Source: Leptotrichia hongkongensis (GTDB taxonomy: Bacteria > Fusobacteriota > Fusobacteriia > Fusobacteriales > Leptotrichiaceae). From it: a stretch of DNA of 64,000 nucleotides. The stretch spans positions 2,046,001 to 2,110,000 of the forward strand of contig NZ_AP019846.1 in NCBI RefSeq assembly GCF_007990635.1. Reading direction: 5' to 3'. Shown one piece after another: positions 1-64,000 of the stretch (within the stretch, counting starts at the first letter, position 1; every line of letters starts with the position of its first letter). Position numbers and translations under genes: made by a program. A model generated the notes under the pieces. It saw nothing but the letters and a program-made list of their open reading frames with translations, did not search any database and was not told the origin of the DNA.

Positions 1-2
1 AT

Positions 3-863
3 AATAAAAAAATTCCTTATTTATTTTTTGAGTCAAAAAGAGAAAGATATAAAAACAATATTGTAATATTTCATGGAATGATAGAGCCTATTGACAGATA
101 TGCTGAATTTGCAGAATTTTTGGCTTCTAATGGATATAATGTGTTTGTTATGGAAATTCGTGGCCATGGCGAGTTAAAGGACGGTGAAATTGGAGATTTT
201 GGAAAAGGCGGTATAAAGTCTGTCTTCAAAGATATTGACAACTTTTTTACAAAAATTCTAAGTAAAGTTGGAGCAACTCCAAGCAATACAACGATTCTCG
301 GACATAGCATGGGAGCTCTTATTGGAATACAATGGGGAATAAAAAATAAATACAAATACTTTATTTTGTCAGCTTTCCCTCTAAAAACTCAATTAGAAGT
401 TATCGGTGGAAAAATTGCTACTCTTTTGGAAAGAATTATTTTCAGAAAAGTTTCTGCATTTAACAAAATTTTTGAAAAATGGAATACATCCTTCGAGCCA
501 AATGCAACAAAATTTGATTGGCTGACAAGAGATGAAATTGAAAATAAAAAATATGAAGACAATGAACTTTGTGGCTATTCTGTAACACCAAAGTTTTTTT
601 CTGGAATTTTTTCCACAATGGCATTTATCAACAAAAATTACAAAAAATTAGATGAACATACAAAAATATTAGCTATTTACGGAACTGATGACAAAGCGAT
701 TGATATTCCATATATCAGTAAAATTTTTAATATATTAAGAAAGAAAAAAAGAAGAATAAATATTCTTGAAAATAAGAATGGACGGCATGAATCTCTTAAT
801 GAAACAAATAAACACGAAATTTATGATGAAATTTTAAAATGGTTAAATGCAAAAGATTTTTAA
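3..863 (+). CDS. Alpha/beta hydrolase, serine aminopeptidase S33/lysophospholipase type (5' truncated)
   Basis: The reading frame is open from base 3, so the gene begins before the window; the first in-window ATG (78) is internal, because the residues before it (VIFHGMIEP) carry the HG oxyanion-hole motif of this family. The catalytic triad is visible: GHSMG nucleophile elbow, an Asp in YGTDDKAI, and a His in NGRHESLNE near the C-terminus. The family hydrolyses ester bonds of monoacylglycerols and lysophospholipids; no signal peptide can be judged because the N-terminus is missing. The true substrate is unknown. mreB follows 95 bases downstream on the same strand with its own -10 box. Confidence 0.85.
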   Translation, partial: NKKIPYLFFESKRERYKNNIVIFHGMIEPIDRYAEFAEFLASNGYNVFVMEIRGHGELKDGEIGDFGKGGIKSVFKDIDNFFTKILSKVGATPSNTTILGHSMGALIGIQWGIKNKYKYFILSAFPLKTQLEVIGGKIATLLERIIFRKVSAFNKIFEKWNTSFEPNATKFDWLTRDEIENKKYEDNELCGYSVTPKFFSGIFSTMAFINKNYKKLDEHTKILAIYGTDDKAIDIPYISKIFNILRKKKRRINILENKNGRHESLNETNKHEIYDEILKWLNAKDF

Positions 864-923
864 TTTATAACAAAAAATTTAAAAAAATTGCAAAAAATAA
901 TAAATTTTTATCGAAAAATATGA

Positions 924-929
924 TATAAT
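924..929 (+). promoter_or_regulatory. Probable -10 box upstream of mreB
   Basis: TATAAT preceded by TATG, about 30 bases before the mreB start codon. No good -35 hexamer lies 16-18 bases upstream, so this would be a -10 dominated promoter. The call rests on the hexamer and its position only. Confidence 0.4.
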
Positions 930-958
930 TAAGGAAGTTAATTTTAATAGGAGGAAAA

Positions 959-1990
959 ATGGGCGTATTTGATTTTGTAAAAATATTTAGAGTAAACAAA
1001 AGTATCTCAATAGACTTGGGAACTGCAAATATATTAATTTACGATAAGCAAAAGAAAAAAATAGTATTGAATGAACCATCTGTGGTTGCAAAAGATAGAA
1101 AAACTGGAAAATTAATTGCAGTTGGAAGAGAAGCTAGAGAAATGTTAGGAAAAACTCCTGACAGCATCGAAGCTATCAAACCTTTACAAGACGGAGTTAT
1201 TGCAGATATTGACTCAACAAAGGAAATGATTACATATTTTATTCATAAGATTTATGGAAATTCATTGTTCAAGCCAGAAGTAATGATTTGTGTACCAATT
1301 GAAGTTACAAGTGTAGAAAGAAAAGCCTTGTTTGATGCAGTAAAAGGTGCTAAAAAAATATATATTATTGAAGAGGGAAGAGCCGCTATCATTGGTTCAG
1401 GCGTAAATATTTCACAACCTGAAGGAAGCATGGTAATTGATATAGGTGGAGGTTCTACTGATATTGCAATTCTTTCACTTGATGAAATTATCGCAAGTAA
1501 ATCAATTAGAATCGCTGGAAACAGATTTGATGAAGATATCGTGAGATATGTAAAAAGAAAATACAACTTACTAATTGGAGACAGAACTGCTGAAAAAATT
1601 AAAAAAGAAATGGCTACAGCATTAAAAGTTCAGTCGCCTGAAGTTATGGAAATAAAAGGTAGAGATTTAGAATCTGGTATTCCTAACACTGTAGAAATCA
1701 ACGCAAATGAAATTTACGAAGCTATTGAAGATTCTTTATTCCAAATTGTAAACTCTACAAAAGAAGTTCTTGAAAAATGTCCTCCTGAATTGGCAGCAGA
1801 CATTTTAGATAATGGAATTGTAATGACTGGTGGAGGTTCATTAATCAAAAACTTTATTGATATGATGGAAAAAGAAGTTGGAATCAAAGTATTCTTATCT
1901 CCAAATCCACTAGATTCAGTGGTTTTAGGTGGAGGAGCCGCATTTGACAACAAAAAATTATTAAGAACTCTTCAAATGAGAGAAAATTAA
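959..1990 (+). CDS. mreB: Rod shape-determining protein MreB
   Basis: Actin-like ATPase that polymerises under the inner membrane and guides lateral-wall peptidoglycan synthesis, giving rod shape. At 343 residues it has the usual family length. The actin-fold ATP motifs are visible: phosphate-1 loop DLGTAN (residues 19-24), phosphate-2 loop DIGGGSTDIAIL (about 161-172) and adenosine motif GIVMTGGGSLI near residue 287. The short N-terminal MGVFDFVKIF is hydrophobic enough to serve as a membrane anchor. A strong AGGAGG ribosome site sits just before the ATG. No mreC or mreD follows; the next gene is a holB homologue, so the classic mreBCD cluster is split here. Confidence 0.97.
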   Translation: MGVFDFVKIFRVNKSISIDLGTANILIYDKQKKKIVLNEPSVVAKDRKTGKLIAVGREAREMLGKTPDSIEAIKPLQDGVIADIDSTKEMITYFIHKIYGNSLFKPEVMICVPIEVTSVERKALFDAVKGAKKIYIIEEGRAAIIGSGVNISQPEGSMVIDIGGGSTDIAILSLDEIIASKSIRIAGNRFDEDIVRYVKRKYNLLIGDRTAEKIKKEMATALKVQSPEVMEIKGRDLESGIPNTVEINANEIYEAIEDSLFQIVNSTKEVLEKCPPELAADILDNGIVMTGGGSLIKNFIDMMEKEVGIKVFLSPNPLDSVVLGGGAAFDNKKLLRTLQMREN

Positions 1991-2027
1991 TATTTGCTGT
2001 TAACAAAAAAAGAGAAAAAGAGAAAAA

Positions 2028-2828
2028 ATGAAATTACAGGAAATAACTGAAAAATTTAAAAATGAAATAAATCAAGATAAAATAAGTGCAAGTTACCTCT
2101 TTTATGGCGATAAGAGAGTTGACTTGCTTTCTTATGCACTAATGTTCTCAAAGATGATTATGACAAAGAATGTGCAGAATGAAGCTGAAAAAGAAAAAAT
2201 TGAACGGATTATTGATAACTTCCAGCATCCTGACATTGAAATAATAAATAAAAATAATGAAAACATAAAAATTGACGAAGTGCGTGAAATCATCTATTCA
2301 TCAATAGAATCTTCTTTTAATTCGCCAAAAAAAATATTTATTCTGTGCGGAATTGAAAATTTACGAAAAGAATCTTCAAACGCACTTTTAAAAATCTTGG
2401 AAGAGCCACCACAAAACGTATATTTCATACTTCTATCAAGAACATTAAACATCATTTCCACAATAAAATCCCGTACAATCAAATTTCATCTATCTGGAAT
2501 GAATAACGATGAACTGGGTGTAAGCAAAGAAATCTACTATTTCTTTGATGGAAATGAAAACGATATTTTAGAATTTAAAAGGCAAAATCTCTCACTTGAT
2601 AATATTCAGTTTCAAATTAACACTGTGGAAGATATTTTACAAATTATTTTTGAAATGAAAAATTACACAACTGGAGAACTGGTTATAAAAAATAATCTGG
2701 ATTTAACGATAAAATATAATAAAAGTATTCAATTGTTATCACATCGAATACGTTTCTGGGATATTGAAAATGTATATTTTTTTATAAATGAAATCGAAAG
2801 TGAACTAAAAAGGAAAAGGAATTTCTAA
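2028..2828 (+). CDS. holB: DNA polymerase III delta' subunit-like protein (HolB)
   Basis: Clamp-loader subunit homologue. The sequence has the delta'/tau layout: SASYLFYGDKR at residues 20-30 in place of a canonical P-loop, IKIDEVREI near 83, the hallmark SNALLKILEEPPQNVYFIL segment (about 122-140) and a degenerate SRC-type sensor (IKSRTIKF near 148). There are no zinc-binding cysteines. At 266 residues it is shorter than E. coli HolB (about 334), as in many low-GC bacteria. The ribosome site is weak (GAGAAAAA). It lies 37 bases after mreB, so cotranscription is plausible, and is followed by a strong hairpin at 3012. Specific assignment to holB rather than another clamp-loader ATPase is fairly safe. 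Confidence 0.85.
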   Translation: MKLQEITEKFKNEINQDKISASYLFYGDKRVDLLSYALMFSKMIMTKNVQNEAEKEKIERIIDNFQHPDIEIINKNNENIKIDEVREIIYSSIESSFNSPKKIFILCGIENLRKESSNALLKILEEPPQNVYFILLSRTLNIISTIKSRTIKFHLSGMNNDELGVSKEIYYFFDGNENDILEFKRQNLSLDNIQFQINTVEDILQIIFEMKNYTTGELVIKNNLDLTIKYNKSIQLLSHRIRFWDIENVYFFINEIESELKRKRNF

Positions 2829-3011
2829 TAAATTTCCTTTCAAAAATTATTATAAATGTAAAACATTCTGTGGGGTCTGAAGATTTAAAAAAACTGATAA
2901 ATTTAAAAAATAGCATTAGAAGCAATGTAAATGTAAAAAGTGTGATTTTTAACTTTTTGATATTTTACAAAGTTTTTAGAACTTATTGAATAAAATTAAT
3001 AATAATACTAA

Positions 3012-3051
3012 ATCCCCATTTAAAAATAGGAATATATTTTTATAATGGGGA
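3012..3051 (+). terminator. Strong hairpin downstream of holB
   Basis: ATCCCCATT-TAAAAATA and TATTTTTA-T-AATGGGGAT form a stem of about 17 pairs with a six-base loop. There is no clean T tract after it, so it may be a terminator or RNA-stabilising hairpin for the mreB-holB transcript; the inner A/T part also gives a U-rich run within the right arm. Confidence 0.5.
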
Positions 3052-3151
3052 TATTTAATAACTAATTTATAATCATTCAATTAAATTATTTTTTAGATAC
3101 TTTGATTAATAAATATTTTCTTATATTATTATATTTTTTCTTTTTATTTTC

Positions 3152-3249
3152 GTAGGATTGCTCATTGCCGCAAATCCTACAACCTATGGCTAGTCTACGA
3201 CATTTATTTAGTTTTTTTTATATAAGGGCATCAGACACTATGCCTTTAT
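3152..3249. repeat. Pair of adjacent hairpins in a non-coding stretch
   Basis: The 490 bases between holB and the small frame at 3320 hold no convincing gene. Besides the holB hairpin, two inverted repeats are seen: GTAGGATTGC / GCAAATCCTAC (3152-3181, one bulge) and AAGGGCAT / TATGCCTTT (about 3225-3249). CGTAG at the start of the first also matches CTACG about 45 bases on. A loosely similar stretch (CTCATTGC...AAATCC...AGTCTACGAC) occurs near 26100-26210, hinting at an old dispersed element. Function unknown. Confidence 0.35.
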
Positions 3250-3319
3250 AACCCCGCTTCTCGAATTTCAATTTTACAGCAAAAGACAAAACTTGCTTTT
3301 AACAAAAGTAATTTTAATT

Positions 3320-3466
3320 TTATAAGGTTATTACCAACTTAAATATAATAAAAATAGTAAAAACTATTATTAAACAAAATAATCTAATATTAAATCCTGT
3401 TAAAAAATAGAAACTGTTAAGGACAATCAGAACCAAAAGTTCCATTTCATAGTCAGGACTATACAT
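3320..3466 (-). CDS. Possible small membrane protein (48 aa)
   Basis: A 48-residue frame starting MYSPDYEM with two hydrophobic segments (about residues 8-24 and 27-46) split by FNIR. The ATG at 3466 was preferred to an upstream in-frame ATG because GAAAGGG lies about four bases before it. No homology is recognised. It lies downstream of nothing obvious and points toward holB. AT-rich DNA easily yields hydrophobic frames, so this could be spurious. Confidence 0.25.
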   Translation of the reverse strand: MYSPDYEMELLVLIVLNSFYFLTGFNIRLFCLIIVFTIFIIFKLVITL

Positions 3467-3558
3467 ATCCCTTTCACCATAAACTTCAAAATTAAAAGAA
3501 AATATGTATATGATTTTTCGACTTTTTTCTCGATAATTCCTGTACAAATTTTATAGTT

Positions 3559-4377
3559 TTAAAATTCAAAAAACTCCTCAATTGTAGTTTTCAATCCATG
3601 CTCTACATTTGATGTAGAAATAAATTTAGCTATTTCCTTAATTTCAGGAATGGCATTTTCCACAGCCACAGGCATTCCTACGTACTCCAGCAACGGCTTA
3701 TCGTTCGCACTGTCACCAACTGCAATCATTTCTTCAGGCTTTATATTTTCAATTTCTCCCAGTTTTTTTAATGTTTTTCCTTTATCCACATTTTTGTTGG
3801 CAATTTCTAGGAAGATTGGTTTTGAAATGGCGATAAAATAATCGTTTCCGTGAACTTTATTCATGTGTTCTTCAGCTATTAATACTTCTTCTGGCTTACC
3901 AACAATCATACATTTTGTAGTTTTATCAATTCCTTTTTCTTCAAGTTCAGAAAGTTTATCAAATTTTTTAAATTTCATATTACATTGACTTACCTCAAAT
4001 AATACTTCATCTGTTGCTTCTGTTCCATAAACCGTATCTCCAACGTACAAAATCATTGGAACATTTATTTCCTTTGAAACTTTATAAACGTTTTCAATAT
4101 CCTTTTTTCCAAGCCCTTCGTGAAAAATTACTTCATTTGTCTTCATATCAATTAATTCACCACCGTTAAATGCTAGCACATATCCTTCATACTTATCCAT
4201 CTGAAGCTCTTTTGCATAATCAAGCATAGCATAGCTAGGTCTACCACTTGCAAGCACAAATTTAACTCCTTTTTCTTTCTGAACTTTAATAATCGTCTCA
4301 ATATTTTCCTTTGTTATATTATGTTCTTCATCCAGCAATGTTCCATCCATATCAGTTGCAATTAATTTATAATTCAT
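3559..4377 (-). CDS. Cof-type HAD-IIB family phosphatase
   Basis: Haloacid dehalogenase-superfamily phosphatase, cytosolic, acting on sugar phosphates, nucleotides or flavin precursors in characterised relatives; the substrate here is unknown. Motif I is DMDGT (Asp9 nucleophile, Asp11), motif II is the Ser in LASGR, motif III a Lys before the cap, and motif IV GDSANDKPL near residue 222. The 272-residue length is typical of IIB enzymes with the alpha/beta cap inserted between motifs II and III. The ribosome site GAGAGGA precedes the ATG. It lies 22 bases downstream of the threonine aldolase remnant and is probably cotranscribed with it. Three relatives occur at 46-49 kb. Confidence 0.9.
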   Translation of the reverse strand: MNYKLIATDMDGTLLDEEHNITKENIETIIKVQKEKGVKFVLASGRPSYAMLDYAKELQMDKYEGYVLAFNGGELIDMKTNEVIFHEGLGKKDIENVYKVSKEINVPMILYVGDTVYGTEATDEVLFEVSQCNMKFKKFDKLSELEEKGIDKTTKCMIVGKPEEVLIAEEHMNKVHGNDYFIAISKPIFLEIANKNVDKGKTLKKLGEIENIKPEEMIAVGDSANDKPLLEYVGMPVAVENAIPEIKEIAKFISTSNVEHGLKTTIEEFFEF

Positions 4378-4399
4378 AAAATCCTCTCACTTTCTCTAT

Positions 4400-5080
4400 T
4401 TATAATAATTTTACTAATTCATTCAAATCTTTTTCTGTAGTTGCCCAGCTTGTTACCAGTCTTATCACTGTGTGTTTTTCATCATACTTTTCCCAGAATG
4501 AAAAACTTACTTTTTTTTCCAATTCTTCCATTTTTATATTTTCAATTATGATAAATTGCTGATTTGTAGGTGATTCAAGATAAAATCTGTAATTTTTTTT
4601 GTGCAGAATATTTTTTAATTTTTCAGATAAATCTATCGTATGTTTTCCAATCCTTTTGTACAAATCATTTGAAAATAATGTGTCAAACTGTACTCTAAGC
4701 AGCCATCCCTTAGCAAGTAATGCCCCTTGTTGCTTTATCCTTGTTACAAAATTCTTTGGTGTGTTATTTTTGGTAAAAACAACTGCTTCTCCAAGCAATG
4801 TTCCAGCTTCATGCACGCTAATATGCCCCGTTTCAGCCGCAATTACACCTTCATAAGACTGTAGCATTGAATTTATCACAACTGCGTTAGTCTGTGTTCC
4901 ACCAACTAAAAAATAAACATCTGCATTTTCCAATTCACAAGCTTTCCTAATTTTTGCTTTTGCACTTTCACAATATTTATCAGCTCCGTATCCAGACAAA
5001 TTCTCAAAATTAGTCTTAACAATCGCATCCAAAATCTCTTGACAAGCCCCTTGCGTATAATCATTTGCAAAATGTAACAT
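4400..5080 (-). CDS. Internally deleted low-specificity L-threonine aldolase (probable pseudogene)
   Basis: Both ends match the PLP-dependent threonine aldolase family: N-terminal FANDYTQGACQEIL and VGGTQTNAVVI, then HISVHEAG, and C-terminal TLLGEAVVF and QQGALLAKGWLLRVQFDTLF. The middle is absent. HEAG (about residue 93) is joined directly to TLLGEAVVF, so roughly 115 residues of a usual length near 340 are missing in frame, including the stretch just before TLLGEA where the family carries the PLP-binding lysine. Two normally conserved residues in LAKGRLLG are also changed (W and R). The reading frame and ribosome site (GGAAGGG) are intact, but the product should not be able to cleave threonine. 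A deletion in the assembly is the alternative explanation. Confidence 0.85.
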   Translation of the reverse strand: MLHFANDYTQGACQEILDAIVKTNFENLSGYGADKYCESAKAKIRKACELENADVYFLVGGTQTNAVVINSMLQSYEGVIAAETGHISVHEAGTLLGEAVVFTKNNTPKNFVTRIKQQGALLAKGWLLRVQFDTLFSNDLYKRIGKHTIDLSEKLKNILHKKNYRFYLESPTNQQFIIIENIKMEELEKKVSFSFWEKYDEKHTVIRLVTSWATTEKDLNELVKLL

Positions 5081-5293
5081 AAATTCCCTTCCTGTAAAAC
5101 TGGTGCTTTATATTAATATTATACAGGAAATACGAGGAAAAGTCCATATAAACAGAAGTTGCTAAAAAATCTAAATTAAAACATGATTTTACTTTTAATA
5201 TTCTAACACAAAATATTGATTTTTGAATTTTTTTGAAGTAAAATATTACAGAATAGATTATCTAAAAATTCAGTAATAAAGAAGGGCTAAATT

Positions 5294-5854
5294 ATGAAAA
5301 AATTTGTTTTAATGCTAATATTTATTTTAGGGAGTTTCAGTTTTGGAGAAATAACAGAACAGGAAGTCGATAGTTTCTTTTCGCCTAAAACACAGGTTTA
5401 TATTTCCAATCAGAAAGACTGGTTTTTTGGACAATATCCAGATGATTTTGACGGAGAAAATACTAAATGGGAAAAACTTAATTATTTTATTAATGTTCTT
5501 TTAGTTGGAAAAAAATATAAGATTTCTTATACTCCTATTGATGAAGTCACTTCTTATGATAATCAAGGATATCCTGTATTAACCTATACAACAACAAAAC
5601 AATATGTTATAAAAAGTCGTCGAAATGAAAATATACCTACTGCAACTTCATACAGCTTTAATATTATGTTTGGGATGATGGATCCAGGTACAGAAATAAA
5701 AAATGGAAAAAAATATGAGAGAAATCGTTATCAAGTCCTTTCAGAAAGTGAATTAAATGCTCTATTAAAGTCTAAAAATGCAAAAAGACTTGATTCAACC
5801 ACAGAAAAAAATACGAAAGCATGGCTAGATTGGCTATTTCATAACACTAACTAA
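5294..5854 (+). CDS. Secreted or periplasmic protein of unknown function
   Basis: A 186-residue protein starting with a clear signal peptide (MKKF, hydrophobic core, cleavage probably after SFSFG). The mature part is rich in Lys, Tyr, Asn and Asp and contains several aromatic-rich segments (KDWFFGQYPDDF, KYKISYTPIDEV) and a Tyr/Thr-rich strand-like stretch (about residues 82-95), consistent with a small beta-rich exported protein. No cysteine for lipidation follows the signal. I recognise no family. GAAGGG lies nine bases before the ATG, and an intrinsic terminator follows at 5933, so it is probably a single-gene unit. Confidence 0.7.
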   Translation: MKKFVLMLIFILGSFSFGEITEQEVDSFFSPKTQVYISNQKDWFFGQYPDDFDGENTKWEKLNYFINVLLVGKKYKISYTPIDEVTSYDNQGYPVLTYTTTKQYVIKSRRNENIPTATSYSFNIMFGMMDPGTEIKNGKKYERNRYQVLSESELNALLKSKNAKRLDSTTEKNTKAWLDWLFHNTN

Positions 5855-5932
5855 TACTATTATTTTTGGGTACAAAGTATTAGGACTCTTATTAGCAGAT
5901 TAATATAATTTTATTTAAAAAAAGTACACTCT

Positions 5933-5957
5933 ACTGGGACTTCTCCCAGTTTTTTTC
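5933..5957 (+). terminator. Intrinsic terminator after the secreted protein
   Basis: ACTGGGA, loop CTTC, TCCCAGT, then seven T. An A-rich run on the left could also let it act on transcripts from the minus strand, though livF ends about 100 bases further right. Confidence 0.85.
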
Positions 5958-6053
5958 TTCTCTCAAAACTTATCCAAAACAAAAAAACCATCCCAAAAAG
6001 CCAAAAAACTTTTCAAGACAGTTTTCAAAAACAAATATTCTAATTTCTTAATT

Positions 6054-6767
6054 TTATCCTCCAAGATAAGCCTTCTTAATTTCAGGATTTGTAAGCAGTT
6101 CCTTTCCTGTTCCTTCCAGAATTATTTTTCCAGTTTCCAGAACGTAGCCTCTGTCTGCAATTGATAGTGCCATATTGGCATTTTGTTCCACTAACAGCAC
6201 TGTTACGTTTTCTTCTTTATTAATTCTTACAATTATGTTGAAAATTTCTTGTACTAATAATGGTGCTAGTCCCATTGACGGCTCATCTAGCAATAGTAGT
6301 GAAGGATTTGACATTAAGGCTCTTGCCATTGCCAGCATTTGCTGTTCTCCTCCACTCATTGTTCCTGCCAGCTGTTTTTTACGTTCGGCAAGTCGTGGAA
6401 ACAGTGTGAACATATGTTCCATATCTTTTTTTATTTGATCTGTATCGTTTCTTGTAAATGCTCCCATTTCCAAATTTTCCAGTACAGTTAATTCTGTAAA
6501 GATTCTACGTCCTTCTGGAACATGTGCCATTCCACGGCTGACAAGCTTGTAAGCATCAATGTTAGTTACATTTTCCCCACTTAGGGAAATTTCTCCCGAT
6601 TTTATTGGTACAAGCCCTGAAATAGCGTGAAGTGTAGATGTTTTTCCTGCACCATTTGCACCAATTAGAGAAACGATTTCACCTTTTTTTATCTGAAATG
6701 AAATGTTTTTTATAGCATGAATTCCGCCATAATATACATTTAAATCATTTACATTTAAAATATTCAC
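6054..6767 (-). CDS. livF: Branched-chain amino acid ABC transporter ATP-binding protein LivF
   Basis: One of two ATPases powering uptake of leucine, isoleucine and valine or related amino acids. Walker A GANGAGKTS (about residues 36-44), signature MSGGEQQML (about 139), Walker B LLLLDEPSMGL (about 158) and the H-loop-like LLVEQN are all intact. The 237-residue length is standard for LivF. It appears to start with GTG at 6767, placed nine bases after AAAGGAGG. It is the last gene of the operon, 43 bases after livG. Confidence 0.95.
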   Translation of the reverse strand: MNILNVNDLNVYYGGIHAIKNISFQIKKGEIVSLIGANGAGKTSTLHAISGLVPIKSGEISLSGENVTNIDAYKLVSRGMAHVPEGRRIFTELTVLENLEMGAFTRNDTDQIKKDMEHMFTLFPRLAERKKQLAGTMSGGEQQMLAMARALMSNPSLLLLDEPSMGLAPLLVQEIFNIIVRINKEENVTVLLVEQNANMALSIADRGYVLETGKIILEGTGKELLTNPEIKKAYLGG

Positions 6768-6810
6768 TTTTCCTCCTTTTTGCTAATTTTATTTAATTTC
6801 TTCTTAAATT

Positions 6811-7569
6811 TTATTCTCCTAAATAAGCTGCAATAACTTCTTTATTATTTTGAATCTCATCAGGAAGACCTGAAGCAATAATTCTCCCAAAATTTAGCAC
6901 ATAAAGTCTTTCACAAATTCCCATTACTAAGTCCATGTCATGCTCGATTAGCAGGATTGCAATTTTAAATTTATTTCTTATAAAGCTGATTGTATTCATT
7001 AGTTCTTTTGTTTCGTTTGGATTCATTCCTGCTGCAGGCTCATCCAGCAGCAATAATTTTGGATTTGTTGCCAAAGCTCTTGCTATCTCCAATTTTCTCT
7101 GCTGTCCATAAGACAAGTTTCCAGCTGTAATATTTGCCATTTCAGCCATATCAAAAATATCCAGTAAATCAAGTGCCTTATCTGTTATTTCCTTTTCTTC
7201 CTTCCAAAATCTAGGAAGTCTAAAAATCGCTTCAAAAGTGTTATATTTCATACTGCTGTTAAGTGCCAGCTTTACATTATCAAGCACTGTTAATTCTTTA
7301 AATAGCCTTATATTCTGAAATGTTCTGGCAACTCCCAAAGCAACTATCTGTGGAGTAGTTTTTTTATTTATACTAATCTGATTTATAGAAATATCCCCGT
7401 CAGTAGGTTTGTAAACACCTGTCAGCAAGTTAAATATTGTTGTTTTTCCAGCTCCATTTGGACCAATTAATCCAACTAGCTCACCTTCCTTAATTTCAAT
7501 ATTAACATTATCAACAGCTCTTAGACCTCCAAAAGATATTCCCAAATCTGTCGTTTTTAATAATGACAT
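6811..7569 (-). CDS. livG: Branched-chain amino acid ABC transporter ATP-binding protein LivG
   Basis: Second ATPase of the transporter. Walker A is GPNGAGKTT (about residues 36-44), the signature LSYGQQRKLEIAR (about 151-163) and Walker B LLLLDEPAAGM (about 169-179), followed by LLIEHDM. The PAAGM(N) variant after Walker B and the 252-residue length distinguish LivG from LivF. GGAGA lies six bases before the ATG. It is followed by livF and preceded by livM in the same operon. Confidence 0.95.
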   Translation of the reverse strand: MSLLKTTDLGISFGGLRAVDNVNIEIKEGELVGLIGPNGAGKTTIFNLLTGVYKPTDGDISINQISINKKTTPQIVALGVARTFQNIRLFKELTVLDNVKLALNSSMKYNTFEAIFRLPRFWKEEKEITDKALDLLDIFDMAEMANITAGNLSYGQQRKLEIARALATNPKLLLLDEPAAGMNPNETKELMNTISFIRNKFKIAILLIEHDMDLVMGICERLYVLNFGRIIASGLPDEIQNNKEVIAAYLGE

Positions 7570-7636
7570 ATTTTATCTCCTATTTTACTTCATTTTTATA
7601 TTTATCAAAAATATTTAATTCTAACTTTTCATTTTT

Positions 7637-8731
7637 TTAATTCTTGTTATTTCTATAATTTCTAAGTTTATTAATTCTTCTCTTTGTTCCTGCAAATGTA
7701 AATTCCTTCGTACCAAAAATTCCTTTTGGACGGAAAATCATTAATGAAATCAATATAATTGCATAAACTAAGTATCTAAACTGCGAAACATCTCTCAATC
7801 TTTCATTTAGAAGTGTCAAAATCGTTGCAGCGATAATCGCTCCCGTAATACTTCCAAGTCCACCTAACACTACCATAACAAGAATTTCTATTGAGAATAA
7901 AAATCCAAATTTATCTGGTGTCAAAATTCCAATATTATGAGCAAATAACGATCCTCCAACTCCAGCAAAAAATGCTGAAAAAGCAAATCCATAAAGTTTT
8001 ACACGATTTAAGCCGATTCCTATATTTTCTGCCGCAATTTCATCTTCTCTAATTGACAGAATCTCTTTCCCTTTTCGAGAAGTCATTGCCATTGCGATTA
8101 TAATAATCGAGATAACTACAATGAAATATGTATTTGAAAAATCTAGAATTGTTGGAATATTGTTAAGTCCAGTTGCTCCACCTAAAAAGTCCAGATTTTG
8201 AATAATATATTTTACAATTTCTCCAAATGCTAAAGTAATAATTGCAAGATAATCCCCTCTTAACCTTAGCGTACTTCCACCAACAAGAAATCCAAATACA
8301 GCCGCAACCAGCCCTCCAAACAATGATACCAGTATTAACTGTAAAAATGGCGGTAAATTATAATTTACGAGTATTTTTGAAATAAATGCCGCTGAATATC
8401 CACCAATTGCAATAAATCCAGCTTGCCCCAAATTAAGCTGTCCCATAAGCCCAACCGTTATGTTTAAGCTTACTGCAAATAAAACAAAAATTAATACGTT
8501 TATATATATTCCTTTTGTATAACTGAAAGCATCATTTGGATCAAAAGTAAAGCTTAGGACGATATAAAGTGCAATTATTGAAATAAATGTAACAACATAA
8601 TTTTTTACTTTTAATTTGTTAAAATAGTTCAAATTTTGCCATTTATATTCTTTTGTTTCTTTATGCTTTTTTTCTGCACTATCTATATTTTTTGCTTTTA
8701 CATCTTTATTAGTTTTTTCCATATTTCCCAT
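7637..8731 (-). CDS. livM: Branched-chain amino acid ABC transporter permease LivM
   Basis: Inner-membrane permease with about nine or ten hydrophobic segments and the LivM hallmarks GQLNLGQAGFIAIGGYSA (about residue 96) and REDEIAAENIGI (about 228), followed by the GGLGSITGAI repeat. The N-terminal 45 residues are highly charged (Lys/Glu-rich) and longer than usual for the family. Two possible ATG codons lie nine bases apart after AGGAGG; the second, with better spacing, would trim three residues. Fifteen bases separate it from livH. Confidence 0.94.
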   Translation of the reverse strand: MGNMEKTNKDVKAKNIDSAEKKHKETKEYKWQNLNYFNKLKVKNYVVTFISIIALYIVLSFTFDPNDAFSYTKGIYINVLIFVLFAVSLNITVGLMGQLNLGQAGFIAIGGYSAAFISKILVNYNLPPFLQLILVSLFGGLVAAVFGFLVGGSTLRLRGDYLAIITLAFGEIVKYIIQNLDFLGGATGLNNIPTILDFSNTYFIVVISIIIIAMAMTSRKGKEILSIREDEIAAENIGIGLNRVKLYGFAFSAFFAGVGGSLFAHNIGILTPDKFGFLFSIEILVMVVLGGLGSITGAIIAATILTLLNERLRDVSQFRYLVYAIILISLMIFRPKGIFGTKEFTFAGTKRRINKLRNYRNNKN

Positions 8732-8746
8732 TTTCCTCCTTTCAAA

Positions 8747-9643
8747 TTATACTTTTTCCTTCATATTCTTTCCAAATAGCCCATTTGGTCTAAAAATTAG
8801 TATTAATATCAGTACACCAAATACAATAGGATTTGCCCAAGTTGTAAGCGATGAACCTTTTACATATGCTTCAAGAAGCCCTAAGACGTATCCACCAACC
8901 ATAGCCCCTGGAATACTTCCTATTCCTCCAAATACAGCTGCAATAAATGCCTTCAATCCTGGCAGCATTCCCATATATGGCTCAATTTGCGGATAAACAA
9001 TCGCATACAATGCTCCACCTAACGCCCCAAGTCCAGAACCAATCGCAAATGTTATAGCAATAGTTTTGTTTACATTAATTCCCATAAGCTGTGCCGCTCC
9101 TGTATCCTGTGAAACTGCTCTCGTTGCTTTTCCTAATTTTGTATTTTTAATAAATAAATTTAAGGCAATCATACAAACTGAAGTAACTACAATTACAAAT
9201 ATTGTAAGCATGCTGATGCTTAAAAATCCTAAATTAATCTTGTTGTTGTTTGATAAAAATGCTGGTATATATTTCTGATCAATAACTTTTGGATTTGCTC
9301 CAAATATTATAAGTGCCAAACTTTCTAGCAAAAAACTCATTCCAATTGCTGTAATAAGTGCCGAAATTTTAGGCGCATTTCTAATTGGACGATATGCAAA
9401 AAAATCAATTACAACTCCCATAATAGCACATAAAATAATTGACAAAACAATAGCCAGTATTAATGGCATTCCATTTGACACAGCGATAAGCGTAGCATAA
9501 GCTCCCACCATAAGTATATCTCCATGTGCAAAATTTATAAGTTTAACGATACCATAAACCATTGTATATCCCAACGCAATAAGGGCATAAATACTTCCAG
9601 TCTGCAGTCCGTTAATAGTCTGTTCAATAAAGCTCTTTAACAT
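8747..9643 (-). CDS. livH: Branched-chain amino acid ABC transporter permease LivH
   Basis: Inner-membrane permease partner of LivM. It begins with the typical LivH stretch GLQTGSIYALIALGYTMVYG and INFAHGDI (about residues 12-42), and carries AVFGGIGSIPGAMVGG near residue 240. At 298 residues it has normal length with about eight membrane segments. The gap of 239 bases to the upstream binding-protein gene holds an intrinsic terminator, so permease genes are probably expressed at a fraction of binding-protein level. Confidence 0.95.
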   Translation of the reverse strand: MLKSFIEQTINGLQTGSIYALIALGYTMVYGIVKLINFAHGDILMVGAYATLIAVSNGMPLILAIVLSIILCAIMGVVIDFFAYRPIRNAPKISALITAIGMSFLLESLALIIFGANPKVIDQKYIPAFLSNNNKINLGFLSISMLTIFVIVVTSVCMIALNLFIKNTKLGKATRAVSQDTGAAQLMGINVNKTIAITFAIGSGLGALGGALYAIVYPQIEPYMGMLPGLKAFIAAVFGGIGSIPGAMVGGYVLGLLEAYVKGSSLTTWANPIVFGVLILILIFRPNGLFGKNMKEKV

Positions 9644-9798
9644 ATTTAAAAACTCCTCATACTTTTTACTTATACGTTTATTTTCTACTCATATACTTAG
9701 GCAACCTTAAAACTATACTCCTTACTTGTATTCAAAAAATTAGTATAATCTTAAAGCTGCTTACGTATATTTACCCAAATTAATTTCTTCTTTTTAGA

Positions 9799-9852
9799 TA
9801 AAAAAAGTTCCAGAGTGTTAGAAGAAAGAAAACTTCTCCTAACAACCGAACT
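9799..9852 (-). terminator. Intrinsic terminator inside the liv operon
   Basis: Reading the minus strand: GTTC-GGT-TGTTAGGAGAAG, an eight-base loop, CTTCTAACA-CTCTG-GAAC, then seven T. It lies between the binding-protein genes and livH. This would produce partial termination, a common arrangement that gives excess binding protein over membrane components. Confidence 0.75.
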
Positions 9853-9882
9853 TTATAATAATTATTATTTTCTATATTATTT

Positions 9883-10998
9883 CTAGAATTTTTCCTTCAA
9901 TGTAAGTTTTCCGTCTTTCACTTCAATAAATGTAACTTTTTTCTCAGGATTTCTTTCTGCATCAAATTTTAATGAACCAGTAACTAAAGTACCGTCAAAT
10001 TTTTTGATTGCTTCTCTTATTGCATCTTTTGAAGACAAGTCAGAAACATTTTTTAATGCTGTTTCTAAAATAGTTCCTGTATCATATCCTAAAGCAGCGA
10101 AAATAATTGGATCTATTTTATATTCATTTTTGTATGCAGCGATGAATTTTTGTACATTTTGATCAGGATCATCTGGTGCAAACTGACTTGCGAAAACTGC
10201 TCCATTAGCAACTTTTCCAAAGTTAGTCTGGATTCCGTCCCATCCATCTCCACCCATAAATTGAGCGTTTATTCCAAGTTCTTTTGCTTGTGTCAAGATT
10301 AATCCAATTGTGTTGTAGTAATCAGGTACAAAAATTACTTCAGGATTATATCCTTTTACTTTTGTAAGTAATGCTCTAAAGTCTTTGTCATCAGCAGTAT
10401 ATTGTTCTTCTTTTACTTGAATTCCTTCTTTTTTAGCTTGTTCCTTAAATGCGTTTGCAAGCCCTACAGAATAATCACTTCCTGTATTTGTTAAAACTGT
10501 AACATTTTTACGCCCTTTTGATTTTGCATATTTTGCAACAACAACACCTTGATAAGGATCTGTAAATGTAGTTCTAAATACATAATCTTTTCCTTTTGTA
10601 ATATCAAATGCAGTTCCAGTTGCTGTAATCATAGGAATTTTAGCTTGTTGTGCAAGCGGTGCAATTGCAAGAGATGGTCCAGATGTAACTTCTCCTACAA
10701 AGATATCAATTTTGTCTTGTGAAACCATTTTTTTAAATGCATTAATTGCTTCCTGTACATCACCTTTACTATCTGCTTCTACAATTTCAATTTTTTTACC
10801 ATTAATTCCGCCAGCAGCGTTTATTTCTTTTACTTTCAATTTAAATCCATTTATTGTACTTGTTCCATATTGTGCCACGTTTCCAGTTAATGCTCCTATA
10901 ACACCAACTTTTATAACATTCTTGTCCTTAGATGCTTTTGCTCCACAGCTTAGCACAAATAATGCCAATAATGAAACTAAAAATAATATTTTTTTCAT
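9883..10998 (-). CDS. livJ: Branched-chain amino acid ABC transporter substrate-binding lipoprotein
   Basis: Periplasmic-binding protein of type I fold, 371 residues. The N-terminus is a lipoprotein signal with lipobox VLSC-G, so it should be anchored by a lipidated Cys18. Family motifs include IKVGVIGALTGNVAQYG (about 29-45), GINGKKIEIVEAD, and GEVTSGPSLAIAP followed by ITATGT, which line the amino-acid pocket. It is a paralogue of the next gene (11045-12157) with obvious identity along the whole length. Two binding proteins feeding one permease suggests two substrate preferences. The name livJ is by family; ligand is not proven. Confidence 0.9.
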   Translation of the reverse strand: MKKILFLVSLLALFVLSCGAKASKDKNVIKVGVIGALTGNVAQYGTSTINGFKLKVKEINAAGGINGKKIEIVEADSKGDVQEAINAFKKMVSQDKIDIFVGEVTSGPSLAIAPLAQQAKIPMITATGTAFDITKGKDYVFRTTFTDPYQGVVVAKYAKSKGRKNVTVLTNTGSDYSVGLANAFKEQAKKEGIQVKEEQYTADDKDFRALLTKVKGYNPEVIFVPDYYNTIGLILTQAKELGINAQFMGGDGWDGIQTNFGKVANGAVFASQFAPDDPDQNVQKFIAAYKNEYKIDPIIFAALGYDTGTILETALKNVSDLSSKDAIREAIKKFDGTLVTGSLKFDAERNPEKKVTFIEVKDGKLTLKEKF

Positions 10999-11044
10999 TG
11001 TTGTTCTCCTCTGCTATATTTTTATAATTAATTTATTTTTTAAA

Positions 11045-12157
11045 TTAAAATTTTTCTTTTAATGTAAGTTTTCCACCTTTTACTTCAATAAATGTAACTG
11101 CTTTTTCAGGATTTCTATCTGCATCAAATTTTAATTTTCCAGTTATAAGATCAATTCCACTAACTCCATTCATAGCTTCTCTTATAGATGGCCCTGTCAA
11201 ATCTTTTGCTGATTTCAATGCAGCTTCCACAATTTCCACTGTGTCATATCCAAGTGCGGCAAACATTATTGGTTCTTTATGAAACTTAGCTTGGTAATCT
11301 TTCATAAATTTCTGAACATTTTCAGCTTTATCTTCTGGAGAAAATTGGCTTGCAAAAATTGCTCCTTCTGCAACTGCTCCAAAATTAGTCTGAATTCCGT
11401 CCCATCCATCTCCACCAAAATATTGAGCTGTTATTCCCAAATCTTTTGCTTGAGAAATAATTAACCCAATTGTATTGTAATAATCAGGTATGAAGATAGC
11501 TTGCGGATTTTGTCCTTTTACTTTTGTTAAAATCGCTTTAAAATCTTTATCATCATTTGTATATTTTTCTTCAGTAATAGTTATTCCATCTTTTTTAGCT
11601 TGTTCTTTAAATGCGTTTGCAATTCCTACAGAATAATCATTTGAAGAATTTGTTAAAATTGCAATTGATTTTACACCTTTAGCTTTTGCGTATTTTGCAG
11701 TAGCAGTTCCTTGATAAGGATCTGTAAATGTAGTTCTAAATACAAAATCTTTTCCTTTTGTGACATCAAGACTTGTAGCAGTTGCTGAAATCAAAGGTAC
11801 TTTTGCTTGCTGTGCAAGTCCTGAAATAGCTTGTGATGTAGCTGATACAACTTCTCCAATTACAACACTCACTTTATCCTGTGAAACCATTTTTTTAAAT
11901 GCATTCACTGATTCCTGAACGTCTCCTTTACTATCTGCAATGACAAGCTCAATTTTTTTTCCATTAATTCCACCTGCATTATTAATAGCATCTACTTTAA
12001 GTTCAACACCTTCTTTTACTGCAGTTCCGTATTGTGCATAATTTCCAGTAAGCGGTGCAATAACTCCTATTTTTATAACATTTTCATCAGCTGATTTTTT
12101 CCCACAGCCAACGATAAATGCCGTGACTAACAACATCACCAGAAATATTTTTTTCAT
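11045..12157 (-). CDS. livK: Second branched-chain amino acid substrate-binding lipoprotein
   Basis: Type I periplasmic-binding lipoprotein of 370 residues with lipobox IVGC-G (Cys18). It aligns end to end with the neighbouring protein: the GINGKKIELV, FKKMVSQDK, FRTTFTDPYQGT and GGDGWDGIQTNFG segments are shared. Differences cluster in the pocket-side loops (GEVVSATSQAISG here, GEVTSGPSLAIAP there), which suggests different ligands. It is first in the liv operon, with a TATAAT box about 130 bases upstream. Gene symbol is by family only. Confidence 0.88.
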   Translation of the reverse strand: MKKIFLVMLLVTAFIVGCGKKSADENVIKIGVIAPLTGNYAQYGTAVKEGVELKVDAINNAGGINGKKIELVIADSKGDVQESVNAFKKMVSQDKVSVVIGEVVSATSQAISGLAQQAKVPLISATATSLDVTKGKDFVFRTTFTDPYQGTATAKYAKAKGVKSIAILTNSSNDYSVGIANAFKEQAKKDGITITEEKYTNDDKDFKAILTKVKGQNPQAIFIPDYYNTIGLIISQAKDLGITAQYFGGDGWDGIQTNFGAVAEGAIFASQFSPEDKAENVQKFMKDYQAKFHKEPIMFAALGYDTVEIVEAALKSAKDLTGPSIREAMNGVSGIDLITGKLKFDADRNPEKAVTFIEVKGGKLTLKEKF

Positions 12158-12286
12158 ACTCTCATCATCCTTTCTCTCTTAAATTCTTTGCATCGTCAAA
12201 GCATTGTTAGAAAAACATATAATAAATATCAAATAAAATACTATTACTATTAATCTAAAACAAACTTTCACTTACTTATGTCTAAT

Positions 12287-12292
12287 ATTATA
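12287..12292 (-). promoter_or_regulatory. Probable -10 box of the liv operon
   Basis: TATAAT on the minus strand, 130 bases before the first binding-protein start; the -35 region (TTTCAT, 18-base spacing) is weak. The rest of the 360-base gap to the outer-membrane gene is AT-rich, with the latter's terminator at its far end. Confidence 0.4.
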
Positions 12293-12458
12293 TCATAAAA
12301 GGGTAAAGAAATGAAATTATTTTTAAAAATTTATTGTATGCTCAAACTTTTTTTTAATAAAACCAATAAAAATAAAATCTTCACAATCACCAAAATTATT
12401 AATATAAACCGATATTAATTTTGATAAAAAAATATTTTGCTTATCTAATTATTTTTTT

Positions 12459-12486
12459 AAAAAAAAACTACCACATATCGTGGTAG
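12459..12486 (-). terminator. Intrinsic terminator after the outer-membrane barrel gene
   Basis: CTACCAC, five-base loop, GTGGTAG, followed on the minus strand by a run of nine T. It lies 34 bases beyond the stop codon at 12520. Confidence 0.88.
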
Positions 12487-12519
12487 CAAAAATACTATCT
12501 ATTTTTTATTGATTAAATA

Positions 12520-13116
12520 TTAATTTCCTAAATTGAAATCATAACCTACACCAAGAGATACTCTTCTGTAGTTAGCATTATATTTAGATTTAACACCTAA
12601 AGGCCCTTCATATTCATATTTACCTTTATTTTCTTTATACATAAGTTCCACATTTACGTTGTTGAAGTTGATTCCTCCACCTACACCGTAGTAAAGTCCA
12701 CCTTCTGCTTTATATTTACCTAATCTACCATAATCATGATCTCCATTATTGAATGAATATCCTAAGTCACCTTTAACATAAGGTTTAACAGTAGTTTGTG
12801 TATCAAATGTATATTTAGCTGTTCCATATACAGGTATTGAATTATAGTTTTTCAAGTTTTGTCCTGAAACTTTATCTTTCAAATCTTTGTGGAATTGGAA
12901 TGCAGTACCTCCACCTAATTCTAATCCTGAAGTTACTTCATTTCTATATTCAACTCCTACTTCTCCAGAACTGTTTTTAGTTTTTTGATTTTTGTAGTTT
13001 TTTCCATAATGGTATTTACCACCTAAATCTAATCCACCTTTTGCTTCAATTTTTCCAGCATCTGCGAATGAAGCTGCTCCTAAAACTAAAAATAAACCAA
13101 TTAATGTCTTTTTCAT
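12520..13116 (-). CDS. Small outer-membrane beta-barrel protein
   Basis: A 198-residue exported protein: signal peptide MKKTLIGLFLVLGAASFADA, then alternating polar/hydrophobic strands rich in Gly, Tyr and Asn (GLDLGGKYHYG, GVEYRNEVTSGLELGGG, YTFDTQTTVKPYVKGDLGYSF, RRVSLGVGYDFNLGN) with a C-terminal aromatic-containing strand, as expected for an eight-strand barrel of the OmpA/OmpW size class. Its presence supports an outer membrane. I chose the ATG at 13116, seven bases after AGGTG, over a TTG six bases upstream. A TATAAT box lies at 13215-13220. The role (adhesin, porin-like or structural) is unknown. Confidence 0.82.
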   Translation of the reverse strand: MKKTLIGLFLVLGAASFADAGKIEAKGGLDLGGKYHYGKNYKNQKTKNSSGEVGVEYRNEVTSGLELGGGTAFQFHKDLKDKVSGQNLKNYNSIPVYGTAKYTFDTQTTVKPYVKGDLGYSFNNGDHDYGRLGKYKAEGGLYYGVGGGINFNNVNVELMYKENKGKYEYEGPLGVKSKYNANYRRVSLGVGYDFNLGN

Positions 13117-13214
13117 AGTCAATCACCTTTCTTTTCTAAAAATCTCCTTTGCGATTTTTCTCTACAAATAAATATTTATCATTTTAAAAGCATACTACCT
13201 CTAAATGATAATTA

Positions 13215-13220
13215 ATTATA
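13215..13220 (-). promoter_or_regulatory. Probable -10 box of the outer-membrane barrel gene
   Basis: TTGTATAAT on the minus strand about 100 bases before the start. No strong -35 is seen. The rest of the 460-base gap up to the tRNA genes contains the 105-bp repeat copy at 13379 and nothing else I recognise. Confidence 0.4.
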
Positions 13221-13378
13221 CAACATAGCTCTTATAGATATGTTTATATATATATATTTTTTTCTTTGAGTAATAATACTATAACTGACATCATTCCAAA
13301 TTTAATCAGTAAAAATTTATTATGACTAATGAATTATATTCTTTTAGAACTTTTTAAATGTATTGATATCTATCAATT

Positions 13379-13483
13379 TATACTCGAACCCATTTAAAGT
13401 TAAACTGATAGAAATTATATAATTTAGGGTTTGAGTAAAATAGTCATAATTTTTGAGTTTTGTTTTAAACTAGTTTTACTATA
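13379..13483 (+). repeat. 105-bp dispersed intergenic repeat, copy A
   Basis: One of four full copies (others at 26489, 46059 and inverted at 58300). It starts TATACTCGAACCC, which pairs with GGGTTTGAGTA at 13427-13437, and the overlapping AGTAAAATAGT at 13435-13445 pairs with ACTAGTTTTACT at 13469-13480. The result is two consecutive hairpins sharing AGTA. The outer ends (TATACT.. and ..AGTATA read inward) are also imperfect inverted repeats. No coding potential. Confidence 0.9.
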
Positions 13484-13586
13484 TATTTTCAAAAAAGAAA
13501 CTTATATTCTGTTATAAGTAAAAAATACAATTTATTATCTCTAACAAATTGTATTTAATATAATAAAATATATTTTGTTTTAAAAA

Positions 13587-13662
13587 TGGTGCCCAGACGC
13601 GGAATCGAACCACGGACACAGGGATTTTCAGTCCCTTGCTCTACCGACTGAGCTATCTGGGC
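13587..13662 (-). tRNA. tRNA-Phe (GAA)
   Basis: 76-base cloverleaf with encoded CCA; acceptor GCCCAGA, D-arm GCTCAGTCGGTAGAGC, anticodon GAA in loop CTGAAAA, T-loop TTCGATT. First of three tandem tRNAs on this strand. Confidence 0.97.
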
Positions 13663-13666
13663 ATAA

Positions 13667-13743
13667 TGGCGGAAGTGACGAGACTCGAACTCGCGACATC
13701 TTGCGTGACAGGCAAGCACTCTAACCAACTGAGCTACACCTCC
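13667..13743 (-). tRNA. tRNA-Asp (GTC)
   Basis: 77-base cloverleaf with encoded CCA; acceptor GGAGGTG, anticodon GTC in CCTGTCACG, T-loop TTCGAGT. Four bases separate it from tRNA-Phe, so the three are cotranscribed. Confidence 0.97.
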
Positions 13744-13750
13744 AAATAAA

Positions 13751-13826
13751 TGGTGGTCACAACTGGGCTCGAACCAGTGACCCCCTGCTTGTAAGGCAGG
13801 TGCTCTCCCAACTGAGCTATGCGACC
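13751..13826 (-). tRNA. tRNA-Val (TAC)
   Basis: 76-base cloverleaf with encoded CCA; acceptor GGTCGCA paired with TGTGACC, anticodon TAC in CCTTACAAG. It is the most upstream gene of the Val-Asp-Phe cluster. Confidence 0.97.
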
Positions 13827-13984
13827 ACGTATTTTATTACTTGATAAGTATATCATATATTATTTAATATTTCAACTCTTTTTCAAAAATTTCTATCAAT
13901 ATTCAAAAATTCTCAAAATTAAATTGATAAAATTAAAAAAACTTAGTAATTTAAATAATATATTTTTATTTCCTTTCTAAAATA

Positions 13985-14491
13985 CTACCAATATATTTCT
14001 CTTCCATATTTTCCAAAAGCAGACAAAATTCTACCTTCATCATTTGTTTTAATTTGATAAAACTCTACCCGTTTTTTAAAAGTTTTATTCACTTCCTTTA
14101 CTAGTTCTCTAAAATCAAGCCTATTGTTCGCTGTAAAATAGAATATTAACTTACTTTCATCAAATGTATATTCACCAATAACAAGATTCATTTCAGGAAG
14201 AAGTTTTTTAACAATTTTTTTACACTTAAAATATGCGTCATCAGCTTTTTTATCTAACTCAGATAATTTTTCTATTTCCTTTTTTGATAATTTTCTTTTA
14301 ACTTCTCTAATTTTCAAATCATTCTGTTCACTATTTTCTTTATTTAATGCAACTCCTAAAACTATTCCTATCTGTTCTCCACGGATTGTGTCTACAAGAA
14401 CATAATCCCCTTTTTTATAATTCTCTGTTTCATTTATCATAAACGGATAAACTTTTTTTGTTTTTCTAAATTTTATATTTATTATATTCAT
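13985..14491 (-). CDS. PSP1-domain protein, short form (RicT/YaaT-like without the cysteine segment)
   Basis: 168-residue protein. GDYVLVDTIRGEQIGIVLG (about residues 28-46) and LIFYFTANNRLDFRELVKEV (about 115-134) match the PSP1 C-terminal domain of the RicT/YaaT family, which in Bacillus helps an RNA-maturation complex bind iron-sulfur clusters. The family normally continues with a cysteine-rich stretch (GPCGR..CC); here it stops at FGKYGREIYW, where cysteines are expected, so metal binding by that route is not possible. The start overlaps the radC stop by four bases (ATGA), indicating translational coupling. No frame continues the domain downstream. Confidence 0.75.
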   Translation of the reverse strand: MNIINIKFRKTKKVYPFMINETENYKKGDYVLVDTIRGEQIGIVLGVALNKENSEQNDLKIREVKRKLSKKEIEKLSELDKKADDAYFKCKKIVKKLLPEMNLVIGEYTFDESKLIFYFTANNRLDFRELVKEVNKTFKKRVEFYQIKTNDEGRILSAFGKYGREIYW

Positions 14492-15207
14492 AATATCCCA
14501 CCTTCTAAAAAACTAAAATATCCTTTCTCGCTTATTATTAAATGATCAAGCAAACGTATTTCCAGACTTTCAAAAACTTCCTTTACTTTCTTTGTCAATA
14601 AAATATCAGATTCTGATGGTCTCAAAGAGCCTGATGGATGATTATGTACTAAAATCACTGCTTTTGCATTATATTCTAAAATTTTTTTTACTAATTCACG
14701 AATATAAACTGTACTTTTATCAATAGTCCCATAAAATAGCTCCTCTTCCTTCAGCAATTCATTTTGAGTATTCAGAAATAATACTTTAAATACTTCAACG
14801 TCTCTATTTAAAAGAGAAAATTTTAAATAATTCAATAATTTAATATTACTTGACAATGTAATTTTTTTATTATGTACTTTTTTATAAAGTTCACTTTCTA
14901 TAATTTCAAATAAAAGTTTAAAAAATACAATTGCTCTCTCAGTCATATATTTATTTTTTCGCAATTCTTCTTCCGGCTGTTTTAAAATCGTATATAAATC
15001 ACCGTATTTCTTTAAGAGGCTCTTAGCGATTCCTCTACAATTTTTTCTAATAACTATATAGGTTAACAACAATTCTAAAAGTTCATAATCCAAAAAACCT
15101 TTTGTCCCAGTAGATAAAAAACGCTGCCTTAACCTTTCTCTATGCCCTTTCTCCTGCTCTTCGGCCATATCTTGTTCCAACACTAACTCTCTTTTACTCC
15201 CCCTCAT
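14488..15207 (-). CDS. radC: RadC family (UPF0758) JAB-domain protein
   Basis: 239 residues from the chosen start. The N-terminal helix-hairpin-helix-like part (GHRERLRQRF..GFLDYELLELLL) is followed by the JAB/MPN metal motif HNHPSGSLRPSESD (about residues 188-201), typical of RadC. Its biochemical function is unresolved in the literature; despite the name a DNA-repair role is not established. I chose MRGSKREL at 15207, preceded by GGGGGA, instead of a more upstream in-frame ATG at 15279 which would add an unusual Phe-rich leader. The stop codon overlaps the PSP1 gene start. Confidence 0.88.
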   Translation of the reverse strand: MRGSKRELVLEQDMAEEQEKGHRERLRQRFLSTGTKGFLDYELLELLLTYIVIRKNCRGIAKSLLKKYGDLYTILKQPEEELRKNKYMTERAIVFFKLLFEIIESELYKKVHNKKITLSSNIKLLNYLKFSLLNRDVEVFKVLFLNTQNELLKEEELFYGTIDKSTVYIRELVKKILEYNAKAVILVHNHPSGSLRPSESDILLTKKVKEVFESLEIRLLDHLIISEKGYFSFLEGGIL

Positions 15208-15324
15208 TTTTCCCCCAAAAAATGTTTTAAAAAAATATTTATACTTGAATAGTTTATCATAAAACGAAAAAAATAACAATATTATAGTATTAATTGAACT
15301 AGATAAAAATTATTTATTAAGGTA

Positions 15325-15486
15325 TTGATTTTTTTTGAATTTTTTGTTATAATTATCCTGTTAATATTATTAGTATTATTAATCTTTTCATATATCACAA
15401 CTGAAGAAAAAATTGGTCATAAAAGGCAGTCCTTATACCTCTTTCTCATGGGCTGTTTTTTATTTACTATTTTTTCTAAAAAATAA
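15325..15486 (+). CDS. Possible 53-aa small membrane protein (TTG start)
   Basis: A frame with a long hydrophobic N-terminal helix (VIIILLILLVLLIFSYI), a charged TTEEKIGHKRQ linker and a second hydrophobic segment ending SKK. The only start is TTG, with a weak TAAGG too close to it. A hairpin CAGTCC / GGGCTG followed by T6 (15428-15461) sits inside its 3' part, which argues that either the hairpin or the frame is fortuitous. No family recognised. Confidence 0.25.
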   Translation: MIFFEFFVIIILLILLVLLIFSYITTEEKIGHKRQSLYLFLMGCFLFTIFSKK

Positions 15487-15501
15487 AATTTATACAAAAT
15501 A

Positions 15502-15526
15502 AGGAGCCAATAAATTTAGCTCCCTA
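15502..15526. terminator. Hairpin terminator after the GH13 gene
   Basis: AGGAGC, 11-base A/T loop region, GCTCCCT with T-rich tracts on both sides, so it could act in both directions. It lies about 30 bases beyond the stop of the glycosidase at 15555. Confidence 0.65.
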
Positions 15527-15554
15527 TTTTTTTTATATTTTATGGATAATATTT

Positions 15555-18500
15555 TTATTCATAGTCTCCATCTATCCTAACTTTTCGCAAAATCATCCCT
15601 TCCTTGGCTTTTAAATCGAATTTAATTTTCCCAGCCGAACTTGTTCTGAATGTTCTGCCTTCTGTTACCAGGTCAATAAATCTCTCATCTTGATAATTTG
15701 TCTCAAATTCAATATTTTCCCAGCTGTTAAATGAATTATTTATTATAACAATAATCGAATGATCCTCAATTATTCTTTCATATGCAATTATGTCTCTGTC
15801 GTTGTCAGCAAACACTTCTCTAAACTTACCATAAACAAGTGTTTTATTTTCAAGACGGATTTTTATTAATTTCTTATACCATTCAAATAAATCACGATCG
15901 ACTTTTTGCTCATAAATTTCGTTTTGGTTAACATGAGATGGATTTTTTTCATCATCATACAAAAATTCATTCCATAACATCGGCTTTCGGCAATATGGGT
16001 CTGTTGCTCCCCACATTCCCACTTCATCACCATAAAATAACATTGGTGCTCCAATATAAGTCATTTGGAATATTGAAATTAATTTTAGTATATCTTTTGG
16101 CTTAATTAAAATGTTTCGCCAGTCTATTGTTGTGTTTGGATGATAATTTGAAGCTAAATCTGGACGAATTCCATTATACCCTTTTTCTAGCTGTTTTCCT
16201 TCTTCCAAATTTCTTCCAAGTACATCATTTACAATTCTTGAATAAAGCCTGTCGGTATCGTGTGAACCGTTTAAGTTCTGACTTGCCTGCAATGCCTGAT
16301 ATGGATACCATGTTCTTTTTTCTCTAAGTTCATTGAAAAAGTCCTGTGCTTTCAGTTTATATCTTACTCCACCTTCATGACTTTGATTTATGAAGAAGCC
16401 AATGACTGTTTTTAACCATTCATAATTCATTACAGTGTCAAATTTATTTCCACCATTAATATCGGCCGAAGCATTTCCCCAAAGTTCAGCAGTTATGTAT
16501 GAATCTTTTTTGCTACCCTTTACGACCTCACGCCATTCATTCCAGAAATTCTGATTTTCAAGACAATTTGGCACATCTAGTCGCCATCCGTCAATCCCGT
16601 CATCCTCCATCCAGTTTTCACTTTCTTTTCCGTCAGGCCCATACATCCATTTTCTTGTAATATTGAAAATGTATTCCTTGTACTCCTGATTAAATGTGTT
16701 AAATTCAGGAAGTGAATCAAATCCTGCCCAAGCGTTGTAAGCAGTTCTCTTTCTATTTGCAATTAAAGTTTCAAATGCCTGCTCTTCATTCATTTCATCT
16801 GTAATTGGGACATGTTCTCCAAAATCTGTAAATTTATACCAGTCCTTGTATTTAGAATTTTCTCCATCCGCAAGTACCATATTAAATGTCCAGTGTTCAT
16901 TGCTGCTATGATTGAAAACCCCGTCAAATATTACACGGATACCATTTTTATGAAATTCCTTTATCAAATCTACCATTATCAAATCTGATTCTGTCCAAAC
17001 CCAAGTTGACGGATCTTCTGTTTCCCCATAACCATTTTTCCCACGATTTTCACCATTCAGGTTTACTTGCAGAAGTTTTAGCTCGCTACTTGTCGAAGCC
17101 TTATTTCTAAGTACATCCACATACGACTTATTCCCATATTTATTGTTTTTATTAATTTCCACACCATGAGTTTTTCCACTTGTCTTTATCGTTCCAAAGT
17201 CTGGTGAAATATGTCTAAAGTCATTTGCTCCATATTTATGGTTTTGATATGAGAAAAATACTGGATTTAGCCATACTGCATTAATTCCCAATTCCTTCAT
17301 GTATGGTATTTTTTCTTTTATTCCCTGCAAATCTCCACCATACATTCTAGCATATTTCAAGCTGTAGTCAATTTCACGCTCACCCAATTTTTCCCAAATT
17401 ACCTGTTCCCTAAAGTCAGCAGTCCATCTGTTTCTATCAAACTGACTACGCACGTTATTACTTTTTTCCCATTTGTATTCTTCTACAAAATTTTGTTCAT
17501 GAAGTCTATTTGGCTTAAATGCTTCTGGTCCAAATTCATTAAAAATCGGATCATTATAATGATTTCCATTGTAAAACCTGTCTGGGAAAATATTGTACCA
17601 GATTGCTTCTTTTGCCCAGTTTGGTACATCAAATAACTGTATATCCTTAGAAGTCGTATTCACAATTAATCTCTTTGGTTTGCTATAGCTCAATGTTTCC
17701 CCGTTAAAATATGCTCTTGATCCATTGTCTTCAAGAATAAAATAATACAAAAGCTTTTTGGCTTCTTTACCAAAATTTATTATTCTTTCAAAATAATCGA
17801 ATCCATTTGTCTTATCCTGATATCTTTCCAGTTCATAAATCATCTCATAACTATCTTCCTCATGTAGAACTACACTAATGTAGGCACGTTCCACATCGTT
17901 CATCTGAGTTCTTATTTTAAATTCATATTCACTATCCGACAATTTATTAAAATATTGCAAACTGTTATAATCATGTACTATCGCCTTCAAATCAGTATTT
18001 TTATCAATTGCTTCATACACAAATTTTCCAGTTCCAAAATCTCCTTGAGGAAACAATGCTCCATTTTCTCCAATAACCAGTTTTCTATTTTCATTCTGAG
18101 GATACCATTTTCCATCAATCAGATATTTATATTCATAAACTCCTTCAGGCGAAGCAAGTACTACTTTATAGTTTGTTCCTTCAAAATGATGGATAGGTTC
18201 TGTATCAGGCTTCCAGTTATTAAAGTTACCTGCAATTTGAACTTTATCCGCCTTTTCCAGTCCAAAATCAGCAATATCCAAATTCATTCTGTAAAATTTC
18301 ATTTTAGTTAATGAAAATATCTTTTTTGAGGGAGAATATTCTACATAAATATCTATTCCTTTTTGAAATCCAGTTATTGATTTTGGCGGCAAGTTTTCAT
18401 CCACTACTGCCTCAAATCTTTTTGCAAAAGGTGCTGTATGGCTGTAAGTCACACCACTTATTACTCCACTTTCCTCATCCTTTATTTCAAAAAAATAACT

Positions 18501-18608
18501 TCCTGACTCGACATTTCCCCATTTATATATAAAATTTTCCCAATGTTGTTTTAAATTCTCTTCCTTGTAGAATTTATTATCTTTATAAATTATAATTTTA
18601 TAGCCCAT
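15555..18608 (-). CDS. Large intracellular GH13 alpha-glucan hydrolase (alpha-amylase/neopullulanase type)
   Basis: 1017-residue enzyme of glycoside hydrolase family 13. No signal peptide, so it probably acts on cytosolic glycogen or imported maltodextrins. Order: a beta-rich N-terminal region; a CBM48-like module (VQIAGNFNNWKPD, about residue 124, and YEYKYLIDGKWYPQ); another beta domain; then the catalytic barrel from WYNIFPDRF (about 340). The four GH13 regions are visible: DGVFNHSS (about 564), GWRLDVPN with the Asp nucleophile (about 674), AELWG with the acid Glu (about 710) and GSHDTDR (about 780). A long insertion between the first barrel strands (about 470-545) is unusual. It is more than 300 residues longer than typical neopullulanases. 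AGGAG precedes the ATG; the aminopeptidase gene is 25 bases upstream. Confidence 0.9.
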   Translation of the reverse strand: MGYKIIIYKDNKFYKEENLKQHWENFIYKWGNVESGSYFFEIKDEESGVISGVTYSHTAPFAKRFEAVVDENLPPKSITGFQKGIDIYVEYSPSKKIFSLTKMKFYRMNLDIADFGLEKADKVQIAGNFNNWKPDTEPIHHFEGTNYKVVLASPEGVYEYKYLIDGKWYPQNENRKLVIGENGALFPQGDFGTGKFVYEAIDKNTDLKAIVHDYNSLQYFNKLSDSEYEFKIRTQMNDVERAYISVVLHEEDSYEMIYELERYQDKTNGFDYFERIINFGKEAKKLLYYFILEDNGSRAYFNGETLSYSKPKRLIVNTTSKDIQLFDVPNWAKEAIWYNIFPDRFYNGNHYNDPIFNEFGPEAFKPNRLHEQNFVEEYKWEKSNNVRSQFDRNRWTADFREQVIWEKLGEREIDYSLKYARMYGGDLQGIKEKIPYMKELGINAVWLNPVFFSYQNHKYGANDFRHISPDFGTIKTSGKTHGVEINKNNKYGNKSYVDVLRNKASTSSELKLLQVNLNGENRGKNGYGETEDPSTWVWTESDLIMVDLIKEFHKNGIRVIFDGVFNHSSNEHWTFNMVLADGENSKYKDWYKFTDFGEHVPITDEMNEEQAFETLIANRKRTAYNAWAGFDSLPEFNTFNQEYKEYIFNITRKWMYGPDGKESENWMEDDGIDGWRLDVPNCLENQNFWNEWREVVKGSKKDSYITAELWGNASADINGGNKFDTVMNYEWLKTVIGFFINQSHEGGVRYKLKAQDFFNELREKRTWYPYQALQASQNLNGSHDTDRLYSRIVNDVLGRNLEEGKQLEKGYNGIRPDLASNYHPNTTIDWRNILIKPKDILKLISIFQMTYIGAPMLFYGDEVGMWGATDPYCRKPMLWNEFLYDDEKNPSHVNQNEIYEQKVDRDLFEWYKKLIKIRLENKTLVYGKFREVFADNDRDIIAYERIIEDHSIIVIINNSFNSWENIEFETNYQDERFIDLVTEGRTFRTSSAGKIKFDLKAKEGMILRKVRIDGDYE

Positions 18609-18633
18609 TTTTTCTCCTAATTATCTACTCTCC

Positions 18634-20007
18634 CTAATTTAACTCAAAAAATACTTTATATGCTCTGTATGTTTCATACAAATCCGCTTTTGATGAGATT
18701 TCAAATAAAGAGTGCATTGATAAAAGTGCAGGCCCTGCATCTATCGTTCTGATTCCGTAGTAAGCCAAGAACTTAGCAACTGTTCCTCCACCACCTTCAT
18801 CTACTTTTCCAAAGCCACCCGACTGATATTTAATCTCATTTTTGTCAAATATTTGTCTTATTTCCTGAATAAATTCTGCATCAGCATCGTTTGCCATAGC
18901 TTTTCCACGGCTTCCTGTATATTTTGCAAATGCCAGTCCATAAGACAGTCTTGCTGCATTTTCTGAATCATGAACTGACTTAAATACAGGATTTAACGCA
19001 GCCGTAACATCTGATGACAATGCTTTTGAGTTCCATAAAGTTTCCCTCAATATCTGATCATTGTAATTTTTTTCTGTAAGTGACAGCATTTTTCCAACAA
19101 CATATTCAGGCAATGTTGACTTCAAGCTCGTAGAACCTTCACTTCCAATTTCTTCTTTATCTGTCAAATAAATCATAACAGTTTTTTCAGTTTCCTTCAC
19201 ATCAAACAAGGCTCTAAGCGAAGTATATGCACAAATTCTGTCATCTTGACCATATCCTCCAATCATGCTCTTATCAAGCCCCACATCCCGCAATTTCCCA
19301 GCCGGCACAACTTCCAGCTCCGCTGTAAAGAAATCATCTTCTTCTATTCCATAATCTTTTTTCAATTTATCAAGCACAAACTGCTTTATTTTTTTATTTA
19401 CATTTTCATCATCTAAAGGCATATTTCCAAATAATAATTTTAGTTCCTCACCTTTAATAACATCTCTTGCCTTTCTTTCATCCTGCACATTGTAAGACAA
19501 ATGTGGCAATATATCAGGCATACTGAATACAGGCTCGTCATCTTTTTCTCCAATAGAAAGTGTCACTTTTTCTCCGTTTTTTAAGAAAACAACACCATGC
19601 AATGCAAGTGGAGTCGCGGCCCATTGATATTTTTTAATTCCACCATAATAATGCGTGTTTAATAGTGCAAATTCTTCTTCTTCCATTATCGGATTTGGCT
19701 TCAAATCCAGTCTTGGTGAATCCACATGGGAGACAATCATATTAATCCCGCTTTTTATATCATTTCCAATAATTACTGCAATGATGTTTTTATTTCTATT
19801 GTTAAAATAAATTTTATCCCCTTTTTTCAATTCACTTTTTTCATTAATATTGACAAAGCCATTTTTTTTAAGTTCCTTTTCTGTCAAATCCACAAATTCT
19901 CTCTCCGTTTTGGCAGAATCCAAATATTTTTTATAATCTTCAGCAAAGTCAAAAATCACTTTCTTTTGCTCATCTGTATAATTTTTCCACAAATTTTCTT
20001 TTGTCAT
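18634..20007 (-). CDS. M18 family aspartyl aminopeptidase
   Basis: 457-residue cytosolic di-zinc aminopeptidase that removes N-terminal Asp/Glu or other residues from peptides. Metal and catalytic motifs of M18 are all seen: VSHVDSPRLD (His, about residue 91), GGYGQDDR (bridging Asp, about 250), DKEEIGSEG (catalytic and metal Glu, about 288), SDVTAALNP and the final LLSMHSLFE (His, about 437). Length is standard. GGAAAGGA precedes the ATG. It lies between pgi and the GH13 gene on the same strand and could be cotranscribed with the latter. Confidence 0.93.
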   Translation of the reverse strand: MTKENLWKNYTDEQKKVIFDFAEDYKKYLDSAKTEREFVDLTEKELKKNGFVNINEKSELKKGDKIYFNNRNKNIIAVIIGNDIKSGINMIVSHVDSPRLDLKPNPIMEEEEFALLNTHYYGGIKKYQWAATPLALHGVVFLKNGEKVTLSIGEKDDEPVFSMPDILPHLSYNVQDERKARDVIKGEELKLLFGNMPLDDENVNKKIKQFVLDKLKKDYGIEEDDFFTAELEVVPAGKLRDVGLDKSMIGGYGQDDRICAYTSLRALFDVKETEKTVMIYLTDKEEIGSEGSTSLKSTLPEYVVGKMLSLTEKNYNDQILRETLWNSKALSSDVTAALNPVFKSVHDSENAARLSYGLAFAKYTGSRGKAMANDADAEFIQEIRQIFDKNEIKYQSGGFGKVDEGGGGTVAKFLAYYGIRTIDAGPALLSMHSLFEISSKADLYETYRAYKVFFELN

Positions 20008-20123
20008 TTTCTACATCCTTTCCAAAATTCACAAAATATACAACAAAAGATGGCGACTTGAAAAAAATATCCCAAATCAGCCACCTTCTTTCCTAGTAAA
20101 ATTAATTTTTCAATTTACCTAAA

Positions 20124-21479
20124 TTATTTAACTTCGTTCAATTTTTTTTCCAATTCTTTTCCAGCTTCTTCATATCCAGGTTTTCCTAATAATGCAAACA
20201 TATTTTTCTTATATGCTTCCACTCCTGGCTGATCAAATGGATTTACACCTAAAAGGTATCCACTTACCCCACATGCTTTTTCAAAGAAATAGAATGTATA
20301 TCCTAAATGATAAGGAGTAGCTTCAGGAATGTTTACACCTAAATTAGGTACATCTCCGTCAATATGTGCCAAAATTACTCCATCAGTTGCTTTTTTATTT
20401 ACATAATCCAATGTTTTCCCAGCAATAAAGTTTAGTCCGTCAAGGTTATCCTTGTCGCTTTCAATGACAAATTCCACTTCTGGTTTTCCAATAGAAACTA
20501 CTGTTTCAAAGAATAATCTTTTTCCTTCCTGAATATATTGACCCAATGAATGCAAGTCTGCTGAAAAGTCTGCCGAAGTTGGATACAATCCTTTTCCATC
20601 TTTTCCTTCAGATTCTCCAAATAATTGTTTCCACCATTCTGCCAAATAATGAACTCTTGGCTCATAATTTACCATTAATTCCAAGTCTTTTCCTTTTCTA
20701 TGTAAAATATTTCTTACAGCCGCATATTGTAAAGCCTGATTTTCGTCCATGTTTTTATTTGCAAAGTCATTCATTGCATCTTTTGCTCCAGCCATCAATT
20801 CATCAATGTTAATTCCAGCCGCCGCGATTGGTAAAAGTCCTACTGCAGTCAATACAGAAAATCTTCCTCCAACATTGTCAGGTACAACAAAAGTTTCATA
20901 TCCTTCAGTTGTAGCAAGTGTTTTTAATGCTCCTTTCTCCTTATCTGTTGTAGCGTATATTCTTTTTGCAGCTTCTTCTTTTCCATACTTTTCTTCCAGC
21001 ATTTTTTTGAACACTCTGAATGCAATCGCAGGCTCAGTTGTAGTTCCGGATTTTGAAATTACATTTACTGAAAAATCTCTGTCTCCGACAACTTCTATTA
21101 AATGTTGTAAATAAACACCGCTCATATTTGTTCCTGCAAAGTAAATTTCAGGAGTTTTTCTTTTATCTTTTGGCAAGTTATTGTAAAAGCTGTGTGACAA
21201 AAATTCAATTGCAGCCTTTGCCCCTAGATACGATCCTCCAATTCCAATTACAACTAAAACTTCTGAATCATTTTTAATTTTTTCAGCTGCTTTTTTTATT
21301 CTAGCAAATTCATCTTTATCATAGTTTTCAGGCAAGTCAACCCATCCTAAAAAATCATTTCCTGCTCCACTTTTTGAAGTCAGTACTTCATTTGCCAATT
21401 CTACATACGGTTTAATCTGTTTCAATTCATTTTCATTAAAAAAATTTTTTGCAAATTGATAATTAAAATTCAATTTCAT
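20124..21479 (-). CDS. pgi: Glucose-6-phosphate isomerase
   Basis: Interconverts glucose-6-phosphate and fructose-6-phosphate, linking glycolysis, glycogen (glgC/glgA at 33-36 kb) and the amino-sugar products of nagB next door. The 451-residue length fits the short bacterial form. Visible motifs: [26 protein letters not shown] (signature 1), [19 protein letters not shown] with the catalytic Glu, and [15 protein letters not shown] near the C-terminus. AAGGAGA lies about nine bases before the ATG. It is followed by the M18 gene after a 116-base gap. Confidence 0.97.
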
Positions 21480-21931
21480 TTTCTTTTGTCTCCTTAATAT
21501 ATTTTATTCCCTAGATTTCTTTAACAAATCAAGAAATCCCTATTATTCCACACATAGTAATACAACTTTAAAATCGAATAATAATATAACAAAACTACTT
21601 AAAAACCAAATTTATAAAATTATAAATAATAATTATATTTAGTTTTAAAGTGATTTTTTATTAAACTATTTTTTCAACTAAAGTATAACAAAAAAAGCAC
21701 TTTTTTTCAAATTTTTCTAACATATTTTTAGATTTTTAAAAATTTTTTCTAAAAATTTTAAATTTTATCACATATTGTCCAAGTTTCTCAAAATAGAATT
21801 AATTTTAATTACATATATTCAGCCTTTTAACTTGAGTTTTAAAACAGTTTTACTGTTATTCCCTTATACTGAATTAATCAAGATTAAACAAATTTAACAT
21901 TCTAACAAAATATCATAATTTTAAATTTAAC
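21480..21931. other. AT-rich intergenic stretch between nagA and pgi
   Basis: About 450 bases without a gene. It should hold the pgi promoter, but no hexamer pair stands out. A short segment (TTGAGTTTTAAAACAGTTTTACTGTTA, in part, near 21832) weakly resembles the right end of the 105-bp repeat but lacks the rest, so I do not count it as a copy. Confidence 0.5.
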
Positions 21932-23083
21932 TTATTCGTATTTTGTTAAATTTCCCTTACTTACAGTCCCCTTAATATTAAACTTTTCATCAAAATATGT
22001 TAAATCAGCAAAATATCCTTCCTTTATAAATCCATATTTTTCATCCACAGCTACAGCCTCTGCTGGATAAGAAGTAGCCATTCTAAGTGCTTCTTCTAGC
22101 GAAACATGAACTTTTTCCACAAGATTTTTTACTCCATCAATCATAACTAAAGCTGATCCGCCTAGTGTCCCTTCTGGCGAAACACATTTACCATCCTTAT
22201 ATAAAACTCTATTTCCTTCAAACATAAATTCTGTCATATTATCAGTTCCAGCGGGACTAACAGCATCTGTCACAAGATAAAGCCGATCTTTCAATATTTT
22301 CTTAGCAATTTCCACAGAAGCAAAATCCATGTGAAGCCCATCAACTATTATCCCACAGTTTGTAGTGTCATTATTGAATAAAAATCCTACAACTCCTGGC
22401 TCTCTTGAATCCAATGCTCTCATGGCATTATACAAATGCGTAGCACAGTTAAAATAGTCTTTCTTTTCCATACATTCCTTATACGTTGCATTCGTATGCC
22501 CCACAGCGATATTAATCCCTGCTTTTTTTAATATTTCAAGATGTTCGACTTTAGCCTTTTCAGGTGCAATTGTTATTATTTTTGTAGCTTCAGGTCCTGC
22601 ATTCGCTATTTTTTCTACCATTTCATCAGATAAAACCCTTATATATTCAGGACGATGAATTCCTTTTTTCTCAACACTTATATAAGGTCCTTCTATGTGA
22701 AGCCCCAAAACTCCAATTTCTTCCTTATCTTTTATTTCATTCATAAGATTTAGAGCTTTTTCTATTTTCTCATCTGGAGAAGTTATAAGTGTTGGCAAAA
22801 ACGAAGTACATCCGTATCTCTTATTAGTTTCATTCATTATCTCAAGTGTCTTTCGTGAAATATCATCATTAAACAGCACTCCTCCACATCCATTAATCTG
22901 CAAGTCAATAAATCCTGGCGACAAAACCATCCCTTTGGCATCAACCAATTCCTGATTTTCTAATTCTTTTTCATCAATCAATGAAAAATCCGTTACTTTC
23001 TTTATAAATTTTCCTTCCAAAACAACGGTGTCTTCGTCAATAAACTTTTCTCCATCAAATATCTTTGCATTCTTTATAATCAT
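21932..23083 (-). CDS. nagA: N-acetylglucosamine-6-phosphate deacetylase
   Basis: Metal-dependent amidohydrolase converting GlcNAc-6-P to glucosamine-6-P and acetate. The 383-residue length is standard. Motifs: PGFIDLQINGCGG (about 54), GLHIEGPYIS with the metal Glu (about 128), VGHTNATY (about 195), THLYNAMR (about 214) and VTDAVSPAG with the catalytic Asp (about 272). It is 15 bases downstream of nagB and both would share the strong promoter upstream of nagB. Together they return wall-derived or host GlcNAc to glycolysis as fructose-6-P. Confidence 0.96.
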   Translation of the reverse strand: MIIKNAKIFDGEKFIDEDTVVLEGKFIKKVTDFSLIDEKELENQELVDAKGMVLSPGFIDLQINGCGGVLFNDDISRKTLEIMNETNKRYGCTSFLPTLITSPDEKIEKALNLMNEIKDKEEIGVLGLHIEGPYISVEKKGIHRPEYIRVLSDEMVEKIANAGPEATKIITIAPEKAKVEHLEILKKAGINIAVGHTNATYKECMEKKDYFNCATHLYNAMRALDSREPGVVGFLFNNDTTNCGIIVDGLHMDFASVEIAKKILKDRLYLVTDAVSPAGTDNMTEFMFEGNRVLYKDGKCVSPEGTLGGSALVMIDGVKNLVEKVHVSLEEALRMATSYPAEAVAVDEKYGFIKEGYFADLTYFDEKFNIKGTVSKGNLTKYE

Positions 23084-23098
23084 TTCAATAATTCCTCT

Positions 23099-23932
23099 CT
23101 ATTTTGCTAATTCTATTAAATATTTTTTATATTCTTCCAAATTCAAATTTTTTGCCTCAATTTCTTTAAAATACCTGTACGTTTTTACTTTTATATCCGA
23201 AGCTGCCATCTCATCAATTACTAATACAGCCCTTTTATGCAGCTGCAAAGCCGAAATTGTCCAGAGATGATTTACTCCACCTTCTACTCCATGATAAACT
23301 GCACGAGCCTTTTTGTAGCCATTTGCAAGAATCATAACTTCCTTTGAATCCATAAGTGTTCCTACACCTATTGTCAAAGCCAGTTTTGGCACTTTTTCAA
23401 TGTCATTGTCAAAAAATCTAGAATTTGCCAAGATTGTATCATAAGTCAACTCTTTATCACGTGTATGTGAAGAAAGTGAGGATCCAGGCTCATTAAATGC
23501 TATATGTCCATCCTCTCCAACTCCACCTAAAAATAGCTGTATTCCACCTACTGCCTTTATTTTGTTCTCATAATCTTCACATTCTTTTTCCAAATCTTCG
23601 GCACATCCATTCAGAATATTTATATTTTCTTTTTTTATATCAATATATTTAAAAAAGTTCTCATTCATAAAATAATGATAACTTTGGGGATTTTCTGGCT
23701 TTAATCCCACATATTCATCCATATTAAAAGTCACAACATTTTCAAATGATAAAATTTTTTCATTATACAAATTTATCAATTCCTTATAAGTTGCAAGTGG
23801 CGTAGAACCAGTAGGAAGCCCTAATACAAAAGGCTTTTCCTTTGTAGGTTTAAATTTCAATATTTTTTTAGCTATTTGGTATGCACTCCATTTTGCAACT
23901 TCATCAGCATTTTTAAGAACAATTACACGCAT
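23099..23932 (-). CDS. nagB: Glucosamine-6-phosphate deaminase
   Basis: Converts glucosamine-6-P to fructose-6-P and ammonia. 277 residues, slightly longer than the 266 of E. coli. Motifs: [13 protein letters not shown] (about 38), FNMDEYVGL with catalytic Asp (about 69), [17 protein letters not shown] (about 135-150, containing the catalytic Asp/His/Glu set) and [20 protein letters not shown] precedes the ATG. First gene of the nagBA operon. Confidence 0.96.
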
Positions 23933-23994
23933 TTAATTCACTTCCTTTAATAATTTCAAAAAATTTAAATTTTCATTAAAACAAACCTATTATT

Positions 23995-24022
23995 ATTATA
24001 TAACTTTTTTCAATTATGTCAA
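23995..24022 (-). promoter_or_regulatory. Promoter of nagBA
   Basis: On the minus strand TTGACA, a 16-base spacer and TATAAT, a consensus match in both hexamers. The start codon is about 60 bases downstream, leaving a short leader in which no operator is obvious. Confidence 0.8.
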
Positions 24023-24210
24023 GTAATTATATTCCTAAATTGCAATATTAATTTCTACATTTCCTAAAATTTTTTTAAAATTAATTCATACAAAAATTTT
24101 TCAAATTGTATTGAATAATTTAAATATTTTTTTGGCCTTAAGTTTATAATTATTAAGATTTTTATCAATTTTTCTATGTTTATCGCTAATATATCAATTA
24201 AAATTCTCTT

Positions 24211-24282
24211 AGAAGATTTCTGTCATTATCATCGCAGCGTCTTTGCTATGAACAATAAAAATCTACAAAACAGAAATCTTCT
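24211..24282. repeat. Perfect 13-bp inverted repeat with 46-base loop
   Basis: AGAAGATTTCTGT (24211-24223) and ACAGAAATCTTCT (24270-24282) are exact complements. It lies in a gene-poor stretch (23933-25334) that otherwise contains the nagBA promoter, the element at 24744 and AT-rich DNA with no convincing gene. It is not followed by a T tract. Purpose unknown. Confidence 0.6.
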
Positions 24283-24743
24283 CTGTTTCTTCTCTGCATG
24301 AAAATTCCTTATCCCTATTTGTTGATAATTTTGAAGGATAATTCCTCTCTTTAATTCCTTGCCAATAATTTGATTAGAATACTCTATTTTGCATAACCTA
24401 TTTTCTATCAAAAATTTATTTTTTCACTTATTGGGAGCCTTTGTATCGGTATTTAACTGAGTATCTAAAAAAAGCATTCACTATCGATTCTTTTTATCTC
24501 ACTCCCACTATCTATTAAATATTCAAACAATTTTAGAAATTTTGCAATTTTCTTTTAACAGAATCTCTAGTTTATTTTTTCATTTATGGTAAAATATTTA
24601 TGTCTCTTGATATATTACTTTTCACTAATGTTTTTGTGATTATTAACATTTTAACACAAAATTATCAAAGGTTTTCATGTATCACAATATATTATACAAT
24701 CTTATGATTATAAAAATATTTATCCCTTCATACACTTTTAAAT

Positions 24744-24857
24744 TAGACCTGTTCAATAATTATATTAAATTTGAAATTGCAGTGAGATAAATATTGCTTT
24801 GAAGGGAATAAAATATCTTATTAGAGATAAAAAATATAAAGTTGCCGAACAAGTCTA
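24744..24857. mobile_element. MITE-like 114-bp element with terminal inverted repeats
   Basis: Ends TAGACCTGTTC and GAACAAGTCTA are inverted repeats (10 of 11), with looser complementarity continuing inward (ATAATTATAT versus CAACTTTATAT). The interior has no open frame of note. It may be a miniature inverted-repeat element or the joined ends of a decayed insertion sequence. No transposase is present in the window. Confidence 0.5.
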
Positions 24858-25334
24858 TTGTTAATTTCTCTTATGCTATTTTAATACTTTCAAAATTTAA
24901 AATTTTTCTGACATATCATTTATCTCATATTATATTTTTTTATTATTTTTATCCAAATAGCAATTAGCCTCTTACTGCTTTTCATTTTAGCATAGTAAAT
25001 ATAACCTGTTCGATTTCTGTATATTTTTTAGCCAAATTTTATTCAAATAGTATTTTATAACTATTTCTAAATTTCCAAACTCGTTTTTATTGCCAGTTTA
25101 AGTTTTTTTATAAAAAGTTTCAAAATAAATTTAAAATATATATCATATTATAAAAATGTATTATTTTAATCTAATTCTATTTCCAACATTTTTTCTTAAT
25201 TTATATCAAATTCAAGTTACGTAACAAATTCATTAAAAAATATTTTCTAACAAGAGGTAATACTAAATCTTGTAAAGAAACTAGTTAAGATGAAAAGTTT
25301 TAAATTTTTACTAACACAGTAAGTAATTTAAAAT

Positions 25335-25791
25335 TTATAAAATATCTAATTCAGAATCTCTAAAATAAACATACTCTAATAATTCATTTTTTCTAGTACC
25401 TTCAATTTTAACAGAAAAACATATCTTATCTCCAATAATTCTAATATTTCCAAAATATAAATCAGGACTACACCAATAATCTTTTTTACTACAAACTCTT
25501 CATTTTTTAAATAAAATTCAAATATTTTTCATATTCCCCATTTCTATATCTATAAAACTCTATACAATCTTCCATAAAATTCCATAATTTTTTATCAAAA
25601 TATTTTAATCCATCACTAAGAATTATTTCCTCAGAAAAATAAACTTTTTCACAATCTTTTGTAACTGTTATGTTTCCATTTCCACTATAATTCCATTTCA
25701 TTTCTGAATTTTCAAGACTTTGTGCCTTAAAATAAATTCTATTAACATTTTTCATTATATCATACATAATTACAATATTATTATTTTTCAT
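25335..25791 (-). pseudogene. Small immunity-like gene broken by two homopolymer frameshifts
   Basis: An ATG-led frame of 94 codons (25507-25791, ending YEKYLNFI) is followed without a gap by two protein-like pieces in the other frames: YLKNEEFVVKK and then DYWCSPDLYFGNIRIIGDKI... ending SELDIL at 25335. One extra T in the T4 run near the first stop and one extra A in the A6 run after GTAGT would join them into one protein of about 152 residues. The composition (acidic, aromatic, Asn/Lys-rich, cytosolic) resembles small immunity proteins of polymorphic toxins, but no family is recognised. Either a decaying gene or two sequencing errors. Confidence 0.6.
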
Positions 25792-26488
25792 AATTCACCT
25801 ACAACTTTTTATTTCTTAAATCTTAAAATAAATTTACTATATCTCACAACACAATTTAACTAAATTACATTTTAAGTAAAAAGCTAAATAAAAACAACTA
25901 TTACAACTTTGTTTTATATTTTTTTAATATAAAAGAAGAAGCCCTTCAAAGTACCAATGATTTCAAAAGCTTCCACAACTTTTTAAAAAACTGCTTATCT
26001 ATATCAATTAAAATAAACATAATGTTTTTCCCAAAAAAGTTTAAAACAACTGCTCAAACTCTAAAAATTAATTTATTTCCTCTTTATCTTTTTCAAAAGA
26101 CTACTCATTGCTCCAAATCCTTATCTTGTGGTAAAGATTTGTCCTAATAATTAAAATTGCGAAAGAATTACTATACAATAACCTCTATATCCAGTCTACG
26201 ACTTTTTTCTTCACTTATCAAAACTCGTTATGCTTATATATTTTAGCCACATAAAAGAATGTTACGACAAACTATTTATACTGAAATATGTTTAAAATTT
26301 GAAAATATTAGTTTCATACTCTTTATTTAGAATAGTTTTTAATAAATTCACTATTTTATTAGTCTTAGAACTATTTTTTAATTATATTCAAAATAAAAAA
26401 GCTCATGACTTAGACGAACGCAAGCTAATAGGTAATGGAGAATATAAAATTTTTACTTTAGAAAATGAAAAATACAAAATCCTTTAAT
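25792..26488. other. Gene-poor AT-rich stretch
   Basis: About 700 bases with no supported gene. A 62-codon frame at 26299-26487 (ending KAHDLDERKLIGNGEYKIF...) has a protein-like second half but no ribosome site and a hydrophobic, low-complexity first half; it may be a gene remnant. A segment at about 26100-26210 loosely resembles the hairpin region near 3152-3200. Confidence 0.4.
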
Positions 26489-26593
26489 TGTACTCGAACC
26501 TATTTAAAATTGAACTGATAGAAATTATATAATTTATGGTTTGAGTAAAATAGTCATAATTTTTGAGTTCTATTTTAAACTAGTTTTACTATA
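26489..26593 (+). repeat. 105-bp dispersed intergenic repeat, copy B
   Basis: Same length and layout as copy A; the left arm TACTCGAACC pairs with GGTTTGAGTA at mid-element, and AGTAAAATAGT pairs with ACTAGTTTTACT at the end. It differs from copy A at only a handful of positions, all outside or compensated in the stems. It sits about 100 bases before the end of the first rRNA operon. Confidence 0.9.
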
Positions 26594-26642
26594 AATTCAC
26601 TATAGTTTACTTTTTATGGAAGAGCTGTATAATGAAAAAAAA

Positions 26643-26671
26643 GCAAAAAAAAACTTCCGAGGGAGGAAATT
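26643..26671 (-). terminator. Terminator of rRNA operon 1
   Basis: On the minus strand ATTTCC, loop TCCCTC, GGAAGT followed by a long T run, about 25 bases after tRNA-Asn. The identical structure follows operon 2. Confidence 0.75.
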
Positions 26672-26695
26672 AGATGATAAGGGGTATAAAAAGAA

Positions 26696-26772
26696 TGGCG
26701 TCCCCGGTTGGACTCGAACCAACGGCCCTCTGATTAACAGTCAGATGCTCTAACCGGCTGAGCTACGGAGAC
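26696..26772 (-). tRNA. tRNA-Asn (GTT), operon 1
   Basis: 77-base cloverleaf with encoded CCA; acceptor GTCTCCG with CGGGGAC, anticodon GTT in loop CTGTTAA, T-loop TTCGAGT. It is the last gene of rRNA operon 1, after 5S. Confidence 0.97.
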
Positions 26773-26787
26773 GCAAAAGAAAAAAAA

Positions 26788-26901
26788 GTTTGGCGGCTTC
26801 CTATTTTCCCGGGACGAATCCAAGTATCGTAGGCGCAGGCAGACTTAACTGCCGGGTTCGAAATGTGACCGGGTGTATCCCTGCCGCTATGATCGCCAAA
26901 C
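26788..26901 (-). rRNA. rrf: 5S ribosomal RNA, operon 1
   Basis: About 114 bases; terminal helix GTTTGGCG / CGCCAAAC closes the molecule, and the internal CGAACCCGGCAG-type loop B/helix III sequence is present. It lies about 65 bases after the 23S 3' end. Operon 2's copy differs at one base of the terminal helix (G to A on the plus strand, giving a G-U pair). Confidence 0.93.
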
Positions 26902-26965
26902 TTTTGAATATAGATTGCATTGCCTAAGGCAATGGGAAATAAATAGCAGAAGCAAAAGACTACAT

Positions 26966-29858
<2,893 letters not shown>

Positions 29859-29968
29859 CAGAATAACTTTTTACTCCAGTTTAATTGTAATCTTTTACCT
29901 ACTATTCATTTCCCATTGTCCTAGTATTGAACATAGACATAAGAAGAAGCTGTGCATGTTGCTCCTTA

Positions 29969-31480
<1,512 letters not shown>

Positions 31481-31634
31481 ATATTTCTCATATATTTTAT
31501 TTCCACCTTAGTCTTGACGAGTTTCTTGCCTTCAAGGCAAGTGCTCTTGACTTTTATTTATATCTTACACATTGTTGCTTCTTCTATTCTTATCTTCTAT
31601 TGTCCTGCGATACTTTTTCGTATCGACAAGATAT

Positions 31635-31663
31635 ATATTATCATATCCCCTCCCCTTTGTCAA
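31635..31663 (-). promoter_or_regulatory. rRNA operon 1 promoter
   Basis: TTGACA, 17-base spacer, TATAAT-like TAATAT on the minus strand, about 150 bases before 16S. The leader between holds two hairpins (CGATAC / GTATCG and CTTGCC / GGCAAG). Operon 2 has the same promoter with one spacer difference. Confidence 0.85.
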
Positions 31664-31734
31664 CTACTTTTTTCATTTTTTCAAAGTTTTTTTCATACGT
31701 GTATCATACAGTCAAATGCAACACCTATAACATA

Positions 31735-31842
31735 TTAAAAAAACATAGCAAAAAATAATACTCCAATGCCTCCAGCTATACTCAAAAGAGTGCAATTCTC
31801 GCTATCCTTATATAATAAATATAAATTAAAAAAATTTATCAT
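31735..31842 (-). CDS. Possible 35-aa hydrophobic peptide upstream of rRNA operon 1
   Basis: An ATG-led frame ending in SIAGGIGVLFFAMFF. The last 15 codons lie inside the sequence duplicated upstream of both rRNA promoters; in operon 2 the same tail reads FFTMFF but an in-frame stop (TGA) precedes it. No clear ribosome site. It may be the worn 3' end of an ancestral membrane-protein gene duplicated with the operon, rather than a working peptide. The rest of 31843-32266 is AT-rich with nothing recognised. Confidence 0.2.
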   Translation of the reverse strand: MINFFNLYLLYKDSENCTLLSIAGGIGVLFFAMFF

Positions 31843-32266
31843 ATCAAATAAATTTCCATTTTTATTATTCAATTTTTCTCGCTTTAAAAACAAACGGGAT
31901 TTTTAATTTGTTGTATTTCTATCTTTTCAAAAATTTTAAACATTTTATATTTCTAAAATATTGAAAATATTCTTTCTATCTACAAAAATTAATTTTTATT
32001 TAATATATAATTTTTTAAATTAAAATTTCTTTTATTTATTGAGTTATATACCAATATTTGAATTTAATTAATTTTATTTTAATTTTTATGAATACTTTAT
32101 ATTATTAATTTTAGAAAGCTTAAAGCTAATTAACAAAAACTAAAATATACTCTAATAATTTTGGAAATATTGTGATACAATACTTTTAATAATTTATTTT
32201 ACAAATAAATTAAAAATAAAATATAGGGATAAATTAGATAAATACTTTAATAGGAGGTGAAAATTA

Positions 32267-32778
32267 ATGTATTATAATAGAAAATTTATTAATATTTCAA
32301 ATTTAATGTGTCTTAAAAATTATTTTTTTAAAAATAGATTTTATATACATATATTTAGTATTGTATCGATGTTATATCTAAAAATTTTACAAATAAAAAG
32401 GAGAAAAATTATGAACAACAAATTTATTTATTTTTAGACAAAGAAAATATTGGAAATTTGAATGATGAGATTTTTAAAAATTTTTCTTTTAAAGAATATG
32501 AAATAAAAGATGAGAATATAGAAAAAGTTCAATTTGATAACTTAAAATTTGGAATTTATTTTTCAAAAATTAATGATGGTAATGAAAGAATTATAGTTTT
32601 AAAAAATAAAAAGAAAATAAAATGTGGAAATTTTGTTACGATCAGACCAAATTAAAAAATTCTATACAGATTTATCGGATGATTTATATCAATCAAAGCT
32701 AGGGTTAAAAATATTATTTTTGAAGAGCTTATTGAAAAACTTTTAGGAATTATCAAAATAAAAGAGATTAACTTGTAA
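32267..32778 (+). pseudogene. Small unknown gene broken by several frameshifts, with a short leader frame
   Basis: A perfect AGGAGGTG precedes a 56-codon frame (32267-32437). Inside it, AAAGGAG precedes ATGAACAAC at 32411, which begins MNNKFIYF and then hits a stop. Adding one T to the T5 run there continues into LDKENIGNLNDEIF... to CGNFV (32655 frame), then SDQIKKFYTDLSDDLYQSKLGLK in another frame, then, after adding one A to an A5 run, NIIFEELIEKLL...EINL ending at 32778. Joined, this makes a plausible soluble protein of about 125 residues. No family recognised; the small acidic-basic make-up is immunity-protein-like. Decay or sequence error cannot be separated here. Confidence 0.55.
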
Positions 32779-32798
32779 ATATTTATTTTAAAAATAAT

Positions 32799-32826
32799 TT
32801 GATTTTTTAAAAAATGGGGGTATACT
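32799..32826 (+). promoter_or_regulatory. glgC promoter
   Basis: TTGATT, 16-base spacer ending GGGGG, TATACT; the glgC start is about 34 bases downstream, after GGAGG. Confidence 0.65.
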
Positions 32827-32859
32827 TTTAATGTAAAAAAAGAAGATGGAGGTATTTAT

Positions 32860-34113
32860 ATGAAAGTTTTAGCTATGATTTTAGCTGGTGGAAGAGGTTC
32901 AAGACTTGATATTCTATCAGAAAAAAGAGTTAAACCAAGTGTTCCTTTTGCTGGAAAATTCAGAATTATTGATTTTGCACTAAGTAACTGTTCAAATTCT
33001 GGTATTTATGATATTGCATTACTTACGCAATATTTGCCATTATCATTAAATGAACACATCGGATCTGGAAAACCATGGGATTTTGACAGAAGAGACACTG
33101 CAATTACAATGTTGCAGCCGCATGAAAAACTTGGTGGAAATTCTTGGTATCAAGGAACTGCTGATGCAATTAGACAAAATATCGAATTTATTCAAAGTAA
33201 AAATCCTAAATACGTATTGATTTTATCTGGAGATCATATTTACAAAATGGATTACAGATGGATGTTAAAAGAACACGAAGAAAATGATGCTGAATTAACA
33301 ATAGCTGTACAGCCTGTACCTATTGAAGAAGCAAGTAGATTTGGTATTTTTGAAGTTGATCAAAACAAAAAAATATTGAGTTTTGAAGAAAAACCTGCCG
33401 AACCAAAAAGTAACTTAGCATCAATGGGAATTTATATCTTCAATACAGATTCATTACTAGAATATCTTCAAAAATTAGAAAATCACGATTTAGACTTTGG
33501 AAATCATGTAATTCCTGCTATGATTCATGAAGAAAGAAAAGTCTATGTTCACACTTATGATAGCTACTGGAAAGATGTTGGAACTTACGATTCATACTTA
33601 GAAGCAAATTTGGATTTAATCAAAAAATCTGAAGAAGTTGGTATTAACTTCTATGATCAAGGATGGAAAATCTATACAAGAAGTGCAGATTTAGCACCAG
33701 TTAGAATTGGAGTTACAGGAAGTGTCCAAAATTCTTTAATCTGTAATGGATGTAAAATTGAAGGAAGTGTAGAAAATTCAGTATTAGGACCAGGTGTTAC
33801 AGTGCGTAAGGGAGCAACTATTAGAAACAGTATTATATTTTCTGGAACTTATGTAGATGAAAATTCTCATCTTGATACAGTTATTACTGATAAAAAAACA
33901 TACATTGGTAAAAATTCATTCATTGGAAATGGAAATGGAAATATTCCTAACAAAGAACGTCCAGATTTACTATCTTCAGGAATTACAGTTATAGGAAAAG
34001 GAGTAATTATTCCTGATGGATCAATTGTCGGCAAAAATGTAAGAATTTTTTCTGGAGTTAAAATTGATGAAAATAATAGATTAATTGAAACCGGAGAAAC
34101 TATAAAATGGTAA
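32860..34113 (+). CDS. glgC: Glucose-1-phosphate adenylyltransferase
   Basis: Makes ADP-glucose from glucose-1-P and ATP, the committed step of bacterial glycogen synthesis. 417 residues, standard length. The N-terminal nucleotidyltransferase domain shows AGGRGSRLDILSEKRVKPSVPF (in part; residues 8-29), ILSGDHIYKMDY (about 125) and FEEKPAEPKSN; the C-terminal third is a left-handed beta-helix with hexapeptide-like repeats (VENSVLGPGVTV, ATIRNSIIF). Allosteric control by sugar phosphates is usual for the family. GGAGG lies nine bases before the ATG. glgA follows after 129 bases containing a long hairpin; no glgB, glgP or glgX is near. Confidence 0.97.
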   Translation: MKVLAMILAGGRGSRLDILSEKRVKPSVPFAGKFRIIDFALSNCSNSGIYDIALLTQYLPLSLNEHIGSGKPWDFDRRDTAITMLQPHEKLGGNSWYQGTADAIRQNIEFIQSKNPKYVLILSGDHIYKMDYRWMLKEHEENDAELTIAVQPVPIEEASRFGIFEVDQNKKILSFEEKPAEPKSNLASMGIYIFNTDSLLEYLQKLENHDLDFGNHVIPAMIHEERKVYVHTYDSYWKDVGTYDSYLEANLDLIKKSEEVGINFYDQGWKIYTRSADLAPVRIGVTGSVQNSLICNGCKIEGSVENSVLGPGVTVRKGATIRNSIIFSGTYVDENSHLDTVITDKKTYIGKNSFIGNGNGNIPNKERPDLLSSGITVIGKGVIIPDGSIVGKNVRIFSGVKIDENNRLIETGETIKW

Positions 34114-34158
34114 TTTGGATTAATAAAATCTAATATAAAAATTTAAAATTCTAAAAAA

Positions 34159-34216
34159 ATTCAAGTTATTAAGAGGTGTACACGACCTTTAAGTATTGTT
34201 TCTTAGTAACTTGAAT
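34159..34216 (+). promoter_or_regulatory. Long hairpin between glgC and glgA
   Basis: ATTCAAGTTATTAAG (34159-34173) and CTTAGTAACTTGAAT (34202-34216) pair over 15 positions with one G-U, around a 28-base loop. The loop itself has AGGT / ACCT around the palindrome GTGTACAC. No T tract follows, so it is not a classical terminator; it lies 27 bases before the glgA start. Candidate mRNA processing or regulatory element. Confidence 0.65.
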
Positions 34217-34242
34217 ATTTTAAAATAATTTTAAGAATAGGA

Positions 34243-35640
34243 GTGATTAATTTGAAAATAGTATATTTAGCATCTGAAGTATCTCCATTTTATAAATCTG
34301 GTGGGCTGGCTGATGTTTTAGGAGCATTACCTAAAAAAATTCAGGAGCTTGGACACGAAGTTTCTATAATAATGCCTAAATATGATGTAATACCATTAAA
34401 ATATCTTGAAAAACTAGAATGGGTTGCAAGGCTTGAAAGTCATGGAGAGGTATTTAATTTAGTAAGATATCCTGATGAAAAAATAAATTATTACTTTATT
34501 GAAAATAAAGCATTGTATGAACGAGGACATGTTTATGGGGATTTTGACGAAGATGTCCAATATGCCATGTTTTCAGAATTATCACTTAGATTCTTAAAGG
34601 AAATTAACTTACAAGCGGATATTTTACATTGTAATGATTGGCAAACTGGCCCAGTTCCATATTTTTTAAATATTAGATATAACTACGATCCATTTTATTG
34701 GGATATGCGGACTGTTTATTCAATTCATAATTTAATGTATCAAGGAAAATTTTCTAAGTATTCATTTGAAAGAATGGGATATTATATGGATGATAGACAC
34801 GATTTGAATTTTATGGAAATTGGAATCACACATGGAGATGTAGTAAATACAGTAAGCCCTACTTATGCTGAAGAAATAAAATACGCTTATTTTGGAGAAG
34901 GTTTAGAATGGATTACAAACCAAAAATATATTCATGGTATTTTAAACGGAATAGACATTCAAGAATTCGATCCTGAGACAACAAAAGGAATAATCCATTT
35001 CAATAAAGATTCTTTAGACAAAAAGAAAGAAAATAAATATTTATTACAAGAAAAATTAGGATTGCCGAAATCAGATAATGCTTTAATTTCGATAGTTTCA
35101 AGACTTGTTGAAGGAAAAGGGCTAGACTTAGTATCAGCAACGCTTGAAAACTTATTACAATATGATGCTGTGCAAGTAGTGATACTAGGAAGTGGAGATA
35201 AATTCTATGAAGACTATTACAATCATTTAGCACAAAAATATCCTAATAATTTTAAAGTTTACCTTGGATACAACGAACAGCTTGCTAATGAAATTTATGC
35301 AGGAAGTGACATGTTTCTAATGCCATCACGATATGAGCCTTGCGGACTCAGCCAAATGATTGCGATGAGATTTGGAACTATTCCAATCGTAAGAGAAACA
35401 GGAGGATTAAAAGATTCTGTACAGCCTTATAACATTTTTACAGATGAAGGAAACGGTTTTTCATTCACAAACTTCAATGCGGATGATATGCTTTTCACAA
35501 TAAAAATAGCGGAAGGAATTTATTACGATAAACCTGAGATTTGGAAAAAACTAATAAAAAGAAACATGGAACTTGATTTTTCTTGGGACAGATCAGCAAA
35601 AGAATATGAAAAACTTTACGAATTAGCTAAATCTTATTAA
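34243..35640 (+). CDS. glgA: Glycogen synthase (GT5, ADP-glucose dependent)
   Basis: Extends alpha-1,4-glucan from ADP-glucose supplied by GlgC. The start codon is TTG at 34243 in the listed frame or nearby; the protein reads ...LKIVYLASEVSPFYKSGGLADVLGALP, with KSGGLAD the ADP-glucose/acceptor signature. Other family marks are HCNDWQTGPVP (about 127), NGIDIQEFDP (about 233), SRLVEGKGLDL and the C-terminal MPSRYEPCGLSQM with GTIPIVRETGGLKDSV. 465 residues is normal. GGAGTGA precedes the start. It is followed by a terminator at 35654. Confidence 0.97.
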   Translation: MINLKIVYLASEVSPFYKSGGLADVLGALPKKIQELGHEVSIIMPKYDVIPLKYLEKLEWVARLESHGEVFNLVRYPDEKINYYFIENKALYERGHVYGDFDEDVQYAMFSELSLRFLKEINLQADILHCNDWQTGPVPYFLNIRYNYDPFYWDMRTVYSIHNLMYQGKFSKYSFERMGYYMDDRHDLNFMEIGITHGDVVNTVSPTYAEEIKYAYFGEGLEWITNQKYIHGILNGIDIQEFDPETTKGIIHFNKDSLDKKKENKYLLQEKLGLPKSDNALISIVSRLVEGKGLDLVSATLENLLQYDAVQVVILGSGDKFYEDYYNHLAQKYPNNFKVYLGYNEQLANEIYAGSDMFLMPSRYEPCGLSQMIAMRFGTIPIVRETGGLKDSVQPYNIFTDEGNGFSFTNFNADDMLFTIKIAEGIYYDKPEIWKKLIKRNMELDFSWDRSAKEYEKLYELAKSY

Positions 35641-35653
35641 TTTTTGTAAAATG

Positions 35654-35690
35654 AAATGGAGTGAACTAAAATGTTTAACTCCATTTTTTT
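35654..35690 (+). terminator. Intrinsic terminator after glgA
   Basis: AAATGGAGT, GAAC, loop, GTTT, AACTCCATTT and a run of seven T. The remaining 200 bases to rRNA operon 2 are AT-rich without a gene. Confidence 0.85.
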
Positions 35691-35885
35691 GTACTTTTTA
35701 TCATATGTACTTCTAGGATAAAAAAATCAATAAACTTATTAAACATTAAGGTTGTCAAACTTTTTTTACCTTCATGCTTAACAAGGAATTTAAATTTTAA
35801 AAAAATTTTTTAATCAATTAAAATATTGGACTTGTATTTCGGATATGGGGACGTCTTATGGAAGAGCTGTATAATGAAAAAAAAG

Positions 35886-35912
35886 CAAAAAAAAACTTCC
35901 GAGGGAGGAAAT
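35886..35912 (-). terminator. Terminator of rRNA operon 2
   Basis: Same ATTTCC / GGAAGT hairpin plus T run as after operon 1; the two flanks are identical from about TTATGGAAGAGC (26615 and 35857) onward. Confidence 0.75.
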
Positions 35913-35937
35913 TAGATGATAAGGGGTATAAAAAGAA

Positions 35938-36014
35938 TGGCGTCCCCGGTTGGACTCGAACCAACGGCCCTCTGATTAACAGTCAGATGCTCTAACCGGC
36001 TGAGCTACGGAGAC
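35938..36014 (-). tRNA. tRNA-Asn (GTT), operon 2
   Basis: Identical in sequence to the tRNA-Asn of operon 1; 77 bases, anticodon GTT, CCA encoded. Last gene of rRNA operon 2. Confidence 0.97.
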
Positions 36015-36029
36015 GCAAAAGAAAAAAAA

Positions 36030-36143
36030 GTTTGGCGGCTTCCTATTTTCCCGGGACGAATCCAAGTATCGTAGGCGCAGGCAGACTTAACTGCCGGGTT
36101 CGAAATGTGACCGGGTGTATCCCTGCCGCTATGATCACCAAAC
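36030..36143 (-). rRNA. rrf: 5S ribosomal RNA, operon 2
   Basis: Same as the operon 1 copy except one base in the terminal helix (5' end reads GTTTGGTGATC rather than GTTTGGCGATC), which keeps pairing by G-U. Confidence 0.93.
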
Positions 36144-36207
36144 TTTTGAATATAGATTGCATTGCCTAAGGCAATGGGAAATAAATAGCAGAAGCAAAAG
36201 ACTACAT

Positions 36208-39111
<2,904 letters not shown>

Positions 39112-39185
39112 CAGAATAACTTTTTACTCCAGTTTAATTGTAATCTTTTACCTACTATTCATTTCCCATTGTCCTAGTCATTGAT

Positions 39186-39261
39186 TGGTGGAGATAAGCG
39201 GGTTCGAACCGCTGACCTCTGCCTTGCAAGGGCAGCGCTCTCCCAACTGAGCTATATCCCC
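39186..39261 (-). tRNA. tRNA-Ala (TGC) in the 16S-23S spacer
   Basis: 76-base cloverleaf with CCA; acceptor GGGGATA, anticodon TGC in CCTTGCAAG, T-loop TTCGAAC. Present only in operon 2. Confidence 0.97.
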
Positions 39262-39271
39262 AAGACACATA

Positions 39272-39348
<77 letters not shown>

Positions 39349-39383
39349 ATAAGACATAAGAAGAAGCTGTGCATGTTGCTCCT

Positions 39384-40894
<1,511 letters not shown>

Positions 40895-41048
40895 ATATTT
40901 CTCATATATTTTATTTCCACCTTAGTCTTGACAAGTTTCTTGCCTTCAAGGCAAGTGCTCTTGACTTTTATTTATATCTTACACATTGTTGCTTCTTCTA
41001 TTCTTATCTTCTATTGTCCTGCGATACTTTTTCGTATCGACAAGATAT

Positions 41049-41077
41049 ATATTATCATATCCCCTACCCTTTGTCAA
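41049..41077 (-). promoter_or_regulatory. rRNA operon 2 promoter
   Basis: TTGACA, 17-base spacer, TAATAT on the minus strand; leader hairpins as in operon 1. Similarity to the operon 1 flank continues to about 41226 and then stops. Confidence 0.85.
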
Positions 41078-41247
41078 CTACTTTTTTTCATTTTTTCAAA
41101 GTTTTTTTCATACGTGTATCATACAGTCAAATGCAACACCTATAACATATTAAAAAAACATAGTAAAAAATAATACTCCAATGCCTCCAGCTATACTCAA
41201 AAGAGTTCAATTCTTACTATGCTTATTATAATAATCTAATTATTAGA

Positions 41248-42783
41248 TTAAATATTGTTTTCTTCTTCTAAAATTTTTCTTACTGTTTCTCTATCATCAA
41301 AATGAATTTTCTGTGTTCCAATTATTTGATAATTTTCATGACCTTTTCCTGCAATTAATAAACTGTCTCCTTTTTTGAGTAATTTTATTCCATGTTTTAT
41401 TGCTCTTTCTCTATCTGAAATAATTAAATATTTATCAAATGGATATTTTTCATCTATAAGTCCTTTTTCTATATCTGCTAAAATATTTATTGGATTTTCT
41501 GTTCTAGGATTATCCGATGTAAGAATAATATAGTCACTAAATTGAATAGCCGCTTTTGCCATTTTGGGACGTTTCTCGTGATCTCTGTCTCCTCCCGCAC
41601 CAAATATTGTTATTACTTGGTTATCTGTAATTTGTTTTAGTGTTTTTCCAACATTTAAAAGTCCATCATCCGTATGTGCAAAATCTACTACAATTCTTGC
41701 TTCTATATTGTTTTTTATTGTTTCAAATCTTCCTGGTACAGCTGACATTGTTTCTAATTTTTTAATAATATCGTTCATTTTAATACCAAAAGACAATGCT
41801 GAAGCTACACACCCAAGAACATTATATAAATTGTATTCGCCAACTAATCCCATTTCAAATTTATACTCTTCTTCGTATGCTTCATCCTTATTTTTAAGAT
41901 TCGAATTTATTTTTTTAAAATAGTTTTTCAAATTTATCTTTACTTTCATTCCATTATTTGTGTAATTTAGAATATCTCCTAAAATATCAGCCTCTTCATT
42001 TTTTATACTTACTGAAATATAATCATCTTTATTTTTTTCAGAATAAATTTTAGCACCATGTTCATCGTCAATATTAACTATACCTTTACCATTATTTTTA
42101 TCATTTCTCAACATTGAAAATATTTTTTTCTTGGCATTAAAATAATTTTCTATTGTTTTATGAAAATCTAAATGATCTTGGGTTAAATTTGTAAATATTG
42201 CAGAATCAAATTTCAACATGTCTACACGTCCTATTTCTAAAGCATGCGAACTCACTTCCATTATAAAGTAATCTGCACCTTTTTTTACACTTTTATCAAT
42301 CAACTTAATTAACTCAAGTGATTCAGGAGTAGTATTTACTGTTTCAAATTCTTCATCTAAAATTCGATTTCCAGTTGTACCGATTCTAGCTGTTTTTTCT
42401 AAAATATTTTCCAAGATAAAACTTGATGTAGTCTTTCCATTCGTTCCTGTAATTCCAATAATTTTTATTTTGTTTTGTGGATAACCATAATAATTAGAAG
42501 CTATTATTCCTAATTTTTTCCGTATATTTTTTACTAAAACAAAACTTACATTATCAGCATTTTTATATTCCGAAATATTTATATTTTTTTCAGTTATTAT
42601 TATCTTAGCTCCACTATCAATTGCTTTTTGAATAAAATTATGTCCGTCTACAGTATTTCCAGCCATAGCCACGAATATAAAATCTTCTTTAATTTTTCTA
42701 GAATCATATTCAATACCTTTTATTTCAAATTTTTTACCTTCCTTAAGAATTTCATATTCTACATCTCTAAATATTTCATTCAT
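41248..42783 (-). CDS. murE: UDP-N-acetylmuramoyl-tripeptide synthetase MurE
   Basis: Adds the third amino acid of the peptidoglycan stem in the cytosol. 511 residues. Mur-ligase motifs: P-loop GITGTNGKTTSSF (about 111-123), TTPES, EVSSHALEIGRV (about 176), the carbamylated-Lys region and the C-terminal DNPRTENP (about 417). DNPR is the family's marker for meso-diaminopimelate-type substrates (lysine enzymes differ), in keeping with a Gram-negative wall; lanthionine, used by some fusobacteria, cannot be excluded. GGGAGAGA precedes the ATG. It is monocistronic as far as visible, downstream of no other gene, diverging from the tRNA cluster. Confidence 0.95.
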   Translation of the reverse strand: MNEIFRDVEYEILKEGKKFEIKGIEYDSRKIKEDFIFVAMAGNTVDGHNFIQKAIDSGAKIIITEKNINISEYKNADNVSFVLVKNIRKKLGIIASNYYGYPQNKIKIIGITGTNGKTTSSFILENILEKTARIGTTGNRILDEEFETVNTTPESLELIKLIDKSVKKGADYFIMEVSSHALEIGRVDMLKFDSAIFTNLTQDHLDFHKTIENYFNAKKKIFSMLRNDKNNGKGIVNIDDEHGAKIYSEKNKDDYISVSIKNEEADILGDILNYTNNGMKVKINLKNYFKKINSNLKNKDEAYEEEYKFEMGLVGEYNLYNVLGCVASALSFGIKMNDIIKKLETMSAVPGRFETIKNNIEARIVVDFAHTDDGLLNVGKTLKQITDNQVITIFGAGGDRDHEKRPKMAKAAIQFSDYIILTSDNPRTENPINILADIEKGLIDEKYPFDKYLIISDRERAIKHGIKLLKKGDSLLIAGKGHENYQIIGTQKIHFDDRETVRKILEEENNI

Positions 42784-42881
42784 TTATACTTCTCTCCCTT
42801 TTCAAAGAATCTTAAAATTCTTGAATTTATTTTCATAAATACATTTTACCACTTTAAGTAAAAAAAATCTAGAAAAAAAAG

Positions 42882-42910
42882 TTGACAAATATAGAAAAAT
42901 ACTATATAAT
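42882..42910 (+). promoter_or_regulatory. Strong promoter of the tRNA-Leu/fMet/Met cluster
   Basis: TTGACA, 17-base spacer, TATAAT: perfect consensus in both hexamers, 34 bases before tRNA-Leu. Confidence 0.9.
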
Positions 42911-42943
42911 ACTATTTGTAAGTTTACTTTTTAAGTAAAATAA

Positions 42944-43031
42944 GCCTTGGTGGCGAAATCGGTAGACGCACAGGACTTAAAATCCTGTGGGAATTTATCC
43001 CGTGCCGGTTCAAGTCCGGCCCGAGGCACCA
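42944..43031 (+). tRNA. tRNA-Leu (TAA)
   Basis: 88-base class II tRNA with a long variable arm (GGGAATTTATCCC); anticodon TAA in loop CTTAAAA; acceptor GCCTTGG; CCA encoded. First gene of the cluster. Confidence 0.97.
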
Positions 43032-43053
43032 CTTAATAACAAACTTTCATTGT

Positions 43054-43130
<77 letters not shown>

Positions 43131-43133
43131 AAT

Positions 43134-43210
43134 GCCTAGATAGCTCAGTTGGCTAGAGCATACGGTTCATACCCGTAGGGTCGGAAGTTCGAATCTTCTT
43201 CTAGGCACCA
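43134..43210 (+). tRNA. tRNA-Met (CAT), elongator (or tRNA-Ile2)
   Basis: 77 bases, acceptor GCCTAGA fully paired with TCTAGGC, anticodon CAT in loop TTCATAC. Elongator methionine is likeliest; an isoleucine tRNA whose C34 is modified to lysidine cannot be told apart by eye. Confidence 0.9.
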
Positions 43211-43286
43211 TTATATTAATTATGTTATGCTTACAATTGATGTAGGTATTTTTTTTATAAAATATATCTGGAAAGGAGATCAATTT

Positions 43287-43574
43287 ATGATTCATATATT
43301 AGCAAGTTTTGAAGTGAAAAATGATAAATTATCTGATTTTATAAGTCTTTGTAATGAACTTATAGAGGAAAGCCGTAAGGAAAAAGGATGTATTTCATAC
43401 CATCTACAACAAAATACAGAAAGAGAAAATCATCTGGTATTTATTGAGGAATGGGAATCTAATGAAGCTATTAAACAACATAATGCAAGCCGACATTTTA
43501 CTAGAATTGTACCATTATTAGTAGAAATGTGTGAAAGTGCTCCAATTATTCAAACTTTTAATAAATTAGTTTAA
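43287..43574 (+). CDS. Antibiotic biosynthesis monooxygenase (ABM/YgiN-like) domain protein
   Basis: 95-residue single-domain protein of the dimeric ferredoxin-like ABM fold: IHILASFEVK at the start, LIEESRKEKGCISYHLQQN and the diagnostic LVFIEEWESNEAIKQHNASRHF. Relatives include quinol monooxygenase YgiN and heme- or aldehyde-handling proteins; the substrate is unknown. I chose the ATG at 43287, seven bases after AAAGGAGA, instead of an in-frame ATG 60 bases upstream that lies closer to the tRNA end. A terminator follows at 43585. It may be partly read from the tRNA promoter. Confidence 0.88.
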   Translation: MIHILASFEVKNDKLSDFISLCNELIEESRKEKGCISYHLQQNTERENHLVFIEEWESNEAIKQHNASRHFTRIVPLLVEMCESAPIIQTFNKLV

Positions 43575-43584
43575 AAATTTTTGA

Positions 43585-43617
43585 AATACAGTTGATTTAT
43601 TGACTGTATTTTTTTGT
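43585..43617 (+). terminator. Intrinsic terminator after the ABM protein
   Basis: AATACAGT, ten-base loop, ACTGTATT, then a T run. The rest of the 290-base gap holds the GT9 promoter. Confidence 0.85.
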
Positions 43618-43720
43618 TTTACAATTATATCATTTTGAAACTTAAATTTGCGATGTTATCGACTGTATTATTCAAAAATTAAAATTAATTGATTTAACAT
43701 AAAAATATGTTGAAAAATGC

Positions 43721-43748
43721 TTGACTAATAATAGGTTTAAATTATAAA
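43721..43748 (+). promoter_or_regulatory. Probable promoter of the GT9-tsaD unit
   Basis: TTGACT, 16-base spacer, TATAAA, about 110 bases before the start codon at 43863. Confidence 0.6.
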
Positions 43749-43862
43749 ATATGAATAAAACGAAATTAAACTTAAAATATAAGAGTATTTTACTCAAATT
43801 TTTTATTTGTTTTTACTAAATGAAATGAGTGAAATAATATTCTTATTTAGAAAAGGAAAAAT

Positions 43863-44906
43863 ATGAAAATATTAATAATAAGATTTAGTTCATTTGGAGA
43901 TGTAGTACTTACAACTCCAGTGATAAGGGCAGTTAAAGAGAAGTATCCAGAGGCTGTGATAGATTTTATAGTTTATAATACTTTTTCTGAGGCAATTTCA
44001 TTGAATCCCGAAATTAGAAATTTGGTGATTTTTGATAAAAGAAAAAGCAAGGATAGAAATTATATAAAAGATATTATAAATAAACTGAAAATAGAGAATT
44101 ATGACTACGTTATTGATTTACATTCTAAATTTCTTTCTAGAATTATTGGAAAAAGCCTTGAAAATAGACACACTCAGTATTGCCGATATAAAAAAAGAAA
44201 ATGGTGGAAAACTATACTTGTAAAAGCGAAACTTATTACATATAACGCAGATTGTACAATTGTTGAAAGTTATTTTACAGCATTAAAAAAACTGGGAATA
44301 AGTTTTTCTGATAAAAATATGAAAAATGGATTTGGAGATAATCTGGAATTTTATGTTGATAAAAAAATAGAAGAAGAATTTGTACAAAAATATGAGTTGA
44401 AAGACGGAAATTATTTTGTGCTAGCTCCTGGAGCCTCTAAATTTACGAAAAAATGGCCTTATTATGATGAACTGGCAAAAAAGTTTCTCAAAAATGAAAG
44501 TAAATTTGTAAAAAATAATGAAAAGTTAAGAATTTTTGTGATTGGTGGAAAAGAAGATGCGAATGTTGTAAAAGCTGATGGAGATGGACGAGTGATTGAT
44601 TTGTGTGGAAAAATCTCTTTTAAAGAAAGCGGAATATTACTAAAATATGCCAAAGCAGCAATTGTAAACGATTCAGGCCCTTTCCATATAGCTAGAGCCG
44701 TAAAAGCCAAAACTTTTGTATTTTTTGGACCAACTGATCCAAAATTATTTTCCTTTGAAAAAAATACATTTTTGCTGAATAATCCAAGCTGTCCGCCACA
44801 TTCACTTTATGGAGATGACAAATTTCCAAAGAAATATGCAGATTGTATGACTGGAATTTCTGTAGAAACGGTATTTGACAAAATTGTTAAGGAATATGAC
44901 AATTAA
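43863..44906 (+). CDS. Glycosyltransferase family 9 protein (heptosyltransferase type)
   Basis: 347-residue cytosolic-face transferase of the ADP-heptose:LPS heptosyltransferase family. The N-terminal MKILIIRFSSFGDVVLTTPVIRAVK is the classic GT9 start (RxSxxGD); VLAPGASKFTKKWP (about 185) and the nucleotide-site VNDSGPFHIARAVK..FFGPTDPKLF (about 268-300) complete the GT-B fold. It probably adds heptose or another sugar to the lipopolysaccharide core, further evidence for an outer membrane. AAAAGGAA lies before the ATG. tsaD follows after 47 bases, probably in one transcript. Confidence 0.93.
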   Translation: MKILIIRFSSFGDVVLTTPVIRAVKEKYPEAVIDFIVYNTFSEAISLNPEIRNLVIFDKRKSKDRNYIKDIINKLKIENYDYVIDLHSKFLSRIIGKSLENRHTQYCRYKKRKWWKTILVKAKLITYNADCTIVESYFTALKKLGISFSDKNMKNGFGDNLEFYVDKKIEEEFVQKYELKDGNYFVLAPGASKFTKKWPYYDELAKKFLKNESKFVKNNEKLRIFVIGGKEDANVVKADGDGRVIDLCGKISFKESGILLKYAKAAIVNDSGPFHIARAVKAKTFVFFGPTDPKLFSFEKNTFLLNNPSCPPHSLYGDDKFPKKYADCMTGISVETVFDKIVKEYDN

Positions 44907-44953
44907 AAATTGAAGAGAAAAATGAAAAACAAAAAGAAGAAAGAGAGAAAAAT

Positions 44954-45976
44954 ATGAAAATACTTGCATTTGAAACATCCTGTGATGAAACTTCTGTTGC
45001 AGTTGTAGAGGATGGAAAAAAGATTTTAAGCAATATTATTTCCACTCAAATTGATATTCATAAGGAATTTGGAGGGGTAGTTCCTGAAATTGCCTCACGG
45101 CATCACATTGAGAATATTTTACCAGTATTTACTGAAGCTCTGGAAAAAGCAAATTGTCAATTAAGCGATATTGATTACATCGCTGTGACAAATACTCCTG
45201 GACTTATCGGTTCCCTGCTTGTAGGCTTGATGTTCGCAAAATCCTTGAGTTATGCCAACAACATTCCACTACTTCCAGTAAATCACATTAATGGACATAT
45301 TTTCTCAAGTTTTATTGATAACGATGTAAAATTGCCTGCAATATCACTAGTTGTATCAGGCGGACATACAAATTTGTATTATATTTACGAAGAAAATGGA
45401 AAAATAATTACTGATTTGCTTGGTGAAACATTGGACGATGCCGTTGGAGAAACTTATGATAAAATTGCAAGAATATTGGGATTAGAATATCCAGGAGGGC
45501 CACATATTGATAGACTATCAGTAAATGGAGAAGATATTTTAAAAATAAAAAAACCAAAAGTTGACGGCTACAACTTCAGTTTTAGTGGAATAAAGACTTT
45601 TATAACTAATTATGTAAATAACCAAAAGATGAAGGGTAACGCTATTTCAAAAGAAAATATTGCAAAATCTTTTCAGGAAATTATTGTAAATGTCTTATAT
45701 GATAAAATATTTATGGCTGTAAAGGAAAAAGATGTGAAAACGATTCTTGTCGCAGGTGGTGTTTCAGCAAATAGAAGGCTTCGTGAAAAATTTTCGGAAT
45801 TTAAAAATATTCAAACTAATGAAGGGAATCAAGTAGAAGTTCATTTTCCAAAAATGGAATATTGCACTGATAATGCGGCTATGATAGGTGTTGCAGCTTA
45901 TTATGACTTGAAGAATAATTCTCAAATTAAGCTAGAAAAACAATATGATGTAGATGCGATTTCTACTAAAAATTAG
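44954..45976 (+). CDS. tsaD: tRNA N6-adenosine threonylcarbamoyltransferase TsaD
   Basis: Transfers the threonylcarbamoyl group to A37 of ANN-decoding tRNAs, with TsaB and TsaE. 340 residues, normal length. Motifs: AFETSCDETSVAVVEDG (4-20), PEIASRHH (about 50), NTPGLIGSLLVGL, the metal site NHINGHIFSSF (about 109-119; the two His are conserved though the usual Glu between them is Asn here), SGGHTNLYYI, and VAGGVSANRRLR (about 270). AAGAGAGAAAA is a weak ribosome site. A perfect hairpin follows at 45989. Confidence 0.96.
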   Translation: MKILAFETSCDETSVAVVEDGKKILSNIISTQIDIHKEFGGVVPEIASRHHIENILPVFTEALEKANCQLSDIDYIAVTNTPGLIGSLLVGLMFAKSLSYANNIPLLPVNHINGHIFSSFIDNDVKLPAISLVVSGGHTNLYYIYEENGKIITDLLGETLDDAVGETYDKIARILGLEYPGGPHIDRLSVNGEDILKIKKPKVDGYNFSFSGIKTFITNYVNNQKMKGNAISKENIAKSFQEIIVNVLYDKIFMAVKEKDVKTILVAGGVSANRRLREKFSEFKNIQTNEGNQVEVHFPKMEYCTDNAAMIGVAAYYDLKNNSQIKLEKQYDVDAISTKN

Positions 45977-45988
45977 AAAAACACTAAT

Positions 45989-46024
45989 GGCACAATCAAT
46001 AGGAAGTATCGTTTTGATTGTGCC
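45989..46024. terminator. Bidirectional-looking hairpin between tsaD and the HAD genes
   Basis: GGCACAATCA and TGATTGTGCC are exact 10-base complements around a 16-base loop. It separates convergent units but no T tract follows in either direction, so termination efficiency is uncertain. Confidence 0.6.
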
Positions 46025-46058
46025 AAAATAATAAAAAAATAATCGCTACTATTTATTA

Positions 46059-46163
46059 TATACTCAAACCTATTTTAAATTAAACTGCTAAAATTATATA
46101 AATTTATGGTTTGAGTAAAATAGTCATAGCTTTTGAGTTTGGTTTTAAATAAGTTTTACTATA
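46059..46163 (+). repeat. 105-bp dispersed intergenic repeat, copy C
   Basis: Same length and layout as copies A and B but the most diverged. In the first stem it has TACTCAAACC with GGTTTGAGTA, an exact match where A and B have one mismatch, suggesting the pairing itself is maintained. It lies between the convergent tsaD and HAD genes. Confidence 0.88.
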
Positions 46164-46247
46164 ATAACGATTACTTCAAAATTTGTTTAGAACTTTTTTA
46201 TCAAATAAATACTATTTCTATACTAATTTAATCTTTTTTCTGTAAAA

Positions 46248-47072
46248 TTAAAGATTTTTTGCTCTTTCCAAAAACAGCTCCTGTAATTTCACAGCTTCTC
46301 CATCTTCCGTATTTTCTCCAACAAATTCAAAATCTTTTGGTAGCAACTTTCTTAGCCTGTCGATGGAATTTCCCATTGCATAGCCTTTTCCAACCATTGT
46401 AAGCATTTCAAAGTCATTTTCACCATCACCAAAGGCTACTGCATCCTTTAGTTCCAAGCCTTCCCTTTCTAATAGGAATTTTGCCGCTGCTCCTTTGTTT
46501 GCACCTTTTGCCATAACTTCCATACAGTAATCACTGACAAAAATAACATTTACATCATCTGTTATTTTCAAGATGGCTTTTTCTAAGTTTGTAAGTTGCT
46601 CATGATCTCCAATGTAGAATATTTTTAATATATCCAAATTTTTTAATTCATTTTTTGGAACTTCCTTAAAGTCAACTTTTACATCTCTTGGAATTCTGTC
46701 ATACACTTTTTGAGCCGTTCCTTTGGTAATAATCCAGTCATTTCCTGAAAAAATGTTTAGGTGTGAACCTTCAGCAATATTCTCGTAATCAAGCGCCAAT
46801 ATTGCTGTTGCTGCTTTGCTTGACAAGCCTTTTTCATATATCATATTTCCATCTGCATCAAAAATTCTTGCACCATTTGCTGCTATAACTGGAATCTTTA
46901 CTTCAAGCTGTTCAGTCACATATCCAATCTGATCATAGCTTCTGCCTGAGGCAATATAAAAATTTATTCCTTTTTTTATTATTTCCTTTATTACATTTTT
47001 AGTAAATTTTGTAACATGATGACCTCTGCTTAGCAAAGTTCCATCCAAATCACTAATAACTGCTTTATACAT
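46248..47072 (-). CDS. Cof-type HAD-IIB phosphatase
   Basis: 274 residues from the chosen ATG (47072), preceded by GAAGGAAA; an upstream TTG would overlap the previous gene end. Motif I DLDGT (Asp8/Asp10), motif II ASGRSYDQ, motif IV FGDGENDFEML near residue 214. The second residue block (GSHLNIFSGNDWIITKG) belongs to the cap. Substrate unknown; relatives act on sugar and nucleotide phosphates. It is last of two adjacent HAD genes, two dozen bases after 47096-47908, so cotranscribed. Clearly related to but more distant than the other two in this cluster. Confidence 0.9.
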   Translation of the reverse strand: MYKAVISDLDGTLLSRGHHVTKFTKNVIKEIIKKGINFYIASGRSYDQIGYVTEQLEVKIPVIAANGARIFDADGNMIYEKGLSSKAATAILALDYENIAEGSHLNIFSGNDWIITKGTAQKVYDRIPRDVKVDFKEVPKNELKNLDILKIFYIGDHEQLTNLEKAILKITDDVNVIFVSDYCMEVMAKGANKGAAAKFLLEREGLELKDAVAFGDGENDFEMLTMVGKGYAMGNSIDRLRKLLPKDFEFVGENTEDGEAVKLQELFLERAKNL

Positions 47073-47095
47073 AAGTTTTCCTTCTTTCTTCAATC

Positions 47096-47908
47096 TTATA
47101 AATCAAATATCTCTCGAACTTTTTTGGCCATTCCATCATTTGCATTGCTTGCAATAATTTCTGTGTCTGTTAATTTTTCAAGCAATAAATAAATTGAATT
47201 TTCCATTGCAAATCCAAGCCCCGTTTGAGTTATTAAGTCATAGTCATTCAGTCCGTCCCCAAATGAAACAGCATCCTTCAATGTCAATCCATCTCTTTCC
47301 AGCAACACTTCTGCCGCTTTGGCTTTGTTACAATCTGCAGGAAAAACCTCTAGACTTCCTTCATTTGCAAATAAAAGACTTATATTTTCCTCACCAATTA
47401 CTCTTTTTATTTCATTTTCCAGTTCCAGTAATTCGTCATGATCTTCTCCAAGGAAAAAGATTTTTGTGAAGTCTTGTTTTTTAAATTCTTCAGGAGTAAT
47501 CTGTTGTGGGTATCTAGTTCTGTCAGGCTTCTTGTTATAAAAATATTCCCTCAAATTTTCTGTAACAAACCAGTTTGGTCCGGCATATCCAGTTATAATG
47601 ATATCTTTCCCAAATGATTTATAATCGATATTCAGAACTTTATCCAAATATTCTCTTTTTAGTTTATTTGAAAAAATCTCATTTCCGTTTTCATCAAAAG
47701 CCACAGATCCATGTGAAGTAATCAAAGGAATTTGTACACCAAGCTCATCCATAGCCTCCTTTGCTCCTAAATAATTTCTTCCAGTTGCAATATATAACTT
47801 AATTCCTTTTTTTAACAGCAGTTTTACTGTTTTCCTAGTAAATTCACTTACTTTATGCTCTGCATTTAAAAGTGTTCCGTCCAAATCAGTTACAACAGCC
47901 TTAAACAT
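47096..47908 (-). CDS. Cof-type HAD-IIB phosphatase, paralogue 2
   Basis: 270 residues. Motif I DLDGT (Asp8/Asp10), motif II ATGRN, motif IV FGDGLNDYDL (about 216). Its C-terminus (GFAMENSIYLLLEKLTD.. to VREIFDL) is nearly the same as that of 48429-49235, so these two arose by a recent duplication; cap segments have diverged more, suggesting different substrates. AAAAGGAGAAAAAA precedes the ATG. A 117-base gap separates it from the upstream response-regulator gene. Confidence 0.9.
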   Translation of the reverse strand: MFKAVVTDLDGTLLNAEHKVSEFTRKTVKLLLKKGIKLYIATGRNYLGAKEAMDELGVQIPLITSHGSVAFDENGNEIFSNKLKREYLDKVLNIDYKSFGKDIIITGYAGPNWFVTENLREYFYNKKPDRTRYPQQITPEEFKKQDFTKIFFLGEDHDELLELENEIKRVIGEENISLLFANEGSLEVFPADCNKAKAAEVLLERDGLTLKDAVSFGDGLNDYDLITQTGLGFAMENSIYLLLEKLTDTEIIASNANDGMAKKVREIFDL

Positions 47909-48025
47909 TTGATTTTTTCTCCTTTTCTAAGTTTACATATTTTATTTTACTAAACCATTTTCTATAAATACTAAAACAAATAAAAAATTATTATATTTAA
48001 AAATTTATAAAGACAAAAAAACAAA

Positions 48026-48388
48026 CTATAAAAATAATTTTGAAAATTCATTCATAAATTCATCTTCATCAAAAGGCTTTGATAAAAATGCCTTTGCTCC
48101 AGCTTCTTTTCCCATTTTCATATAATTTGGGAACATAACCATTGTGCTGCAAATCATAATTTTGGCATCCTTATCAAAATCCGTGATGACTTGTGTGGCT
48201 TTTAATCCATGCATTCTTGGCATGTTTATATCCATTGTTACGATTGCAGGATTTACTTTTTTATACATTTCTACAGCTTCCAGTCCATCACCTGCTTCAA
48301 ATACCTTGTATCCTTGTTCCTCTAAAATATCTTTTATATCTTCCCTAATATAAGATGTATCATCTACAACTAATGCTACTTTGTTCAT
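48026..48388 (-). CDS. Orphan CheY-like response regulator receiver
   Basis: 120-residue stand-alone receiver domain without an output domain. Acidic pocket VVDD (residues 8-10 region), phospho-acceptor Asp in TMDINMPRMHG (about 53), switch Ser in MICST and Lys in FLSKPF (about 103) are all present, so it should be phosphorylatable. No histidine kinase, chemotaxis or motility gene is near; the partners are unknown. It sits between two duplicated HAD phosphatases in the same orientation, with GGGAAGGT before the ATG. Signalling to a distant kinase or to a second-messenger system is possible. Confidence 0.92.
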   Translation of the reverse strand: MNKVALVVDDTSYIREDIKDILEEQGYKVFEAGDGLEAVEMYKKVNPAIVTMDINMPRMHGLKATQVITDFDKDAKIMICSTMVMFPNYMKMGKEAGAKAFLSKPFDEDEFMNEFSKLFL

Positions 48389-48428
48389 TATTTACCTTCC
48401 CTCTCTTATTTATTCATAAAATACTTTT

Positions 48429-49235
48429 TTAAAGATTAAAAATTTCCCTTACTTTCTTAGCCATTCCATCATTTGTATTACTTTCGATAACTTCTGTATC
48501 TGTCAATTTCTCAAGCAATAAATAAATCGAATTTTTCATTGCAAATCCTAATCCAGTTTGAGTTATTAAATCATAGTCATTAAATCCATCTCCAAATGAA
48601 ACAGCCTCTTGTAATGTCAGTCCATCTCTTTTTAATAAAAATTCTGCTGCAACAGCTTTATCACAGTCTTTGGAAAAAATTTCCAGACTTTTTTCATTTA
48701 CAAATACTATATTGACTTCTCCGTTTGTTATCCTACGGACTTCCTTTTCTATTTCCAGCAGTTTTTCGTGTTTGCCTAAAAAAAATATTTTTGTAAAGGC
48801 AAGTTTTTCAAAGTTCTCCCATTCAATCTGCTCCGGATATTGCTTTCTATTTGGCTTTTGAGCATAAAAATAGTCCCTGGCATCTTCTGTTACGTACCAA
48901 TGATTGCCTGAGAATCCATTTAAAATTATTCCCTTGTCAAATGATTTATAGTCAATTGAAAAAATTTTATCCACGTATTTTTGCTCAATATTGTTGATGT
49001 AAATTTCTAAACCATCTTCATCTATAATTCTAGCGCCATTTGATGTAATTAGTGGTATTTTAAAGCCAATTTCATCCATTATCTCTTTTGCACCAGTATA
49101 TCCACGTCCAGTTGCAATATAAAATTTTATTCCTTTTTTTAATAATAATTCAATTGTTTCTTTTGTAAATGAACTAACCTTATGCTCTTCATTTAAAAGT
49201 GTTCCATCTAAATCACTTACAACAGCTTTATACAT
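48429..49235 (-). CDS. Cof-type HAD-IIB phosphatase, paralogue 3
   Basis: 268 residues. I chose the ATG at 49235 (MYKAVVSDLDGTLL), ideally spaced after AGGAGG; a longer frame from 49277 would bury that site. Motif I DLDGT, motif II ATGRGYTGAKE, motif IV FGDGFNDYDL. It matches the protein at 47096-47908 closely through much of its length, most at the C-terminus. It is the first gene of a probable four-gene unit (HAD, receiver, HAD, HAD) reading leftwards. Substrate unknown. Confidence 0.9.
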   Translation of the reverse strand: MYKAVVSDLDGTLLNEEHKVSSFTKETIELLLKKGIKFYIATGRGYTGAKEIMDEIGFKIPLITSNGARIIDEDGLEIYINNIEQKYVDKIFSIDYKSFDKGIILNGFSGNHWYVTEDARDYFYAQKPNRKQYPEQIEWENFEKLAFTKIFFLGKHEKLLEIEKEVRRITNGEVNIVFVNEKSLEIFSKDCDKAVAAEFLLKRDGLTLQEAVSFGDGFNDYDLITQTGLGFAMKNSIYLLLEKLTDTEVIESNTNDGMAKKVREIFNL

Positions 49236-49302
49236 AATAAAATTTCCTCCTATATTGATTTTAACACATTCCATCAAAAATTTGAATTAAAATTTTAAAA
49301 AC

Positions 49303-49332
49303 TTGCAAAAATTCATACAATAATGATACAAT
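49303..49332 (+). promoter_or_regulatory. Probable promoter of the thioredoxin-like gene
   Basis: TTGCAA, 18-base spacer, TACAAT, about 40 bases before the start; divergent from the HAD gene. Confidence 0.55.
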
Positions 49333-49370
49333 ACTAAAAGGAATAAAAATAAATTTGTGAGGTGAAAAAT

Positions 49371-49847
49371 ATGGGAACATTTGAAGATTATTTAAAATTT
49401 GAAGTAACTGAGGCAGAAGAGGATAAAAAGCAATTAAGAATTATAGAAAAAATTTCTTTATCTGAAGAAACTGAAAAAGCTATCAAAAATATAGACAAAG
49501 ACATTACAATTATTGCAGTAGCACAGGTTTACTGCCCAGATTGCCGTGCAACTGTCCCTTTCCTAAAAAAATTCAGTGACTTGAACAATAAAATAAAAAT
49601 TGACTATCGTTCAAGGGAAACTGCCAAAGAATTTTTTCCAGATACAGATGAAAGAATTAAAATACCTACTCTAATTTCATATGTTGATGGAAAATACAAT
49701 ACTTTCTGGAATGAATTTCCAGCTGTAGTAAAAAAGGAAATGGATAAAAATCCAGAAAATTTTGAAGACATTAAGTACAATTTTAGAATTGGAAAATTTA
49801 ATGCACAAATCGAAAAAGAACTAGTTGACTACTTAACTTCTTTATAA
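49371..49847 (+). CDS. Thioredoxin-fold protein with CPDC motif
   Basis: 158 residues from the ATG at 49371, eight bases after GAGGTGA (an earlier in-frame ATG overlaps that site). The redox motif VYCPDCRATVPFLKKF (Cys55 and Cys58) follows a beta strand, and IKIPTLISYVDG supplies the cis-proline of the fold. No signal peptide, so a cytosolic thiol-disulfide or bacilliredoxin-like role. The N-terminal 40 residues are an acidic helical extension. Single-gene unit with a terminator at 49853. Confidence 0.85.
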   Translation: MGTFEDYLKFEVTEAEEDKKQLRIIEKISLSEETEKAIKNIDKDITIIAVAQVYCPDCRATVPFLKKFSDLNNKIKIDYRSRETAKEFFPDTDERIKIPTLISYVDGKYNTFWNEFPAVVKKEMDKNPENFEDIKYNFRIGKFNAQIEKELVDYLTSL

Positions 49848-49852
49848 AGAAA

Positions 49853-49900
49853 AAAGCAGGGAATAATAAGATTTACATACTCTTTCCTTGCTTTATTTTT
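49853..49900 (+). terminator. Intrinsic terminator after the thioredoxin-like gene
   Basis: AAAGCAGGGAA and TTCCTTGCTTT pair over 11 positions with one G-U, then ATTTTTT. The next 150 bases hold no gene. Confidence 0.75.
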
Positions 49901-50051
49901 TCTCTTCTAATTTATACTATCTGTTTCTGAACTTTTTCTGCTCGTCCTTGATTCTTTATAAAATCTTCATAACATAACAATATTTTAAAAAAGTTATTTC
50001 TCATCTATGAAAAATAATTTTTTTGTCCTTTAAGTTATAGTTAAATATTTT

Positions 50052-50714
50052 TTATAAACTAATCATAATTTTTGAATTAGATTTTCCACCCTTTTTCCCA
50101 TGTACAACTACTAAATCCATTTTTTTATATTTATTTATATCAATTGACAATATATTCATCTTATTTACATAAATATTTTTAAATACATCGTTCAATCTAT
50201 CATTTGGTATAATTACAAAAAACTCTCCGTAGTTTTTTAAAAGCCTTTTTATTTCCAGAATTAATTCTTCCAATGTCAGTAAAACTTCATATTTACTAAC
50301 TCTTTCTGTTTCATTTATTGGCATTTTTCCAGAATTTATTTTTTTATACGGAGGATTTGAAAAAATAAAATCGTATTCTCCTTCAATGCTCTTTATATTT
50401 TTGTTAATAGGAATTATTTTGTCATTTAACTTGTTTATTTCTACATTTTTTTTTAATATTTTAAAAATTTCCTCTTGTATTTCTACTGCAAAAATTTTTG
50501 AAACAATAGCCGTTTCAGAAAGCAATAGCGAAATTACACCCTGCCCTGCGCCAATTTCTAAAAAGGTCTTTTTCTCCCTCGCATTTTTGTAATTTGTATC
50601 AAAATATCCTTTTATAAATTTTGAAAGTAAAATAGCATCATCTGTTATTTTTAAACCTTTTTCTTCCACAACCATTTTTTTATTTACACTTTCAAGATTT
50701 TCAATATAACTCAT
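50052..50714 (-). CDS. TrmN6-like tRNA (adenine-N6) methyltransferase
   Basis: 220-residue Rossmann-fold methyltransferase. SAM motif I FLEIGAGQGVISLLL (about residues 49-63), acidic residue in FAVEIQ, and the N6-adenine motif FSNPPYKK (about 119). In E. coli the family member modifies A37 of tRNA1-Val. The start LKITDDAILLSKFI matches the family opening. GGAGC lies about five bases before the ATG. The gene lies downstream of the ppiD-like unit but behind a terminator, so independent expression is likely. Confidence 0.85.
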   Translation of the reverse strand: MSYIENLESVNKKMVVEEKGLKITDDAILLSKFIKGYFDTNYKNAREKKTFLEIGAGQGVISLLLSETAIVSKIFAVEIQEEIFKILKKNVEINKLNDKIIPINKNIKSIEGEYDFIFSNPPYKKINSGKMPINETERVSKYEVLLTLEELILEIKRLLKNYGEFFVIIPNDRLNDVFKNIYVNKMNILSIDINKYKKMDLVVVHGKKGGKSNSKIMISL

Positions 50715-50740
50715 TATAGCTCCTAATCTTTATCAAATTC

Positions 50741-50786
50741 CAAAAATAAAAACTGTTTCAAATATTTTTAGTATTTAAAACAGTTT
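50741..50786 (-). terminator. Intrinsic terminator after the foldase gene
   Basis: AAACTGTTTTAAATA and TATTTGAAACAGTTT (minus strand) pair over 15 positions, then TTATTTTTG. Confidence 0.85.
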
Positions 50787-50805
50787 ATTATAGTATCTTT
50801 ATTTA

Positions 50806-50900
50806 CATCTAAATCTCTTTAACATCGAACTGATAAAATTAAACATTTTTAAAATTTGAAGATAATGATAATTTTTCGATTCGAATTTAAAGTAACTTTA
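50806..50900 (+). repeat. Degenerate relative of the 105-bp repeat
   Basis: The stretch shares ATCGAACTGATAAAATTA, TTTGAAGATAATGATAATTTTT and ATTTAAAGTAACTTTA-like blocks, in the same order, with the full repeats, but the stems are worn. It abuts the stop codon of the foldase gene. I treat it as an old copy; alignment by eye only. Confidence 0.45.
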
Positions 50901-52724
50901 TTAGATAATTTCTAATTGCTTATCTGCATATTCATGTGCAAGTTCTAATCTTACACGTTCTTTTGAATTTTCAAATGTTGCTGGTGTAAATGGTACTTCT
51001 GATGTTTTTGTAATTAAGTAATATCCTGTCGTATCATTTCTTTCAAGAATTCCATTTAATTGTAGTCCAAATATTTGATTCATTAACTCGTCATTTTTTC
51101 CAATTCCAGGAATTGCATCAGATTTAACCATTTTTTTAAATCTTTCTTTTACGCTAAATTTATATTTATCTTGTTTTTCAACTGTGCTCCATGCAACTTT
51201 TTTGCTTTCAATTTCAGCTTTTAAGTCTTGAACTTTTTTGATAACTTTTTGTTTTGAAGCTTCAGAAATAGTTGGTGTTATCAAAATGTGACTAACTTTT
51301 GCAACATTTTCATTTTTAGGATCTTTGCTTTGAATATAGATAATATGATAACCAAATTGTGTTTTTATTGGTCCTACAATATCTCCAGCCTTACCGCTTC
51401 TTACTGCATTTGAAAATTCTGGAACAAGTTGTGATAAATCAGCCGTCTCTCCTAAACTTCCACCATTATTTGCTGAACCTGGATCTTTCGAAAACTCTTT
51501 AGCTTTTGCTGCAAAATTATCTTTAGTTGTTGTTTTCATAATATCTTCAGCCTGTTTTTTAGCTGCATCAAAATCACTTTGTCCAGCTTGATATTCTTCC
51601 CCAATTACATAACCACTTATGCTATTTGGAATATTATAGCTTTCTTTCTTAGAATTAAATCTGGCTTGTAATGTGGCATCATCAGGTTTATATGTATCTA
51701 TCAAATAATTATAATATTTTTGAGAATAATCTCTTAACTGATCTACACCCACTAAATCAGGATCTGCTTTTATCCCAGCTGCTTTAGCTTTATTTGAAAT
51801 TTTTACAAATTTATCTAAATTTGTCTTTAATGTTGACTTCAAGTCATTTACTAATTTTTCTGAATATCCTTGCTGTGTTTGTGAAACAGAATTTACAATT
51901 TGTTCATTTACTGCTTCATTTGTATATTTATATTCCCCATTTTGTGCTACAACAGTTGTCATTCTAGCATACATTTTTTCAAATTCTTTGTCTTTAAATT
52001 GTATTTTTGCTTTTTGCTTAGCTTTTGCAAGGTATGAATTTAAAATCATAATATCTTTATCTTGCGTCATATTTTCTTTAATCTGATCTTTTACATCTTC
52101 AAAATCTTGATTTGCAAAAGCTTGTGTATATTTATTTCTCTCATAAGCTTTTTTAATTTCTTCATCTGTAATTTTATCATTTGAAAATAATTTTTCTCTC
52201 ATTTTTTCAATAGTTTTTTGATCTTTTATTGATTTTTTAAATGATGAAATATTATATCCTACTGATGTTAAATATTGAGCAAATTCTTTTCTTCCAAGTT
52301 TTGACTGTTTTTGGTAACTCTCAAAATCTTGATTTACAGTTGCATTACTTATCTTTATTCCAAGTTCTTTAGCTGATGAAAGCAACACTTCCTTATTAAT
52401 TATAAGTTGTAATACATATTCATTTATAATATTATCTGGAACATCTTTTATATTGTCAGCACTTACTCCTACTTGTGATAACTGCTGTATCTTTTGCTGA
52501 TTTATTTCTTTTAATTGATTTTTTAGAGAGTATACTTCCCTTTCAAAATCATCACGATAAATTTTTGTTCCATTCACTGTTCCAATTACTTCTCTATGAT
52601 TTGCTACTCCAAAAACATTATTTTTCAAAAATAATATTCCAGTAACAAGCATCGATATTCCAAATATCGCTATCATAATTGCTGAGGTGATTTGAATTGC
52701 CTTCTTATGATTTCTCAATCCCAT
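50901..52724 (-). CDS. Membrane-anchored periplasmic peptidyl-prolyl isomerase/foldase (PpiD/SurA type)
   Basis: 607 residues. A single membrane helix near the N-terminus (residues 13-35, IQITSAIMIAIFGISMLVTG) leaves the rest in the periplasm. A SurA-type N-terminal domain (GTVNGTKIYRDDFEREV) is followed by a long Lys/Gln-rich helical part and a parvulin rotamase domain (about 385-480: DPGSANNGGSLGE, GPIKTQFGYHIIYI). This is the PpiD layout, a chaperone for proteins leaving the Sec translocon, consistent with yajC a few genes upstream. A possible second worn rotamase-like stretch follows (KVSHILITPTI). AGGAAGAT lies before the ATG. Confidence 0.88.
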   Translation of the reverse strand: MGLRNHKKAIQITSAIMIAIFGISMLVTGILFLKNNVFGVANHREVIGTVNGTKIYRDDFEREVYSLKNQLKEINQQKIQQLSQVGVSADNIKDVPDNIINEYVLQLIINKEVLLSSAKELGIKISNATVNQDFESYQKQSKLGRKEFAQYLTSVGYNISSFKKSIKDQKTIEKMREKLFSNDKITDEEIKKAYERNKYTQAFANQDFEDVKDQIKENMTQDKDIMILNSYLAKAKQKAKIQFKDKEFEKMYARMTTVVAQNGEYKYTNEAVNEQIVNSVSQTQQGYSEKLVNDLKSTLKTNLDKFVKISNKAKAAGIKADPDLVGVDQLRDYSQKYYNYLIDTYKPDDATLQARFNSKKESYNIPNSISGYVIGEEYQAGQSDFDAAKKQAEDIMKTTTKDNFAAKAKEFSKDPGSANNGGSLGETADLSQLVPEFSNAVRSGKAGDIVGPIKTQFGYHIIYIQSKDPKNENVAKVSHILITPTISEASKQKVIKKVQDLKAEIESKKVAWSTVEKQDKYKFSVKERFKKMVKSDAIPGIGKNDELMNQIFGLQLNGILERNDTTGYYLITKTSEVPFTPATFENSKERVRLELAHEYADKQLEII

Positions 52725-52812
52725 TATTTATCTTCCTTTCTGTCTTTTTAGTCATTTAAATATTATATCACATAATACTTTATTTTTCTATTATTTTTTA
52801 AATAAATACTTA

Positions 52813-52860
52813 TCCCAAAAATAAAAGTTGTTCTAATATTAAGTAATATCAAAACAACTT
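52813..52860 (-). terminator. Intrinsic terminator after the GerMN protein gene
   Basis: On the minus strand AAGTTGTT..GATATTA and TAATATT..AACAACTT form a long stem followed by TTATTTTT. Confidence 0.75.
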
Positions 52861-52945
52861 AAATTTATTATTTTACACAAATTTATTTTAAATCATATCC
52901 TTTATTATACAAGTTTTATATCAAATTTATCAACTAGATTATAAT

Positions 52946-53491
52946 TTATCTAGTGCTTGTTTCACCGTCTATCTGAATTATAACACTTTGAATATTTGGA
53001 AAATTTTTTAAAATTGTATTTGTTACTGCCTGAGAAAATCCATTAAACAATTCAGTATCTTTTTTTAAATTTGCAAATGCTGCATTTAATTTTACAACTG
53101 TCGTATTTACATTATCAATTCTTAAATTATATGCACTTCTAAATTTCATATCTTCAGAAATATAATTTGAATTTCTAATAATCCCGTTTATAAAATCTCC
53201 TTCTATAAGGTTCATTTGCCGCGGAACTGCAATTTCTCTTTCGTTGACAGTCTTTGTAGCAGGGTCATATACGAATATTGAGATTTTATTCTGAATCTCT
53301 TCTTCCTGTGTTGTTTCCTGCACCAAATTTTTATCCACTTCTACATGAATCTTACTTCTATGTCTTCTATCATAACGGTTTGTTGCAACTACTGCAACTG
53401 TTATTAAAAAAAACAATGTTACTAAAAAATTACTGTTTAAAAGACCTTTTTTCTTTTTAGGCTTTTCTTTCAATTTTTCTTTTTTCGGCAT
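52946..53491 (-). CDS. Membrane-anchored GerMN-domain protein
   Basis: 181 residues. A very basic N-terminus (KKEKLKEKPKKKK) precedes one membrane helix (about 22-40), so the rest is periplasmic. The C-terminal 100 residues match the GerMN domain: RNSNYISEDMKF, the strand NTTVVKLNAAFANLKK and ELFNGFSQAVTNTILKNFPNIQSVIIQIDG. GerMN domains occur in envelope proteins near amidases; this one is 30 bases downstream of the amidase gene and probably works with it in wall remodelling. Function unproven. Confidence 0.8.
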   Translation of the reverse strand: MPKKEKLKEKPKKKKGLLNSNFLVTLFFLITVAVVATNRYDRRHRSKIHVEVDKNLVQETTQEEEIQNKISIFVYDPATKTVNEREIAVPRQMNLIEGDFINGIIRNSNYISEDMKFRSAYNLRIDNVNTTVVKLNAAFANLKKDTELFNGFSQAVTNTILKNFPNIQSVIIQIDGETSTR

Positions 53492-53521
53492 AAATTTCTC
53501 CTAATTTGGATAATATCCCTG

Positions 53522-54664
53522 TTATCTAAAGTATTTTCTTATTGCATTACCAATAGCACTTGCTGCACTTTCTTGACCTTCTGGTGTCAAGTAGTGTGAT
53601 AAATCAGAATAATTATTCATAAATCCTAATTCCACAAGTATTGATGGTGAGTTACTTCCACGAAGTACTGCAAAGTTTGCTCCAATTACTCCTCTTCTTC
53701 TTAACCCTGTTGTATTGATAAGATTATCTAGTACAGTTTCAGCTATAGCTTGACTTGTTTTTTGATTTTTTCTATAAAAAATATCATTTAAGATAAAGTC
53801 TGAAAATGGCACATCTCCATAACTTCCATCAACTCTATTTTCAAATTTTGCTACTTGTGCGGCATAGCTTCCTTGATCTTTTTTGCTATAGTAGAATACT
53901 TCTGTTCCATTTGCTGACGAACTTGAACTTGAGTTCAAGTGGATACTTACAAAAAAGTCTGCATTTGCATCATTTCCGATTTTTGCTCTTGTATCTAATG
54001 GTACAAAAAAGTCTGAATTTCTTGTTATAATAACATTAAAATCTTGTCTTAGATTATTAGCTAGTCTTGTTGCTACTTGTAACGCTATATCTTTTTCATT
54101 GTAACCATTCCCTCTTGCTCCTGAATCATGTCCACCATGTCCTGGATCTACAACAATCGTATACTTTTTATTTCCAGTGGGAGTATAAGTATTTGACTGT
54201 CTTTGTGTTTGCGTTTGTGCTGTTTGTGTATTAGCAGTTGATTGACTTTGTGTTGTTGTATTATATCTTGATGTTTGTGAATTATTATTTCTTGATGCTG
54301 TTTTTCCACCATCTAACGTTACTTGAAATTGTCCAGTTCTACTTACAACCTGATAAGTTACAGATGGTTTTAAGTAAACGTAAACAATAACCATTCCATT
54401 TCTTTGAGTTGTATAAACTTTGCTTATATACTGGTCATTTTGATTAATAAATGCCTGAGCATTGCTTTCCATTTCACTGTTTGGAAAACTTAGCATTAAA
54501 ATATCTTCATTTCCTAGTTTTGTAACTGATGCATTTGGCATAATTTGCTTATTTTCTCTAAATGTTCCTATAACTTTTCCATTATTGTATGATATATTTT
54601 TCAAAGTATCAGAAAATGTAATCGCACTCACAAAAAGTAATAGTAATAACAATATTCTTTTCAT
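53522..54664 (-). CDS. N-acetylmuramoyl-L-alanine amidase with AMIN-like domain
   Basis: 380-residue exported zinc amidase that cuts peptide stems from glycan during cell separation. Signal peptide (1-18), an AMIN-like beta domain (about 20-115, wall or septum targeting), a Thr/Gln/Asn-rich linker (about 118-165), then the Amidase_3 catalytic domain with zinc ligands His in VDPGHGGHD (about 175), Glu in YNEKD, His in SIHLNS (about 243) and the catalytic Glu in LVELGFM (about 350). AGGAGG lies six bases before the ATG. The GerMN gene follows; yajC is upstream. Confidence 0.93.
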   Translation of the reverse strand: MKRILLLLLLFVSAITFSDTLKNISYNNGKVIGTFRENKQIMPNASVTKLGNEDILMLSFPNSEMESNAQAFINQNDQYISKVYTTQRNGMVIVYVYLKPSVTYQVVSRTGQFQVTLDGGKTASRNNNSQTSRYNTTTQSQSTANTQTAQTQTQRQSNTYTPTGNKKYTIVVDPGHGGHDSGARGNGYNEKDIALQVATRLANNLRQDFNVIITRNSDFFVPLDTRAKIGNDANADFFVSIHLNSSSSSSANGTEVFYYSKKDQGSYAAQVAKFENRVDGSYGDVPFSDFILNDIFYRKNQKTSQAIAETVLDNLINTTGLRRRGVIGANFAVLRGSNSPSILVELGFMNNYSDLSHYLTPEGQESAASAIGNAIRKYFR

Positions 54665-54706
54665 TTTTTTCCTCCTATTTTTTTATTATAATATCTAATA
54701 CCAATT

Positions 54707-54973
54707 TTATTTTTTTTCGATTTTGTCTACTGCAGACTTTAGAACTGTCATTCTAGCATTCTTATCTATTTTCATTTCTACAGTTTCTGTTAAAATATTT
54801 ACAATCGTTCCTTGTATACCTCCAACTGTCGTTATTTTATCTCCGACTTTCAAGCTTTCCAGCAATTCAGCTTTTTGTTTTTTCTTTTTCTTATTCGCAA
54901 AATATGTTGGTAAAATTAATATCGCCATAAATGCTACATAAATTAATATTACTCCAATTGAATTTTTATCCAT
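54707..54973 (-). CDS. yajC: Preprotein translocase subunit YajC
   Basis: 88-residue partner of SecDF in protein export. One N-terminal membrane helix (about 6-24), then the YajC signature LKVGDKITTVGGIQGTIVNI (about 46-65) and a basic tail. No secD or secF follows; instead the amidase comes next after 42 bases. No strong ribosome site is seen directly before the ATG; AGGAGG lies about 30 bases upstream. Confidence 0.93.
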   Translation of the reverse strand: MDKNSIGVILIYVAFMAILILPTYFANKKKKKQKAELLESLKVGDKITTVGGIQGTIVNILTETVEMKIDKNARMTVLKSAVDKIEKK

Positions 54974-55244
54974 TTTTACTTTGTATAATTAAACTTATAC
55001 TTTCCTCCTTCTTTTATTTTAAAATCAATTTTAATTATAACATAATTTAAGATATGTTTCAATTTTTTTAAAAATTATTTTTTTTATACTAAACTTTATT
55101 TAAATAGTAAATTTATTACAAACTTTTTTAATAAAAGATATAAACCTAATATTTAAATGAAAAATAGTATTATATGTATTTTTCCTTCATTTGTATAAAA
55201 TATTTACTATTAATCTTACTTATACCAAATTTACTTAAAAATAA

Positions 55245-55284
55245 AAATGACTATCTCAAAAAATTATTTTCAAGACAGCCATTT
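55245..55284 (-). terminator. Intrinsic terminator after pgk
   Basis: On the minus strand AAATGGCTGTCTTGAAAA and TTTTTTGAGATAGTCATTT pair with several G-U, then TTTATTTTT. The rest of the 380-base gap between yajC and pgk is AT-rich with no gene recognised. Confidence 0.75.
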
Positions 55285-55355
55285 CGTGATTAAAATGAAA
55301 AAATTATTTTTAGTTAACTAAATTAATTAGTCAATTAAGTTAGTTATTAAAGTTA

Positions 55356-56558
55356 TTATTTCTCTGAAATTGCATCTACTCCTGGCAATACTTTTCCTTC
55401 CAAGTATTCAAGCGATGCTCCTCCTCCAGTTGAAATATGTGAGAATTTGTCAGCAAATCCTAATTGGATAGCTGCCGCTGCTGAATCTCCACCACCGATG
55501 ATTGTTTTAGCTCCAGATAATTCTGCGATTGCTTTACATACACCGATTGTCCCTTTTGCGAAGTTTTCCATTTCAAATACTCCCATTGGTCCGTTCCATA
55601 CTACTGTTTTTGCACCAACTAGAGCGTCTGAGAACAACTTGATAGATGCTTCTCCTATATCTAATCCCATCCATCCATCTTCAATAGCGTCTACAGAAAC
55701 TGTTTTAAATTCTGTATCATTTTTGAATTCTTTTGCTACAACTGTATCAATTGGCAATAACAATTCAACATTTTTTTCTTTAGCTTTTTTGATTAATGAA
55801 GCGGCTAATTCCACTTTATCAGCTTCTAATAATGAAGAACCTGTGTTTTTACCTTCAGCTTTTAAGAAAGTGAACATCATTCCTCCACCAATGATTACTT
55901 TATCAGCTTTATCCAATAAGTTTTCGATTACACCAATTTTATCAGAAACTTTTGCTCCACCTAAAATAGCAACCAATGGTCTTTCAGGATTATCAACTGC
56001 TCCACCAATAAACTCGATTTCTTTTTCTACAAGGAATCCTACTGCTGATTCTTTGATATTTGAAGCAATTCCTACATTTGAAGCGTGTGCTCTATGTGCA
56101 GTTCCGAATGCATCATTTACAAATACATCTCCAAGTGATGCCCAGTATTTTCCTAATTCAGGATCATTTTTAGATTCTTTTTTACCGTCTAAGTCTTCAA
56201 ATCTAGTATTTTCAAACATTAGGATTTCTCCATCTTTTAACTCAGCAACTGCTTTTTCTAAAGCTGCTCCTCTTGTTTCTGGAACAAATTTAACTGGTTT
56301 TCCTAAAAGTTCTTCTAATCTTTTTGCAACTGGTGCTAAAGTTTTTGATGCTTTATCAGCTTCTTCTTTTACTTTCCCTAAGTGAGAGAATGCGATTACT
56401 TTTCCACCATTTTCCAAAATGTATTTCAAAGTTGGAAGTGCTGCTGTAATTCTATTATCATTTGTAATAACTCCATCTTTTATTGGTACATTGAAATCAA
56501 CTCTTACTAATACTTTTTTACCTTTTACATCTAAATCTTTTAAAGTTTTTTTAGCCAT
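55356..56558 (-). CDS. pgk: Phosphoglycerate kinase
   Basis: Glycolytic enzyme making ATP from 1,3-bisphosphoglycerate. 400 residues, standard length. N-terminal [13 protein letters not shown] (signature, residues 14-26), [28 protein letters not shown] (about 152), and the nucleotide site [23 protein letters not shown], and the C-terminal [14 protein letters not shown] with [22 protein letters not shown] lies before the ATG, and a good promoter at 56609. Single-gene unit; gap, the usual partner, is not adjacent. Confidence 0.98.
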
Positions 56559-56608
56559 TCGGTTATATCCTCCTAAAATTTATCATAATATCTTTTCTTC
56601 CTAATTGA

Positions 56609-56637
56609 ATTATACCACTCTTTAATTCTATTTTCAA
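56609..56637 (-). promoter_or_regulatory. pgk promoter
   Basis: TTGAAA, 17-base spacer, TATAAT on the minus strand, about 50 bases before the start codon. Confidence 0.8.
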
Positions 56638-56743
56638 GTAATTTAAGACATAAACTCAAAACATTTTTGGTATATAATGAAACCATTCATTTTTAAGCGT
56701 AAAAATCTATATTCTAAAGTGATTTTTTATAATTTTTTACACT

Positions 56744-57334
56744 TTATTCAAGCTTCAAAATTTTTCTTAATTTAATTTCATCAATTTCTGATATTTTTCT
56801 AACTGGATTAGGATTATCAAAATGCTCATTAATAGCCTTTTCAAACCAGGTAACACCAATCCATTTTCCAAATTTATACCCTGAATTTTCAAAATATGCA
56901 GCCTTTTTAAATCCAAAGTAATTGTGTAATTTTTCGCTGTTTTCATTAGGATCAATTACAAGTCCATAAATATTTACAACATTCTGCAACTTCAATATTT
57001 CAATCAAAATTTTATATAACTTCTTCCCAATTCCATTTCCATAAAATTTTTCATCAGTATAGACAGAAAGCTCCGCATCCCACTGATAAGCTGCCCTACT
57101 CCAAATTTTATAAGCGTAGGCATAACCAGCAATCTCATTTCCACATTCACAAACAATATATGGATATTTCTCTGAAATTTTTCTTATTCTTCCTCTAAAT
57201 TCATCAATTGAAGGCACTTCATACTCAAATGTAATAGTAGTATTTTCAACATATGGTTTATAAATTTTTAAAATTTTTTCAGCATCTTCTTCAGTTGCAA
57301 ATCTAAAAATTAGATTTTCTTTTTTTACTTTCAT
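56744..57334 (-). CDS. GNAT N-acetyltransferase (phosphinothricin acetyltransferase type)
   Basis: 196 residues. Opening RFATEEDAEKILKIYKPYVENTTITFEYEVPS is that of the PAT/bar subfamily (about residues 10-42); the acetyl-CoA motif A is ELSVYTDEKFYGNGIGKKLY (in part, about 88-107) and motif B YGLVIDPNENSEKLHNYFGFKK. It ends with a short basic tail. Members acetylate amino-acid-like compounds such as methionine derivatives; the substrate is unknown and herbicide resistance is not implied. GGAGGTA precedes the ATG. Confidence 0.88.
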   Translation of the reverse strand: MKVKKENLIFRFATEEDAEKILKIYKPYVENTTITFEYEVPSIDEFRGRIRKISEKYPYIVCECGNEIAGYAYAYKIWSRAAYQWDAELSVYTDEKFYGNGIGKKLYKILIEILKLQNVVNIYGLVIDPNENSEKLHNYFGFKKAAYFENSGYKFGKWIGVTWFEKAINEHFDNPNPVRKISEIDEIKLRKILKLE

Positions 57335-57431
57335 CTTTTTATACCTCCGTATATTAATTTTACTTTATTAATACGAATATGTTAACACTTTTTAATATAA
57401 ATTTCAATGAAATAAAACTTTAAATTTACTA

Positions 57432-57459
57432 TTGACATTTATTAAAAATACGGTATAAC
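57432..57459 (+). promoter_or_regulatory. Acid phosphatase promoter
   Basis: TTGACA, 16-base spacer, TATAAC, about 38 bases before the start at 57498. Confidence 0.75.
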
Positions 57460-57497
57460 TTAATTAAGAAATTCTATAAGAAAAGGATGGTTAAAGT

Positions 57498-58244
57498 ATG
57501 AAAAAATTACTATTAGTTGGTGCATTTTTAGCTACAAATTTGATTTCATTTTCTGCAGGGAAAGGAAATGATGTAACAACAAAACCAGATGTTTATTTTT
57601 TAAAAAGTTCACAAGTTGTAAGCAGTTATGATTTATTGCCACCTCCGCCGGCAGTAGACAGCATTGGATTTTTAAATGATAAGGCTCAGTACGAAAAAGG
57701 AAAATTGCTTAGAAATACTGAAAGAGGAAAACAGGCATATAACGATGCACGTGTAGAAGGAGATGGAGTCCCTCGTGCTTTTTCAGAAGCTTTCGGATAC
57801 ACAATCTCAGCTCAAACAACTCCAGAAATTTTCAAATTAGTTACAAAATTGCGTGAAGATGCAGGAGATTTAGCTACAAGATCTGCAAAACAGACATATA
57901 TGAGAATCCGTCCATTTGCATATTTTAAGGAATCAACTTGCCGTCCAGAAGATGAAGCAAGCCTTTCAACAAATGGTTCTTATCCTTCAGGACATACTTC
58001 AATTGGGTGGGCTACTGCATTGGTTCTGGCTGAAGTAAATCCAGCAAGACAAAATGAAATTATAAAACGTGGTTATGAAATGGGACAAAGCCGTGTAATT
58101 TGTGGATATCACTGGCAAAGTGATGTTGATGCAGCTCGTGTAGTAGCAAGTACAGTTGTTGCAACACTGCATTCAAATAGTGAATTTAACGCTCAACTAG
58201 CCAAAGCAAAAGCAGAGTTTCAAAGATTAAGCAGAAGAAAATAA
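57498..58244 (+). CDS. Class A non-specific acid phosphatase (PhoN type)
   Basis: 248-residue periplasmic enzyme of the PAP2 superfamily that removes phosphate from many organic esters. Signal peptide ends after ISFSA. The vanadium-haloperoxidase-like active site is complete: KQTYMRIRP (about 131-139), [10 protein letters not shown] (about 159-168) and [15 protein letters not shown] (about 197-211), with the catalytic His residues in PSGHT and GYHWQSD. The [10 protein letters not shown]-like segment ([12 protein letters not shown]) near residue 44 is also typical. AAAGGATG lies before the ATG. Confidence 0.94.
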
Positions 58245-58299
58245 GAAAATAAAGATACTACATTTTAAAACCTTTCTTAGTTTTGTAAAGTATTTTTTA

Positions 58300-58404
58300 T
58301 ATAGTAAAACTAGTTTAAAACAGAACTCAAAAATTATGACTATTTTGCTCAAACCCTAAATTATATAATTTCTATCAGTTCAATTTTAAATGGGTTCGAG
58401 TATA
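58300..58404 (-). repeat. 105-bp dispersed intergenic repeat, copy D (inverted)
   Basis: Exact length and nearly the same sequence as copies A and B, in the opposite orientation. It lies between the convergent acid phosphatase and LtrA-like genes. Confidence 0.9.
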
Positions 58405-58439
58405 TATTCTTCAAAACAAATTTGAATAGAAATATAAAA

Positions 58440-58473
58440 AAAGTGGCCAGTACATTTTGGCTACTTTTTTTTA
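58440..58473. terminator. Hairpin terminator between convergent genes
   Basis: AAAGTGGCC, loop, GGCTACTTT with an A run before and a T8 run after, so it can act from both sides. Confidence 0.7.
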
Positions 58474-58486
58474 TGTTATAAACTCA

Positions 58487-59632
58487 TTAAAATAACCCCC
58501 AGTTAGATTTGGAATATTTTTTATTCTGTGTCACATAAAAATAAATAAAATGACTGGCTATAGCTAGAGCAAAAATGGTTGTTATACTCACTACTATTAT
58601 AGGATTAGAAGCAAAGATTAAAGAGAGAATCAAGGCAGCCAGATAGAGTATCGCTTGGACACAGTAGTAACTTTTCGAATAGCTAAGATAGTGTTTGTTA
58701 TAGGGCCCATTTACTAGGACAGCAGCTTGAAAGAGGCCAAGTCCGATATAAGAGAAGCTGGTTGCAAAGAGACGATTAGCTTCAGGATTCAGAAGAAAAC
58801 TCATCGAAACAGTCATCATAATAAGTCCAATGAAAATAGGATAGTGACTGTAAATTAAAAATAGTCCCTTTTGACTAGATTTTTCATCAATAGCATGGTC
58901 GAATTGACCAAAATAAAACAAGAACAGAGAAAGCGTAATAATGAAATAAAGAAGCGAATAAATCGAGAAATTCTCGACTGTAAAGAAGTTAACTAGCTCC
59001 ATAATCATCTCTCCAAACGTAATAATGACAAGAAGGGAGATGCGCTCGATTAAATGGGGGAGATTTACCTGGTAATGCTCATCTTTATTAAGCAAGATAA
59101 TTGGCATAGTAAATATTAGCAGAATACTAGCAAATAAGATATAGACTCTAACGTAAATAGGAAGAAGAGCTGCTAGATAGACTCCTAAACTTCCTAGACC
59201 TGTTATCCATAGAAAACCTTTGATACTTTCCCGATTAACATCATCGGTTGATTTTCTAAAAAACTCAACCAAATATTGAAAAAATAAGGTGAGGGTTAAT
59301 GTACCAATAGCCCAACAGAGATAATGAAAATATTGTTGCCAATTAGGTCCCATCATATTGGCTATAAAGAGTAAAAGTCCCATTTTGATAAACATGATTA
59401 CGATGTTAAATAAAGAGTTCTTTCCATAGCGATTGGTATAAACGGTTTGAATCATCCAGGAATCAGTGAGAACCAAGACAGCCATGAAAAAATCAAAGAA
59501 AGAATTCCAAGTCAAAATACCGTTATGAAGATGGTCAATTAAAGTAGTTGCTTTTGAAATTGCAAAAACAAAAACTAGGTCATAAAAAAGTTCTGAAAAT
59601 TCTACACGTTTATGTTTAATAAGAGTTGTCAT
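58487..59632 (-). CDS. Low temperature requirement A (LtrA)-like membrane protein, probably acquired
   Basis: 381-residue inner-membrane protein with about ten hydrophobic helices. The start KHKRVEFSELFYDLVFVFAISKAT and LPHLIERISLLVIITFGEMI (in part) are the two hallmark segments of the LtrA family, whose function is unknown. Base composition differs from the neighbours: more G and C, fewer A-rich codons (for example runs such as GCTTGGACACAG). The close fit to streptococcal LtrA-like proteins from memory, a complete TTGTAT/TATAAT promoter and an AAAGGA ribosome site suggest transfer from an oral streptococcus. No mobile element remains beside it. Confidence 0.85.
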   Translation of the reverse strand: MTTLIKHKRVEFSELFYDLVFVFAISKATTLIDHLHNGILTWNSFFDFFMAVLVLTDSWMIQTVYTNRYGKNSLFNIVIMFIKMGLLLFIANMMGPNWQQYFHYLCWAIGTLTLTLFFQYLVEFFRKSTDDVNRESIKGFLWITGLGSLGVYLAALLPIYVRVYILFASILLIFTMPIILLNKDEHYQVNLPHLIERISLLVIITFGEMIMELVNFFTVENFSIYSLLYFIITLSLFLFYFGQFDHAIDEKSSQKGLFLIYSHYPIFIGLIMMTVSMSFLLNPEANRLFATSFSYIGLGLFQAAVLVNGPYNKHYLSYSKSYYCVQAILYLAALILSLIFASNPIIVVSITTIFALAIASHFIYFYVTQNKKYSKSNWGLF

Positions 59633-59664
59633 ATTAAGTCCTTTCTATTTTAGAAGTATAATTT

Positions 59665-59693
59665 ATTATAACAGAAATGGCAATGAAATACAA
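59665..59693 (-). promoter_or_regulatory. Promoter of the LtrA-like gene
   Basis: TTGTAT, 17-base spacer, TATAAT on the minus strand, about 30 bases before the start. The adjoining 250 bases up to the tRNA-Arg terminator hold no supported gene. Confidence 0.75.
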
Positions 59694-59944
59694 GGAGATT
59701 CTTAAATAACTTAATGTGGCGCGAATTGTCAACACCTTGACTTCTTTTGTCATTTACTTGTAGTGTAACCATTCCCTTTTTTATTTCATTTGTAGCATAA
59801 TTTATTGGTATTATTAGATTTTTAAATGAATGTTGGGTACTTATAATCAATCTTAAAAATGTTGTAACTTCTTTTGGTAAATAAAAAATTGTTCTGATTT
59901 GTCTTGTTATTAAAAATAAATTTACTTTACTTATAAAAAATAAA

Positions 59945-59967
59945 AAGGACATCATTACGATGTCCTT
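59945..59967 (-). terminator. Intrinsic terminator after tRNA-Arg
   Basis: AAGGACATC, five-base loop, GATGTCCTT followed on the minus strand by TTTATTTTTT. Confidence 0.85.
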
Positions 59968-60004
59968 GAATTTTATATTCCATTAAATAATTCTTTACAT
60001 AAAA

Positions 60005-60081
60005 TGGCGTACCCGTGAGGAATCGAACCCCAAGCCTTCTGATCCGAAGTCAGACGCTCTATCCAGTTGAGCTACGGATAC
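60005..60081 (-). tRNA. tRNA-Arg (TCG)
   Basis: 77-base cloverleaf with CCA; acceptor GTATCCG with CGGGTAC, anticodon TCG in loop CTTCGGA, T-loop TTCGATT. It lies 25 bases after rpmB and is probably cotranscribed with it. Confidence 0.96.
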
Positions 60082-60106
60082 ACAGAAAAAAGTAAGTTAT
60101 AAAAAC

Positions 60107-60364
60107 TTACTTTGCTAAGATTTTTAATATTTTAGGGCTTAATGTTTCTTTGTTTTTTAACAAGATTTTTTTAACTTGGTCGTTATTTTTCCCTTTTAAT
60201 GTTTTCATTGCTTTTGTACAAACTCTTACTCTAACTTCTTCATTGTTAATAGTTAAAAGCATTGTTTGTAAATTTGGCCTCCAAATTCTTTTTGTAGCTC
60301 TGTGAGAGTGACTTACTCTATTTCCGTGGCTTACTGTTTTTCCAAAAACTTCACATCTTTGCAT
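60107..60364 (-). CDS. rpmB: 50S ribosomal protein L28
   Basis: 85 residues. Family features: MQRCEVFGKTVSHGNRVSHSH (in part), then RATKRIWRPNLQ (about 23-34), VRVRVCTKAMKTLK (about 44-57), and a Lys-rich tail. It has two cysteines (4 and 49), not the four of zinc-binding forms. GAGGTGAA lies before the ATG and, just upstream, a perfect 20-base palindrome. Unlike many bacteria, rpmG is not beside it. Confidence 0.95.
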   Translation of the reverse strand: MQRCEVFGKTVSHGNRVSHSHRATKRIWRPNLQTMLLTINNEEVRVRVCTKAMKTLKGKNNDQVKKILLKNKETLSPKILKILAK

Positions 60365-60376
60365 CTTTATTCACCT

Positions 60377-60396
60377 CTACTAAAATATTTTAGTAG
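60377..60396 (-). promoter_or_regulatory. Perfect palindrome in the rpmB leader
   Basis: CTACTAAAATATTTTAGTAG is self-complementary over 20 bases and lies 13-32 bases before the rpmB start, flanked by GGAG on one side and the ribosome site GAGGTGAA on the other. It could be an operator, or an mRNA hairpin controlling access to the ribosome site. Confidence 0.5.
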
Positions 60397-60441
60397 TTCT
60401 CCTTTCATCTTTATTTTTTTTACAGTCATTTACTGTTTTTT

Positions 60442-60470
60442 ATTATAATATATTAACTTAACTCTTTTAA
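60442..60470 (-). promoter_or_regulatory. Probable rpmB promoter
   Basis: TTAAAA, 17-base spacer, TATAAT on the minus strand, about 80 bases before rpmB. Confidence 0.5.
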
Positions 60471-60584
60471 AAAAAATCGTTATTCAGTTAAAATTATTTT
60501 TACATATCGGAATTTATTTTATCATATTTTAGGAATTTTTACAAGTTATTATCCATATTTTTTACTTTATTTCACAAATTTTCC

Positions 60585-60971
60585 TTATTTTTGAAAAAAT
60601 TGCTTTAGATTTGGCGGAAAATAATTCGGTCCTTTTATTACCTTTCCGTCTTCACGATAAATTGGATTCCCGTTTTCATCCAGCTTGCTAAGGTTACTTC
60701 GATGAATCTCCTCAAATACATCCTCAATAACATCCTGCATCCCATGCTCAATTATTGTCCCACAAAGAATATAAAGCATATCTCCAAGAGCATCTGCAAC
60801 TTCCACAGCATCTCCTCTTTTAGCCGCTTCTAAATATTCCTCATTCTCTTCTTTCATCAAATCAAATCTCAATTTTTCTAGTCCATTTTCTAATTTCCCG
60901 ATTGGCTTGTCAGAATTTCCAAGTTTATAAATTCTGTGAAATTCTTCAACACATTCTATTTTTCTTTTCAT
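60585..60971 (-). CDS. MazG-like nucleotide pyrophosphohydrolase
   Basis: 128-residue all-alpha NTP-PPase. The magnesium site of the superfamily is visible: MKEENEEYLEAAKRGD (EExxE, about residues 39-54) and VADALGDMLYILCGT (xxxD, about 58-72). The opening VEEFHRIY and the ending NPIYREDGKVIKGPNYFPPNL match the phosphoribosyl-ATP-pyrophosphohydrolase-like group found in phages and bacteria. It probably hydrolyses NTPs or dNTPs, as house-cleaning. AAAGGATA lies before the ATG. Confidence 0.85.
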   Translation of the reverse strand: MKRKIECVEEFHRIYKLGNSDKPIGKLENGLEKLRFDLMKEENEEYLEAAKRGDAVEVADALGDMLYILCGTIIEHGMQDVIEDVFEEIHRSNLSKLDENGNPIYREDGKVIKGPNYFPPNLKQFFQK

Positions 60972-61402
60972 TATTATATCCTTTCTTAAAATTTATTTCT
61001 AAATATTTAAATTTTCTATTCTTAAATTCTAAATTATTTTTCTTACATATTCTTTTTTATAATTTTTAACTTTTTGACACAAAGGTATCAAATACAATAC
61101 CTATTGTTTCACAATAATACCTATTATAACATATTTAACTGATTATCACTTAATAAGTGTATCGAAAGTTCTATGAACTGCTCCAGATTTACATAAATCT
61201 TTCTTATAAAGAAAAAATATAAAACATAAAAATATCTATTAATAAATTATTAGCCTATTTTATTATTAACATTATCAAAAAATACATAGTTAAAGCTTTT
61301 ACAATATCTGAATACAGTATAATCGCTGAAAAGAATCTTGTTTTTTCCAAAATTTCAGTATTGCCTTCTTCTACTTTTTCTAATATCTTAGTTTGTATAT
61401 TT
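60972..61402. other. AT-rich intergenic stretch
   Basis: About 430 bases without a gene. AATACCTATT occurs twice (near 61097 and 61116) around TGTTTCACAATA. Nothing else recognised. Confidence 0.4.
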
Positions 61403-61864
61403 TTATGTCTTTTTTATTAACAAAACTGCCAATATCAGTGTTAGTAAGACTACTATTCCTGCAACAATGGCTTTTTGCTTGAAAAAAAATGTAAATTCAC
61501 TATAAAAAATTGCAAGAATTAAGCCCATTATTAGCGACAGGACTGTTAAGGCGGATTTCATATTCTTTTTTTGTTTATTTATTAATATTTTTGGTAAAAT
61601 GAATAAAAACAGAATTTCTAAAATAAATAAAATTATAAAGAATATTCCTTTTACATCAGGCACCTTTAATTTTCTTAATGACTGAATTATGTTATCCAAT
61701 TCAAAAATCATATAGTTTTTTAGTATCATACACAGTAAAATTGAAATAGCAATTCCTGAAAATACCCATATTCTGCTTGCTAAAATTTCTTCATTTATAA
61801 ATTTTTTTACTTCCTTGACTGTTTCGACATCTATTTTATTTTCTATTTTTCTGTTACTTTTCAA
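61403..61864 (-). CDS. Four-helix membrane protein of unknown function
   Basis: 153 residues: a charged N-terminal 30 residues (KIENKIDVETVKEVKKFINEEI, in part), then four membrane helices at about 32-52, 74-94, 103-120 and 128-150 with short loops, ending IKKT. It resembles small holin-like or phage-shock-size membrane proteins only in outline; no family is recognised. A GGGGAA ribosome site precedes the ATG. It is downstream of the Bax-inhibitor-like gene on the same strand, 100 bases apart. Confidence 0.7.
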   Translation of the reverse strand: MKSNRKIENKIDVETVKEVKKFINEEILASRIWVFSGIAISILLCMILKNYMIFELDNIIQSLRKLKVPDVKGIFFIILFILEILFLFILPKILINKQKKNMKSALTVLSLIMGLILAIFYSEFTFFFKQKAIVAGIVVLLTLILAVLLIKKT

Positions 61865-61971
61865 ATTTTTCCCCTTTAATAAATAGAATAAGAGTTATTT
61901 CGAGATTGCATTAACAATTTTAATATTAATAATCCCAAGATAACCCTTTATATTTTTTATTAAATTATTTT

Positions 61972-62739
61972 TTATCTTTTTCTTCCTAAAATTCTTACAA
62001 GGCTCAAGAATAAGTTTACAAAATCCAAATATAATTCCAAAGCACCAACAATTTCAATTTTGTTAAGAATATCAGAATCTTCATGAACTGCATAGGCAAT
62101 AACATTATTTTTTATTCTGTTTACATCAACTGCAATATAAACTGTAAAAATGATTACACCTAATACTGACACAAACAAATCAATTGCACTATTTCCTAGA
62201 AACATATTTACTACACTTACTAATATCATTGCTATTATTCCAGCTGTAAGCAATGGCACAAATCTAGTCAAATTTTCCTTAGTAAAATATCCATAAATTG
62301 CTAAAACTACAAAGATTGACAATGTTCCTAAAAATGCTGAGCCGATTACATCTGGAGCATAAATAAGTCCAATAGCTGAAAATGTCAATCCGCTTAATGC
62401 TGAATATATTAAAAATATAAGTTTTAGAACACTCGAATTCGCTGTATAAACTAAAGCTGAAAAGGCTAAAACTGCAACAACTTCTAAAATAAGAAATATC
62501 CAGTATTTCTCTACTATCATATATGCAATAGGATTTTCTTTTATTACTCCATTATAAACCATAAAACCAATACCGCCCGTTATAAGAAGCCCTATTACCA
62601 TCCATATCATACTTCCGCGAACTTTTGAAATTATAAGTCTGTTTAAATCGTCATAAGTCATTGACATTTGTCCGTTATATTCGTTGTAATCATCGTTATT
62701 ATGATTGTAAGTTTCTAATTCATCATAATCATTTCTCAT
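61972..62739 (-). CDS. Bax inhibitor-1/YccA family membrane protein
   Basis: 255 residues with an acidic, Asn/Tyr-rich N-terminal tail (about 35 residues) and seven membrane helices. Family marks include ANSSVLKLIFLIYSALSGLTFS (in part; about 104-125) and the C-terminal GALELYLDFVNLFLSLVRILG (in part), with the two conserved Asp near the last helices. Members conduct calcium or modulate membrane proteases such as FtsH in E. coli. The start ATG at 62739, eight bases after GAGGTG, is better than the GTG nine bases earlier. Confidence 0.9.
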   Translation of the reverse strand: MRNDYDELETYNHNNDDYNEYNGQMSMTYDDLNRLIISKVRGSMIWMVIGLLITGGIGFMVYNGVIKENPIAYMIVEKYWIFLILEVVAVLAFSALVYTANSSVLKLIFLIYSALSGLTFSAIGLIYAPDVIGSAFLGTLSIFVVLAIYGYFTKENLTRFVPLLTAGIIAMILVSVVNMFLGNSAIDLFVSVLGVIIFTVYIAVDVNRIKNNVIAYAVHEDSDILNKIEIVGALELYLDFVNLFLSLVRILGRKR

Positions 62740-62903
62740 AAAAATCACCTCATTAGTTTAGTATTTTTCATTTCTTCAACCATTTTAATAACTTGAACAT
62801 CTTAATCCAAAATTCTATATCCAAGCTATCATCTATTATAATATTATAACTTTTTACTTTTAAAAGACTTTTATTTATCAGTTAAATTACTTAATCTTAT
62901 TTT

Positions 62904-64000
62904 TTATTTTGAAAATGGAACAAAAGATTCCTGTTTCAAAGTTTGGATAATTTCATCAACTGATACGTTTTTACTGTCTTGTGAACCAAATCTTCTTACA
63001 TTTACTTCGTTGTTTACAACTTCATTTTTACCAATTATTAGTTGAACTGGTATTTTTTGATCTCCGTTTGCTTCTCTGATTTTGTATCCAATTTTTTCTA
63101 CTCTTGTGTCAAGCTCTACTCTGATTCCTGCATCTTGAAGTTTTGTAAACAATTCTTTTGCGAAAGGCACCTGTTCGTCAGAAATTGTCAGGATTCTTGC
63201 TTGTACTGGCGCTAGCCAAGTTGGGAACGCTCCTGCGTAATGTTCAATCAAGATTCCAATAAATCTTTCCAAACTTCCGTACATTGCCCTGTGAATCATT
63301 ACTGGCTCATGTTTTTCACCATCTGCACCTATATAGCTCATTTCAAATCTTGCTGGAAGGTTAAAGTCTAACTGGATTGTTCCACATTGCCAAATTCTTC
63401 CGATTGAATCTTTCATCTTAAAGTCGATTTTTGGTCCATAGAATGCTCCATCTCCAGGATTTAGCTTGTAATTAATTCCTTTATGTCCCAAAGCTGATTT
63501 CAAGTTTGCTTCAGCCATTTCCCATATTTCGTCTGAACCTATTGCTTTATCAGGTTTTGTTGATAATTCAATGTGGTATTCAAATCCGAATACAGTGTAA
63601 AATTTATCATATAAATCAATAATTTCGATAATTTGTTCCTCAATTTGCTCTTTCGTACAGAAAACATGGGCATCATCCTGTGTAAATGCTCTAACTCTCA
63701 TAAGCCCATGTAAAGCTCCACTAAATTCGTGTCTGTGAACAAGCCCCATTTCTCCATATTTCAATGGCAAATCCTTGTATGAATGCAAGTTATTCTTGTA
63801 GGCAATTATTGAACCCGGACAGTTCATAGGCTTTATTGCATACTCTTTTTCATCAATTGTTGATGTATACATATTTTCACGGTAATTGAACCAGTGTCCA
63901 GAAATTTCCCACAATTCCTTATCTAGCATAATTGGAGTTTTTATTTCCTGATAACCTCTTTTTTTATGCTCAACTCTCCAGATTTCCTGCAATTTATTGA
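62904..64000 (-). CDS. thrS: Threonine--tRNA ligase, C-terminal part (cut by the window edge)
   Basis: The frame is open to the right edge, so the N-terminal TGS and editing domains lie outside. Visible are the class II catalytic core: motif 1 region YQEIKTPIMLD, motif 2 (GEMGLVHRHEFSGALHGLMRVRAF, in part) with the Arg that binds ATP, the zinc ligands Cys in KPMNCPGS, His in TQDDAHVF and the later His in VMIHRAMYGSLERFIGIL (motif 3), and the C-terminal anticodon-binding domain (about the last 100 residues, IPVQLIIGKNEV). Charges tRNA-Thr. About 365 residues of a usual 640 are present. Confidence 0.97.
   Translation of the reverse strand, partial: NKLQEIWRVEHKKRGYQEIKTPIMLDKELWEISGHWFNYRENMYTSTIDEKEYAIKPMNCPGSIIAYKNNLHSYKDLPLKYGEMGLVHRHEFSGALHGLMRVRAFTQDDAHVFCTKEQIEEQIIEIIDLYDKFYTVFGFEYHIELSTKPDKAIGSDEIWEMAEANLKSALGHKGINYKLNPGDGAFYGPKIDFKMKDSIGRIWQCGTIQLDFNLPARFEMSYIGADGEKHEPVMIHRAMYGSLERFIGILIEHYAGAFPTWLAPVQARILTISDEQVPFAKELFTKLQDAGIRVELDTRVEKIGYKIREANGDQKIPVQLIIGKNEVVNNEVNVRRFGSQDSKNVSVDEIIQTLKQESFVPFSK

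Follow-up and report, generated by a model that had tools for sequence, protein, structure and literature searches.

A 105-bp Repeat of Leptotrichia as a Probable TA-Inserting MITE with Ends Like Those of an IS630-Family Element

Four copies of a 105-bp repeat that can be drawn as two successive hairpins lie in the 64,000-nucleotide stretch of the Leptotrichia hongkongensis chromosome analyzed here (the window). Is such a repeat a mobile element, or an RNA maintained for its fold?

A repeat family across the genus

The preliminary description listed four copies of 105 bp in the window, and their coordinates, orientation, and length were all borne out. Copy 1 (positions 13379 to 13483, + strand, subfamily A), whose coordinates span both TA duplications, is flanked by a tRNA-Phe/Asp/Val operon (3′ side) and a − strand open reading frame (ORF). 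Copy 2 (26489 to 26593, + strand, subfamily A) lies 3′ of an rRNA operon and tRNA-Asn and has its left TA changed to TG; an identical insertion, with close flanks alike, was found at two more loci (L023 and L024). Copy 3 (46059 to 46163, + strand, subfamily B) and copy 4 (58300 to 58404, inverted on the − strand, subfamily A) are each flanked by convergent genes.

In the whole genome, a 113-bp query gave at least 41 matches at E ≤ 3e-30, and the core 19-mer, with up to 3 mismatches, occurred 89 times versus 2 for its reversed control. Extraction left about 85 genuine copies in the 2.26-Mb chromosome (a 2,261,073-bp contig), with both ends recognized in 80. Lengths among these 80 were tightly clustered (105 bp, n = 48; 106 bp, n = 16; 107 bp, n = 10; 104 bp, n = 4); the 74 copies of 105 to 107 bp show a short, noncoding, multicopy repeat with defined ends, as is typical of a non-autonomous DNA transposon (MITE). 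At least three subfamilies could be told apart by eye, namely A (CGAACCC...GATAGAA), B (TTTTAAATTAAACTGC...ATTTATGG), and C (ACTACTAAAAATT...GCCTTTTGAG). At one locus in this genome (L009, at ~1428 and ~1550), two like-oriented copies of different subfamilies stand 122 bp apart.

The family was present in 13 of 13 Leptotrichia genomes examined (this one and 12 other species) and in one sister genus, g11; the remaining genera and families searched yielded nothing but isolated marginal matches. In an exact 19-mer scan of a collection of genome contigs, all matches came from Leptotrichia oral taxon 879, apart from lone matches in contigs of Richelia, Methanobrevibacter, and Chlorobi, which are presumably due to chance. 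With about 85 copies and a genus-wide range, the expectation of many copies genome-wide, for which a search of this genome and its relatives had been suggested, was confirmed. A shortened variant missing ~15 bp of the left arm occurs in several copies in the sister genus (G022; L226, L243, and L260), which suggests that the element can spread without the whole of its left inverted repeat.

Insertion at TA and target duplication

Insertion was examined through empty sites: the element was removed by script, and the joined flanks were searched for an uninterrupted occurrence. An empty site in a sister strain had been proposed as a check, and the site of copy 3 proved empty in two sister species (G011 and G006; left-side flank identity about 98% and 94%), with TA duplicated where the site is filled. 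Both species read TTTATTA-TA-ATAACG, and the window reads TTTATTA-TA-TACTC...ACTA-TA-ATAACG. Five intragenomic empty sites, all within another, longer repeat (L033, L074, L018, L011, and L017), likewise carry a single TA. TA is thus duplicated at six independent sites, and it stands on both sides of 106 of the 123 distinct copies. The repeat inserts at TA, duplicates it, and has defined ends; since the empty sites hold one TA, the element proper is ~101 bp plus the duplicated TA. Target-site duplication is a property of MITEs, and duplication of TA in particular is one of the IS630/Tc1/mariner superfamily. These defined ends and the TA duplication, together with the ~85 copies, bear out the first impression of a MITE-like, high-copy element. 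Two further sites were compared: for copy 2, a neighboring rRNA operon without the element has a flank that diverges before the insertion point and so offers no clean empty site, and the joined-flank search for copy 4 matched a neighboring gene only.

The duplicated TA also bears on a possible IS200/IS605 (Y1) ancestry, in which the end hairpins would be cleavage substrates. IS200/IS605 elements have palindromic ends, which the two subterminal hairpins resemble, but they make no target duplication. The six duplicated sites, and ends that are inverted repeats matching an IS630 element, are at odds with hairpin ends joined to a fixed short target without duplication, and we rejected this derivation, which is hardly credible.

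The insertion sites yielded several further observations. At L033 and L074, two insertions occupy the same TA (TTTRTAATA/AWTTCGT) in the longer repeat, suggesting a target hot spot. In G002 and G003 (L211, L212, and L220), the gap orthologous to that of copy 3 holds a MITE elsewhere, nearer the right-hand gene, which probably inserted into this gap independently. The longer repeat itself is ~395 bp and TA-flanked (L002:1740-2134 in this genome; ends TATACTAAACCC.ATTTAAA), with related ends at position 55085 of the window and at other loci. These ends resemble those of a second Leptotrichia IS630 group, and the ~395-bp repeat is probably another MITE family, into which the 105-bp MITE has inserted repeatedly.

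Terminal inverted repeats and the candidate parent element

When both ends are read inward from the TA, the left (TACTCRAACCYATTTAAAATTRAACT) and the right (TAGTAAAACTNNTTTAAAACNRAACT) form imperfect inverted repeats of ~26 to 28 bp, matching at 20 to 22 of 28 positions (TA counted), as terminal inverted repeats of a MITE do; over the 123 copies, 79% of the 28 end-to-end pairs were standard. In copy 3, the left repeat (46061 to 46086, + strand, TACTCAAACCTATTTTAAATTAAACT) resembles the transposase-distal end of a Leptotrichia IS630 element, and the right repeat (46136 to 46161, reading TAGTAAAACTTATTTAAAACCAAACT inward on the − strand) also resembles the ends of that element. The preliminary description was right to compare these imperfect inverted repeats with those of a MITE, except that they extend over ~26 to 28 bp rather than a few bases or short hairpins.

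It had also reported no parent transposase, a statement that no longer holds. Searching related genomes for DDE_3 transposases led to a TA-flanked, ~940-bp IS630-family insertion sequence (IS), in which an HTH_Tnp_IS630 frame is followed by a DDE_3 frame and whose transposase was classed by Pfam and NCBIfam. In one copy (L148), the two frames join at a run of A's, a junction suggestive of programmed frameshifting. The transposase-distal end of this IS reads TA followed by TAGTAAAACCTATTTAAAATTGAACT, and it is matched at 23 to 26 of 30 positions by the MITE left end and at 24 to 26 of 30 by the right end. As a control, 5,763 other 30-mers anchored at TATA were taken from the same DNA; only a handful reached 22 or more, several of them residual unmasked MITE copies. 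BLAST gave matches of 20 to 22 bp at 95%, located at the IS ends. The MITE ends thus match those of an autonomous IS630 element found in the same lineage, with the difference that the MITE left terminus is TACTC and that of the IS is TAGTA or TAGTG. Full-length ~940-bp copies occur in three genomes (G001, G004, and G012); in the present genome, the IS survives as three relics only, and the one DDE_3 match there is interrupted by a stop. Recognizable IS DNA was found in 8 of the 15 genomes searched (2 of the 15 are not Leptotrichia), and the MITE was found in all Leptotrichia genomes searched.

Taken together, the repeat is very probably a TA-inserting MITE with at least three subfamilies that was moved in trans by the transposase of the ~940-bp Leptotrichia IS630-family element and is now probably immobile in this genome. 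On this explanation, a ~101-bp non-autonomous transposon would target and duplicate TA dinucleotides, mobilized by a transposase of the IS630/Tc1/mariner superfamily encoded by an IS with related ends, and would have spread as its several subfamilies. From the similarity of the ends, we infer that this particular transposase was the mover. The probable origin is internal deletion of such an IS, to which the ends by themselves point, since comparison of the MITE and IS interiors gave no convincing similarity. Because the IS is reduced to relics here, current movement of the family is improbable without a transposase supplied from outside. Internally deleted IS630 derivatives of ~190 to 340 bp that keep both ends were also seen (G000:C1:1794004-1794339, G012:C1:955742-955932, and G002:C1:55403-55607) and are MITE-like intermediates.

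A different transposase may instead have moved the MITE, whether that of the second IS630 group of Leptotrichia (group 2; ends TATACTAAACCCCGTTTAAAT) or yet another, in which case the likeness to the ~940-bp IS (group 1) would hold only at the level of the superfamily. The MITE left end starts TATACT, as group 2 ends do, and several MITE-bearing Leptotrichia genomes are without group 1 IS DNA. However, group 2 matches only 16 to 18 of 30 positions at its better end, and group 1 matches clearly better, at 23 to 26 of 30, at both MITE ends. On this weaker match, we rejected group 2 as the parent, and a mover other than group 1 seems unlikely, if still worth bearing in mind.

Hairpins, gene context, and parallels in other bacteria

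What, then, of the hairpins? The two-hairpin design arises because the center of the element, GGTTTGAGTAAAATAGTC, carries inverted copies of, and is complementary to, both ends; in copy 3, the near-invariant core at this center (46108 to 46127, + strand) reads GGTTTGAGTAAAATAGTCAT and holds inverted partial copies of the two ends. The internal symmetry recognized at the outset is therefore real, and its paired segments were found (TACTCRAACC with GGTTTGAGTA, and AGTAAAA(TAGT) with (ACTAG)TTTTACT). Standard pairs were kept in 95.8% of cells of helix 1 and 97.7% of cells of helix 2 over the 123 copies, which might suggest a conserved structured RNA or cis-regulatory element (a terminator, 3′-end stabilizer, or riboswitch-like element) selected for both hairpins. 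However, pairing persists because there is hardly any sequence variation. Double changes were seen in 1 cell of helix 1 and 3 cells of helix 2, compared with 3 to 7 and 4 to 34 in controls slid by 1 to 3 columns, so compensatory substitutions did not exceed the control. Fold energy was unremarkable against shuffles (z = −1.2 to −1.6), the RNAalifold consensus was −1.2 kcal/mol, and Rfam gave no match at the copies. The left stem has another sequence in sister genus g11 (TACTCAAAACT with AGTTGAGTA); there, helix 1 shows CC/GG replaced by CT/AG, possibly one compensatory change, albeit alongside indels. The suggestion of selection on the fold, for which a search for compensatory changes had been proposed, thus finds no support in the slid controls or the fold energies. 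A single replacement of G-U by A-U, affecting one side only, accounts for the better pairing of one copy (copy C of the preliminary description).

Gene context points the same way. With genes called by a simple ORF caller (≥70 amino acids), 22 copies lay in convergent gaps, 42 in co-directional gaps, and 14 in divergent gaps, and 2 overlapped a called ORF. The four window copies had been described as confined to 3′ ends or to gaps between convergent genes; the co-directional and divergent placements show that this does not extend to the genome. Avoidance of genes held for most copies, the 2 overlapping ones excepted. The nearest gene end was 3′ for 42 copies versus 5′ for 36, and gene-relative orientation within co-directional gaps was evenly split (21:21), so there was neither a 3′-end preference nor an orientation bias, a pattern more in keeping with a selfish element whose insertions selection has filtered than with a regulatory RNA. 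Convergent gaps did hold more copies (22 of 78) than the window's intergenic share would give (binomial P = 0.0002 by bases and P = 0.006 by gap count), a point in favor of an RNA, but a Fisher test against the 49 gaps of the window showed no enrichment (P = 0.14). Against this stand the 14 divergent placements, the even orientation, and the absence of copy 3 from the orthologous site in two sister species. We rejected an RNA function on covariation, fold energy, and orientation, and consider it very improbable. For a MITE moved by an IS630-family transposase, the mostly intergenic distribution would follow because insertions into genes were purged.

The center nonetheless calls for comment, as its columns are among the least variable of the whole element, and this conservation exceeds what a neutral, passive MITE interior requires. 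It is conceivable, though we hold the idea only tentatively, that this near-invariant center, where both ends recur in inverted form, has a function within the mini-transposon. If so, it might be a putative internal transposase-binding site or contribute to an end-center-end hairpin architecture for efficient mobilization, needed given that an IS630-type element is here so short.

Among the open-access literature searched, we found no report of MITEs or IS630 elements in Leptotrichia. The family is real but fairly ordinary mobile DNA. Like IS of the IS630/Tc1/mariner superfamily (e.g., ISY100, PMC2170065), the repeat has terminal inverted repeats and a TA-flanked insertion; ISY100-type elements encode a DDE transposase with an HTH domain, whereas the 105-bp repeat is gene-free and would be a non-autonomous derivative. 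BOX and SPRITE of Streptococcus pneumoniae (PMC3049150) are likewise small, intergenic, and predicted to form hairpins, and some lie close to convergent 3′ ends; unlike the Leptotrichia MITE, BOX is modular, and SPRITE is terminator-like without demonstrated duplication. The cyanobacterial MITE Nezha, whose proposed movers are ISNpu3-like elements as cited in PMC3049150, appears from that citation to be another short non-autonomous element tied to a resident IS by similar ends, in a different host.

The closest parallel, likened by description rather than by membership of the same family, would be RUP of S. pneumoniae, which is 107 bp long, is present in about 110 copies, has ends like those of IS630-Spn1, and shows target duplication (PMC3049150). 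Both families are ~105 to 107 bp, A+T-rich, foldable, and mostly intergenic, at ~100 copies per genome, with IS630-family-like terminal inverted repeats and target duplication. They differ in phylum, in the inverted copies of both ends carried by the Leptotrichia center, and in that RUP ends match a resident IS630-family IS, whereas the full IS has decayed in the present genome. As far as sequence can show, the Leptotrichia MITE probably works like RUP. Its insertions extend across the genus and differ between species, and the likely parent IS is preserved both in full length and in decayed form. This makes the family useful as a source of strain markers and for studying, in a natural setting, how short IS630-type MITEs outlive their parent, in parallel to the pneumococcal RUP in another phylum.
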